Assembly: GCA_947568835.1 (NCBI GenBank)
Contig: OX387607.1
Location: 16,233,701-16,297,700 of the forward strand
DNA length: 64,000 nt
Source: Protonemura montana
Taxonomy: Eukaryota > Arthropoda > Insecta > Plecoptera > Nemouridae
Direction of reading: 5' to 3'
In this document: one piece after another, positions 1 through 64,000 of the stretch
Layout of the letters: each line of letters begins with the position of its first letter
How positions within the stretch are numbered: position 1 is the stretch's first letter
Program-made: the position numbers and the translations under genes
The notes under the pieces: model-generated
Seen by the model: only the letters and a program-made list of their open reading frames with translations
The model's database searches: none
Told to the model about the DNA's origin: nothing

Positions 1-2087
1 TGTCTTTATTCAATGAACACAAAGTCAAAAAGTAATTACCACGAGACTGCTGGTAAATATGCAAGTATGCAACCTGCTTACATATCAATGTTATCAACTT
101 ACAGTCGCATGTAATTAAATATCTTAATTACTAACACAATAACCCCTGACCTGTTATCTCATTAACATAATCTGGTCCTATGCTAGAACGGGCGCCATAA
201 GAAACATGTGCTAATCATGAATTAAAGATGCAGGTAAGGAAGAGAAGGAAGAGAAGGAAGAGGACGTTGGAGACAATGCGCCAACAAAAAAAACTGTCGC
301 TTTTTATTTCAACCTCTTTTATTGATTGTTAAACTCGATTTTAGGTTCGTTTTTATTCATCACTCGTTTTTTTGTTTTTTAAAGCGCGTCTTAAATTCAG
401 TCTCTTGGACCGATTTAATTTCAATACAACCATCAAGTTAGGTGTGAAAAACAGAATTTCATTCAAAAATTCAAAAAAGTGTTTGACAGTTTCGATCAGC
501 GTCGACGTTTGCTGAGATTTCATTTAATTTTACCGCTTTTTTTTTGAACCAGGAAGCTTAAATTATCGGTCGAATCTGTTTATTTCTTTTAATCAATCCA
601 GATCTTTTTGCCGCTTTTTATCTGTTCATAGAAAGTCAAGTCGCTTGAATAATTTTCACACTCTCGCGATTGCTGTAATTGCAATGAACCTGCCGTATAA
701 ATCATAAAATGCACTCGAACTTAAACGCAGGGTCATGCGGTTATGCAAGACGGTAAATTTAACCTAAAGAATTATTTTAATTAATGAATCTGTCTTGAGA
801 TGTTACCTTGTATGTGACCCGTGTATTTCTATGACAGCCCTGGTTTGATGGGCACAACCTGTTTTTGCTTATAAGTGCAATTATACCTCTGTAATATACC
901 TGTAAGATACCTGTAATTACTTGGTATGTACCTATATACCTCACGGGTGGGGAAAAACGTGAAACAAATTTGCTGATCGTTTTGATTTGCCAAACTGGAC
1001 CACGAAACAAGTTTTATTTTTTTTATCTCAACGTGTTTTGGGAAATAATTACGTTTTTAAGGGTGTTTTTTGGGACGCAAATTAAAAGAATGCTTTGGGG
1101 GTAAAAAGTATCGACAAATTTTAACTTATTTGAACAAAGCAAACAATTTCAATAAGAATATATTTTGAGATTCTTTCAAATTCACAGGAAGTTTAACTCA
1201 ATATTAATGAAATAATTTACAATAGTAATTGAAAAGAATTATAATATCACAACAGAATTAGTGCAGGTGCATTATAAAGTAATTTTTTATCGATTTCAGT
1301 TCGAATTTTAGCTCCAGTCTAAAACTTTTCAGTTGTTTGATTAAAAATCAAGTAGAATTTGTGTGAAGTTGACCAACCACTAGGGGTCAACGACGCAATC
1401 TCGAATCGGAGCAAAGTTTTCACCGACAAATATTTGAAATATGGTCTTTGGTTCCAACTTTTCTTTGTACAATATTTTATTTGGCCCATGCGTCCGTATA
1501 TCACTACGATCTAAACTTATTTTGTATAATTTATGCGTAGTGGTTTAAAGGGCGGAATTACTTGAAGCAAATTTGGTTTATTTGATAAGAAAGTTAATTT
1601 TTAAAACGTATAATCACCGTAGGTTTTGTGATACTAACCCATTGACAGTAATTTTATGTCAACTTACTTTTATTTTTTAAATATTTATTCTAAAATACCT
1701 TTATCCTGTAATAATACTTGTAGCCAACTGAAATATTATTATGATAATACATGAAATTTCTAAAGTAAATCGATTTCTTTGCTTGCTTTTGTGATGGGGT
1801 TTGGTTAATAACTGTAATTCAATGATTATTGCTCTGAAAGTTCATTGGTTTCTTTTATTCAAACCAATTTGTCTGAAATCATTCAGTCGTTGGTCGTTGG
1901 TCTCGCTTTCCTACACTGAGAACGGTGAACAAAAACTCAAGAAAAATTGCATGCGTGCATTTTGTTCGCATTTAATTCCCTTTGTAATTTCGGCGTCGAT
2001 TCACATTCGTGAATTGGCAATGCGATTTTATTACACGCTATGACTCTGTAGTTACCCAGTTATTCTAGGCTGAGTTCAAAGAAACTT
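1..2087. other. AT-rich noncoding stretch
   Basis: No reading frame here resembles a known protein, and none shows splice-flanked coding character. The only compositional feature I see is a short purine-only tract near 236-266 made of GGAAGA-like repeats. The short open frames around 777-1010, 1319-1504 and 1801-2043 have no recognisable domain and unremarkable composition. Confidence 0.6.
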
Positions 2088-2475
2088 GATGACCGGGACT
2101 CGAACCCCGATCTCCACCTGTCGCGGGTGTTGCTCTAACCAATTGAGCTACTTGGACCCCGATCTCTACCTGTCGCAGGTGTTGCTCTAACCAATTGAGC
2201 TACTTGGACCCCGATCTCCACCTGTCGCAGGTGTTGCTCTAACCAATTGAGCTACTTGGACCCCGATCTCCACCTGTCGCAGGTGTTGCTCTAACCAATT
2301 GAGCTACTTGGACCCCGATCTCCACCTGTCGTAGGTGTTGCTCTAACCAATTGAGCTACTTAGACACAGAACTTTGAGAGATTCCCCGTTTGGACATCAA
2401 TTTTTGAGACGGTTATAGTGTTGATAATAATAAAATACCCCGCGCATTGCAAGCGTTTGCAATTTAAATCTGATT
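2088..2475 (-). repeat. tRNA-like tandem array (composite element, copy 1)
   Basis: About five head-to-tail 52-bp units on the minus strand carry an A-box-like TAGCTCAATTGGTTAGAGC. The leftmost unit keeps a complete B-box region (GGGGTTCGAGTCCC in minus orientation); the other units stop at GATCGGGG and run straight into the next unit. To the right the array meets a short segment ending in the element's inverted-repeat end (TTTTTGAGACGGTTATAGTG at about 2400-2420). A conserved flank follows, containing GCGCATTGCAAGCGTTTGC. The array and its right flank are in opposite relative orientation compared with copies 4 and 5, so this copy is rearranged. Confidence 0.8.
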
Positions 2476-2479
2476 TCAC

Positions 2480-3090
2480 ATAATGATACAAAATCTTCCT
2501 GTCTGTACACACGGATAAATATCAAACAAATCCATCTGAAAGTTATGCGAACCATAATCACGCATCCCCGTAATGTGGTCGCTCATTATGAAATCATCTC
2601 CAAGCCGCGTGGAGAAAAACTCAAGCTAATTCACAGTTTTCCTCTGAATTTTTCTAGGAAAATGAAATGAGAAAGTCTTTGGTTCTAACACGATTCGCAC
2701 GTTCTCTTGGTGTAATAAGAACGTGGAACATTCTTTGCTCTTATTCACTCTTTCTTAAAGCATCTGATTTAATAAACCGCAAACTTTGGAAGATATAAAA
2801 CAAAATATTTCAAACTGTGATATTCATTTATTCGTTGCAATGTTCTCAAACGATCTCTAAAGCTTTGATAGCAAGCTTTTATTCTCTCAATTCAACTCAA
2901 TTCCAACTGAATAACAAGGCTGGTCCATCATACTCAAATCATTTTCAAGTTGTCGGCATTTTCTGTAAAAAGCATTTTTTTAAACAGAAAATTATAAAAA
3001 AACGCACAAGTAAACATTAAAAAGCTTCAATGTTTAGAAATATTGCCAGTAAAGGGAAGCTGAGTTCTGTAAAACCGTTCTAAAAATGTG
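2480..3090. other. noncoding stretch
   Basis: AT-rich sequence between two repeat arrays. I see no gene, tRNA or structured repeat in it. Confidence 0.5.
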
Positions 3091-3094
3091 CCAA

Positions 3095-3576
3095 GATGGA
3101 CATGAATCGAACAAAGACCCTCCTGATGGGAAGGGGTGGGGGTAGGTACATGAGTTGGCAACACAGCTTAGATGGTCGAGTCGAGACGGGTTGAAATGTT
3201 GACACCTGACAAGATGGACATGAATCGAACAAAGACCCTCCTGATGGGAAGGGGTGGGGGTAGGTACGTGAGTTGGCAACACAGCTTAGATGGTCGAGTC
3301 GAGACGGGTTGAAATGTTGACACCTGACAAGATGGACATGAATCGAACAAAGACCCTCCTGATGGGAAGGGGTGGGGGTAGGTACGTGAGTTGGCAACAC
3401 AGCTTAGATGATCGAGTCGAGACGGGTTGAAATGTTGACACCTGACAAGATGGACATGAATCGAACAAAGACCCTCCTGATGGAAAGGGGTGGGGGTAGG
3501 TACATGAGTTGGCAACACAGCTTAGATGGTCGAGTCGAGACGGGTTGAAATGTTGACACCTGACAAGATGGACATC
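3095..3576. repeat. 118-bp tandem repeat, four copies
   Basis: The start motif GATGGACATGAATCG recurs at 3095, 3213, 3331 and 3449, with a partial fifth start at 3567, so the period is exactly 118 bp. Copies differ by only a few substitutions, for example GTACATGAG versus GTACGTGAG. Each unit contains a G-rich block (GGGAAGGGGTGGGGGTAGG). Long open frames on the minus strand arise because the unit is poor in stops; 118 is not a multiple of three, so the frame shifts from copy to copy. I do not consider it coding. Confidence 0.95.
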
Positions 3577-3579
3577 TAA

Positions 3580-4616
3580 CTTTGGGAGGTACTTTATCCA
3601 GTAGTTACTAGAAGAGGTACAACGTGTTCTAGTTATAAGCTGCTTGCAAGATTAACGTCCAACTCTTGCCAAATAAGAAGCAATCTTCGATCAAATGCAG
3701 CGACAAATCGAACGGAATCGCGAGCACAAAAAAGCAACCGGACCATTTTTTTGCCCACTTAAAAAAAGCAAGTGGAGTGCAAATCGGATTTAAGCTGTAG
3801 GTTAAAGAAATATGTGATTGATTTTCATGTAAATTAAGAACGAAAAGTGACCCGCATGCAGTAAGATCTAAATTAGGGTACCACATCAAGCTCAATTGGT
3901 TAAAACGAAGCCAGCGGACATTTCTTAGATGGTTAAAAAAAATGCACGGAGACAAACCCCACTAAATCAATGGCAGGACAGCTGGAAAAATTATGATTTA
4001 TTTTCATGCGGTTTTATAAACGGAAAGTGGCTCACAAGAAGTTCGATCATACACTAGGATTAATTTGAGTTTGCCACTTTCTGGGGTGCTTGTACCAACC
4101 AGGAATATATGACACCATGATGCTACTGTTAACTATCCGATTTAAAAGCAACAAAATAATGTTTTTCTTTGGTTGAAACATTTAATAATTTCAGGAAAAC
4201 AAAATATTTAATGAAAAACAATAAATGTTTATCGACCAAAGTTAAAATTAATATATTTTGGATTACTTTTAACTTTTATCAGGTGTAGGCAGGAAACCAA
4301 GCTCGCAAACTGCTTTTTGGCAGCCATTGCTAGAATCCGCTAGTGTACGGTAGGTATTTAGCAGAAGTCATTAGGACTTTTAGTTTTGCATTTAAGTTCT
4401 TATTTTTCAATATAATTAATTTCACTTAAATAAACTGATAAATCCTCAAAGAATTTAAGTGCATGATGCATTGTTTGGTCATAATTTTCTGGTTAATTTC
4501 AAACTCCCCGGTGAAGACTGGCTTTATTTTGCATTCTAAAGTTGGCAATGTGTAATCAGAGTCCACCAGCTTGAGGCAAGGTAAGGCTAACACAACTGTG
4601 GTAAATGTAAAAGTTT
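3580..4616. other. noncoding stretch
   Basis: A minus-strand open frame at 3629-3955 has no recognisable domain. Two loosely similar segments near 3815-3870 and 3995-4055 (TTTTCATG followed by an ACGRAAAGTG motif) hint at a decayed internal duplication. Nothing else is identifiable. Confidence 0.4.
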
Positions 4617-4731
4617 GTCAGCAGTGGGATTCGAACCCACGCCCTCAGAAGAGGATCAGAATGCACATGAACCTATTGACTAGGCAAGTATACCTTGAGT
4701 CTGACGCCTTAGACCGCTCGGCCATGCTGAC
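4617..4731 (-). tRNA. tRNA-Leu (anticodon CAA) with intron
   Basis: Read on the minus strand, this starts GTCAGCATGGCCGAGCGGTC and ends in a complementary acceptor strand, CTGCTGAC. It carries the long variable arm typical of tRNA-Leu and a perfect B box (GGTTCGAATCC). The anticodon CAA lies at 4697-4695. An intron of about 32 nt occupies 4693-4662, one base 3' of the anticodon, as in other eukaryotic tRNA-Leu(CAA) genes. Both internal Pol III promoter boxes are intact, so it is probably functional. It lies well outside the Osiris genes. Confidence 0.93.
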
Positions 4732-4793
4732 ATATGATACCAGATCGTTAATTATTGTATAGATTGCACTATTATCAAGTGAATTTGATAAGG

Positions 4794-4830
4794 TATTATC
4801 TATTATCTATTATCTATTATCTATTATCTA
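4794..4830. repeat. 7-bp microsatellite (TATTATC)5
   Basis: Five perfect TATTATC units follow closely on the tRNA-Leu gene (60 bp away on its 5' side, since the gene is read right to left). Confidence 0.9.
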
Positions 4831-4971
4831 GCGGTATGAGCTTGTGCGTTTAGCTGGCAAAATCACAGCAGTGCTGAAGTTTTTATTATTTTTGGAATTG
4901 TTCCATTTTCTAGATAATAGGGGGAAACAAGAACTCGCCGAAATTTCAAATAAGCATGTGTATATTTGTAC

Positions 4972-5176
4972 TGTTCCTGTCCTTTGGAAGGGACGTTAAG
5001 CCGGTGGTCCCCTTGGTCTTCGACAGGAGTAGGCTACGTGCTGGCACCAGGTTTCCCCTCCTCTCTTCTAGTCTAGGTTAGGTTCATTATCATCCACTCA
5101 TTCACCGACGCCATTAGACCAGTGCCACATGGCCAGATGTCAAAACATTGCGTCGAAAAACACCACAAATAAATCA
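4972..5176 (+). mobile_element. 5S-derived SINE, 3' fragment (copy a)
   Basis: This fragment retains only the shared body and tail of the SINE family. The body begins near a GGAAGGGACGTTAAGCCGG motif. It then has a CTAGGTTAGGTTC segment and ends in the common 3' end (GCGTCG...AAACACCACAAAT). The 5S-like head and the 91-bp repeats are missing. Confidence 0.85.
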
Positions 5177-5326
5177 ATTAATCTGTTTACTGTTAAGAAA
5201 TTAGATCGCCCAAATACCTGAGTTGTGGTTGTGAACAAAAATAAGAAAATAAAATAAATAATGAAAAATAATTTAAAATAGTTGTGATTGTAAAATTTCA
5301 ATAATTTAAGATTTTATTATTATGTA

Positions 5327-5406
5327 CACTAGAACCGTCTCAAAAATTGATGCCCAAAAAGGTTCGTGTCCCCGTTTGGGCATCAATTTTTGAGACGGTT
5401 TTAGTG
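5327..5406. repeat. palindromic end-to-end remnant of the composite element (copy 2)
   Basis: A near-perfect inverted repeat begins CACTAGAACCGTCTC and ends GAGACGGTTTTAGTG. The central bases include a remnant of the tRNA-like B box and acceptor (CCCCGTTTGGGCATC). It looks like two right-hand ends of the tRNA-like composite element joined tail to tail. Confidence 0.8.
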
Positions 5407-5409
5407 TTC

Positions 5410-7689
5410 ATAATAATTTAGATTTCATCTAAAATTTTAAGATTTTTTCATCTTAAATCTATCTTTGAAGCTTAATTTTCGTTAAAAACTCGTTGTTTGT
5501 TTGTCTCTTTAGGAATGAGGTTGAAAAAGTCAAAATTTATAATTTGTTAAATTATTTTCTGTCGTAGTGCTGATTCCAAGCACAGAAGTTACAAAAAAAA
5601 TTACTGAAAAGTGTTTTTATTGTATTTTTTTCTCCAGGAAAGCCAAATGAGTTTGTTTTGCTTGCCAGAAATTCCAAAGCCCGTCCAAACTGGAAACGTT
5701 TGAAACTCAATTCGGTCTTTTTGTTGTTCGGAAATAGTAAATAAAATGGCACGTATTCGATGGCTACGTTAGTTTGATCACGTATACCAAACTAGTCTGT
5801 CGCCCAAAGAAGCCGCATGGTGCAACAAAATCAACTTGCAGAGAGATTCGAACCCACATCCACGACACCATCTCACAAAACCAGGCGAAAAACAACACCG
5901 GAAACTATCCACAAAGACTGCGTTGAAAACAAAAATACATTTCTATTAAAAGAAACTAATATTCCATCAATAATTAACAAACCCAGCGTCGGGGTCAAGG
6001 TAAGGCGTTGCGATATTTTGATGCATAAAGGTGAAGATTCTGTTGAACAGAACGGTAATTTTATATCGAGTAAGACGTTCACTCGCCTTCAGCCAAGATA
6101 GTTTCTAACTGACCCAAATATACATTTTTTCTTAGCAGCTGTAGGAATGCAGCTTGCGAGATCTGCAATGACGCAAAGGGAAATGCATCGACTTTGAGAG
6201 GTACGAGGTAAGATTTCAGGTACAAGGTGACGTTCTTTGAACTCGAGGGAGTGATTTCTGCACAAAAACCAGCTCAGGCTTGCTATTTTATTTAAATTTA
6301 TTTTCCATTGCAAATACATGATAAAAGCACACGACCATCATGGTTTTAAGAATAAAACTGTGGTTTTGGGAATTGTATTTATTAAAAAATATAAATCACA
6401 ATATACAACCTTCTTTAAATTTACATTTTCTCTAGATATTATTTGAAGCTGTAGAATGCTTGGTTTAGTTGGTAGTTCTTTATTTTGCTTTTATTCTTGT
6501 CCCTACATGTTTTGAGTTAGTTTGGGAGACCGTTATATGGGTTGTAATTTTAAAGCCGTCTCTAGTTGTTATTATTGGAGGTAATTATTAGCTGGAGGTA
6601 ATTAAAAGCCAGAGTAATTTAGTAGCTTTGAAGTATTTAATAATTGTATCAGATAAAGGATGGCAAGGGGTTTGGGGTTGGTATGGCAGGTTGATGTTTT
6701 CAAACGCGCATTCAAACCACAATGTGATCATTCATAGGTAAACACATAATATTTTAGCAATATATTTATCATTTAATAATTCTATAAATAAACTTTTTCT
6801 GTTTAATATCTTTACCTGTCTCGAATTTGAAATGAATTGGTCTCTTCCGTCAGAATTAATCTAATTCATAGGTGACATGAGCTTGAAGATATATTTGGTG
6901 ATCAGAATAAATTAATGATCGCATTGTTGCTTCTGCTGATTATTTATATTTAAATCAAAACACTGCGTTTAATTCTCGATTCGTTTTCTATAACGCGAAC
7001 AATTTGAATGAGAAGTAAAATCAAAATGAAAAATGTGAGGTTTGAGTTCTCGCAATTCACAATTTAATTGGCAGCTAAATATTCAGAAAACTTAGAGAAA
7101 CAGAAATAAGCAAACAAATTTAAAAAATCTACTGAAAAATTCTAGGAATCCCAACATTTCAACGCCTCCACTGGCTTTTAAACAACAAAAACATAATCGA
7201 GACGTGATTGGAATCATTATTTGACTTTGACTTTGACTCTGATTTACATAAATTAACGCAATTACACGCAGGCAAATGTAAGTACAAGAATGCAATGCAA
7301 TGTTTGTACATCAAATATAATAAATACACAATTAAACCGAGTACAGAGTCGACTAGATGCAAGTATCACGTGCATTGAAATCACCGAGCGCACGAGATGG
7401 ACCATGAGAAGTCGACAGTTGACCTCCTCATCAAAAACCATCTGAATCAATCAAAAGTTATTACAAGCAAAAAATATCCACATTCACTTTCTGGCGATGC
7501 TTAGACTTAAAATACAACTATTTTTTCTTCATCTTGAATAAAATTTAAAAAATAAATGTGTGCCTAAAATTCGCATAAATTAATAATAAATTGTGTTTAC
7601 TTAGAAAGAACTTTTGTTACAGATTTCACTGCTGCTTTTGGCCGAATGCACTTTTTGGCGCTTTCAAATCTCAAATAGCACTTTATTTA
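5410..7689. other. noncoding stretch
   Basis: No convincing gene. Overlapping open frames at 5817-6319 on both strands lack known motifs. A B-box-like minus-strand sequence near 5844-5860 is not accompanied by a complete tRNA fold. Confidence 0.5.
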
Positions 7690-8693
7690 ACTTACAGCAC
7701 CTTAATTAACTTATAGCACCTTACAGCACCTTACATCACCTTACAGCACCTTAATTAGCTTACAGCACCTTACAGCACCTTACATCACCTTACAGCACCT
7801 TACAGCACCTTAATTAACGTATAGCACCTTACAGCACCTTACAGCACCTTACAGCACCTTACAGCACCTTACAGCACCTTACAGCACCTTACAGCACCTT
7901 ATAGCACCTTACAGCACCTTACAGAACCTTACAGCACCTTACAGCACCTTACAGCACCTTATAGCACCTTACAGCACCTTACAGCACCTTACAGCACCTT
8001 ACAGCACCTTACAGCACCTTATATCACCTTACAGCACATTACAGCACCTTACAGCACCTTAATTAACTTACAGCACCTTAAAGCACCTTACAGCACCTTA
8101 CAGCACCTTACAGCACCTTATAGCACCTTACAGCACCTTACAGCACCTTACAGCACCTTACAGCACCTTACAGCACCTTACAGCACCTTACAGCACCTTA
8201 ATTAACTTATAGCACCTTACAGCACCTTACAGCACCTTACAGCACCTTACAGCACCTTACAGCACCTTACAGCACCTTACAGCACCTTACAGCACCTTAC
8301 AGCACCTTACAGCACCTTATAGCACCTTACAGCACCTTACAGAACCTTACAGCACCTTACAGCACCTTACAGCACCTTATAGCACCTTACAGCACCTTAC
8401 AGCACCTTACAGCACCTTACAGCACCTTACAGCACCTTATATCACCTTACAGCACATTACAGCACCTTACAGCACCTTAATTAACTTACAGCACCTTAAA
8501 GCACCTTACAGCACCTTACAGCACCTTACAGCACCTTATAGCACCTTACAGCACCTTACAGCACCTTACAGCACCTTACAGCACCTTACAGCACCTTACA
8601 GCACCTTACAGCACCTTAATTAACTTATAGCACCTTACAGCACCTTACAGCACCTTACAGCACCTTACAGCACCTTACAGCACCTTACAGCAC
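7690..8693. repeat. 10-bp minisatellite (ACAGCACCTT)n, about 1 kb
   Basis: About 100 near-perfect 10-bp units. Rare variant units recur in the same order about 418 bp apart: the ACAGAACCTT variant at 7921 and 8339, and the ATATCACCTT variant at 8021 and 8439. Part of the array has therefore been duplicated as a block. Interspersed TTAATTAAC interruptions mark the block boundaries. Confidence 0.97.
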
Positions 8694-8954
8694 TACTCTA
8701 TTACCTTCATATCGATTAAAATAGGTGAACGCAATGAAAGTACAAGAAGACAACGGATAGTTTTAATATTTCCTGATGAAACGCATGAGACATGAAATGT
8801 TGTGCGATTCAGAGCGGCAAATCAACACCATGCGAGCAGAGAATTCTTTATCCGCGTTGAGTTATTTAATTGATGGAATCAGAATTCGGCATGCGGCTGC
8901 TCGCGGGCGATCGCAGGAGATTTCAAACTAGCCGTGGGTCGTTGGGTTACTCTG

Positions 8955-9066
8955 AGTTACTATGCCAGTAGTTACCATGCCAGCATAGTTACCATGCTAT
9001 TATAGTTAGAATGCTATTATAGTTAGAATGCTAGTAGATTTAGAATGCTAGTATAGTTAGAATGCA
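8955..9066. repeat. degenerate ~20-bp tandem repeat
   Basis: Five to six diverged units with the core TAGTTAGAATGCTA; the earlier units read TAGTTACCATGCCA. This is a small decayed minisatellite in noncoding DNA. Confidence 0.8.
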
Positions 9067-9069
9067 GGT

Positions 9070-11342
9070 TGAAGTTTCAGAGATTTACTAATATATGTAG
9101 ACCGCGTTTAATCGGTCTTGATTAGAATTCTTTAAGTGGTCATAATGTTTTTTTACTGAGCCATGCTTGCTAACTTTTAGTGTTTTGTAATTTAATCGAT
9201 AATTAAAATTAAAATCTTCAGCTGGAAGAATTCTGTGACTGGTCATATGCAAGTGCTTGGTCTCAGCGTAGATAAGAATACATTGCAGACATGAGACGAG
9301 CTGTGAAACAAAGATTACCATGAGATTTAGAATTGTAAAATTGCACTGAATAACTGATGCGATTGTCTAGAATCTTATTTAAATTTAAATTATTTAATTT
9401 TTTGTTTTGAAAACATGTGAAACTATGCAGTCTTGACTTGTTTAAATTTACAATTTTGTTTATAATTAGGTATGCTAATGCATGCCAAGATTATTTGTGA
9501 AATTATTCAAAGTTTGCACGCCAAACGTTGATTTTCCGACAGCAAAAAGACAATGAACTAAGAAAAATAACAATGAATTATGAAAAATATAATAAATTAT
9601 TTCTGATGAAATGATATAAATTCAAGTCCCTGCACGTTGGGGTTATACATTTTAAAATCATACTAATCTTAGGTTAAGAAACATTTATGTATTTTATTTT
9701 CTGGTAGGTGACCATTCTTGATTGAAAATTGTACCTAACGGCCATCGAAACGTTCGGTTTCTTCTCAAGCAACAGCAATTCTAGCGCAGATTTTTAACAA
9801 GGCTAATAATTATGAGAGAACTATGTAACATTATTACCGTAGTTAGCACCATTTATTCAACAACTGGCAGACAAGCGTAATTAAATGTTCGATTTTTTCA
9901 ACCGTCTTAAAGCTGTTTTTTGTAAGAGAAATCCATTTACAAATGTATTAAAGATTTTAAAGACACAGATTTGTGTTCTCAAGCTAAAGATGTTCATTTT
10001 TTATCAATATTTTTCTTCAAGACTGGTTCTTAAAAGTTTATCTTGGGATCTAATTGAAATATTTCAAAGCCAAGACACAATTTAAAGTCCTGTATACGTC
10101 ACAAATCGGCATGGACGGGTGCCCACAAATCTAATATAAGTACCTTTCCGCGCCAGTGCCCGAACAGCCTTACAAAATATAGGTTTGTTGGTTTTCTAGG
10201 AAAATAATAGCTAATTTACCCATTAACTTATGACGTGCACAGGAAAACAATGGGAAGACAGCAAGGTGCCACATTAGGGTGCCATCCGGTAAGATCAATG
10301 TAAATCTTTATGTAATCGTGCAATGGCATGATTATTATATTATTAATTAGCAAGTTATAACCTCGATCTAGCCTTGTTCTCACATAATTCTTTATCGCCG
10401 ATTTGCTGCATCACAATAGTGCATCTAACTTTTTTAAATGCAGTTCCAGGACAATGCACTTTTCACGTGCTAGCTATACAGGGTTTTTTTCAGGGTACGG
10501 AGCTGCTAATGAAAACTACAAATGCATCAAATGCATTTTAAAATGAAGAAGTCTCTCGCAGCAATTTCTTAGTAGACTTCTTTACAGCTTGATGGTCGAT
10601 TTGTTCGATGGATGTTTTCTTTGACAGCTTATATTGATTATAAAGTTAATGAGGAAAATCCGGGTTTTTTTCTAACATTCGAGTACTTTTTATTATTATA
10701 TAACATTCCAAATAAATTATTTGTCCAGTTTTTTTTCAGATAATCTACAATGTCAGATTAGCAGATATGTCAAAAGGTGTATTTCCATATTTTCATTTAA
10801 GTATTTAACATTTTGTTTGCCACTTCCGTCATCGAAATATAAATATAAACATAAATATAAATATAACATAAATATCTGACTTCTTCCTGAAGAAACGAAA
10901 CAGTGTGCAATGATTTATCTTCATTTTCTTCACACTTTAGTTCTATATTAACAAAACAAGTTTAATCTCATAGAACTATTTCATATCTTCTTTACCCTAA
11001 TTTATTTTTCTGAAACAAGCACTTTTCTGTTCTCTAGTAGCGAATGATAGAACTTAGTGTGAAATATTTTAGTTTGTTAATTTGTTACTAGGTGTCGCTA
11101 GCGTAGTGAACGTTGTGTACTAGTAGCACACCAGGATTTTGACAACGATTTGATTGAAAAGCACGTCTTGATTTCAAATCAAAGAAATTAAGAGTTATTA
11201 TAGCAAACATTGTTAAAACCTTCAATAAAAATTAATAAGGACATCTTATTAGTGAAATAAACTAGTAAATAAATAAATAAATACATAAATATGCAACTAA
11301 ATGATTAAACAAACCCAAAACACATGGGATTGAAATTCAAAA
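9070..11342. other. noncoding stretch downstream of Osiris gene 1
   Basis: AT-rich, with short simple AAATATAA-type repeats near 10835-10880 and (AAAT)n near 11267-11285. The open frames at 9088-9321 and 9885-10085 show no domain. Part of the segment adjoining 11342 will be the 3' UTR of gene 1. Confidence 0.5.
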
Positions 11343-14300
11343 TCAGGAACTCGACGCTGTTACGCCAGCAACTTCTGTCAAATTAGAAGTCTTGACAGGA
11401 TAAACCTTGCCCATAATCCTGTCCCAATCCCCAGCTGTCATGCCATCGCCTCCATCTTGTACCCCCCTGGCCTCCCCATCCCTCGCCCTAAACATCCTCG
11501 CCCAGGGTGCACCATACCCACTCCCAATACCGCCATTATTCCCAATGGGGGCCGCAAAGTTGTCACTGACAACGCCCCCACCCCCACCCCCGCAGTTGCT
11601 ACAGCCCCCCGACGGAGCTTTGTAACTCCCACTGCCACCCGAAGACGAGGAAGAACTCGAGCCCCCAGAAAACGGGGCACCATAACCGCTACTAGGAGGT
11701 GAACATCCCCCACCTCCACAACCCCCAGACATGGGAAGTCCATAGCTAGAGCTGGGAGGTGTAAGACCACCCCCGCCGCCCCCGCCGCCCCCGCCGCCGC
11801 AACCACCACCACAGCCGGCCCCACCAGACCATCCGGAGTCGCCCATTGGCCCGCTGGACCATCCGCTCTGACCACTGGCCGGGTAGGGACCTCCGCTCAT
11901 CATCATGACACCCTTCATGGGCCAACCCATCATGCCACCTCCACCTTTACCACCCCCAAACAATCCACCCCCACCCCCGCCTCCCATACCACCTCCCTTG
12001 CCGCCTCCGCCAAACATGGAGAAGAGTCCCCCGCCTCCCATTCCGCCCCCTTTACCGCCACCACCCCCACCCCCACCCCCACCCATCATGAACTTCCTCA
12101 AGAGCCCGATCAAAGAAGGAAGCGACATAATAATTGATACCAGACCTAAAATCTTGGCCTTGATAGCAATGACCTTGGCGATCAGTGCTATGAACGGTGA
12201 AATGATCATCTTGCCCATCATCATCATTTTCATCGCTTTCATCATTTTCATCATCATTTTCTTCATCATCAATCCGCCCAATTTCTTCTTCTTCTTCTTC
12301 TTCTTGCCCCGACCTGCAAAAGAAAGTGCATTTGTGAATAATCTCGATTCAACGGAGATGGAAAGACACAACTCGGCCGTGAAAACGCATTGAAAATAAA
12401 GAAACTGTTGGGTATTTTATTATTAACAACACTATAACCGTCTCAAAATTTGATGCACAAACGGGGACTCGAACCCCGATCTCCACCTGTCGCGGGTGTT
12501 GCTCTGAACCATTGAGTTATTTGGATCCCGATCTCCACCTATCGCGGGTGTTGCTCTAACCAATTGAGCTACTTGGACACTGGCTTTTTGAGATGATTTT
12601 AGTGTATTTGAGTAAACCTAAGGTAACACTAAGGTAACACTAAGGTAACACTTAGGTGTTGTGGGCCAACATTTCATATAGCAATGAAATCAAACTAAAC
12701 CCCGGCCCTCGGTGGGACCCAGTGGTTAATTTGTGCGTAAACTCACGTAAACTCCGTTTATCTACCTATTTTCATGCGTAAACCCCGTTTACTCACCTTC
12801 CCTATTCCTATACCAGTAACCGCAGTAGCCCGTGTAAATGATGTGATTTCTAACAATCGTGTAAGCCAAAACAATATTTTTAATACCAACATGCTTCAAT
12901 AGCAAGAAAAGCCGAGTTTTATGTTATGTCTAACTCTAAGGTTTGTAGCAATAACTGAGATTCACGCGAATGCATCGAGGAGCTCCTAGCATCGTTACAT
13001 AGTATTCCTAGCTGTGCGCGAGCCGCAACCCTTTGATAGGCAGCGCCGACGAAACAAAGCCAGCGTTCGGACCAACATTTTCCGAAAACTTAAAAGCTAA
13101 ACTTTCAGAAAAATTTCCCCTTTTTTCCTGGGACACAGCTTCATATTTTTCATCCCCACTACTCCCATTTATTTAGTAAAAAATCCCTCAATCATGCAGT
13201 CGCGATGCTTTCTTAAACCGAGGAAGTTGCGTTCTTTTCATCGGCCAACATGCCGCTAGGGAAGCGCGGGGTCGACGCTGGTGGGTCGGGCTCACACTCA
13301 AACAGTAAATCCAAAATTACTTGTTTTTTTACTCAAGTTAATGCAGTAAGTGTTGTTGATGTCAATGCAAGTTCATGTTCTTCGGCAACTGGGAATGGTC
13401 GAGATGCAGAGACGTCGTTGCCCGAAAGAGAAATCGCCATGGTCCAGAATAGTATGGTTCTCGAAGGTAATTCAATTATGATAGTATAAACGTACAATAA
13501 AATAAATAGAACTACGCACTTGACACTGCCCTGTGAGCTGTGAAATTGCCCATGGTATACATATCGGTAAATAGGTTAATGGTGTAAAAGCGCACCAAGG
13601 GCTGGCTACCGCCTGCCCACACGCTCTCACGATCTTGCGAAGAACGATATACATAATAAAGCATGACATATCCACCAATCCATGCTATCAGGAGGTTGCT
13701 CACCTATAACCATCCCACTAGGTACCAAATTCTTAAATGGCGCACACTAGTCTCCTCCAACCCCCCCCCCCCCCCCCACACTGTTTCAATAAAGTTAGGG
13801 TTTACCCACCTTTTCCGATACAAATTAACCACTGGTGGGACCTACCAGAATGCATATGAAGAGTTAGATTTGCTCGCTGCCCATTCCTTAGCAACACAAG
13901 AATCGACGCACAAATACCCTCGAGAGATATAATTGGTTAAAACCACTTCAATTTGTGGGGAAAAGCTGGGAAACTCGAAAATCTGCGCTTTTTGAACGAA
14001 ACTTTGGCTTGAAAAACAATTTTTCCTAATTTATAAATATTTTCCAAATGCGAAACCGAAAAACGTCAAGTTTGAATTTTTTTTATTTTTGCGTCGTAGG
14101 AGTTTGAAATTGTTTTTGATATTATGACTTTAAGGAACGCAAATAATAACACATTAATTTTGGTTGGGTTTAACCTCTTCAATACGATTTATTACATATA
14201 AGGAAGTGGATGAAAGTAAGCCTTCAAATCTAAAGAATAACAAGGTTGAATATCTTCAGCTTTACCTTCTTCATATTCGACCGGAACACCGAAATCAACC

Positions 14301-14953
14301 TCAGAACCAAGATCGCTCGCCACCTCCGCCGACCTCGCCGAAGCCGTCAGAAACCACGGCAACCTCAACCTCAAGATATGTTCGTCCAGGATCTCGTCGA
14401 AGACATTTGTAAAAGTCAGTTGCTGCTCCTGTGCTCCTGTGTCACCCTCCTGCAAGTCCCGGGACACGACCGAGTGGTGCTCGGTGTCGTTGTTGAAGTA
14501 CATAGGAGGCAAGTCCATCGGGACAACGGTCCGGTTCACACGCATCAGCACCAAGACGTCGCCAAATATCGGCAAGCGCTCAGATTTACCGATCTGATCC
14601 AAAACCAGAAGCAGCTTCTTTTTTAAACAAGACAGCGAAAGCTTTCTTAGGCAATCCGTAAAGCTAGCGACATTTTCTCTGGCTACGTTTTTGTTAACCT
14701 CTTCATCAGCCCCAGTTTCAAACTTGCTTAAAACCGTTACATTTTCCACAATTTGGTCTTCATTTTCTTGGATTTCTGTCTCACGAATAGGAACTGACTC
14801 AAGGCGCAATGGAATATATTTTGGTGCCACACGAGTTAGTTCGTTTGAGAAGCTTTCATTGGTCAAGAATTTATTTGAGGTGATTTCACCCTTGATTCGA
14901 GTTGTGATACTGACGAGCACAAAGAAAACCAGCGAATTAAATCTAAAATACAT
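11343..14953 (-). CDS. Osiris family protein 1 (Gly- and Met-rich)
   Basis: Two exons, 14953-14266 and 12313-11343, give 552 aa. Exon 1 encodes a signal peptide (about residues 1-22), an acidic spacer, and the DUF1676 region with the C-x7-C pair at C101 and C109. A conserved DEHILRLRLP stretch follows, and the exon ends in EYEEG. The donor is GTAAAG and the acceptor TTTGCAG, phase 1. Exon 2 opens with RG and a run of eight lysines. It continues with a striking methionine- and lysine-rich stretch, then a hydrophobic segment (about 30-40 residues) and a very long glycine-rich tail with cysteines. The family's C-terminal AQxLAY-like motif is absent. In other insects Osiris proteins are secretory-pathway or endosomal membrane proteins expressed in cuticle-secreting cells; that role is inferred here. 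The intron holds a composite-element copy and a hAT-type transposon. Confidence 0.9.
12408..12612 (-). repeat. tRNA-like composite element (copy 3), in intron of Osiris gene 1
   Basis: Complete compact copy with both inverted-repeat ends: CACTATAACCGTCTCAAAA on the left and TTTTGAGATGATTTTAGTG on the right. Between them lie two tandem tRNA-like units in minus orientation. Outside the left repeat is the conserved flank TATTTTATTATTAACAA, also seen in copies 1 and 6. Confidence 0.85.
12720..13834. mobile_element. hAT-type DNA transposon, 1115 bp, in intron of Osiris gene 1
   Basis: Terminal inverted repeats start CAGTGGTTAATTTGT at both ends. A perfect 8-bp target duplication, GTGGGACC, lies at 12712-12719 and 13835-13842; 8-bp duplications and CAG-type ends are hallmarks of the hAT superfamily. 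An internal plus-strand frame at 13250-13489 (79 aa) reads into a plausible splice donor (GAAGGTAATT) and might be a relic first exon of a transposase-like gene, but no catalytic domain is visible. A 17-C homopolymer lies at 13761-13777. It is too short to be autonomous. Confidence 0.88.
13250..13489 (+). pseudogene. possible relic first exon within the hAT element
   Basis: A 79-codon frame starting MPLGKRG, rich in Ser, Asn and Gly, contains an ITCFFTQ stretch loosely like N-termini of hAT/ZMYM-type proteins. The frame reaches a possible splice donor at a VLEG codon context. No continuation exon is recognisable before the transposon ends at 13834. The function is unknown and the hAT-protein assignment is only a guess from context. 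Confidence 0.3.
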
Positions 14954-14969
14954 TTTAAAAACACAAATT

Positions 14970-15523
14970 TAGCCAGTTTTTCACAAAAAAACCCCACGTT
15001 ATTGACGGTATATTCTTCAATCTACACTTTGACACTTGTTTTAAGTCTGTTTCTGCCAGCGAACAATCCACTGCGACTTCGATACTTGCACTAAGACATT
15101 GATTGCCTCGAAGACGTCTTTTATCTGAAGACGGTGACCGAAAGTTGACACCTGAATCCAAGCAATAAATGTCGTGCTAAGACGTGTCATGTTTTGTGGC
15201 AGGACACGTGACAATCGGTTGGGAGGAACGTGATGATGATGACCTAGGTCCCTGACGATGGCAGAAGATGTACTTCTCGTGGGTCGCTGTTTCAAGGAGC
15301 TTGTTACGCTCAATGCACCTAACCTAACCGCAGGGGGAGATTGAGTACGCATAGACAATACAGGTTAGTTTTAGCAACATTTCAAATTATTTTGTATTAT
15401 TAACGAATTTAAACATATTAGCACAACATATATAGGTAGTTAATTGTCTTATTAGTCTAAGATTTCATCTAAATACAGCAACGAATCCAACGTCAAATTG
15501 TAGTTACTGGAGATTGACAGGTT
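14970..15523. other. upstream region of Osiris gene 1
   Basis: This should contain the promoter and 5' UTR of gene 1. Unlike genes 2, 3, 4 and 7, I find no clear TATA box within 200 bp of the ATG; a TATATA near 15428-15434 is about 480 bp away. An upstream noncoding exon is possible. The open frames at 14955-15358 show no domain. Confidence 0.4.
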
Positions 15524-15936
15524 GTGACGTGATATAGCGTCACTAGAATCAGAGTGACTGTGAGTATTCACAGCCTCTTGGTTCTACTCCTTGGAGATCC
15601 GTCATTCTCATGAAATACACTAAAATCGTCTCAAAAAGCCAGTGTTTAAGTAGCTCAATTGGTTAGAGCAACACCCGCGACAGGTGGAGATCGGGGTCCA
15701 AGTAGCTCGATTGGTTAGAGCAACACCCGTGACAGGTGGAGATCGGGGTCCAAGTAGCTCAATTGGTTAGAGCAACACCCGCGACAGGTGGAGATCGGGG
15801 TCCAAGTAGCTCAATTGGTTAGAGCAACACCCGTGACAGGTGGAGATCGGGGTCCAAGTAGCTCAATTGGTTAGAGCAACACCCGCGACAGGTGGAGATC
15901 GGGGTTCGAGTCCTCGTTTGGGCATCAATTTTTCAA
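15524..15936 (+). repeat. tRNA-like composite element (copy 4)
   Basis: The left arm (about 15528-15615) matches that of copy 5 almost base for base and contains small hairpins (GTGACTGTGAGTATTCACAG). The internal inverted-repeat end CACTAAAATCGTCTC follows, then five 52-bp tRNA-like units (starts about 15645, 15697, 15749, 15801, 15853). Only the last unit has a full B box (GGGGTTCGAGTCC) and the acceptor end TTTGGGCATC. The anticodon loop lacks U33, so it is not a usable tRNA. Confidence 0.88.
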
Positions 15937-15939
15937 ATT

Positions 15940-16690
15940 TTTAACTTTTTTCTATCTTCAAAAATTTCTCAATCACACAATCAATCCGATTCCTGTCTTC
16001 AAGCCCCTTTTCCTAAATCCCTATTCATCTTATTCCTTTCTTCGTCATACTAAACTTAAGCTTATGCCCAATTTTACCTTCACATTTTCCCACTTTTAAT
16101 CGTTCAGTTAGTTCACTCCACGCAGTTTGCTTTGAGTGCAATATTTATAATTACTTACGCGTTGCAATAAACATCAATCGAAAAGTTACTACCGCTTTTA
16201 CCCGGGGTTTCAAAGCACACCTTGTTTATCAGATTTCATTCCCAAATATTTTCATGGTTTTATTTCCTTTCAGAGATCTTGAAGTTAGAAACAATAACTG
16301 AATTGTGCAGCGCTTGGGATGCTTTGGATTACTGTTTTGTTTGCTTCATCCCGTTCCCTGTAACAGGCAAGGATTCCTAATAAAACTCCTCTTCTGAAAT
16401 TCGGGAGTAACCCGGCATTGAAAGACGTTGGTGGGATGATGAGGGGGGGGGGGGGGGGGGGGAATCCAGAAAAGATGCTCCTACCGACGCCCTCAGGAAG
16501 AAGCTGAGCGTTGGCCTACCATTAAGTAGATTCCAGCTGTATTTTATATTCCTATAGCGAGGAAACGTCAGAAACAAGTAAATAACATCATAGTTGCAAG
16601 TTTCGGAACTTTGTAACATCTTTGTTGGCATATTCAGCAAACCATGAACTTTTCTGCTCAAACGCAATCTGTTGGATTGCTTTAACTTTA
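15940..16690. other. noncoding stretch with G-homopolymer
   Basis: A run of 20 G lies at 16443-16462. A minus-strand open frame at 16377-16667 crosses this homopolymer (as polyproline) and has no recognisable domain, so I do not call it. Confidence 0.5.
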
Positions 16691-16693
16691 TTT

Positions 16694-16910
16694 CTTGTGT
16701 TTAACGACGCACTGATTTGATAACTGGTCCTTTAGCAATGAGCTAATGGCGTCGGTGAATGAGTACATGATGATGAGGATGATGATGAACCTAACCTAGC
16801 CTAGAAGGGAGGAGGGGAAACTCGGTGCCGGCACGTAGCCTACTCCTGTCGAAGAGCAACAAGGGGACCACCGGCTTAACGTCCCTTCCGAAGGACCTGA
16901 CCCAGCGCAG
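16694..16910 (-). mobile_element. 5S-derived SINE, truncated (copy b)
   Basis: Minus-strand copy with the 3' tail at the left (GTGTTTAACGACGCAC) and the body through the reverse complement of GGAAGGGACGTTAAG. It is cut off after a few bases of 5S-like sequence, where it abuts plus-strand copy c. The pair is arranged head to head. Confidence 0.85.
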
Positions 16911-17516
16911 GTGACCACCAAACCGTTTGGCGTGTTGGAAACAACGGTCCTCATGAGATCACCGAAGTTAAGCAAGACTGTGCTGGGTCAGATATTGGAT
17001 GGGTGACCATCATACACATGACCAGTTCTGTTCGGGAGAGAGGTTGGAGGGATTAAAGTTAAGCAACACTGCGCTGGGTCAGGTATTGGATGGGTGACCA
17101 TCATACACATGACCAGTTCTGTTCGGGAGGGAGGTTGGAGGGATGAAAGTTAAGCAACACTGCGCTGAGTCAGGTATTGGATGGGTGACCATCATACACA
17201 TTACCAGTTCAGTTCGGGAGAGAGGTTTGAGTGATGAAAGTTAGTACAGCAACTTCACTCGCCTTGCTTGTCAACCTCTCGACAGCATGGATTTGTGGAG
17301 GAATCCCGTTGTTCGCGTTGTACCGTCCTTCGGAAGGGACGTTAAGCCGGTGGTCCCCTTGGTCTTCGACAGGAGTAGGCTACGTGCCGGCACCAGGTTT
17401 TTTCTCCTCCCTTCTAAGCTCGGTAAGGTTTAACATCATCCACTCATTCACCGACGCCATTAGACCAGTGCCACAAGGCTTGTTATCAAAACAGTGCGTC
17501 GTTAAACACAATGAAT
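16911..17516 (+). mobile_element. 5S-derived SINE with tandem 5S segments (copy c)
   Basis: The head matches eukaryotic 5S rRNA: GAGATCACCGAAGTTAAGCA, then a GGTATTGGATGGGTGACC-like segment corresponding to the 5S internal control region. Further 91-bp units follow, each repeating GTTAAGCAACACTGCGCTGG and GGATGGGTGACC. The SINE body and tail come next. The tail ends GTTAAACACAATGAATG. This is the SINE3 type of organisation (5S promoter plus LINE-like 3' end). Confidence 0.88.
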
Positions 17517-17519
17517 GTA

Positions 17520-17925
17520 GCGCAAGTGCACTTGAACATTTACCGACATGTTTTGAGTTGAGCGTACAGTGCTGGCACCTACCGTACACTTTGGTACTAC
17601 TAGAGTTGGCGCCTTGGTGGTTATGCAACTCGTGATCCATGCCAGTTGGCTTGGTTGCATAACGCTTCTCACACTCGGCCAGTCGCTAGTTCTTCTCTTC
17701 TCTCAACATTTAAATAGCAATACCAGTTTATATAAATCATTTTATAAACGTATCAAAACGGCACGTGTTTTTTTTACCAACCTATTTTACACTTGAATTT
17801 GTTTTTGTATTTTTAGAAACTTGAATTGTTTTTATTGACGAGCTCAAATACCCATTTTGGCACAAACTTTCGAGTGGTAATAATGAAAAATACTTTATCT
17901 TTTGCAAGCATTTGTTAATTTATGT
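17520..17925. other. noncoding stretch
   Basis: No gene or repeat is recognised between a 5S SINE and composite-element copy 5. Confidence 0.5.
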
Positions 17926-17927
17926 GA

Positions 17928-18119
17928 CATGATATAGCGTCACTAGAATCAGAGTGACTGTGAGTATTCACAGCCTCTTGGTTCTACTCCTTGGAGAACT
18001 GTCATTCTCATCAAATACACTAAAATCGTCTCAAAAACCCAGTGTCCAAGTAGCTTAATTGGTTAGAGCAACACCCGCGATAGGTGGAGATCGGGGTTCG
18101 AGTCCACGTTGGGCATCAT
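17928..18119 (+). repeat. tRNA-like composite element (copy 5), single unit
   Basis: Left arm nearly identical to copy 4, then CACTAAAATCGTCTC. A single tRNA-like unit follows, with an A box (TAGCTTAATTGGTTAGAGC) and a B box (GGGGTTCGAGTCC). It ends at GGGCATC; the right inverted repeat is lost. Confidence 0.87.
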
Positions 18120-18124
18120 TTACC

Positions 18125-20997
18125 GTTGATATATTATTAGTGTTCCTTATAAAAATAAAACTAAGATTTAATTTATTATTTGTATTAATCAGTAAAATTC
18201 ATCAGCTGCAGGCTAAAGATTGTCATGGCTTCCTTGATTGTACGCGATCGTCGATTTTATGAAACTATTTTAATCATTTCTTTTCTCCTGTGACACTTCC
18301 AGCAATTAACAATTCGTTACCAAACAAAGCAAACATCTGCTGATTAGCAGTTGCTAAGCAAATAACAAATTAACGGATTGTTAGGTTCTAAACGGACCTC
18401 TGAAAAACTGTTTTTTTTTGGTTAAAATTAGTACGTGTACCAATTTTACTGCTTGATTCACAATTTGCACAAAGTCTGAGCCAATTTTGCATCAATTTTG
18501 CGCCGATTTTTTTGCTAATGACGCATTAATGGACAATACTTACATTTCAGAGGTAGGTACATGACCAAGCTTGACTGACAGTTGCCAAAATGAGAACCAA
18601 ACAAGTCAAACCTAGTTTTAATTGACAGATGCTCTTAATTTCATTGCTCGTTGAAGATAAATTAAATTAACGCGCATTGTTAAGAAAATATTTCATTCAC
18701 TACTTCTATGTGCTACATACGACAACGATAAACCAGCACATTTAGTTCGAGAAGAATATCCTGTGTTATTTTCAACAGGAATTATAACCTTTTGTGAATC
18801 CAAACATTGTTAGTGTATTTAAATTTCACTTAGACCGTACCTAGTGCTGGTAGTTGTCAAAGCTTGCCGATGCATTGACTTAATATAAATGCATGGCAGT
18901 CTTACCGAGCGCATGATGCGGCCCATGGCATGATTAACACAAGTCATGATAGCAGAGTGTGAGATTTTTGTGTCCCCATTAAAGACATTTTATCATGATT
19001 ATTCTTGTTGTTGTTGTGAGCCAGTTTTTTTAATTCACACAAGAATCGCAGCTAGAAGATCTTAGAAGGTCCAATAATTAAAATAATAAGTTGAAGACTT
19101 TATTCTCGCCATATTGTGCTAATTGAGTTTAGAGGAGATGTCCTACTGACGCGTTCAGGTACAGTTGGCTTCGATATCGAAGTAATCATAAAACAAAAGT
19201 CTACTTTTGCAGTTAAAAATGTCACACTGAAAAAGATGCTGTCAAAAGAAATTTAAAGCTTATTTCTGATTTGTTTTTTTGAGCAAATCTTGCTATTAAA
19301 CTTGGAATTAGTCTGCGTTGACAGCAAGTAAATCTAAACTGGTCTTTGTATGTTTCTTGATTATTGAAATCATAACTTTGCAAACTCTTGCCGATTACCA
19401 CCAGTCGATAAAGAATCACAAATAAATGTATTACATTACAGGCAATTTGAAATGAGTCCTCGTCTTTTGAAAGAATTTACAATTTAAAACTAGAGAGTCA
19501 AGCATTGTTGGTTTTGTAATTTACTGACAAACCAACAATCGATTGCTGCCCATTGGTTTGTTTATATTATTGTTCATGCAGCAATGCATTTCATGTTCTC
19601 AACTGCTCATGCATCCGACAAAGTGCAGTTTAAGAAATATTTCCTCTGAGCCAACGGTGTGTGAAAAGCCATGTTTAATTAGCGGAATTCCTCTGGGAAC
19701 TCGTGACATGAATACCAATGGTTGATGAACAGCGACTGATTCTGTAGGTGTATGTGTGTGGATACTCGTGTGGTAGGAAGAATATTATATACAAATGCAT
19801 GGGAAATATACTTGGTTGGTCGCTGTCTAGGTCATAAGATGATAAAATCATATGAGAACATTTGATTCTATCAGATATATGTGGGCTCAGATTCATATGG
19901 GTAAGTTATTCATGGAAGTTGGTTCTAATTTTTGGCTATCACATGGTTATTATTTGGTAGTTGGCTGAGAAAATTGTAAAATAAGGTTCTTTTACCAGGT
20001 CAGCGAATGGAGTTAGTGACAAGCAATAGTTTGACATACTTTATTTGTGCAGAAGTTGGGTGGAAAGGTCGCCAGGTGTCTCACAAATGATCATCTTTTC
20101 AATTCGCTTTTGTAATAATTTATTATCAATTCATTTTAACTTATCGCTCATAAGAAAAATAATCGCATAAAATAAATAGACAAATATGACATGTTAATCT
20201 AACGTACATTCACTTGATATCACTCACGTTTGTTGAAATAAATAAATAAATAATATTATAATAAACAGCGTTCATCTTAAAAATTAATTGATATTTTGCG
20301 CTAGTTCGGTGAGCAGTTTCGGCGAGAGGTTTTTAAGTTTTCACAACCAAACCAAATTGTCATTGAAATTCAGAAATATTGGCATTGAACCCGTAAGTCA
20401 GTCTGTCGTCTTCGTCGTCGTCGTCGTCTGTCGTAAGTAAAATTTGATCTTTTATGTGTCAATTGTTCAGTATCTAAAATTTGGCAAATAATAAAAAATG
20501 TGCTATGATATGTGCATTGTTGTGCCGTGTAATAAGATTTGTAATTAGTCTTGTTTGTGCAGGGTTCCTGTCTGCAAGTGCGTCTTGAAGTTTAAAAATA
20601 AATTTAATTGGTCTCCTATTGTTTCAAAATTAAAATCCAGCAAGTTTTGAGATTTTGATTCGGGTCTACGCTACTTTCCAGTAGTTATGGCATTGTGCTG
20701 GTTCATTTTTCAAGCGTGCGGCGGACAAAACTAATAAAGTGCTTTGTGCTATTTGGCAAAATCAATCTAAGTGCATGTGCAGACTAATTCGTAATATAAT
20801 CACGTCGCGTACAAAATTCTATCGAGTCATTTAGTCAATTTAAAATAAATAAAAAAATTGTCTTCAGTCATGGTAACGGGTGGTCGAAACACGTTCAATT
20901 TCCTCCGGGTCTACGTTTTGTGTTAGTGGGTCCTATTCATTTAAAACCAGTAAAAAAAACAACAACACCTAATTCGTTTCTAATCTCTCGAATCGAT
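18125..20997. other. noncoding intergenic stretch between Osiris genes 1 and 2
   Basis: No convincing gene. A short (GTC)n tract lies near 20406-20428 and (AAAT)n near 20240-20253. The right edge should include the 3' UTR of gene 2. Confidence 0.5.
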
Positions 20998-23022
20998 TTA
21001 GTTACTCGGTTTCTGTCCCCTGTAAGCGATCGACTGGGGATCCTCTGCTTGCATCGAGCGTCCCCATCCGCTGCTACCACCGCCGCCACCGCCGCCTCCC
21101 GACCAGCCACCGCCGCCGCCGCCTCCGCTCGAGTGTCCACCACTGCCTCCGCTGCTCCATCCGCTATCTCCACCGTGTCCGCCACTGGAATAGCTGCTTC
21201 CGCCTCCAGAGTATCCACCTCCACCGCTCGGTGGTCCGTAGCTGTCACCGCCGCCGCTGCTATGTCCACCCCCGTGTCCACCTCCGTGTCCACCGCCGCC
21301 GCCGCCGCCTCCATGTCCGTGCTCAGCGTGGACCAGGATGATATGCTTCTCTTGACCACCACCGCCGCCTCCCTTCTTAGCCAGGAGCTTCTTGATGAGC
21401 AGGAACTTGGAAATCATCAGCGCGATCTTGCCGATGATGAGAGCTTTAATAGCCTTGATCTTGATAATCATGATTCCCAAGGGGATCATCAGAGCCATCT
21501 TGGCGGCAGCTGCCATACCCAACATCATCATCATCTTCTTCATCATTTTACCACCGACTTTCTTTTTCTTGCGACCTGTAACCGTGTGAGAAACATGTGA
21601 GATGCATTCAACTGCATTGTTGTGCTGAGTTCGAACCTGCGACAGGTAATCGCTTGGGTGCAAGTAATTGCATTGTGTAATTGCTGTTTTTGTTCTAAAG
21701 AATGGAACAGACGCCCATTGGAGGCGAGCTAAAAACTATGAGATATTAACCTCGTCTTTCTCTGGGGCAACAGCAATGAGGATGGCGAACGATGAAAAGG
21801 TAATTAACTGTTTTACGGTAAATACGATTTTTTTATGTATTTTGTGCTATTTTCCCGTGCTTTATGGCATGCAGTTTCGAGGAAGATATCAGCATTGCCA
21901 ACAGTTTATCCGGAAGTGGTCATTTAAAGTTAATTACTGCAATCAATTGTGACCTGCGGAGATTCCTAGTGCCGAACGTGGGCGTCTGGTAAATCTGCAA
22001 ATATAATTTTAATTGATCTACAGCGAATAATTGTGACTTTCTTCCCGATTGGGTTCATAAAATGTTCCAGACTTGTGATCGTGATAATTCTACGCCACCG
22101 CGAGTCGGTCGTGCGTAAACGCAAAGATTCACTTTGTAAACTCGATGCCCATTATTATCCGCACAAACATGCAATTAACATTTGACAGCTACACCGAGCA
22201 AACATCAAAACATAACCTAGAAATTCATGCGACTTATCGATAGATTTTCAGCTGAGCCAAGAACCGATTGCACAATTTTTGACAATACCAAAGACCGTTT
22301 CATTTTTTTGTTTAATGTTAACTTTTGAACTTGCAACTTCCCGAATAGCGCAAATTGCCTTGCAACTCACCCTCCTCAACCGCTGTAGTAGGCACGCTGA
22401 GATCAATCGAGGTGCCCGATTTACCCTCGGCAACCTCCTCTCCTGACCACGACGGCAACGTGACACGAACGACGTGGTTGTCAAAGAAACGGGCTGCAGC
22501 AGCGTCCATATCAGCTTCGTCCTTCAAGTCTGCCTCCTCGATCGGCGCCTGAGCCTCCTGGTTCGTTCTGACGACAGACATGAAGTCTCCCAAGATTCCG
22601 AAGCTCTCCATGCGGCCAAGACGGTCCAGAAAGACCATCACCTTCTTCTGCACGCAAGTCAGCGAGAACTGCGAGATGCAATCCGTGTAGATTCCAGACA
22701 ACGCAGCGGTAGCCGTGTTGTCTTGAGCAGATTTCTTGATCTCCTCTTCGGCGTCGATTTCGTTCGAAGTCGACGAGAGCACTTTCCGGAAGTTGATGAA
22801 CTTGGCAGTGCGTTCAGCTTCCGGTGTTTCGACGGGGGTCGCCGCCAAAGGGGCGACGTCGGCGCGTCGGTTCCACGATTGACTTGCTTCATTCCACTCA
22901 CTGAACGCCTTCCCTTCGGCAACTGGCTTCCATTGTTGGCCGGCGTCGACGGTGGCACAAGCGACCTGAGTTACTGCTATCGCTAAAAAGCCGAGGAACA
23001 CGATTCTCGATGTACCAGCCAT
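20998..23022 (-). CDS. Osiris family protein 2
   Basis: Two exons, 23022-22371 and 21575-20998, give 409 aa. I chose the ATG at 23022 because it opens directly into a signal peptide (MAGTSRIVFLGFLAIAV..., about 23 aa); an upstream in-frame ATG at 23094 lies before the likely transcription start. The DUF1676 region has C115 and C123 (C-x7-C) followed by a helix with FLDRLGRME and then DNHVVRVTLP. Exon 1 ends VEEG; donor GTGAGT, acceptor TTACAG, phase 1. Exon 2 begins RKKKKVGGK, followed by a Met-rich amphipathic run, a hydrophobic segment, a His/Gly-rich tail with Tyr-Ser-Ser-Gly repeats, and the terminal motif QSIAYRGQKP (AQxLAY-like). This is a full, typical member of the family. The intron is about 0.8 kb. 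Confidence 0.94.
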
Positions 23023-23065
23023 TGCGAGCTGGTGCATGTGTGTGTTGAGAGTATGGAAGGAGAAC

Positions 23066-23104
23066 ACTGACTGATTTGCTGAGACGGTGTGCATGGGTTT
23101 TATT
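23066..23104 (-). promoter_or_regulatory. core promoter of Osiris gene 2
   Basis: On the minus strand a TATA-like AATAAAA (23104-23098) lies about 30 bp before TCAGTCAGT (23074-23066), which matches the arthropod initiator TCAGT. The start codon follows at 23022, giving a 5' UTR of about 50 nt. Confidence 0.65.
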
Positions 23105-23109
23105 CAAAG

Positions 23110-26100
23110 GCGAATATCAAGGTCAGTTGGCCATAGGTCATCGCGGGTCTCCCTACTCACGAGGAATCTTCCCACCTCCACCATCTCCGCGATGCCACAG
23201 ATAATGCAAATCGTAATACATGCCTATGAAAATGTGTTATCCAAAACATTGCCGCCGCTAAGCAGGATTTTCGGAGATGTTTTCTTATTGGGAGGGTCGA
23301 TGTGAATTTCTAGGAGCGTCTGAAGCGAGATGAAAGATCTTTTTTTTTTCTCTAGTGTGTATGGAATCTTCCTTTCGTATTATTTTAATAGAATGTGGGA
23401 GAGACAGCGTTCGGGTCGCATGCTCGACGCTTGGGGTCAAAGATGAAATATCCTTGCTTGGGTTTACTCGTGGTCTTTGGCGTCAGGTGAATCAGTTGGC
23501 ACACTTGGGCACCATGACGATTAAAGCCATCGAGCTAATGAACCGTGCAATTATCATCAACTGGACCGAATTTTACAATTGAATTTCGATCGAATTCTCG
23601 TCACTTAACACTACATCGTTATGTAATCAATCAGATTCTTTGAAAGCGATTCACATGAGGTAATTAATTTTACAGTTCTCATAAACATATTAGGAGTTCT
23701 AATGTTATAAAAGAATCCAATGTAATCTGGTGTTGCAAAGAACACCATCATAATTATTTGATGCTTTGTGTTGATGTAAGAAACTTACAGCCCTCGAAAA
23801 GTTCCAATGTTTTCTCTGTTTTTACAGACAAGGGCTAAAATTGGTGCGTTTATTTTTCAAACGGAACGCAGATAAAATCTTAAATGCATCTTTTAACTCG
23901 GAAGCAATGCTACAGGTAATTGGGTGCCGGTTCATGAAATTACCCTCAATTTAGGTGACTGCTATGTACATTTAAAAAATAGGCCAAATCATATAAAAAA
24001 AAATCACGACAACACTGAAAATGATACTAGTATTTGTGCGTGATTTTTACATGAAGTCGAACTAAAAAACGTCGTGCTCGCTCCATTATTTCGAATCCAT
24101 CAGATAAATGCTGCTGGGAGGCAATGAGCAATATCTTCGTGACCAGCATTGTTGTTGTCCGAGGACGATTGGTCTCTTTACCAACCGCATATTTTCACAT
24201 TGCACTCTGTCGTTCGTTGCTCATCTTCGATTATACTTTAGCTCCGTCTTTTGTTGTCTGCCAATCGGGGAAACTCTTCTTTGCATAAAACAACAGAGCA
24301 TGGGAATCGGTAAACGTGCTGAGATCGGCGCTTGTCAATCCTGCAGAGAGGATCTTGATCGTTGATTTATTGGAGTGAAAAGGCGCTGTCTTCAGCTGGC
24401 AATTGTTTAAGAGATCGCCTAGTTTTGTTTGACAGACGCCAATTAGCGTGGAGAAGAAGTTTGATTCAGTAGAGAAAATATTAACTCGCTCGTTCGCTTC
24501 GCGGTCATCGATATTCGGCGCCTGCATCTCGGCGTTTCTCAGAAACAAGCATTCGGAAGCAAAACTAGGTGCTACATAATATCACCCCCTGGTCTAATCG
24601 TGAGTGCTTCGAAAATAAAATGCATGTAAGCAGAGTAATCTGCGTGTATCTTTGTCTAAATGTGGTAAACGCATTGGCATTGATTTGATCTATTCACACG
24701 ACGAGTTCGTCTACTGGTTTTAATGACATTGTACTCATTTACAATGTTGACCCCCTAAAGGTAGATTGAATTTCATGGGTTTTATTATCAGTTTTGACCG
24801 CTAGGATAGTTGCTTCTCTAGTTCATTGCTTTGATCTTTCACCTTTCTAATGTACTGACCGCGAATCTACTTCAATACTCGATGGCCACATCTGCATCTA
24901 AAGTGTTTTGATTAAAAAAAGAAAAGCAGACAATATTTGAGTGGTGGAGATGTCAATAAATTTTGGCGCAGCTATAAAAATTGTCTACTATCTATGAATT
25001 AGCGTTTCTGTTTGTAAGCTTCTAATTATCTGTTTGCCCGCTTAGCATAAGTTCAAGTTTAGCCCGAAGTGTTGCATCTTATCTTTTAGTTGATCTACTC
25101 CTGTGTATTTGACGGTGGCCCGAATAAACCGTGCAGAGCTCATTCTTGCTGTGTGACCGTCGCACTATTCGCAAACCCATGGCCAGCCAGCTTCTTCCGT
25201 TTCCACCGTTTCCTAGTACCAGCATACGAGAACATGAAACACGAAATCTAGGTCCCCGAGCGCGTACAGAAACAAAATGGTGAAAACGAGAAGAAATTAT
25301 CACCCAGATATTTTTTTTTTATGAATGAATGCACCGGAAGAAACGCGTTGCAGATTCGTGGAGTACGGAAACCACAACTCCTTGTTTGAGAAATGGTGAA
25401 AAAAGCAAGCTACATAATAAAACGATCAAAGTATTTATCTGGTGTCCAAGAAGGTATGACAAAGAATAAGTAGGAGTCGTTTTACAATAGAATTAACATC
25501 TTCATTTTGATCGGTATGTCTCGTTCTTCGAAATGACACGTTTTCAAAAGTGGTTTGGTCGTGCTCATAGACACATGGTATCGACCTAAAACTGCGCTAA
25601 AACATATGGCCAAAGTCGGGCTGCAAACTCAAGTAGTGCCCATTCACTCTGCTCACCACTGGCTTACATATGTAGCCGTGGTGAAAACCAGTCTGAGCAA
25701 TAACGTATATACCAAGCAGCTTTTACTAGACACGAAAGAAGACCATAGTGCGCTAATCAATGGGGGAAAAAAAATTAGAAAAAACAGCGTAATGCTGGTG
25801 AATTAAGTAATAAATTATGTTTCCACAAAAGATGCTTGTTCATCTGAACGAAATTCTTCTTGCTGGGATGACTTCACCACACCTTTCTGTCGCCGAGACG
25901 GATCAGAAGGAATATCTTCGCGTGAAAAGTGGGTTAATTTTGTTTAAACGAATTACAAAAACCATGTTCTCTGTATATGCACGTGATGTGACTTCAAGTG
26001 TCTGGGTAATAAACTACTAAATAATTAAATTACTCAAAACATATACCGGCTTTAGTGTCGTGTGCGTTAGGTTTACACACGCACACACATGTATTTAACA

Positions 26101-28807
26101 GTTAAGTTACACAGTAGGTACGCAACACAAGAAGAAAGACATATCATGCTTTTAAGTGCTGCAAAAAGCTAATACGCTTTTTATAACGTTGGCATTACCG
26201 ATGCCAAGCGAACTGATTGTCCTTTTGATACTAATGTCCGACAAGTTGTGAATTAGAGGTCAGAGGTCAGGCAAAGCCAATAGAAAGGCTGGAGATGACT
26301 GCACAGAGTTTTGTTAAGGTGAAGAGCGAGTCTGGTTCGGTGTCCAAGATCAATGGCGTCTAGCCAATGTTGAATCACTTTGTTGGTTATGTAAGGACAG
26401 TGTTTTTACACTGACCGGTTGATCTCCATTTCACTACAAAACAAGTCGAGCAGCTTTTTTTGCCGTCGTTGCCATCGAGATGTCGAGAATACTTTTACTT
26501 GGCGAATGCTAAAAACAGATACCGTTTTTTTTTTATTTATGTAATCGAAGAATGCGTTTTACTAGGTTAAACTTGGATCGCGTTCAGAACGAACGAAGAT
26601 GATTCATTGTTGCGTTAGAAAAATTCACGGGACTTTTGACAATTGAAATAAAATGTGGACGCATGTAATGATGGTAAACCTAAAATTCTTAGTGGGAAAT
26701 ATTTTTTTTTAAATAACAATGTATTTTCTCAATTTGCATGTCAAAATACATGGTACACATTCGTAAAAAATGCAATTTTATGCACACCTCTAAGCGTACC
26801 TGCGTGATACGCATTATCGCATGCCTGAACCAAGCTGCTGTTTACATATTTGGCTCAAACTAACTCCAGACAGGCAAACATTTAGGCCAATTGAAGTACC
26901 GGCAATTCAATTCTAATTGCGTGCTTAAGCAATTACCAAGCGAAAATATGTTATTTTTTTTATTTGTGTGTCATGTCTACAGAATCTGCCATCCGTGGAC
27001 CGCACATGCATTCCTCTGCGTTGATTTGCCGAAGCGTTATGGTAATCGCTTATCACAAAATGATGGACAGCTTAACTCTTGGCGTGTGTGCCACTTGCTC
27101 GGCTAAAATTCTGTGTGTAGGACTGCGTTTTCAATTCACTACGCAAGTGACAGCTGCGTTTTATTTTTTTATTGGGTTCAGCCGGCAGTACCCGCCTTTT
27201 TATTGTTGAGAATCTGCTTTAGAATGCACGAAATTAGGTGTTCATTAAGTTGCTTATGAATAAAACATGACATGCTCCTCAAAATATAGATCACCTATAT
27301 TCAGGGGAAACGGAATTACTCTTGTAAATATAATTCAAGTTTATTTGTAATCAGTTTGGTATGCTCATATGTCAATAAATTACTCGTTGGGTTTGTGCAT
27401 TGCCAATTTTTTAACGATTTTAGGTTAGGTTAGATAGCGAAATAGGGTCAATAAGTCCCATTATCCCATACATCGAGAGACCCTGACCAAAAGCAACCCG
27501 AAGCTACCCAAGTTTTAAACTAGCCTTGAATCATCCAGTCAGTGCCGGGATTTCGTTGGGGTAGCGTGTGTTTCGAACAAGTGTTTTTAAGTGCAGTTTT
27601 AAACCAGTGTAAATGCAGTGCAATTGGATACCAGTGCAAGTACAGTGCAATTTTTATACCAGTGTAATTCCACCCGCATAGCAAAAGCAAGAGACGAGGG
27701 CGTTAGACTTTCATCGATGGTAAGTTTTGTCAAAGATATTAGAAGGTTGCTATGTGCTAGACGGAAACTGTTCCCAAGAACTGCATCAAAATATGCAGCA
27801 TTGATGTCGGAAGCAGGAAATAAATCCACGGGGAATTGAACGGCGCACCAACAAATTAACCGTTTAGCATGTTTAAAAAGTAACCCACACTATTTCTTAT
27901 AATAAAGGAAGGTGTATCAAAATTGAAGTAATAAATTACACAATTCTCCGAGAAAAACACCAACGCTTTCAATGTCGTTACTTCGAAATAACCTAAATCT
28001 CGTCATTTTCTCACACTCATTCTCTTTGAAGAATGCATGCAACAGCGACGAAACTGTGTAGTTCCTTTCTCCGCATCAGTTTGACCTCCTCATGGCTGAC
28101 CACAATTATATTTAAACTTGACCCTTCTAGGTCAAGACAAAACTACCTGTATCATTTGTCTTACATTTAAGTCCATGCTGGATGCGGTGCTCAAACATTC
28201 ATGTACTTACCTGTTGTCTTTCCTAAATGCATTGAATTGTGCTAAACACATTCGTTTAGCTGTTTGTCAAACAAGGCTAGAAGTTGTCACATATTTGCTG
28301 ACAACAAAGTCAGTTCTTAGCTGCGGTCGGGTTTGTGACATTGACACTAGCTTAATTTACAGGTAGCTTTTTAAATTAGAGCAGAGATATCAATTATTTC
28401 AGTACAAACCCGTCAATTGAGCTGTTTTTGCATTGGTAATTTATGATGGCTATAACGCATTGAAGTGTTTTTTTTATGGTAGCCCATTATACACAACGTT
28501 TATTTTTGTATTCTTTATTCGGCGTTAACATTAAGGGTCATATTCATTGAAACCTTGACAGAGAGAGAGACTGGTATTTATAATATATTTCTGTAGATGC
28601 ACAGCAAGTACTTTTGCAACGGTACTCTTCAGTATCAACTGTTTTATTGAAGCACGAATTGCTTGGACTATTTAAACGAACGAAAACAAAAATCGCTTTT
28701 CATGTTGACCTGAAAATATCGAGAAAGTCAAGTTCAGTCAACGGGCCACGCGCACCCAGAGTAAACAAAGCACGAGGAGAATTGGGAATTCGTCTGGACG
28801 CGTTATA
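23110..28807. other. long noncoding intergenic stretch between Osiris genes 2 and 3
   Basis: Nearly 6 kb without a recognisable gene. Open frames at 24108-24365, 24231-24548 and 25555-25806 lack domains and show no plausible splice partners. A CAGTGCAA-rich patch at about 27600-27665 is a weak short repeat. No tRNA is seen. Confidence 0.5.
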
Positions 28808-28815
28808 CGTTTATG

Positions 28816-29334
28816 CAGTGGTGTAGTCCTACATTTTTTTGGGTATACGCTGGGTTATTAGGCTGTGAGTTCCAAATGCCGTGGTCATCACTAGGCTAGG
28901 TACTGGTTGGGGGGGGGGGGGGGGGGGGGGGGTGTTTTTAATTCTTTACCTTTAGTCTATTCACTAGTTATAGTTTATAGATAGTTCATTCCTATCAACA
29001 CTAAAACTACTACTTGGTGTTGGGGTAGCTGCAATCGCGCTTTCCTCGGGTGGGTTGAATGAGTACGTTGACTGCTTGGAAAAACCATTGCATACCCATC
29101 CAGATCATACGAACCACTACTTTACACGGACTACCCACTTTTTGGAATAAACTTTGCTTTTCGAGTTTTTCTAGTGCAGGTTGTAGGGAGATTAAGAATT
29201 GTCGTTGCAAAACGCATTTTAAAGTTTTGCAAAGAGTGTTTAATGGGCGTATACCCTGTATATTTTTTTGGGGTATACGCTCGGTGTCAAAAAGTTTTTT
29301 GGGTATACGGCGAATACCCTCGACTACACCACTG
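28816..29334. mobile_element. non-autonomous hAT-type DNA transposon, 519 bp
   Basis: Ends are CAGTGGTGTAGTC and its exact complement GACTACACCACTG. They are flanked by a perfect 8-bp target duplication, CGTTTATG, at 28808-28815 and 29335-29342. Subterminal GGGTATACGC-like repeats occur near both ends. A 24-G homopolymer lies at 28909-28932. A minus-strand frame runs through most of the element (29390-29010) but contains no identifiable transposase domain. Confidence 0.93.
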
Positions 29335-29342
29335 CGTTTATG

Positions 29343-32260
29343 AGTGATTGTGGTAATTTTCTTTAAATTTTCGCTGGAGATGAGATACACTCGTCTGTTC
29401 TATTTCGCGGCGTTTGAGTGAACTAATTGAAAATGTAGCCAATTAAACGTCACTTTATCGTGAGATCAGAAAATGTGCAAAACGTAAACTTCTTCCTATT
29501 TTCTAGACCTAACCTATTAGCCACTCATCATACGCAACGATGATACACTTACGGAAATGCACAATAGCTCCGAAAATTGCATAATTCGTTGAATTTACAC
29601 GCGAACCGGCACACGGGCCTTTGTGCCTCGACCCCTACCGAAAAGAGTTCTCACGTGAAATTTTAAAACTATATCAAACAATTATTTATTAATCGGGTAC
29701 AACGGGTCATGAGCGTACGCAGTGACGAGCATGCCAATCCAAAAGTACACAGCCGAGCACAATTATTAATCGTGTTCAGTTTCCATTTCGGTTTCGTACC
29801 ATTTTTTTTACAGACACGCTAACCTCATTCCGTTGACTGCAATGCCGAAAATTCACACACTTAACGAGCAGGATTCTTACAAGAAGAAGATTACTCTCGA
29901 CGGTCCTAGCCGTGGACCGTCGTGTCGGATGCCTTACATATATTTAAACGAAGACACAGTACCCGACTTGACCAGTACGAACTTAACCACTTGCCAGAGG
30001 TAATCATAGAAAATTGCACAAAAACTTTATCAATCAAAGCTGTTCAGGTATTTAGCTTACGTCGATAAAACGGGCTTAAAAAAACGCTGCTAATTCAAAC
30101 CATCAATCCATCTTTGACACAATAAGCGATGCATATGATTTTCAAACAAAACAAGACAAGAAAGCGCTTAAAGGCTGTCTAAATATAAAAATTAATATGT
30201 TACAACAATTCACCTGCAAGCCAGGGAATTTTAATTCAACTGCTAGTTTAACAATTGACCCACACGCAGCCAAGAAATGAGTAAGTGGTTTCCACTAAAC
30301 ACACATAGACAGGATTGGGAACACCGGTGCACGTAGCCAACCAACCTCTCGAGAACCTACCTACCTCTGCGGCTAAATGATGTCGCTCCTTACCTTCGCC
30401 GTTAGATTAGAACTCGATGGGTGCTAAAAAAGCATTCCTACAACAACCGTGAAGAATCGATACTACCGATAACTTGTAATCAATAATTCTTGAGATCAAA
30501 ACTGACTTTCAGGGTTTGGTATTGTAACGGAAATGGCAGCCATGATTCGGGGATTGAAAACAGCTGTATCTGACAGCTACACGAATTCACAGGTTATGTT
30601 CACATGGTTTGAACATTCATGGGAGCGGGGAAAACGTCAAACGACGGTAATTACATGTGTGGAGCGTATTTATTGATACATTTGAAACACGAAAAACTGT
30701 AATTACATTGGTAGGCATAAAATTCTGCTCGTTGGTATTTGCTTTTGAGAAACATTATCACGATTCAATCAGGTGGAACCACATCCTGTGCGAGTACACA
30801 GAAACGCAACTTAAAATATGTAGACCTAAATGTTGCAGTAAAGTGTGTTAAAGCTAAGACTCATGCACCACCTAATTTCATTCGTGGGCGTCTGCTAATG
30901 ATTTGCCTAAAAGCATAATACTTGATGAGAATGCTGGTTTTTTTTTCCCGTGTGTAGGGAAAGGGTTTGATGTTTCGTCTTTTATAGGTTAATGTCTTGC
31001 TCTTGAGGTGGTTAACACGTACTTCAAGTAATGGGCAGTCTTTTCGTGGTACAGTGGCGTATTGCGTTTTAAAAGCTGATAGGAAGACGGGCCAGTGGCG
31101 ATGTAAATGTATTATTATTATTGAATTGGCTTCAACTCTTGTCTGAAGATAAAACATGCGTACTCCAACGTATTTGCAAGTTTCAGCAAATATCATTGAA
31201 GTCTTGGCACTCGCATATAGGTTTGCAAAACTATAAAATAAATCCATTTTCTTGTTTATACCCACAGCAGAAAGTAATCAATACAAAAAAAGGCAGAACA
31301 GTTTTTGAAAACGTCACGGAGGACATTTTTGAATGAAAATGGATACGATCTTCGACTTTACCTTGCGAGGATTTTAATTTGAACAGATGGAGCTAAATGT
31401 TACATTGTTGCTCAATGACAAAGCGGCTAAATTTCGTTGGTAATTTCGTTGAACGTGTAGAGTTTTTTTCTCAAAAGGTCTAATGAGTGACCGCTAATTT
31501 CCCAAACGATCCGCCACTGCGTCGTCCTTTGGTTCATAAAACCACCTCTCGATTGATATTCGGTACAACGGTCTGGCACTCGGCTCATCTCTCACGCATC
31601 TAACGGGTTTACCCATATTTTTTTTTCACCACGGATATTATTTTCGAAGCCCTCTGGCAAATTTGATTCTAGTTGTGTTACTAACGCACTATACGCGAAC
31701 GTGTACTGCGTATGCACGCACTAAATGATGGGTTTTATACGGGCGCTAGATGAGCTGCAGGTTGTTTTCTACATGCATTTAATCAGACAAACTGGAGTGG
31801 ATACTTGATTGACTTGATTCTATAGCCCATTGTTGTAGTGCATTAATCTGCTGGTGCTGGGATGATAGTCACCTCTCGATGACCGTGTGATTCCTTGATG
31901 GGCAACATACTCGTGAGAAGTGTAATTAAGAATTCTTGCTGGGATGATGTTTAAAGTTTGATTGGTTTTATGTTGGTATTAAAATGCAGGTGCTTTGGCC
32001 AGCGGTTTCACTGATATGGAAAGTATCGTATTATGGCAATGGCTTATTTGGCTTATTAGATTATGGCAATGCCCGTGTTTGGTAAATAACTCAAGTAACT
32101 ACTTAAGAATAATTGGGTAAATAATTGATAAATATAAATAAATAAATAAATAATTAACGTAAAATGAAATATGGCCGTGTGTAGGTAAATATGATATTAA
32201 TTAATTTGGCCTGGCTTTTCGCAACAGCGAAAGTCACAAAATGGTTTCCTATCCCGATTA
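29343..32260. other. noncoding stretch downstream of Osiris gene 3
   Basis: No convincing gene. A plus-strand TATA-like sequence near 29938-29947 is followed by ACAGTACCC and a donor-like CAGAGGTAATC near 30000; this could mark an unrecognised transcript but no coding exon follows. (AAAT)n near 32130-32150. Confidence 0.4.
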
Positions 32261-33445
32261 TCAGACGCGGGAATCAGCTGACTTCATCGTCTCCAGAAAA
32301 TCCGAGTAAATTTTCTGATGTTCCATTTTCTCCTCGTGGCTATGAATCGCGTCTCCGAACTGATTGGAAGTGACATTCTTATAGGTCATTGAAATGGACG
32401 AAGATGATTTCGTTGGATTGGAAAGCTCTCGAGAAATTGGACTTGGACTTTGATTGACGCTCACGATTTTGTTGCTCCCTTCGGTCGATTTGGCATCCGA
32501 ATGAGTTTGAGTGCCACGCGAGATCGGTACCTCGTTGAAAATCTGATTGGGCCGTTCTTGAATCGGCATTGAAATATAATTATTGAAATTATAAATCGGC
32601 GCTGCACCAATTTGTGGTACCAAATTCGGAGAGGAACCATTTTGAACCTGGCCATTGACTGAGTCTTGGTTCGGCAAAACTTCTCTGCGTTCATCATGCA
32701 TTTGCCTCGTTGCGTGCAGATTGTTTTGTTTGAAATCACTGTTCGGTCTTGCAGTAGTAACCGTGGCATGTGAACGCGTTGACAGATGCAAATCTTCAGA
32801 CAATTCAGGTACCCTAAGAGTGGGATGATTCAGAGGAAGTGGTGTGACAAAGTAATTGCTTCTCACTGTCACCTCCTCCATACGTTTATGGGGGTCACTG
32901 TAACTCAGAAACCGAGTTCTTGGATATGTCTTCAATTTACGCGGTGGTAGTAATCTACGGCTAGGGTCGTTACCGCGCGACTGCTCATTGGCGCCGCGTC
33001 GATTTTGATTTAAATATGGCGACTTTTCATTCATGAATCCCCAATGGGGCGTTATTTTCAAGTGACTGCTATTCGGTTGATCGACCTGTAGCCTTGACGC
33101 ACCTTCCGAAGATGTTCCACTCTGTTGCCGTTGTCCGAATGCTTGACCTCTATTGTTAGCATTCATTGCCAACCGAGCAGCCGTACGAGTATCATCATGA
33201 AACTCATCTGCCCGCAAACCTGTTGGGGACTCGGCACTGGGATCAAGCCAAGATCGCCGGTCTTCCCGTAAATCATCGCCGAAATTCAGGCCAACTTCTT
33301 CAAATAAAGACAAACGATCAAAAGTCGGTATGTCATCGTGACGTTTCTCATCTGACAGCTCTCGGACGTTACCCCCGATCGATTCACGGCCATCCGGATG
33401 TTGGGGCCAGGAATGAGACCCTATTCCGGCCTCAGTCCCGTCATG
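32261..33445 (-). CDS. readthrough extension of Osiris gene 3 (394 codons after TGA)
   Basis: Directly after the TGA at 33448-33446 the same frame stays open for 394 codons to a TGA at 32263-32261. The product is polar (rich in Ser, Asn, Pro, Arg, Gln), with stretches such as DRLSLFEEVGLNFGDDL and no transmembrane segment. No ATG occurs in the first part of the open region, so independent initiation near its start is unlikely. An alternative phase-1 acceptor at 33422-33421 (AATAG) would splice it in and skip the TGA, but it lacks a pyrimidine tract. The TGA is followed by C, the leakiest stop context known in animals. Confidence 0.6.
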   Translation of the reverse strand, partial: HDGTEAGIGSHSWPQHPDGRESIGGNVRELSDEKRHDDIPTFDRLSLFEEVGLNFGDDLREDRRSWLDPSAESPTGLRADEFHDDTRTAARLAMNANNRGQAFGQRQQSGTSSEGASRLQVDQPNSSHLKITPHWGFMNEKSPYLNQNRRGANEQSRGNDPSRRLLPPRKLKTYPRTRFLSYSDPHKRMEEVTVRSNYFVTPLPLNHPTLRVPELSEDLHLSTRSHATVTTARPNSDFKQNNLHATRQMHDERREVLPNQDSVNGQVQNGSSPNLVPQIGAAPIYNFNNYISMPIQERPNQIFNEVPISRGTQTHSDAKSTEGSNKIVSVNQSPSPISRELSNPTKSSSSISMTYKNVTSNQFGDAIHSHEEKMEHQKIYSDFLETMKSADSRV

Positions 33446-36400
33446 TCATGGCTTGTGGGGGTAGCTCCTGCGATAGGGATTCGAGTGGTGAGATGGATCC
33501 ACCAGCCATTCTGTTGGAGGGTGCTCGTGGTGCTTGGGCGAGGGGTGGCTGCGTTTTTCCCAGTGGCTCGGAGGGCTGATGACGAAGTGGTGTGATGGCG
33601 TCTTCTCGCCGCTGTCTACGAATCCTGAGAAAGACCAGTCAAGAGTTAGTTGTTAAATAGTGTTAATAACTTTCAGCGTCCCTTTCTTCCTGGAACAAAA
33701 TATTACAGTGCTTTTTAATTTTTTTAGATGTACATTTTTAGATATTATTCAGAGTGCAGGATTTTAACCTCGCGGGAAATTCTGCTTTGAGAGCAAATCG
33801 GCGATGTTAATTAACTTGAAAGTAATAACTGCAGAGGACACTCGACAAGTTATTACGATTTTTTTATTTTGTCACCAATTCATTAAATAAATACCGTATA
33901 AAACCGAGCATCGGTACGCTCAATTTCGATGTTCGTAAATAGCGAGTACGTGAATTAAGTGGGTTCAGTCTTCGTCGCTCTCAGGTGCAGGTAATGTTCA
34001 GGTTTATCAAGTTATCGCTACCGAACCCAATGCTTTATCAATGGCAATGCCGACCCATTTAAAAACATTTCAAAACAAAACAAACCGATTTCTTCTTATT
34101 CATTACGAGGAGCGGTCGTTTTAGATTGTCACAAACAAAAAGAAAAGTCACGTGCATGATTGGACAATCTTGCGTTGATTATTGTCATTATTTTCGTGCA
34201 AACACACAAAACTGCAAAGTGAATGAAACAATTAAAATTAAGTAGATTGCCCATGTTTGGTCTTTGAAACTTAGTTGAGGACCTCAAAGACTTTACCGCA
34301 CGGCGACGAAAGAGCACGGAAAAGATTGGACAGCGCCAGTTTTATATCTCTTACTATGATCGAGGATTCATGTGACATTTCCATTGTGTTCGCTATATTG
34401 AGCGTAGATCACTTTGCTATTCACAAAACAATTTAATTCGATCGATCAATCAACCTTTAATAACACCTCTGTCATCTGTCACCGGTGACGTCTCGACATC
34501 AGCTGTCATCTAAATTGTAGGTGCCAATTTGAATAATCGTCGAAAGCCTCCGAGCGACGACACTAGCTCGCTCGCTCGCCGACCGCGCGAACTTCTAGGA
34601 CATATGTCGGTCAATTGGTCACGGCCACGCAGCGACGAAAACAGAACCGCGGACGAATTGGGCATCAAGAACTTGGCCGTTTTGCCGCCGATGTCGCGTC
34701 GATTGTCGTCGAATTTAACGGTAAAAAAAAATGTCGCCAAATTTGAAATGACACTGGCGCCTGCGTCGTGGCGTTTAGAACGAAAGGCTAAACGATCCAA
34801 CGTGCAGAATTCTGATGCGATTTTGACGCAAATCGAGTCTAGTTTGGGAATAATAAAAAGTCTTGACGACAACGCAGTTTGATTTAAACGACAAAACAAA
34901 TTTATTCTCTGTTTCTGCGATAAATATTTGACATCTTGGTTCGTATGCAATTGTTTTTAAATGGATGGCTCCTCCATTTGAAAAGGCGCTTTAAATTTCT
35001 GGCACCTCCACCATCGCCCGAAATCAGTGTTTCTAAGAAATATCCTCTAAGCGAGCTCCAGAATAAGTTAAATCCTCATTTCTCCCCATACTTTACACAA
35101 ATACAGTTGGCTTAGAACTAAGTGGGAGCGGTCAGTCGGTGTTCGACCCTCGCTTGTGTCCCGCTAATCTGGAAGAGAAATATGTACAAGGAATTAATTT
35201 AGTGCGGCCAGAGCTGTCAGAACGCCGTCGCAAAACAACAGAAATCAATTTTACGCAAGAAAAATGCTGAGTCAAAATGCCAGTAGAAAACACAATGCAT
35301 GGAATAAATTGAAATAATTCTTTATTATGTTAGATTCACTGGTTCAGTTCATCTCGACACACGCGTGGCTCTAGAATTGCCCACGAATTTATCGACATAA
35401 TGTAATTTCTTCAACCAATTAATAAATACCTATTGTTATAAAAGCTTCTGTCAGAGATTTCAACCGTATGCTGGAGTGGACCTCTTGAACTCGCTCAAGA
35501 TCGCAAGACTTACCCGTTTTTTTGTCAGAAAAACCGGAAGTGTTCCCTAATTCGCGCAGCCAACTAAACGTACACCCACCGATTTATCTCAAAACTCAAT
35601 TCCCTCGCTTCCCTGTCTTAACCCGATTTACCTTTCAACATACTCTTGAGCGCGCCCAACTTGGCGAATGCGAACGCCAGGATGCTGAGCGTGACCGCTT
35701 TCCAGGACAAGACAGTGGTGAATGTCAAGACCCCCGGCAGGAGTACACCCATCAGGAGCACCTTCAGCCCGATCACCAGCTTGATCAGGAAGAACAGGAT
35801 CTTCTTCTTCTTCTTCTTGGCGCGCCCTGCGAACAAAAACATTTTCATCGTTAGTTGATTGTTGTTGCAAATATTTCATGAAAAAGCTGCATTCGGAGGC
35901 AATTTAGATGGCAGTGCGATGCTATCATTGAAAATAGGTCTGAGGACAGTACTTATTTGGGGTCTTCCACTAAAAAAAATGGGTAAAAGCCGACCTCTGC
36001 TTCTGGTTTTGTTTCTGCGGTCAAATTTAACGGGTTCATTCCAAGTTAGCTCCTACCGAAGAGTGGGCACTAAAACCCTAAAAACCTAGTTTTGAGCTAC
36101 ATGTAGCTTTTCATACGAATGAAATTTGTGATCAAATTTCTGCTGATCAAAGATTTCCCCATCCTGATTTTTGTGATCAAAGTAACTGGTTTACGGCCTC
36201 TAAACTGGCACGTGTCTTTCATGCAATCCAAAAACGTTGATGAGAAAGCATTACCCGATTTATCCTTACAAATGATTAGCCCCCGATGAGATTGTAATAA
36301 AGTCTCCATCAATTATACCGGGACAATTTAAACATAGCACACAAATTCAGTTCGCCATCTTCATTGTTTCTCTGAGCAGTAATCAGCAAACAATGCTTGC

Positions 36401-38087
36401 CCTAACCACCGTCAGACGCTGGCGGTTTTTGCACAATGCCTGCGATTATTTATCAATTTCTTTAGATTACAGCCCCCGGCTGGATTACCGCGACAACGTC
36501 TCGGGTTGTCGGTCAAACGGTTTGACCCTTCAAAGCAACACCGCTCACCGCAATTGTGTGCAATAAAGACACGCCCCTCTGCGTTTGTCACGTTCATAGC
36601 ATTTCTTATCCTTCCGATTTTGGAGCTACCTTTAAGCTGCCGCAGGTAAAACGTTGAGGCTTGATCAAGATCGTGGAGATATTTTAATAATTACCACATA
36701 TAAACTAATCAATCAGTTCAGCGCCGAAGTAATCTGTTTCTGTCATTTGTTATTATCGTATTTGCCGTTAAAATCTTTGCTACTTTGTCCTGGCAATGAT
36801 TTTCAGATATTTTCCGTACAGCCTAAGACATGAGTTTACCGTCAAATGTCAATTAAAATCAAGTTTAATGACAAGTAAAGCAAGATCAAAGAGTGTGGTA
36901 ATTAACCAGAATAATCAGGAAGATACTGAAGTTTTGCTCTAGGTTAGAATGCCTCTCAATTCTTTAGGATACAGCTTCAATAAAATCATGCCCATGTGAA
37001 GGCTTACTTTACCGAACGGTTTGTCGTGTTGGAAACATTGGTTCTCATGAGATCACCGAAGTTAAGCAACACTGCGCAGAGTCAGGTTTTGGATGGGTGA
37101 CCATCATACACATGACCAGTTCTGTTTGGGAGAGAGGTTGGAGGGATGTAAGTTAGCAACACTGTGCTGGGTCAGGTTTTGGATGGGTGACCATCATACA
37201 CATGACCAGTTCTGTTCGGGAGAGAGGTTGGAGAGATGAAAGTTTAGCAACACTGCGCTGGGTCAGGTAATGAATGGGTGACCGTCATACACATGACCAG
37301 TTCTGTACGGAAGAAAGGGTTGGAGGGATGAAAGTTAGTACAGCAACTTCACTCGCCTTGCTTACCAACCTCTCGACAGCATGGATTTGTGGAGGAATCC
37401 TGTTGTTCGCGTTGTACCGTCCTTCGGAAGGGACGTTAAGCCGGTGGTCCCCTTGGTCTTCGACAGGAGTAAGCTACGTGCCGACACCGGGTTTCCGTTC
37501 CTCTCTTCTAGTCTAGGTTAGGTTCATCATCATCCACTCATTCACCGACGCCATTAGACCAGTGCCGTATGACCCGTTATCAAAACAGTGCGTCGTTAAA
37601 CACCACAAATAAATCAAGACTTACCTTCATCTAAATCCGAGGGATCCGACACAATATCGTTCATGAACCCGTACGCCTGCTCTAGTTGGTCCCAAAGCCA
37701 AGACTTGGGGCGAGCAACGTTCTGCACCGAGAAGTCCTGAAGCTCGTTGGTTGCCTCCAGGAAAGTCTTCTTGGGTCGCAAGTCCATCGCGTCCTGCACC
37801 TGTCTGACCCGGCTAACCGGAGGATGCGAGTGATTGACAGAACCACCCTGACCAGTCGCCACCGGGATGTAAACACGCTTCGCTGATCGCTCGATTTTCA
37901 ACACCGGCAACAAATCAGAAAAAACACTGCCACTTAGCGTCGAACCGGCACCGTTTTCCGAAACATTTTCATTCACTTTTGCGACACTTGCGTTATTTTC
38001 GCTTGCGATTTTCCGAATTTCCACCGCATTTTCAGCGGCGACGAGAGCGACGCACGCGAAAATGAGCGTTAGACGTGTAAACGCCAT
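33446..38087 (-). CDS. Osiris-like protein 3, three exons
   Basis: Exons 38087-37625, 35826-35632 and 33624-33446 give 278 aa to the first stop. Exon 1 has a signal peptide (about residues 1-18), lacks the C-x7-C pair, and ends DLDEG. Donor GTAAGT, acceptor GTTCGCAG, phase 1. Exon 2 starts RAKKKKKK and encodes the hydrophobic segment (ILFFLIKLVIGLKVLLMGVL...). It ends at donor AAAGGTAAAT in phase 1 and is symmetric (195 nt). Exon 3 has a strong acceptor (GGTCTTTCTCAG) and is rich in His, Ser and Pro; it reaches TGA after SYPHKP. The frame continues beyond that stop (see the extension entry). The AQxLAY motif is absent. Membership in the family rests on gene position, intron phase, and the basic-hydrophobic module; the sequence is divergent. 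Confidence 0.8.
34510..34950. other. GC-richer open segment inside intron 2 of gene 3
   Basis: Both strands are open here: a plus-strand frame to 34882 (up to 117 codons; first ATG near 34603) and a minus-strand frame 34950-34510. Composition is richer in GC than the surrounding intron, with an acceptor-like TTGTAG near 34515-34520 on the plus strand. The plus-strand product is Arg/Ser-rich with no domain I recognise. It could be a nested exon of another gene or chance; evidence is weak. Confidence 0.2.
37010..37615 (+). mobile_element. 5S-derived SINE at the 5' splice site of Osiris gene 3 (copy d)
   Basis: Full-length copy: head CCGAACGGTTTGTCGTG, 5S-like segment (GATCACCGAAGTTAAGCAAC), further 91-bp units, then the body (GGAAGGGACGTTAAGCCGG) and tail AAACACCACAAATAAATC. 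It is antisense to gene 3. Its tail ends about nine bases from the exon-1 donor. Likely target-site copies are AAGGCTTACTT (36999-37009) and AAGACTTACCT (37616-37626); they differ by two transitions, and the second includes the donor (CTTAC is GTAAG on the minus strand). Confidence 0.88.
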
Positions 38088-38164
38088 GGCTTTCGAGGAT
38101 CGTCTGCTAGTCTCGAGTGCTACTCTCCCATCCCAAATGATGACGACTTCACCTTAGCGAGGCG

Positions 38165-38197
38165 ACTGATATTCATTCATACGTTAGACTACTTATA
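38165..38197 (-). promoter_or_regulatory. core promoter of Osiris gene 3
   Basis: TATAAG (38197-38192, within ATATATAAGT on the minus strand) lies about 28 bp upstream of an initiator match TCAGT (38169-38165). The ATG is at 38087, giving a 5' UTR of about 80 nt. Confidence 0.7.
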
Positions 38198-38199
38198 TA

Positions 38200-39000
38200 T
38201 TCACTGTATTTACAATGACTCCAGTGGGACAAGAAAGCAAAACAAAAAATAAAATACAAATAAAAATATGGTAGGTGTAATTTCGTGCGAGATTTTTAAA
38301 TCAATTGATTAGTCTCCCCTCTGACCTTCGGACGCATAAAAGCAACTCATTGCTGGGGATCGGATCTCTGCGTTCATTGGTCGGCGCCGACAAAGGGTGG
38401 GGAATCAAAAGTAGAATCGACCCCAAGACCAATACATCTCAAAAGTTTTACCAGTGGAACGCAACGTGCTTTGCGAATTATGCGCATTTGCACTGAAATA
38501 AAAATCCTAGCGTAATGCACGACTGCAAATAGTGATTATTACTTGTGTGCAGTTTTTAAAAAAGGGTCTAATTAAAATGCAAGGGACCATGCGCTTGGCT
38601 GGATCGTTGCATGCAAATCATCTTTATGATGGATAGGTGACGGGTCATAGGTTAGTTTATAAGAAAGATCGAAGACAATGGCGACACGATCTCGTTCTTG
38701 CAGTGAATCGTGGATGTGTTGGATTTGAAATTTAATTGGTGGGACCGTGTCATCTTTGTGGTAATTCTAGGCTTTCGTTGGGTGACATTACGATTCGAGT
38801 GCGTGCCCCATGTCTCTACGCATGTCGTTTGGGTGACACGTGTGGTGAAATATTTCAGTGTTTTGTCTCACTCGCTCGCGCGGAATCACGATCGATGAGA
38901 GTTTTTGACACAGATCGATTCGGGTCGGAAAATAAGGAAATTTATGTTAATGAATTTGTATGATGGTTTTTAGACTCATGTCTACTTGATTTATCCTCAG
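38200..39000. other. noncoding stretch between Osiris genes 3 and 4
   Basis: Open frames at 38305-38496 and 38710-38963 show no domains. Nothing else is identified until the foldback element at about 38960. Confidence 0.5.
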
Positions 39001-39121
39001 CACAAGTTTTAAGAAAAACTATTTGAACTGGGTTTTAAATGCTAAGTAAAGGGCTACTAAATTTAGGGAAATTTAGTAGCCCTTTACTTAGCATTCAAAA
39101 CCAGTTGAAATAGTTTTTCTA
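38961..39121. mobile_element. foldback element (long hairpin)
   Basis: A near-perfect palindrome spans 39012-39120. The left arm runs AGAAAAACTATTTGAACTGG to CTACTAAATTT; the right arm is its reverse complement, with only a few bases between. The segment 38961-39031 recurs in inverted, rearranged form at 44774-44865, so this is a dispersed repeat and not a unique hairpin. It resembles a MITE or foldback transposon. Confidence 0.8.
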
Positions 39122-39376
39122 AGTTTGTATGATGATTTGAAAGTAGATGGGATTTTAGGGATGAGTAAAAGGTATTGATAGAAAAGAATTGATGATGTAA
39201 ATAAAAATCTGATATGACCAGACAAATCAATTTAACATTTTCTCAGCTGTTAAGTCATTTATGAATACATTTTGATAAAAAATTGTTAATCGCATGAAAA
39301 TCGGCAACAAATCTCTGCTAATCGGACCGATTTTATCATTTATTAAACCGAAATTTCCAACTGGTAAACCAATTTT

Positions 39377-39576
39377 NNNNNNNNNNNNNNNNNNNNNNNN
39401 NNNNNNNNNNNNNNNNNNNNNNNNNNNNNNNNNNNNNNNNNNNNNNNNNNNNNNNNNNNNNNNNNNNNNNNNNNNNNNNNNNNNNNNNNNNNNNNNNNNN
39501 NNNNNNNNNNNNNNNNNNNNNNNNNNNNNNNNNNNNNNNNNNNNNNNNNNNNNNNNNNNNNNNNNNNNNNNNNNNN
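39377..39576. other. assembly gap, 200 N
   Basis: Exactly 200 N bases, a conventional placeholder length, so the true size is unknown. Open frames spanning it are artefacts. The flanks show no coding sequence. Confidence 0.99.
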
Positions 39577-40077
39577 AACGAAAGTCGGTGCCATTTGAAT
39601 TCAAAATGTATTTCACTTTTCAACCGTCTCTTGCCGGAGTTGGTCGACATTTTGTCTAAATGTTAATCCAGGTCGTGCGATTGCGGCACAGCACCGACTC
39701 GAGTGTGAATAATTCAATAATGATAATCTCGCAGTCGCATGTAACGTGGCTCATTATGTGTCGTCGTTCGGCCGAAATGTTGGCGTCCTAATCGCGGTAA
39801 TCGACGCCCCAATGTTTCGAGGCGTTGCAATGCACGGATGATCTTGAACGAAATATCAGCAGGAAGAAGACGACGATTATCTACGGACTTTGTGAAAAGG
39901 GACGACGCATTGTTGCCAGTTTGGTTCAATTTATTGCACATTGTCGCCATTGCGATGCTAATATATTGTCCACGATTTTAAGTTTATTTTTATTTAGAAG
40001 TCTGAGTTGGTTTTTGTTTCAATCATTTTCAGTAATGAATCTTATTTTCTTGCCTGTGGTCATTGTTTGGTTATGAT
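39577..40077. other. noncoding stretch
   Basis: Between the assembly gap and a 5S SINE. Small open frames on both strands have no domain. Confidence 0.5.
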
Positions 40078-40592
40078 TCTTGTGTTTAACGACGCACTGT
40101 TTTGACAACTGGCCATGCGGCACTGGTCTAATGGCGTCGGTGACTGAGTGGATAATGATAAGGATGATTAACCTAACCTAGCCTAGAAAGTAGGAGGGGA
40201 GACCCGGTGCCGGAACGTAGCCTATACTCCTGTCGAAGACCAAGGGGACCACCGGCTTAACGTCCCTTCCGAAGGACGGTACAACGCGAACAACAGGATT
40301 CCTCCACAAATCCATGCTGTCGAGAGGTTGATAAGCAAGGCGAGTGAAGTTGCTGTACTAACTTTCATCCCTCCAACCTCTCACCCGAACAGAACTGGTC
40401 ATATGTATGATGGTCACCCATCCAATACCTGACCCAGCGAAGTGTTGCCTAACTTTCATCCCTCAAACCTCTCACCCGAACAAAACTAGTCATGTGTATG
40501 ATGGTCACCCATCCAATACCTGACCCAGCGCAGTGTTGCTTAACTTTCATCCCTCCAACCTCTCACCCGAACAGAAATGGTCATGTTCGGGT
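40078..40592 (-). mobile_element. 5S-derived SINE (copy e)
   Basis: Minus-strand copy. The tail is at the left (GTGTTTAACGACGCACTG), the body contains the reverse complement of GGAAGGGACGTTAAG, and repeated 91-bp 5S-like units extend to about 40590 (CACCCATCCAATACCTGACC recurs at about 40405 and 40507). The extreme 5' head is missing or has diverged. Confidence 0.87.
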
Positions 40593-40599
40593 CATGGCT

Positions 40600-41331
40600 T
40601 TACGATGCTTCTGAATTATCTGTCCTGTCAAAGATGGATTCGATCGAAATCGATCATAGTTCAGAAGGAATAAAAACGTTATGCAGATTTTTATCTCGGT
40701 AACACTTATATGTTGATTTGTAGAATGTAATTTATTATGTTTGAATACAAGAAGTGTCAACACATTGCATTGTTCAATGAATAACAGTAAGTCAATTATC
40801 ATAACATCTGATTATCATAATTCAAAGTCTGATTATGTCGGGTTCATATGCGAAAGAGAACGAATCAATCTTGTCTTCAAAGAGGCAGGAAGCATTGCTG
40901 ACAACACAACAAAGCGCAGGATTTTTTAATGGATTTAAGGTTGGTACGACTGCATTGATAGGCTTGGTCGTATGAAACTTTCTTTGGAAACTTAATAACG
41001 GCGAGATTAATCTTATCTTTGATTATGTTACTTTCAAGTCTAGATTAGATTTGTGCTAAAACTACACGGGATCTTAATTACTAACTATAAGACAATGTAA
41101 TCTGCTAGCATAGGAACGAATGCAAGAAAATACTGCTAATAGGCAAGACTCTTTGGACTATAACCTAACTATAATTGCCTTTCTTAGACTATAGGAATGC
41201 TAATAGGAATCTACCATTTCTCAGTTTGATTCTGATCACCAAATAATTTAATATTTAAAAACTATTCAACAATAAATTACTATAAAAATGGTATCATAGC
41301 CAACCATGACTCGAGGAACTAGTGCAATAAT
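40600..41331. other. noncoding stretch, 3' flank of Osiris gene 4
   Basis: AT-rich; no gene seen. It should include the 3' UTR of gene 4. Confidence 0.5.
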
Positions 41332-44300
41332 TTAAGCTTGCGGTTTTTGGCCACCGAACGCCATCTCGTGAACGTCAACGTCTTGGATTTTATGACCGTC
41401 CGCAGCAAATAGGACCGATCCTGACGGCACAAAGTCATCCTCGAGTGACTTGCCACCCCTGAGGCGGTCGGATAGGGTGAGAGGTATCACCCTCTGTTCA
41501 TCGAGGACCGTAGGAGTGGCTTGGACCTCGTCCTCGGTATCGAAACTGCGACCGTACGAGCTGTGGCCGTAGCTCTCGTGATGACCACCGCCCCCGCCGC
41601 CTCCACCGCCGCCTCCACCGCTGCTATGTCCGCCGCCTCCACCACCGCCTCCGTGGCCGTGTTCGACGTGCTGGACTTCACTGGAGTGTGTGTGCGAGTT
41701 GGAGTAGACTGGTTTCTGGATGATCTCATAGTGGACTCCCTTCGATCCGCCGCCTGCAAAAGTTGGGATAAATTATAGCAATGAACAAACTGGAGGGAAT
41801 AAGGGACGCTATTTGGTATGGGAGCGGTTTTTTTAATTAAAAATACTAGGGGAGCCGCAGGGTAATACCGGTAAAATCTGAGGTAAATACCTGCAAAATA
41901 ACCTAAAAACAACATTTTTATTAGCGTTAAAGGAGGTCAATAGGTTCCGCCACCATCGAATCCAATATGGCCGCTTACGAAGATGTTTGTTGCACCCTAC
42001 CGAACCTAAGACCCCAGTGCGTCTACATGGCTTTGAAACAACGAATGACTTGCCAATTGTTTCTGCGGATCCAGTTGGCGGAGATAATTGGCTGAACTAA
42101 TCTGCAGTTATGCGGGAAGTTAATTCATCTTGCTGCTAATTTCCTGTCTGCGCATGACCGTTCATCTACCACGCGATCTATCGAATCAATCCCAATCGAT
42201 CGCTCATGTTGTTATGATCTCAGTTTTCCCAGTTTTTATAAATAATTTTTGGTATTCTGATTTTATATCACGTTTTTTCATCTATTGCTCGCTTTAGTTC
42301 CCACTCAGGGATGAAACTTCATCCCCCTAATTAAATACAATCAATATAATTAGTGGCATAACAACGGCGACCTCCCACTCGCTAATCAACTCGCTATCTG
42401 GTTACACGGCGATTACAACAAGGCCAGTATCGCCTGCAGCCGGCATTACGTCATCTCAGAAAGGATATAATCAGTTATTTAGCCTCTCAGCGTCAGACGG
42501 GGGTATAGCTCAGTGGTAGAGCATTCGACTGCAGATCGAGAGGTCCCCGGTTCAAATCCGGATGCCCCCTGAAATTTTTTAATTCGGTAGATCGATAGCT
42601 TTGCAAGGAATGATCTGCGAGGATTTAATTAATTTTAGTCTAGTCATTTAAATGTCTTAATATACTTGAATTATTCTATTTAAGAGAATTATTCTGACGT
42701 TTTTGCTCTGTGCAGCTGGCTTCGACCTAAAGTTGCCACGAATGGGTCATGTCATGACCGGATCCTTATTTGCATCTAACAGACCACTAGGTCACTGACA
42801 GAGACATTTTAATTGCTCGTTAGTTTAATCAATCAAATTATATCTGCCACGTTGCTAAGAAACAATTCCAGAAGCAGCTCTTAAAGGTCGTCATTTCGTT
42901 TCTAAAGCCGCGTAGCGGGCGTGCGAAAATGCGTACACGCACATATTTGGGAGTCTTTTGAATTTCTCGACGCACCGGACAAAAGATTCGCTAGAGAATA
43001 GATCTTATTGATTGCCAGTTTGGCTTTAGGAGGACAGGAGTTTGTGAGCTGAAAGGTCAGCGGCTACTTAGCCTATTTGGCAGTTTTGGTCTTTCATTTG
43101 GATTCAAAAAGATGTTCTTCAATTTGCTTTTGTGCACGACCCTTTTTTTTCGGTGGCCAAATTTTGGACATGGCCCCACGACCCACGCAGGCCAACTACG
43201 ACGCCAACGAACTGTGAATGTAAAATTCTTTAGAATTTTTTTCGGGCCTTCAAATTGCTTCACTGGTCATATCGGTCACAAGGAAACTAATGATAGTTTT
43301 CTGGCAAAAGTCCGCTACACTTTCGGACTCATTCGCTATCGAAACTTTGTGGCATTTCTTGTGACTTGGTTTTGAAAACTATTCCGATCATGAGTCATGA
43401 AGAATATAATTGCAGTCTTTACTATTGTGGCCAGATATTGGGTCAGTGGCGATGACAGGGTCGCCGAAGAGGATCAGAACAATCACGCCTAAAACTGAGT
43501 CGTGGGAAGTTTTAACAAAAGTACGGACGATAACAAAGTCTAATTTAACTAATTAACTGCATTGCTGCTTGCGAGTAATTGTCTATCACGTGTCATCTTC
43601 GGAGAGATGACGTCAGATAGTCTTGCATTGTACCAAATCACAAAACAGAAAGATAAAAAAATAGATAAATTTAAAAAAATAGGCTAACGAAGAAGAGTCA
43701 AATTTAGGATGAAATCTTATTTACATTGCAAACGCTTGCAATGCGCGGGGTATTTTATTATTAAAAACACTATCACCGTCTCAAAAATTGATGCCCAAAC
43801 GTTTGCATCAATTTTGGGCATCAATTTATGAGACGGTTATAGTGTTGTTAATAATAAAAAAAGAGTCAAATTTGCTGCTCCATTTAGAACAAATCAGGTC
43901 ACAGGAGACCACTGACATTATTAAAAAACAACTCAACTTTAAGACAAAAACCAAATGATTTTGAAAAGGTATATCTATCCGGTTGATTTTGTTCGCATTG
44001 TACCTGCCTTTTATGATCAACATTTATAAAAATCAAATCGAATCTACTTCAGTAAAGTTGCGAGGAATTGGCTATGTTGACCAACTTCTTCTTCAAATTG
44101 GTATCTCAGCAAATCAAGACCGTTGCTAATTTCCTTAAAACAAGATTATTTGAATTCCAGTGATAAATATATTTCTCTGGCAGGGATATTGGCTTGAGTC
44201 GCTTCAATAACTACAATGGCATCCTATCTACGATAATACTAAAATTAAATAAATTCTAAACAGGCTAACGAGGCACTAATTATGTACAAATAACGCTATT

Positions 44301-45829
44301 TGCGGGTTTTTTTAGTGGCTTTTTAGTGCCATACAACTAGTTGTTAAATAAAAAAAGGTGCGTCGTCAAGGAAAAGAGGTGCATTTTATAAGGGTACCTG
44401 CGAGACCTTTAAGCCCAACGATTGCAGAGAGCATCATGGCAAGAAGTCCAGTCATCAACGCCTTGCCGGCAATCATGGCGATAGCACCCATCATGATGGG
44501 TCCCAGGGTGCCAGCCATCATCATACCCGCTGCCAGTAACATGCCGTAGCCACCCTTGTCTTTGCCGCCCCCGAAACCGCCGCCGCCGCCGCCACCGAAC
44601 CCACCCTTGCGTCCTAGGGATGGAGAAAAATGTGGTGTTAGCGACTTAGCAGAGATTTCCTGCACTTATTAAAATCGAGACAAAACATTTAAAAAACGAA
44701 GAACCAAAGTTATAGGTTCTAACTCAAATTTGGAGCACATTTTTCTTTCATAAAAGAAATCACAGAAAGCCCATTAGTTTTAAGAAAAACTATTTGAACT
44801 GGGTTTTTCTTAAAACTAGTGCTAAGGATAAATCAAGTAGACATGAGTCTAAAAACCATCATAAAGCTCATTAGTATTCTTTGCCCCAAAATCTGGCTTC
44901 TCCCTCTAACTAAATTATCTCTCGGCTTCAAACTAGGTTTAAAGCAACTCAGTGAACAAAATGTATTCCCTTTTTTTCAGGAAAATCTGGGAAACTTTCA
45001 AAGTATCAACCCCTTAACGTGTGTGTAGTGGTTATTTTTGCTCTGCCACTGAAACTCTGAACCATACGAGTTGGAATCTCTGTCAGTGAAGAATAATTGA
45101 GTAGCAAATGCAAGATTCACATAATCTCCAGCTGGTTCCGTTTCCGATTGTCCTTTTCTCACGGCGTTAGCCACACGAGCTTTGAACACAGCGTAGGTAT
45201 ATTTTCTGCACATTTCGAAGAAGCTGTGATATTTAAATTTTAACCGAACGCTTATTTTTCTATTCTGTGCCTGAAATTTTCAACCCCGGTCACTTTCAGG
45301 CGACAGTCAAACTTGACAAAAACTCACCAAGTTCAAAGTTCTGTTCGCCGAACTGCCTCGCACTGGCAAAGCTCTCCTTGTCAAACATCTTAAAGTTGAT
45401 AGAGTGCGAACTGAGATAAGACGTCACCCTTTTCATGAGGAACGCGTCCAGTCTTGCATCGATGTCATTGGGGTGCTCCTTTGCCAGACTTGCTGCCAAC
45501 TCTGCCGGCAACGGTGAGCTCACATTTTCCTTGACTATCATCACCCCCGGCACGATTTGGTAATCTTCAGCTGCTGCTAAACGATCCACAAAGCTAACGA
45601 CGTCTAACTTCAAACAAGTGGTTGTATATTTGTTGGCGCAACCCTTGTTCACGATTTTCTCCATGAATTCCTCGGGTGTTTTCGCGACGTTGTTTCGTTT
45701 CCATGTCCTTGTCGTGAACAAACTGCCCTGTGTGGCCGATTCATATTCTGCGTTCACACTGTTGTAGCTAAACACTGCTACCACTACGACAACGAGGGTC
45801 AAAACACGGGTTTTACTATTGATAATCAT
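41332..45829 (-). CDS. Osiris family protein 4, three exons
   Basis: Exons 45829-45328, 44613-44398 and 41753-41332 give 379 aa. Exon 1 has a signal peptide (about 27 aa), C64 and C72 (C-x7-C), FVDRLAAAE, and LSSHSINFKM, and ends NFELG. Donor GTGAGT, acceptor CATCCCTAG, phase 1. Exon 2 is symmetric (216 nt, phase 1-1): RKGG, a glycine run, then a hydrophobic segment rich in Met, Ala and Gly (LLAAGMMMAGTLGPIMMGAI...). Exon 3, after acceptor CTTTTGCAG, has a His/Gly-rich tract and ends in HEMAFGGQKPQA, an AQxLAY-like motif. That motif confirms exon 3, which a single-frame scan would miss because a longer open frame runs in another phase. Intron 2 (about 2.6 kb) contains a tRNA-Cys gene and a palindromic composite-element copy. 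Confidence 0.92.
42499..42570 (+). tRNA. tRNA-Cys (anticodon GCA), antisense in intron 2 of Osiris gene 4
   Basis: The 72-nt sequence starts GGGGGTATAGCTCAGTGGTA and ends GATGCCCCCT, folding into a standard cloverleaf with anticodon GCA in the loop CTGCAGA. The A box and B box (GGTTCAAATCC) are intact. Compared with the usual animal tRNA-Cys, the T-stem base next to the acceptor stem is A where G is expected, giving one mismatch. It is otherwise canonical and probably functional. Confidence 0.95.
43723..43860. repeat. palindromic composite-element copy (copy 6) in intron 2 of gene 4
   Basis: The inverted repeat runs 43768-43844, from CACTATCACCGTCTC to GAGACGGTTATAGTG. It is flanked on the left by the conserved GCAAACGCTTGCAATGCGCG and TATTTTATTATTA. 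As in copy 2, the tRNA-like core has been lost and two right ends face each other. Confidence 0.8.
44774..44865. repeat. dispersed repeat related to the foldback at 38961-39121
   Basis: Contains AAGAAAAACTATTTGAACTG and, in inverted orientation, the segment matching 38961-39010 (AAATCAAGTAGACATGAGTC). It lies in intron 1 of Osiris gene 4 (44614-45327). Internal sequence forms a small hairpin (GTTTTAAG...CTTAAAAC). Confidence 0.75.
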
Positions 45830-45959
45830 GGCCGGTGAATTGAATCAGTTAGGCCTTATGATAAAAAAAAAACTGATCGAATTTCTGTAACTACACTATG
45901 TCGATGCACTCGCTCTAGTGTTGGATTTGTTGTGACTTCATTTGAAACGTGTACGTAGC

Positions 45960-45966
45960 TTTTATA
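45960..45966 (-). promoter_or_regulatory. TATA box of Osiris gene 4
   Basis: On the minus strand GGTATAAAAGC lies about 130 bp before the ATG at 45829. The expected start lies near TTTCAAATG at about 45935-45945. It is the strongest TATA match upstream of any gene here. Confidence 0.7.
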
Positions 45967-45969
45967 CCA

Positions 45970-47178
45970 ACATTCAACTGTATCGGTTATTTTGTTTAAA
46001 AAATTGTGTAAAACCGTTTTTTTTTTGTGTTTTTTTTTCAAATTTAAAACTAGGACGCTTTTACTTGTCTCTCATTCTCTGCCTCTCTTGCTCGTCGATT
46101 CTTTGCCGTCGATCGCAGAAAAGCAAAGGAGATTGTTGCACTGTGATTGGTCACTCAAGTAGCTACCGATTTAGAAGCGTTGTGAAAGATCGGTGATCCA
46201 AGAAATGGAGATATATGTATACAAAATAGTTTTAGTGGAGCGTGACAAAATGTTTAAAGAACCACGGCGGGGATAAAAGAATGTGATTTGAATTGAAGCT
46301 TCTTAGCTGGCATTGATAATGTCATAGAAGAATATAATTCGCGGTCAGCGTTTAACAAAAAGCGTCAGTTTTATCACTGTTTATGGTGTTAGAAAAGACA
46401 TTTGGGATGATGTTGGACATTCTCTTTCTGGATCTCTGCAGAGTTTTTCCCTGCGATAATGTTGCAAATCATTCCGTTTTGCCGGTAAGATCTATTGGTT
46501 TAGTACATTTTGCTCTAGTTGGCCAACTAATTGCTATCACCAATAAACAAGCAATCGAATCAAACTCATTCATAATGTTTTCTACGTTTTAATTCCACAT
46601 GTCTAGCTTCGTAATTGATACATTACCTTTAAGACAATAACATATTAGTTACCTGTTTTTGTAATTAACTTCATTCAATGAATGGTAATCATATACATAC
46701 ATACTTGCATCAAAATCACCTGCGAGTACATATGTGTACAAAAAGCCAACTAACTTGTATGTATTATCAGTAAATATAAATTAAAATATTAAATAGAAAA
46801 GGAAGACTGTTTCCTTACAGTCATTGTCCCAATAAACTACTCTCGACTTCGATAAGAAAATATTTAATAGCTAAAAAAAAAACTCTAGTTCCATCGGTGC
46901 ATCAAATTACACTGCATTGGAATGCAATAAAAACGCATCATTGTAATAATGTCCGTAGTGTAATTGCTCTGAACTGGAGAGAGATTGTGTTGAGAAAGAA
47001 GTGCAGATTTGAATTGTTGCGTCTGAGTTATTGTTTGCTGCTGGCGATTTGATCTGATGGTTGTTGTGAACAACTTATTGGACAATTGAAGTCATTGCCA
47101 CGTTTTAACGAGACGACATTGAGCTCGCTTCGTATCCATCTTGTCTGGCCCTTGCCAAGATAGAACTCTAGAGACAAT
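45970..47178. other. noncoding stretch between Osiris genes 4 and 5
   Basis: No gene recognised. AT-rich with short ATACATAC-type repeats near 46693-46705. Confidence 0.5.
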
Positions 47179-47893
47179 CCGAACAGTCTGGCGTGTTGGA
47201 AACTCCGGTCCTCGTGAGATCACAGAAGTTGAGCAACACTGCGCTGGGTCAGGTATTGGATGGGTGATCATCATACACATGACCAGTTCTGTTCGGGAGA
47301 GAGGTTGGAGGGATGAAAGTTAAGCATTACTGCGCTGGGTCAGGTATTGGATGGGTGATCATCATACACATGACCAGTTCTGTTCGGGAGAGAGGCTGGA
47401 AGGATGAAAGTTAAGCAACACTGCGCTGGGTCAGGTATTGGATGGGTGACCATCATACACATGACCAGTTCTGTTCGGGAGAGAGGTTGCAGGGATGAAA
47501 GTTAAGCAACACTGCGCTGGGTCAGGTATTGGATGGGTGATCATCATGTTCGGGAGAGAGGTTGGAGGGATGAAAGTTAAGCAACACTGCGCTGGGTCAG
47601 GTATTGCATGGGTGACCACCAAACAATTTGGCGTGCTGGAAACACTGGTCTTTGTTAAAGCAACTTCACTCGCCTTGCTTATCAACCTCTCGACAGCATG
47701 GATTTGTGGAGGAATCCTGTTGTTCGCGTTGTGCCGTCCTTCGGAAGGGACGTTAAGCCGGTGGTCCCCTTGGTCTTCGACAGGAGTAGGCTACGTGCCG
47801 GCACCAGGTTTTTTCTCCTCCCTTCTAGACTAGGTTAGGTTCATCATCATCCACTCATTCACCGACGCCATTAGACCCGTGCCACATGGCCCC
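47179..47893 (+). mobile_element. 5S-derived SINE with the longest 5S-unit array (copy f)
   Basis: Head CCGAACAGTCTGGCGTGTTGG, then a 5S-like segment. GGATGGGTGA motifs recur at 47259, 47350, 47441 and 47532 (91-bp steps), with a fifth unit near 47606 shortened by a 17-bp deletion. A second partial head (CAATTTGGCGTGCTGGAAAC) is embedded at about 47624-47645. The body and tail follow, and the tail is truncated at about 47893. Confidence 0.9.
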
Positions 47894-47899
47894 TAGTCA

Positions 47900-48835
47900 A
47901 ACCAGAACAAATCAGTCAAATGTCGGTCGCACTTTTCTCCAGTCAGCTTCCTTTACAATCTCGAGAAGTTTGATATTTGCCAGAAGAGTATCAAGTGCTC
48001 TGAAAATGAAAGAAAAGCAGAGAAAAGCATGAAAGATTGACGGTCAGATTGAAATGATCCGATAAATGTATATATATTCCAAAATTACGACCACGCACTG
48101 AAAGATTCCTAATGAGCGAAAATGAGAAAATTGGGTATTTTTTGTCTTCGATTTAAAAGCAAATTCATGGTCACAAACGTCTCACAAAAATCAGATCTTC
48201 TTTAAAAAAAAATATATATATAAAAAATGTTATCCTCAAAACCATTTCACACTCGAGTGAAACTCGGGCAAAGAATCGAACAAAATACCTCAATAATTTC
48301 TCCAGTTGAACGATCTTCACGCACTTTTCTTTTATTGTACGAGATTTATGAAGAATTAATTATTCAATCCAAGCTAATAACAAGGCTGTGAACCTGGGAT
48401 CGGTGCTAACCAACCGGCGGCCATCTTGTAAGATATTGCTTTGCTCGGCTGCTCAAGGTGCCGGTGACAGAATTCAAACAGGTGAACAATCACAGAATAC
48501 GTGACGATCAAATCGAGCAAAGCACTTGGATGCTAAACTGTGCGGTCATTACGCGAATCATTCAAAGGTGTCGCAGTGAAAATTCAACCGCCGCTTCTCT
48601 TCTGTCGTTCGTGTTCCACCGAGAGAAGGTGGCGGTGACTTCTATAGATTTCAAACAAAAGCTGTGGGCGCTGTTGCAAATAATTTGGGTCAGTAGATGG
48701 TGAAAAACATCGGGACAGTTTTATTGTTGATCGAGTTAACTAGAGTGGAGATGACAGCTGGAAAATTTGACCAGAAACCGTTATTTTGTTTTCTTTAGAT
48801 GTGTTGTCAAAAACAAATGGCGTGGAATCTGATTT
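47900..48835. other. noncoding stretch
   Basis: No gene recognised; the open frame 48458-48703 has no domain. Confidence 0.5.
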
Positions 48836-48837
48836 GA

Positions 48838-49025
48838 ATTGCAAATGATTGCAATACGTAAAGTATTTTAGCCATATCTTAAATATTTGGAATTCGTCAT
48901 TTTCATCAAATACATTAAAATCTCAAGCAGCTTAATTGTTAAGCTAACACGAGCAGGAGATCGGGGTTCGAGTCCCCGTTTGGGCATCACATTTTGAGAC
49001 GGTAATCAGTGTTTCTAATAATAAA
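48838..49025 (+). repeat. degenerate tRNA-like composite element (copy 7)
   Basis: Flank resembling the right arm of copies 1 and 6 in inverted form (GCAAATGATTGCAATACG). Then a decayed left inverted repeat (ATACATTAAAATCTCAAG), a shortened tRNA-like unit with a preserved B box (GGGGTTCGAGTCC) and acceptor (CCCCGTTTGGGCATC), and a right end TTTTGAGACGG. Confidence 0.75.
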
Positions 49026-49029
49026 TCAA

Positions 49030-49711
49030 ACATCAAACGAGTACTGAGATTTAATTTTAAAACGAGTACTTTATGTTAGATCAAGTAGGTTAGTTTTCTA
49101 TTTATTTTGCTCGGTTGTTATTCCTAATTATGACCTAAAAACGTCCGAAAACTGACCTTGACGCTGTAATTTACTGCGAATACATTGATTATCGAATCAT
49201 ATGTGGTTTATATTACCAACACAATAAAAATAAATATAATTCTAAAGCAGGCGGTGAATGGTAAGGTAGTCTTGGTTGAGGTAACTCGCGGTTCACCGCG
49301 ATTCAAGAAATAAACGTTCACACTGTATTTCCAATTTGTTCGATTAGCAAGCGATCGAAGCATCGACCAGATCGAAAGACGAAGTGTTTATTAAATTAAA
49401 TGAATCGACTCAAGCTTCTGTTTAAAATCTGCTGAAAAGTCGACCTCTCGACCTCGTTGGGAATCGAACCCACGAGCGCTAATCACAAGCATACGGGGAT
49501 TAAAGTGACCATCACATTAAAACAATTGAAACCTGACACGGACACCAAGAGACTGTTTGCCTTGCATTCTACTGTCTCTCTTTTTTAAACAATTTCTTAA
49601 ATCCAATTTTTCAATTGAAATTACACAATAATATGCATTATTAGAGACAGGTGAGATATGGTTTGTTGAAGTGGTTCTGAGTTGTGGATGAATGTTGTGG
49701 TAAGTTTCGGA
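49030..49711. other. noncoding stretch with tRNA T-arm-like fragment
   Basis: A minus-strand GTGGGTTCGATTCCC at about 49459-49474 looks like a tRNA T arm, but no matching D arm or acceptor stem is present. Nothing else is seen. Confidence 0.4.
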
Positions 49712-49873
49712 TTTGCTCTGTTGAGATTGACTTGTGGTCCTAAAGAGGATCTAAAAAGTCGACGTTTCGTTGCCGTTGGCGCCGAAGACCTGAAGATGTC
49801 GGCGCCAACGCCGTCAAGACGTCAACTTTTTAAGTTCCTTTTTAGGACCACAAGTCGAGTACAACAGAGCAAG
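49712..49873. repeat. imperfect 160-bp palindrome, GC-rich core
   Basis: Outer arms TTGCTCTGTTGAG...CTTGTGGTCCTAAA and their reverse complement enclose a GC-rich core with GGCGCCGAAGAC, CTGAAGATG and GGCGCCAACG, flanked by GTCGACGTTTCG and AAGACGTCAAC. The CTGAAGA and (reverse) GAAAC pieces recall hammerhead-ribozyme cores found in Penelope-like elements, but I cannot fold a complete hammerhead, so the identity is open. Confidence 0.6.
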
Positions 49874-49879
49874 TCCTGG

Positions 49880-52065
49880 ACTCACCATAAGTGAGATTGG
49901 TTTGCCATCAACATTGTAGATCTATGGGAGGGGAAGAGACTAGGGGAATTTGAGTGGACTTTTTCTTGAAGTTAGTGGGACTTTACGCTGTAAAATATGA
50001 TGTGAACCACTTTGAAATATTCTTCTGCCCTGTGGTAACTTTTGAAAGAACCTTTCTTGGTTGCTCTCGAGCTGTGGCGGTTGTAGGCTTCAATTAATTT
50101 GCTCCACCTTTGATTAAGTTTTCTTTCGAAATCTTCCTGGCTGGGCTAGAGAAACAGAGGAAATAATGGGGCGAAAAGATAATTAAAAAGATATATTTAT
50201 AGTGAAAAGAATTGAGGAAATAACGGGGATGGAAAAGAAAAAATGGAAATAGAGGAATCTATTTGTCAAGAAGCAAATTGAGAAGCAATCTTATAGAATG
50301 TGAGTAAAAGAAATTACAAAAAAATTAGGTGAATATCGTCTTCAGTTTTCTCCTCTTCGTGAAGTTTATTGCTTGTCACCTGAGAAGCACAGAGCGTGTC
50401 AAGGAACGTATCTCTACGCGACGCGATGTCGCAACGCTGTAAATCATCGCTTACACTTGGAGTCTAACGACCCCTGAGTGTTAGACTTCCCCTAGTGCAG
50501 TGGTGTAACAAAAGTTGCATACCTCGCAGCGAGGTTTGCGCAGCTGTTGTCGCCATCTGTTAGCAACTAGGTGAACCTTTGAGGATTGGTTGCTTAATGA
50601 TTCCGCTAGGTAGAGCTGCTGGTTTGATTTGAATCGAGCTTGCTGGCTGTAGAAAACAAACGAACTTATGATTATTATGTTATGCTTGAGCGTACAGTTG
50701 GAAAATTGAAGATGGGATCCATTCCAGCGTCAACTGGGTTCAATGCGCCTAAATTATGACAAAAACTTTACTTGCCATTGATTATAACTCACAGAAATAT
50801 AATTATATTTTTTAATTACGACTTCGATAGATGCCTTTAAACAAAAGAGACACGAGGTAATGTTTGTACCTGCTTTGTTAAACATGGCTCGCTATTTTCA
50901 GTTGTTTATTTCATTAAAATCAGACATTTTTTTAACCGAATGTGAAAAAACGTTCTTGTTTTTTTTTTGAGCATTTCTGTGTAAGGAAAAGGAACTCGAC
51001 TTTTGCCGTGCATCGAAGTCTCCACGCCAAGCGTTTGCAATGCAAGTCACCTTGCATTTGAACACTCACTTTCCACTCATGTTTTGAGAGCGAAACACCG
51101 AAATCAGATTGCATTGCAGACCTTTGCTAACCACCCTTAAACGTCTCCCACAACATTTGATCTTCTATGCAATATTTAATCCAAGCTATTTTCGTCCAGT
51201 TCTCAGAAACTATATTTAAAATGAGATTTATTCTGTAGATCGTAAGGGTCAATTTTGTTATTGTGGACAGCCATATCATAGTTTTTGTCTTATGCACTTA
51301 TAGAAATCAGTAGAAACCAATTTTTAGTAATTCATTTTATTTATCAGCCAAAGGTTTGGTGGGCACAACCAAAAATAAAACATATTTAGAGACTTTTGCT
51401 CAAAGGTAACATAAAAAACAAAGCTGGTAAAATGGCCAACTTCCATGAAAAGTCATAGAGACACTGAATATTAAACCAAGATCTCGAAACGCCTGGCAGT
51501 GCGATCCATCTCATGCCCCAAGAATTCCATCCCATGTCGCCTCCGTCACGTCGTCGTCTGCGTTTGTCGGCGCCCGACGATCTCGCCTTTATAGACTCAC
51601 CTTGAGAACGAGTTCCTCATATGTAAGACGCTAGGTCAACGCACTACTTGCTCGAGATGTGGGTCAAGTCTTCAACGTGCTGCGATCAGGGTCAAGGTAG
51701 CGGACGTAGTCGAAGGAGGCTGAGATGAAGCCGAGCCCGGACATTGCTGAGGAAATCTAGGTGCCGGACGTTGTGTGGTCGCCACGTGGCAGGTGTAGGG
51801 TTTGGGGTGAAACGCGGGCACCCCTGTTTGTGGGTACGATTAATGCGTTTTAATAGAGGGTGTGGAGCTCGGTGACTAAAAGTGGTGACTTACAGATTTT
51901 AAATGTTAATTTTATTTATTCATTTGCTTCATTAAATACAGTCATAATGTTATTTGATTCGCAAGAATTACTTGATGGTTCCTTGTTAAACTCGTTCATA
52001 AAAGTAGTGTGTTTTAAAATGTCTTTGCCGCTGTTACTCTGTAATACGCATGGTATTATTGCATG
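49880..52065. other. noncoding stretch, 3' flank of Osiris gene 5
   Basis: No recognisable gene. A CAGTGGTGTAAC motif near 50498-50509 resembles a hAT-type end, but I found no partner end or target duplication nearby. Confidence 0.5.
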
Positions 52066-55000
52066 TTATTGCGTGGGGTTTGGGTGCTGTCCCCTGTAAG
52101 CCAGCTCAGATTTCACCCCATTCCTGGCCCAGACCGGCACAAGGTCGGCCTGCACCTGCACCGAGTCGGAGGGTACGTACTGGGCGTGGAAACTCGGCTG
52201 GAAGCTCGACTGGAAGCTCGGCTGGAAGCTCGGCTGGAAGCTCGGCTGGAAGAGTGCCAATCTTGGGGCATATCCTGGGGGATATCCTGGGGGGTCCCGA
52301 CCAAAAAGCGCCCTCAACCCAAGGGCGGTAGCGACGAACAGGGCGGTCACCCCCGCCCAAAGTCCGTTGAGACTGACGAGGGCTATCCCGGACAGGAACA
52401 CGGGCAGCAGCAGGATGAACTTAACGATCAGGAGCAGGACGGCCGGCAGGACGAGCTTTTTGATGTGGCCACGTCCTGGAATATCAGGGAACATCAGGGA
52501 AAATCTTTAGAAACAGACTGATTTAGGGAGTCAAAGTTATAATCATGGTAAATATCACGCATTTCGCGTCGGTGAAACATAATCTAAAAGAAATGTGTAT
52601 TCAGAACGCTTTAATAATTGAAGTTCGATCAGAAATATAATGCAATTGAAATGAAATCATATTCCTAGCAATCAAATTGAATGTCCGTCAATTACTCCTG
52701 AATACTACGGGAATCTTACATATCGCCAGCCACGAAATGCCTGGTGGCAAGTACTTGCCTATCATCGACCACAGATTGATCGTGAGAAGTGGTCCATGGT
52801 CTGATGTGCCTCGCGGCGGTCCAGGATGTCCACGATGTGAGGAGAGAAGCTCCTGCCGGGCGCTCCTTGTTCTAGGTCAAGAGTCGCCGCACCGACCGAC
52901 CTGGCTGCTAATTATCTACCCACCTTCTCTGACCACTTGCCACGGAGTTGGGGTTGGGTTTGCCGCTTGCACTGGCTCATTAACGTGCAATTGGTGTACT
53001 TGTGTCAATCTGAACACCTATACGGATTTAGTGGATTGCAGAATCAAAATCCAATAAGCTAAAATATGAACTCGGATAAAAGCCAAGTCATCTGAGTTTA
53101 TAAAACGGTTTATAGCGCTTTTCAGTAGTTTCTTGTAGGTTTAAGATAAAATCAATAAAGATATCGACATTTTTAATAATTATCAGCTAAAGTTCCCATT
53201 CCCGTTGGTTCCCATCCTGTGTTGGGGACCATCTCATCGTTGGTCAAGCATCTCTATCATCAGCCCTTAGACCCATTGTTGCACGTTAGCTTTTAAAAAT
53301 AGGGGTTGCAGTAAAAGAGTTGATTAGAAGGTGTATTAACGTTTCCTAAGATATTTGTCTCGTTATTTTCGTGTCTCATTTCGTTTCACTTTGTACGTAG
53401 ATTCATGACAATTAAAGCTATTGCTTTTGTTCCTGTATCTAATTCTTGAACGAACGTATTTTATTCGAAAGACAGTTATTTTTTCGGGTCAATGGCGGCT
53501 TTTTGCAGAAAAAAAAAAATTAAATAATATTTATGATTGCAATAACTAATAATGAGCGATGATTTCCTCTTGTTACAGTTACGTTTTGGTCCATTCGAAC
53601 GGCTTGTTTGTCCATTTGCTTGTCCATTTGAACGGCAAACACCGGCTTGTCCCAGCAATAGATCATAGATAAGCTTTACAACAATCTAATAATTAAAACT
53701 TGATAATAAAATCTTGTAAAATAAGCAGCTAGAAGCCGTCTCTACATTCCTAGGTACGCGTCCCATCCGATACGATACAGGAAACTCTATCCACGCGGTT
53801 GCTCAACAACGTCAAACCGGCTCGACGACTCCTGCCGCCAGTGTAACGGTACCCATACGACGCCTCCGCTCATTGGCTCGCCGCCGTGGTCCACTTTAAC
53901 ATCGGCCAAGATCGGCGTCGGTCGCCCGCGACCCACTGACGTCGTGATCTTGAACTTGTTCGACGAAGATGCCGATTGGTGCGTCTTGTTGTGAAACTTT
54001 TACCGTCTGGTGTTTTGACACACTTTGAGTTGATGCGTCTTCAGGAGGCGTTAGAAGCTCATGATTGGTTGGTTTTGTGCCCCACTTATGTCTTATTAGC
54101 CAAGTATATTCGTTTGACATACTCTTAAAAGACCTAATTCTCTCCTCAAATTCTGCGAACTCCTATTGGCTACCGATCGTGCCACATTACTTCGTACATC
54201 TTCGGTTATTCACATCGCTAAGCGTACTTTTTCTTATCATTTTCCTATTGTTGATTTTTTTTCCCCGCTGTACTATTTGCGTGACGTCACCCGCACGCTC
54301 GCGCTGCCGGTTCTGCGATTGGTCGCTGGCGTGATCCAGATATTGACATGCAGCAAATTGGATCATATATAAAAGGCGGTGGGTTTGCGATTTGCATTGC
54401 GACTCGATCATCGCGCCGGCGTGAGTCATGTCTCGGTCTTGGAACGCGATTGCAGACAGCAACGCGTTGTTGAAGATCAAAGACGCAGATTGAGAGACAA
54501 AGTCTGCAATTTACCTACTTGATCACTGATAAGCTAAATTAATCTCTCGGTATTTTTAACCAGTCTCTCTATTAAAACATCAGACTACATTTAATTGGCT
54601 TTTTAAAAAGATCCCGGACATCGCTTGGTGGCCAATGGATTCCCATTAAAATGCACCGTTTTTTTTTTTGGGATACCAAACCGACTAAAGGATGCCCAAA
54701 ATTGGGACTCAGAAATGATACAATTGAATATTCTGAACACGTCCGGTGAATTTCTAGCGTTTTCTGTGTGTGCATATCAGGTGTTTTAGACCGTAATATA
54801 AATTTAATTTGAAAATCTAACGGAATACTTGATTCGGAAAATACTGAAATCTAGCTGGCGGTGCCCTCTCTGTTTTGTTAACGCATCGTGTCACAGAATT
54901 ATGTAATTAACTGTCAATTTACTTGCCGATAGAGCTACAATTACTGTTCGGTGTAATTGACTCGCATTAAATATGGATTACAATTTGTGCACTTACCCTC

Positions 55001-55471
55001 ATCGGTACTTAGAGCTGCAAGATTCTTCAACTCCACGTCAAACGATCGCGTCGTGGTCACTTGACTTGCCAATCTCGCCAACTCGTCTGGCAGGTGAATT
55101 CTGATCGAATGCGATCCCAAGTATCGATTGATTTTCACGCCCAAATCTTCATCGTCGCCGACAACGCCAGGATTTTCATCGTGCGTTTTCGCGATCGATA
55201 AGAATTTTCCGAACAATGGAATCGATTTGACGGCGTCCAGGCGGGTGATCAGGGAAGATAGCTTCGAGTTCAAACGCGCCGTCACGTTCGGTTCCCTTTT
55301 TAAATCATAGCCGGTGACGAAATCAAAGTGATTGACAGGAGTAACAAACTCTGGGAGGTCGTTTGAGTTGATTTTGTTGAGAGTAACTTCATCTGCGTGC
55401 ACATTTCGAGTTGATAAATCATAAAATAAAACAAGAAAAGTGAAATAAACTGAGAAATGACACAACGACAT
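52066..55471 (-). CDS. Osiris family protein 5
   Basis: Two exons, 55471-54997 and 52475-52066, give 294 aa. I chose the ATG at 55471 (MSLCHFSVYFTFLVLFY) because it begins directly with a signal peptide; the frame is open further upstream to about 55642. The region equivalent to the C-x7-C domain (LNSKLSSLITRLDAVKSIP) has no cysteines. LGSHSIRIHLPDEL is conserved with the other members. Exon 1 ends STDEG; donor GTAAGT, acceptor ATTCCAG, phase 1. Exon 2 starts RGHIKKL and has a hydrophobic segment. A short QPSF tandem repeat follows, and the protein ends SELAYRGQHPNPTQ, the clearest AQxLAY-like motif in the window after gene 2. The intron is about 2.5 kb. Confidence 0.92.
52188..52256 (-). repeat. 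12-bp coding tandem repeat in Osiris gene 5
   Basis: Five to six copies of a GCTCGGCTGGAA-like unit (plus strand) encode FQPS/QPSF repeats between the hydrophobic segment and the C-terminal motif. Unit length is a multiple of three, so copy-number change keeps the frame. Confidence 0.85.
54282..54375 (+). promoter_or_regulatory. plus-strand promoter-like cluster inside intron of Osiris gene 5
   Basis: A perfect CRE (TGACGTCA, 54282-54289), an inverted CCAAT box (ATTGG, 54318-54322) and a strong TATA box (TATATAAAAG, 54366-54375) occur in the order and spacing of a compact Pol II promoter, antisense to gene 5. A donor-like GGCGTGAGTC lies near 54419-54428. The first ATG (54428) opens only a 21-codon frame. 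No downstream coding exon is recognised. Confidence 0.45.
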
Positions 55472-55479
55472 AACTAAAA

Positions 55480-56328
55480 ACTGATTAAGTGTCAAAAAAT
55501 CAATGAAATGAAATCGATTTTCACAGACTGACAGTTGACAGAGTAATGACGGCCAGTCTATTATTTCAATCAGTTTTATTGTCCACTTAAAGGTGGGGAT
55601 CTGCTTTGTTTTTTTATCTTGATCTGGCAATTTGTCATTCATCGATCGCTACCGAAAGATTGATTTATTTAGAAAAAAACATGAAAATCATGCGTTCGAG
55701 GTCATGAACACTGGCAGAATTAATTACGCTAAACAGTACTTTATTACAATCAGTCACGATTTGTCTTACGTACAAGATGGTCGTGATAGGAAGACAACTG
55801 CAATGTCAGCTGCAATCCACCAAAGAAAAGTGCACGAAGACGTTTAAAAGACAGGGAAAATAATGCCACTAATGTACTAATTATATGTTCACCTTATCCT
55901 AAGATTGTCACCATATTCCCAATTGAGATATCCCGAAAAAACATCACATCAAATACGTCTCAAAGTCATCAAATGAGAATAAAAAAAATCAAACAACAAT
56001 GCGTGGACATGCATCTGCAACTGGTAGGTAAATGCCTAAAGCTATAACCGTTAGTTATTTGATTAAATTTGCCTGCCAGAGGATTGTGTTTAATTAGCAG
56101 GCGCTTGAAAATCAACTTGCACTTACTCCATAACATTTCGCCTGACTTTTTATATTAGACGATTGGTCGACGTTTTGTAACAAACCATGATATAATATGA
56201 TATAATATTAAACAACAAAAAAACCCGAATACCTTGTCGAATCGGACATTATGTAGCCGTTCAACACTAGAGCTTCTTACAGAGGCAAATAGCATATCCT
56301 TTAAACGTGGAGACTTCAACGCGCTGAC
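55480..56328. other. intergenic region between Osiris genes 5 and 6
   Basis: About 850 bp holding the upstream region of gene 5 and the 3' flank of gene 6. I see no clear TATA box for gene 5 and no other gene. Confidence 0.5.
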
Positions 56329-57650
56329 TTAAAAACTTGATGCGCCGAGCGGCCGATGATAGTAAACCTGTTGTCGATCTCTTATCTCACTTCCATCATT
56401 CACACTTGGCCTCTGTCTATCATCTTCGATCGATCTTCGATTGCCGGAGAATTTCTTGTACGCATCCCAATTCGCAAACACCTGCGTAGATCTGCCATCT
56501 TCGAAGCCGTTATTCGTTGCATGGGATTTTGGCAGGTTTATTCCCGCCCAATCAGAACCTTTGAAAACCTCGTTGTTGTAATGATTAATCATTCCCTTGT
56601 TGATATTTGACTCTCTACTGCTTTGCTCCTCTCCGTTCAAGAGATTCCTGTCCCGCGTTCCTGAGTTACCAACGAATTTATTTTTGCCAACATTTCGAGC
56701 GTACGGGTACGAATTACCCGCAGAATAAAGCACCGGCTTATTTGACTTTTTGCTGTCAGAAAATTCATAGCCAGTTATATCGTTCTGATGCTTACTACCC
56801 TGATGTTCCCAATCCCCTTTGCCCCTTTCCAAGCTTCCTAGCAGATATCCCTTCGTACAATCGCATGGTCGCTCTTTATTCCTCTTTGCTTTACGTCCTT
56901 CTTCGCCGACCTCTAGAAAAACCCCTCTTGGTCTCTGATATCTTCCTGACCAACCATCAAACACACCCTTAGCGAGAGGAGATCGCCTCCTGTTTGCCGT
57001 CCTGTCTTCGTGATCGTCTATCCAGGAGTCGTCGATCCTGGCGATCATGTCGCTCCTGGAGTAGTGGTGCTCGGGCTCCCGTTTTAACACGATATTCGTT
57101 TGGGGTTTGTGTTCGGGTTTCTCAAAGAGCTTCTTCATGATCGACAATAAACTTAGCACCAAGGCGATCTTACTTGCGAGTAAAGCCTTGATGGTCAGAG
57201 CCTTGAGCACCGTAATACATTTGACAGCCATTGCTACCATCATCAAGAATAAAACACCTTTGATCTTCTTCTTTTTCTTACCACGACCTGATACAAAAAT
57301 ATTTTTTTTTAATTAACCACTCTCGTGTTTTAGTATGAGCAAACCAGTAAGAAATTATTTTTTACGGCTTTGCTGGCGAGAATTATTTTTCGATTACCTT
57401 CTTGGAGCGCCTGCAGATTTGTGATTTCACCGGAAGTGTCTCCGTCTTTGGGCCGATCTTTAAACTCTGTCGCCGTCTCGACCTCGTCTTGCTCGTGGGT
57501 TACGAGTTTCGGCGCAGAAACATCAACGCCGACCACTTTTTTCACATCGAGTTCTCCACTTTTGCCGATACTCAAACCAGAAGTTGATCCATAAACTGAT
57601 ACGGATACGATCACTAATTTTAACATTAGCTCTCTCATCTTTGTTGGCAT
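56329..57650 (-). CDS. divergent Osiris-like protein 6
   Basis: Two exons, 57650-57398 and 57287-56329, give 403 aa, with a very short 110-bp intron. Exon 1 encodes a signal peptide (MPTKMRELMLKLVIVSVSVY) and only about 84 residues. It lacks the C-x7-C domain and ends LQEG, with donor GTAATC in phase 1. Acceptor TTGTATCAG leads to RGKKKKKIKG, then a hydrophobic segment (VLFLMMMVAMAVKCITVLKA...ALLASKIALVLSLLS). The C-terminal region is long and polar, rich in Arg, Asp, Ser and Asn, unlike the glycine-rich tails of genes 1, 2, 4 and 7. No AQxLAY motif. Family assignment rests on the exon-boundary module and the location. The GTG-started extension to 57677 is less likely than this ATG. Confidence 0.83.
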
Positions 57651-57777
57651 CAGGCAACGAATCGAAAATGGCGACACATCAAGATTTTAAACATTATTTC
57701 TGTTTTCCCAGCAAATGTCACACGTAACTGCGAAGATGTCGACTGCAATTGCGGGTGTACGCGTGTTGGGACAAGTA

Positions 57778-57783
57778 CTTATA
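57778..57783 (-). promoter_or_regulatory. TATA-like box of Osiris gene 6
   Basis: TATAAG on the minus strand (57783-57778, within CTTATAAGTACTTG), about 130 bp before the ATG. A GCAGTC near 57745 could be the initiator. Weaker than the boxes of genes 3, 4 and 7. Confidence 0.4.
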
Positions 57784-57789
57784 AGTTTC

Positions 57790-58665
57790 ATGAACACTCG
57801 AGAAAAAAAAACCATAACACATGTTTTCATATCAATTGTCATTGCGTGTAAGCCATCTGGAGCGTGTTTTGTGACATTGTAGAACGATTTACATCAACCT
57901 AAAAAGGTTTAAATCTTGTAATAATTACGGTAAAAACAATCTCGGTATCACATCCATTTAACGCTTACTTAATTTCGCTTGAAGAGTCCAAAAACCTAGC
58001 TTGAATAATGTGTTACGCATGGTCATTACTGCTCGGGTTCATTCTGAAGATCAATTAGGTAGAAAGCGATCAACATTTTCTGTTCTCGTATGTACCACGA
58101 GCTACTAACTAATTGAGATCGCTTTTAATTGGCGAATGATCCGAAATATTCGCAAGGCCTGACCTCTGACTTGTGTTTATTACAACAACAAAAAAACAGG
58201 TCAGTTATTGCATCAACTAACTGAATGTCACGTGGGGCTTTTATATTTAAATAAAATTCCAATAAATACCAGTGCCAAGTCTCAGCGGCAAGAATGTCCA
58301 GCTCATGCTAAATTCAAATTAAACCGAGAAGGAATTCCAATCGAGTACACGTTATTGACTGGATCTTTTTGGGAAGACGCATTGAGCTATTGACACAGAA
58401 AGGAAAACAAATCTAGTCGCTCGAGCCTCCATGTGAATGAACGCATGCGTGGTTTTAGCATCGCCATCCGTTCCTCGAATTCCGATCGTCGGAATGTTGA
58501 CAAACATTTTACAGCACATTAATTATGAATTCCATTCGACAGGAAGGATTGGGACGTTAACACGTACCAACAATTAGGCGCACATTTTTCTCAGGGAAAT
58601 GTGAGTTTGAGAGAAGGTGGAGGCGCCAGGTTTGGTCTCGAAATGGACACGAGAATTGATTATTT
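57790..58665. other. noncoding stretch
   Basis: No gene recognised between the gene 6 promoter and a 5S SINE; the open frame at 58208-58393 has no domain. Confidence 0.5.
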
Positions 58666-58673
58666 TCTTGTCT

Positions 58674-59267
58674 TTACTGTTCGGGAGAGAGGTTGGAGGG
58701 ATGAAAGTTAAGCAACACTGCGCTGAGTCCGGTGTTAGATGGGTGACCATCATACACATGTCCAGTTCTGTTCGGGAGAGAGGTTGGAAGGATGAAAGTT
58801 AAGCAACACCGTGCTGGGTCAGGTATTGGATGGGTGACCATCATACACATGACCAGTTCTGTTCGGGAGAGAGGTTGGAGGGATGAAAGTTAAGCAACAC
58901 TGCGCTGGGTCAGGTATTGGATGGGTGACCATCATACACAAGACCAGTTCTGTTCGGGAGAGAGGTTGGAGGGATGAAAGTTAGTAAAGCAACTTCACTC
59001 GCCTTGCTTATCAACCTCTCGACACCATGGATTTGTGGAGGAATCCTGCTGTTCGCGTTGTACCGTCCTTCGGAAGGAACGTTAAGCCGATGGTCCCCTT
59101 GCTCTTCGACAGGAGTAGGCTACGTGCCGGCACCGGGTTCCCCTCTTCCCTTCTAGACTAGGTTAGGTTCATCATCATCCACTCATTCACCGACGCCATT
59201 AGACCAGTGCCGCATGGCCGGATGTCAAAACAGTGCGTCTTTAAACACCACAAAATAATAATAATAA
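58674..59267 (+). mobile_element. 5S-derived SINE with target-site duplication (copy g)
   Basis: 5'-truncated copy starting inside a 91-bp unit (CTGTTCGGGAGAGAGG). It includes three further units with GGATGGGTGACC-like motifs, then the body and tail ending AAACACCACAAAATAATAAT. It is flanked by TCTTGTCT at 58666-58673 and 59268-59275; the similarity extends to 12 of 14 bases. Such a duplication with a 3' A/T-rich tail indicates LINE-mediated retrotransposition. Confidence 0.9.
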
Positions 59268-59275
59268 TCTTGTCT

Positions 59276-60249
59276 GTATTGGTACTTGAATGCAAAGCAG
59301 CGCCGAGGAGCGCCGAGGTTTTATTTTGGTCTATCAAATCGTCTTCAATTGCAGGTGATTTGAAAAGGATCCGGGATGTTCTTAAGGAATGGCAAATCTT
59401 GTGGTCTGTAAATTCACACATCCACTTTGAATAATTGAGTAATGTGAATTCGTTTCTCTCACCGAACACCATAGGTCAGCACATCTCTAGTTGGTACCAG
59501 TAGTAAAACACACGTATTTTCGTAATAGTTTCAAATTATTTATTTGAGTTTGTTCGCTACAAAAATACTCAATGGCACAGAAAGAAAATGAGTAAGAGTC
59601 ACATGAAATAAAAACGGGGGGAAAAAAAGAAATACAGAATTACTCGCAAGTCGTGATTATGTCCAGCATAAGTAGAGTTTTTGTTTCTTTTAGCAGTCGT
59701 TGAGTATGAAGTCAATTGTTCGGGGTGAACAATGTTGGTAACCATGAAACCAAGGTGTCGAGTCCGTATTTGTCTTTGTCGCTTGAAATCGGATTGGAAA
59801 CACACATTATCTTAGCTTGAACTGCAAGTCCTAAGGCATAACAATAGCAAAACAAAGTTTGCTTGTATAAAAAAAAAATTTTCATAAATTATTACTCGCT
59901 AAAACAAGAATTAAAATGAGTGTGAAGTGCGTAACGCATTTGCGTTTTTTCTCTTTGATGCGTGAGTGATGTGCGTTGATGCGTGATGTCCAATGCAAAT
60001 AAAAACGTGAAATTTTTCAGTTATTCTAGGTGAGATTTGGCATTAATTAAATGCCAAGCTCTGTTGACTAAACGCAGGTAAGTATAGGTACACTGTGAAA
60101 CGGTGAACTCCTCTGAGAAGACAAGTTATTCAGTTTTAAACGATACCATCGACTACACACGCATCGAATTCGTATTACACTAAAATGAGTCAATTTAAAT
60201 TAAAAATAAATTTAATAAATTATATAAATACTCTTCGATCAAGAAAGTA
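59276..60249. other. noncoding stretch, 3' flank of Osiris gene 7
   Basis: No gene recognised. A minus-strand ATTAAA at 60216-60211 is a plausible polyadenylation signal about 35 bp after the stop of gene 7. Confidence 0.5.
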
Positions 60250-62164
60250 TTACTGAGCCTTGACATGTTCAGGAGCCTGACCAGCGAAAGCCATTTGGTG
60301 AGCATCATCGATGGACCTACTGTAAGGTCCACCCGAGCTCCATCCACCGGAAGCTGCTGGCGAGTAGCTACCACCGCTTCCTGACGACCATCCTGAGCTG
60401 GCTCCGTGTCCACCACTGCTGTAAGAGGATCCTCCTAGAGATCCAAGGTTGCTAAGACCACCTCCAGAGATGAGTTTCTGCACGGCGAGGGCTCCAGCAA
60501 TGACCAGGGCGAGCTTAGCGACCAACAAGGCTTTGATGACCAGGAACTTAGTGGCGACCAGAGCAAGGGGAACGAGCAGAGCGAGTTTAGCACCGATAGC
60601 CATCAGCAGGGGAGACAGACGCTTGGACAGCTTGAACTTCTTCTTGCGTCCTGCAAAGAAAAAAAACAGTGGACATGTTAAAAAAAAATGTGGTTTTTAC
60701 AATTAAACTTGTCAGTATTCATTTGAGTTTCTTTAGCCACGTATCGCTTTTGATCATTAATTTCTTTATAACAATAAGAAGTGATACTTTTGATTCTTGT
60801 CTTTTGTCCTTCGTAGCACCGCTTTGTGGTATGCAAAGGTGGGCTTGGCTTTGACCCGGCACAATGTCATTGTGGTGATTTGAATGCGCTATGCTACCGC
60901 CGATTGGCGGGCTTCTGTAATCGCATTGAATCGACCTGCAGTTACCAACAACATTTATTCACGATTTTCTTGTCCCGGAGGCCCGGCCCCTGGTCTCGAC
61001 ACCACGCTGTGCTGAGAACGTTGTTGACTTTATGCTTTTCCGGGTTATTTTCTATGTCACACGCGTGCTATAAACTGTACCATTTCCAAGCACACATGTG
61101 TGTTTTGCATGATACGTCCGCTCACAGTGATGTCTTTTATAACCACGGTTTACTTTTGGATATTAATCGAATCGAAGACAATGCATGGAGTTGCTGATTT
61201 TTGCTGCACTTATCCACCGCAATGAGGTCGTGAGCAATCATTTTACATGCAGTTTTAATTCAGTGGTGACCTATATTTGAACGGCAACCTGGACACGTTT
61301 CTATTTGCTGTTTTAACTCGTTTTGTCTCGCCAGAAATGACATAACGCTGCACACACAAAGAAAAATACTCGATTCAAGTTCAATGCCACAATGTCATGG
61401 TCCAGTAACATTCAGATTCTCTGTCTCTATCGTGATTCTACGTGTAAAGGTGAAAGTCTAACAATGAAAGTAGACTTGCAATAAAAGACGTTACTTTATA
61501 AGCGACGTAACGGTTAGCATTTCCAGTTTAAGTCCTTATAAAAGTGCTTGGTCAGGATTATCTCAATTGAAATCGAAAACAACTGCGCTTTTATCCGAGT
61601 TGATTACACAATTAAAGTGACCAGACTTGTGATTAACTCCCGTCTGGTCTAGACTCTCAAAGCCACTGCCAAGATTGTACTTGTGTTGAAATTACCTTCC
61701 TCGAAGACCTTCTGGATGCCTTCCTTGGCGGCTTCCGGGAGCTTGAACTGCAGCGAGTGCGTCTCGAAGAAACGTGCGACGGACTCCACGATCATATCCA
61801 GCATCCTCGAGGTCCTGCCAGCTGGCGCGGTCTCCAGAGAATTCTGCATCTCAGCTTCGGTCATCAAAGCGCGACCATTGCGGGACTCCTCGGCGCTGCC
61901 GACAAAGTTGATGCCATCGACAATCTCGATGTTGGTCATTCGAGAAGCTCGGTCCAACATGGCGACAGCCTTAACTCCGAGACAGGAGAGCATGTCTTTG
62001 TCGCTGCATCCTTCGACGACCTTCATGACGACGTTCCAGTTGCCGTCCTCGTTGCTGCGGCCCTCCACGATGTTATCCTGAACCATGTTCGGCGCGGGCA
62101 CAGCTAGCACACCGTTCACCACGACGACAGCGACCAAAAACTTCCACACACACGAGAATGCCAT
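60250..62164 (-). CDS. Osiris family protein 7
   Basis: Two exons, 62164-61696 and 60650-60250, give 289 aa. Signal peptide (MAFSCVWKFLVAVVVVNGVLA). C53 and C61 (C-x7-C) lie in EGCSDKDMLSCLGVKAVAML, followed by FFETHSLQFKLPE. Exon 1 ends VFEEG; donor GTAATT, acceptor TTTGCAG, phase 1. Exon 2 starts RKKKFKLSKRLSPLLMA, then a long Ala/Leu/Val hydrophobic segment (about 45 residues), a Gly/Ser-rich tail with YSSGGHGASSGWSSG-type repeats, and DDAHQMAFAGQAP (AQxLAY-like). This is the most canonical family member in the window. The intron is about 1 kb and contains an antisense TATAAAAG near 61537, of unknown meaning. Confidence 0.95.
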
Positions 62165-62296
62165 CTCAAAAACTGAACGTAACTGTTTGAATAAAATTGA
62201 AAACTCAATTCACCGACGTCTGATGCTGGTTTGTGTGATTACTTCTGTCTATGGAGGTGTACAGACAAGTGGTATATTGTTTTCAAGAGCGTCCCC

Positions 62297-62303
62297 TATA
62301 TAT
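62297..62303 (-). promoter_or_regulatory. TATA box of Osiris gene 7
   Basis: ATATATA on the minus strand (within ACATATATAGGGGACG), about 135 bp upstream of the ATG at 62164. Confidence 0.6.
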
Positions 62304-62309
62304 GTTGGC

Positions 62310-63171
62310 CCGGCCTAACCTCAATAACCTCAGACGCTCCTCCTCCTTATGGAGGCGCCGAAGATTATCCAATGGGCCGGGGCCCGCGCGCGGCGGCCTA
62401 CGGGGATGACGCACCCATCCTACGCACTAACACATGAAGAAAGTCTAGCCGAGGAAATGGGAAGTGTGTGTGCGTCTTGGCTTGTTGAGAGTTGAGGACT
62501 CTGGTGTCTGCCCGATGTCCGGTATTGACAGCTAGTCGATGGTATTGTGATTTTTGTGTATTTGTACACAGATTGAGTTTAAGACGATGTAATTGTAAAT
62601 GGATTTCAATGCCAATACCGAACAATTGTTTCAAATATTCAACCGTAGGTCGCTATCCAAAGGATCTCAATATTAAAATTAGAATATTAGTTATTTCAAT
62701 TAATATTTCCGATCCATTAGAACGTGGTCGATGATAGGTATTTCACGTTGCCGTGCAATGTTTTAACAAGGAATTTCTTCAGCTTCCAACGAGTAACGGA
62801 ATCGCGCGAGTCGTAAATATAATTTATAATAACAAGGCTAAGCAAACAAATAATAACAATCTCTGAGTCTCTACGACGTGTCTATTCGAGACCGGATGAG
62901 TAACAGTTCTCTGTGACGATGTCAGATCATTTATTCAAGATGGACACCGAAAAGGTCGGTTTGGTTCGTTTAAAGTGCATTTCAAAAATATCATATTTTC
63001 TGTTGTGAAAATTTGGACTTAATACCAAGGGAAATGCACAACTCGACAAACTTTTTCAGGAACAATTCATGTGGTTGTTTGAGTGTAAACAATTTCCTTC
63101 ACTTCTCTGATAGACTGTTGACACATTTCCAGCTTGAACCAACGGGAAGAAAATGTTGCCCAATACAGATA
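62310..63171. other. noncoding stretch upstream of Osiris gene 7
   Basis: No gene recognised. A GC-rich patch (GGGGCCCGCGCGCGGCGG-like, about 62380-62400) lies roughly 100 bp beyond the TATA box. Confidence 0.5.
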
Positions 63172-63888
63172 AATTCTAGCCCAAATACACCTCAATTCCA
63201 GCCCAAATATAGCTAAATTCCAGCCCAAATACATCTCAATTCTAGCCCAAATACAACTGAATTCTAGCCTGAATATAGCTCAATTCTAGCCCAAATACAC
63301 CTCGATTCCAGCCCAAATACAACTGAATTCTAGCCTGAATATAGCTCAATTCTAGCCCAAATACATCTCAATTCTAGCCCAAATACAACTGAATTCTAGC
63401 CTGAATATAGCTCAATTCTAGCCCAAATATATCTCAATTCCAGCCCAAATACATCTCAATTCTAGCCCAAATACAACTGAATTCTAGCCTGAATATAGCT
63501 CAATTCTAGCCCAAATATATCTCAATTCCAGCCCAAATACATCTCAATTCTAGCCCAAATACAACTGAATTCTAGCCCAAATACAACTGAATTCTAGCCT
63601 GAATATAGCTCAATTCTAGCCCAAATACATCTCAATTCTAGCCCAAATACAACTGAATTCTAGCCTGAATATAGCTCAATTCTAGCCCAAATATATCTCA
63701 ATTCCAGCCCAAATACATCTCAATTCTAGCCCAAATACAACTGAATTATAGCCTGAATATAGCTAAATTCTAGCCCTAATATAGCTAAATTCTAGCCCAA
63801 ATATAGCTTAATTCTAGCCCAAATACAACTGAATTCTAGCCTGAATATAGCTGAAATCTAGCCCAAATACAGCCCAATTCTAGCACAT
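63172..63888. repeat. 22-bp minisatellite
   Basis: More than 30 units of AATTCTAGCCCAAATACA plus a variable end (TCTC, ACTG, CCTC). They alternate with a variant AATTCTAGCCTGAATATAGC. The two types recur in a semi-regular order, giving a higher-order pattern of two to five units. The array nearly reaches the end of the window. Confidence 0.96.
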
Positions 63889-64000
63889 AATAGAGGTGAA
63901 TTCCCGTCGAAACGGCTTGGGAGTGGGCAGCGAGTTTATAGCCACGCGTGTAACCGTGCTGTATGTGGAGTCGGATTCTGTTTGTAGGTTCCGAGTAGAG

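Follow-up and report, generated by a model that had tools for sequence, protein, structure and literature searches.

Can a gene of the Osiris cluster yield two proteins from one mRNA by letting some ribosomes pass its stop codon? The question is raised by a three-exon DUF1676 gene on the minus strand of the window, the 64-kb stretch of DNA analysed here, whose 278-residue short form ends at a TGA followed in frame by a long open stretch.

Gene model and the open frame after the stop

By relying on splice consensus and on the DUF1676 match, we obtained the gene model of Table 1, with introns running from GTAAGT to CGCAG and from GTAAAT to CTCAG and exons joined in phase 1. The earlier note had placed a TGA-C at 33448-33446 with 394 open codons down to 32261, a strong acceptor before exon 3 (start 33624) joined in phase 1, and proteins of 673 versus 278 residues. 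Re-joining the model confirmed the stop and the open frame, ranked the acceptor accordingly high, and reproduced both lengths, the TGA being counted as one residue of the extended form.

Table 1. Features of the locus, in window positions.
Feature	Position	Strand	Description
Exon 1	37625..38087	(-)	Runs from ATG to a GTAAGT donor in phase 1; hydrophobic segment at the N-terminus; without the two-Cys pair
Exon 2	35632..35826	(-)	GRAKKKKKK and hydrophobic segment; holds most of the DUF1676 match
Exon 3, first part	33446..33624	(-)	Short-form end ...NPYRRSYPHKP, then TGA; acceptor at 99.3rd percentile
TGA-C	33445..33448	(-)	First stop 33448-33446, +4 cytosine 33445
Second ORF	32261..33445	(-)	394 codons, hydrophilic; stop at 32263-32261
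Tandem second stop TGA-TAA	32258..32263	(-)	
Predicted stem-loop	33408..33440	(-)	12 bp, 1x1 internal loop, 7-nt loop, -19.2 kcal/mol
Rival 3' splice site AG	33298..33299	(-)	In frame; exon start 33297
Weak AG of the earlier note	33421..33422	(-)	In frame; 20.8th percentile of 29,383 AGs

The DUF1676 (PF07898) match covers residues 144-215 (41.1 bits against a cut-off of 24.3), a putative transmembrane segment reaches a Kyte-Doolittle 19-mer mean of 2.52 at residue 164, and the N-terminus of the product reads as hydrophobic. Reading of the translations gave a single Cys (residue 12) in the 278-residue form, from which the two-Cys region of the Osiris family is absent; hence we speak of a DUF1676 gene of the Osiris cluster. 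Counted exon by exon, the genome listing has 44 DUF1676 matches, 38 of which lie around it, at C5:16.226-16.473 Mb. The 258-Mb genome contains the gene sequence only once, so that there is no second copy with a sense codon at the TGA position.

The 394-codon run is the longest stop-free run of the window (the next ones being 357 and 327 codons). In a dinucleotide Markov model with the ORF's own composition, none of 235,750 simulated runs reached at least 394 codons (maximum 328), which rules out chance as the cause of the open frame. The other frames of the same stretch contain 15 and 35 stops on the sense strand and 15, 23 and 13 on the antisense strand, and the second ORFs after the stops of 18 other cluster genes span only 1-112 codons. 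The ORF has neither a Cys nor a Pfam match and holds no AATAAA or ATTAAA; the first poly(A) signal of this type downstream of the exon 3 start is at 31778..31783 (-).

We considered whether the TGA could be the ancestral Osiris C-terminus, NPYRRSYPHKP standing for the AQXLAY motif; the motif scores favour neither answer. The pre-TGA window HHSNPYRRSYP scores 6.6 and ranks second of all, far under 13 real motifs (20.4-27.5), and two windows of the extension, AARLAMNANNR (6.9) and EHQKIYSDFLE (6.5), score about the same.

Searches for relatives covered protein collections with few or no insects, so that their failure does not show relatives to be absent: no relative was found for the extended form among the 7,994 scored candidates sharing most words, for the extension alone among 2,303, or for the short form among 1,250. 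Likewise, none of 6 pattern matches of the extension to viral contigs and none of 35 of the short form to prokaryote genomes was a relative.

Stop context and predicted hairpin

UGA-C is generally regarded as the leakiest stop context in animals. A cytosine after the stop is favourable for readthrough (PMC5100048), and UGA is the commonest stop among readthrough cases (PMC4528330). No SECIS element was among the three Rfam matches (E up to 5) at 30000-34000. With the U of UGA as +1, the predicted stem-loop spans 33 nt from +9 to +41, and the TGA itself lies outside this stem. The hairpin is the most stable 46-nt fold of exon 3 and more stable than any fold in the windows after 18 other Osiris stops, where the best value is -14.9. 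Only 9 of 800 GC-matched windows were as stable, as were 6 of the 2,268 TGAC sites in the 264-kb cluster, its own site included. In a 180-nt context, 11 of the 12 pairs have probabilities of 0.82-0.94 and the outermost 0.61. The significance of the hairpin varies with window size, z being -2.35 at 46 nt and -0.66, -1.07, -0.30 and -0.22 at 56, 66, 86 and 106 nt.

On this gene model, the open frame and its stop context are shown, as is the hairpin as a computed fold. We also compared the hairpin with the published criteria of the PMC13170385 filter (one stem-loop no further than 60 nt from the stop, at least 35 nt long, with a loop of 3-10 nt and bulges of at most 2 nt). The 7-nt loop and the 1x1 internal loop fit, the 33-nt length is too short, and the same 60 nt also form another small stem. 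The same source counts 1,012 fly genes passing the filter, 50 of which overlap readthrough lists, so that the hairpin alone is little evidence. PMC5100048 gives predicted structures for 10% of fly readthrough candidates versus less than 1% of other transcripts.

Tests for coding signals in the extension

For comparison we used 22 Osiris acceptors found in the cluster, two further genes (16469539 and 16457910) having no identified acceptor. The 18 stop-codon and composition controls are these 22 minus the present gene, gene D, and the genes at 16410909 and 16353962, the latter two left out because reading from the acceptor seemed to enter an intron. For each control, reading started at the acceptor and ended at the first stop; an AQXLAY-like motif lies near that stop in 11, and the other 7 (labels 2, 5, 10, 13, B, G and H) were taken as read, so that some of their stops may be intronic. 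The codon training set also includes 16 N-terminal stretches (5,155 codons in all), and exon 2 was left out of the codon-score and periodicity results.

First, GC is 0.517 in the 147 nt directly after the TGA versus 0.211-0.456 after the 18 other stops, and 0.471 over the 1,182 nt of the extension versus 0.306-0.449 in the controls. Second, the three-base periodicity of the extension exceeds that of all 1,000 simulated sequences also without in-frame stops. It gives p = 0.089 for the first 49 codons alone and p = 0.147 for the 58 codons before the TGA, the latter indicating that the test is weak at that length. Third, the extension lacks the Osiris codon bias: a synonymous-codon score trained on Osiris genes gives the reading frame no preference in the 345 codons after the 33297 site (-0.077 versus -0.035 and -0.066), and frame 0 is the worst of three in the first 49 codons (-0.113 versus 0.152 and 0.057). 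The second ORF is probably translated.

The missing codon bias would fit an ORF that is untranslated. We regard this as improbable, together with the ideas that the TGA is a mistake of the assembly or a target of A-to-I editing. The length and periodicity of the ORF point to coding; 34 contigs for 258 Mb and one gene copy do not suggest a poor assembly; and the position of the TGA outside the predicted +9 stem gives editing no support.

Another explanation is a recent nonsense change or fixed truncation, in which a long ancestral protein gained the TGA (CGA to TGA, for example) and the frame has not yet decayed. The coding look of the downstream frame agrees with it, as does nearby gene B, whose long uninterrupted C-terminal tail, similar in composition to the extension, shows that long-tailed proteins exist in the cluster. 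However, no second stop has appeared over 394 codons, GC3 shifts sharply at the TGA (from 42/58 to 172/394 codons, Fisher p 6e-5), and the hairpin and the C context would be coincidental. Moreover, PMC5100048 works with an estimate of 17 recent nonsense changes for D. melanogaster, where readthrough candidates number in the hundreds. We therefore rate a nonsense change as a poor prospect. The GC3 shift, like the missing codon bias, also counts against readthrough, although in gene B, GC3 drops similarly without a stop, from 0.67 in the first 90 codons to 0.44. The tail of gene B shows no similarity to the extension (best E 2.6).

The downstream ORF might also be a second cistron, or part of another gene that has a first exon of its own. 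Eight in-frame ATGs lie within it, and flies have dicistronic genes according to PMC4528330. However, the first in-frame ATG is only codon 94, the 93 prior codons being open by chance with a probability of 0.024, and 33297 is the sole in-phase ORF acceptor above the 85th percentile. We consider both versions of this explanation highly improbable.

Readthrough or splicing around the stop

The earlier note explained the long frame by readthrough. This reading gained from the predicted hairpin at the expected spacing, the coding-like GC right after the TGA and the tandem second stop, but it lost ground to a usable in-frame acceptor, 33299-33298, which lies 49 codons past the TGA and could give a long protein without readthrough. 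Exon 2 would then sometimes be spliced to 33297 instead of 33624, skipping the short-form end and the TGA; the isoform would have 564 residues with a tail starting EVGLNFGDDL, and the UGA would always terminate. The site (cgacttttgatcgtttgtctttatttgaag, followed by an exon beginning AAG) has a long pyrimidine tract and exactly the right phase. It stands at the 98.0th percentile of 29,383 AGs, outscores 4 of the 22 Osiris acceptors (leave-one-out), and is followed among the 23 in-phase AGs in the ORF by one at the 84th percentile. In addition, the joined isoform is open throughout with one terminal stop, and a published readthrough screen (PMC5100048) discards candidates in which a 3' splice site is predicted behind a stretch without coding conservation.

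Against splicing, about 0.46 sites as good as this one are expected by chance among 23 in-phase AGs, and the upstream acceptor at 33624 outscores it (8.99 versus 6.81). If the 49 codons from the TGA to the site are spliced out, nothing requires them to be open, and they would be so by chance with a probability of 0.13 (own dinucleotides) or 0.07 (intron 2 dinucleotides); their GC also exceeds that of all 18 control post-stop stretches. Finally, the TGA-C and the hairpin would be coincidences. We favour readthrough, the likeliest origin of the long frame and, as a candidate, slightly more probable than not, over alternative splicing, the main rival, which we consider rather unlikely.

Two other splice routes were rejected. 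The AG at 33422-33421, rightly described as weak in the earlier note, is too weak a route to skip the TGA. An intron within exon 3 removing the TGA is judged unlikely, the three GTs of this exon being all in phase 0; the phase-0 acceptors of the ORF all stay below the 97th percentile. The best exon 3 GT scores -0.2, above the 99th percentile of all GTs (-2.4) and below the training donors (7.8-14.0). These donors (15 of 16 kept, plus exon 2) were picked by best consensus match, some of them being doubtful, so that their scores are flattering. The better in-frame acceptor at 33299-33298 had been omitted from the earlier note.

Under readthrough, one mRNA would carry both ORFs. Most ribosomes would terminate at the UGA and release the short protein, while a fraction would decode UGA-C by a near-cognate tRNA, aided by the +9 stem-loop, which would begin close to where the mRNA enters the ribosome when the UGA occupies the A site. 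Decoding onward to the tandem UGA-UAA would give the 673-residue form with a long, hydrophilic and probably disordered C-terminal tail. We infer transcription through the ORF, the decoding of the UGA and its level, and any function of the tail. Whether the whole proposal holds, namely that programmed, hairpin-stimulated UGA readthrough yields a membrane protein of 278 residues alongside a form of 673 residues whose disordered tail of 394 residues bears matches of the YXX-phi type, we put at even chances.

Comparison with known systems

In Drosophila kelch and headcase, a further ORF of the same mRNA is reached through the stop codon, as proposed here, with experimental support and in gene families that differ from Osiris. 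Both are named as readthrough cases in PMC13170385 and PMC4528330. Another parallel is Drosophila dfr/vvl (PMC13170385), which shares with the present gene a stop, a stable stem-loop from about +9 and an in-frame extension. It differs by its UAG and its longer stem-loop (+9 to +59, versus UGA-C and a predicted +9 to +41), whose conservation across 29 Drosophila species reaches +53 and which is reporter-tested, whereas ours is computed from one sequence. Deleting the dfr/vvl stem-loop or moving it away reduces readthrough, as the same paper reports. According to PMC4528330, fly extensions range from 4 to more than 1,000 residues, the long ones often disordered, and most annotated ones have 8-300 residues, so that the 394 codons found here are longer than most, a point against readthrough.

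The Osiris family, as outlined in PMC3284338, is an insect cluster with DUF1676, a signal peptide and a transmembrane segment; the present gene shares the cluster, DUF1676 and hydrophobic segments. It differs from the family by the missing two-Cys pair, the ambiguous AQXLAY match and the extra post-stop frame. Some Osiris paralogues lack a domain (PMC3284338). Two long Osiris proteins of Nilaparvata lugens, Osi16 at 662 aa and Osi17 at 680 aa, resemble the extended form in length. PMC12825958 describes a pair of DUF1676 domains in Osi16 and a four-Cys DM4_12 domain in Osi17, in contrast to an extension without Pfam match or Cys.

We found no report of readthrough in the Osiris family in the literature searched, and stop-codon readthrough itself is already known in insects; it is the gene that is a new candidate. 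If true, readthrough would be a regulatory layer in this insect-specific, dosage-sensitive family, to which a long, hairpin-associated candidate would be added, and it would show how a gene predictor halting at the first UGA may leave out over half of a protein. The gene would then also offer a compact natural test, beyond Drosophila dfr, of the idea that readthrough is programmed by a stem-loop near +9.

The extension contains three matches of the YXX-phi type (YISM, YKNV and YSDF), a kind of motif linked to Osiris trafficking in PMC9870157. By eye, the short form also has matches of this type (YIPV and YGFM).

The open frame behind the TGA

The window lies within the Osiris cluster at C5:16233701-16297700 of a 258-Mb genome in 34 contigs, and C5:16.226-16.473 Mb holds 38 of the 44 genomic DUF1676 matches listed. 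The gene studied here, a single-copy locus, has three exons joined in phase 1 to encode 278 residues. This short form matches DUF1676 with 41.1 bits (cut-off 24.3), and has a hydrophobic N-terminus and a further hydrophobic segment around residue 164. Counted by eye, it holds one Cys only and thus misses the two-Cys region typical of Osiris proteins; certain paralogues are described as lacking a domain (PMC3284338). Between the gene and its upstream neighbour lie 200 N bases (about 39376-39575), either an assembly gap or a withheld stretch. Elsewhere in the cluster, where most of the other matches listed are on the minus strand, an adjoining plus-strand pair of Osiris genes (C5:16325759-16327149 and 16339450-16341532) recalls, in orientation alone, the inverted Osiris 11 of PMC3284338; a third plus-strand gene lies at C5:16467914-16469694.

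Just as the earlier note had read it, a C comes directly after the TGA and the frame stays open for another 394 codons, which would extend the protein to 673 residues; the frame ends at a tandem TGA-TAA. No stop-free run elsewhere in the window is as long, and 235,750 runs simulated with the same dinucleotide composition all fell short of it. For comparison, 18 further Osiris genes were read as far as the first stop, starting at the acceptor that precedes the hydrophobic exon; behind that stop, the frame stays open for 1-112 codons; an AQXLAY-like motif lies near the stop in 11 of these controls, and some stops of the other seven may be intronic. The long frame is real, and it is very probably translated in some form.

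Features of the gene studied, gene B and tandem arrays (window positions)
Feature	Position	Strand	Remark
Exon 1	38087-37625	minus	
Exon 2	35826-35632	minus	
Exon 3, short form	33624-33446	minus	
TGA	33448-33446	minus	
Terminal TGA-TAA	32263-32258	minus	
Gene B exon	57287-56329	minus	
Tandem array	16965-17243		90-91-bp unit
Tandem array	37059-37336		90-91-bp unit
Tandem array	40358-40586		90-91-bp unit
Tandem array	47226-47615		90-91-bp unit
Tandem array	58677-58983		90-91-bp unit
Tandem array	2104-2365		52-bp unit
Tandem array	12475-12577		52-bp unit
Tandem array	15648-15905		52-bp unit
Large array	7691-8693		10-bp unit, about 101 times
Large array	63158-63903		22-bp unit nested in 88-bp higher-order unit

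Probable coding character of the extension

Three observations speak for coding. First, none of 1,000 sequences simulated without stops showed a three-base periodicity as strong as that of the extension (chi-square 44.0, against a mean of 8.8 in the simulations). Second, the extension is richer in GC than the sequence after the control stops, at 0.471 versus 0.306-0.449 over 1,182 nt and at 0.517 versus 0.211-0.456 when only the first 147 nt are taken; among 7,603 non-coding windows of 147 nt, 6.4% reach 0.517, and among 1,919 windows 1,035 nt long, 5.1% reach 0.465. Third, we found no AATAAA or ATTAAA within the 394-codon ORF, the first lying at 31783, 1,662 nt past the TGA (15-1,359 nt in the controls).

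On the other side, a synonymous-codon score trained on Osiris genes does not favour the frame of the extension, with the first 49 codons doing worst, and GC3 falls across the TGA from 42 of 58 codons to 172 of 394. Both are compatible with coding, because gene B, a nearby Osiris gene with an uninterrupted tail, shows a similar fall (0.67 over its first 90 codons, 0.44 beyond, without any stop); its codon score is -0.051 in frame versus -0.091 and -0.095 in the other frames. The tail of gene B, in its last exon, runs 318 codons past the acceptor, and the cluster may contain more than one long-tailed gene. Since the tail of the gene studied has no Cys, 11.9% Ser and no hydrophobic 19-residue stretch (no Kyte-Doolittle mean above 0.46), it is probably disordered, as are many long fly readthrough extensions according to PMC4528330.

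Possible stop-codon readthrough and its alternatives

Folding of the 46 nt directly behind the TGA predicts a hairpin with 12 bp and -19.2 kcal/mol that spans +9 to +41 (U of UGA being +1). No other 46-nt stretch of exon 3 folds as stably, nor does any of the 18 controls (next -14.9). Folds this stable occur in 0.27% of 2,998 cluster windows picked at random, in 9 of 800 matched for GC, in 1.0% of 4,645 windows from Osiris coding sequence and at 6 of 2,268 TGAC sites, the present one included. As the hairpin was noticed post hoc and z-scores for longer fold windows are unremarkable (-0.22 to -1.07), this putative readthrough signal is suggestive only. Its start coincides with that of the element in the Drosophila readthrough gene dfr/vvl, where readthrough dropped when the stem was deleted or when an insertion moved it 3, 6 or 9 nt away from the stop (PMC13170385). 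The predicted hairpin misses the length filter reported there by 2 nt; 1,012 fly genes pass it, the majority on no readthrough list by that account.

The long frame could also arise by splicing past the TGA. A published screen takes such an acceptor as the explanation where its splice score suffices and coding conservation is missing between stop and acceptor (PMC5100048). With a position weight matrix built on 22 Osiris acceptors, the acceptor that the earlier note had named, 33422-33421, ranked only at the 20.8th percentile of 29,383 AGs. Overlooked there, the AG at 33299-33298 reaches the 98.0th percentile and keeps the reading frame of exon 2 exactly; in the joined sequence, an exon starting at 33297 would give a 564-residue protein without the TGA. 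By chance, about 0.46 sites this good are expected among 23 in-phase AGs. The 49 codons from TGA to acceptor are open (chance 0.13 or 0.07) and coding-like in GC; periodicity (p = 0.089) and codon score give no support. Splicing to 33297 would account for the frame, but the C after UGA, the stem at +9 and the continuity over 49 codons would then be coincidences, and we consider it rather unlikely. Readthrough would cover these three features together, along with the coding-like GC directly past the stop and the tandem second stop, and we lean modestly towards it as the explanation of the long frame. A recent nonsense change appears improbable, as do the remaining explanations taken together, and a second cistron highly so; all these weights are judgements made without computation. 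Among the literature titles listed, we found none on readthrough in the Osiris family, which is weak evidence of absence as most subscription journals and supplementary readthrough lists lay outside the scope; neither PMC5100048 nor PMC3840789 uses the words Osi or Osiris in its main text.

Repeats in the window

Rfam 5S rRNA matches (16917-17037, 37011-37126 and 47178-47298) overlap the starts of three of the five 90-91-bp arrays, which for this reason look like 5S-derived repeats with the 3' part amplified in tandem. The first intron of the gene studied contains one of the five. Two of the three 52-bp arrays are overlapped by Rfam tRNA matches (12454-12526, minus; 15852-15924, plus, a tRNA-Ser(CGA) by ARAGORN), and the 52-bp arrays may represent tRNA genes, or repeats derived from them, that were amplified in part.
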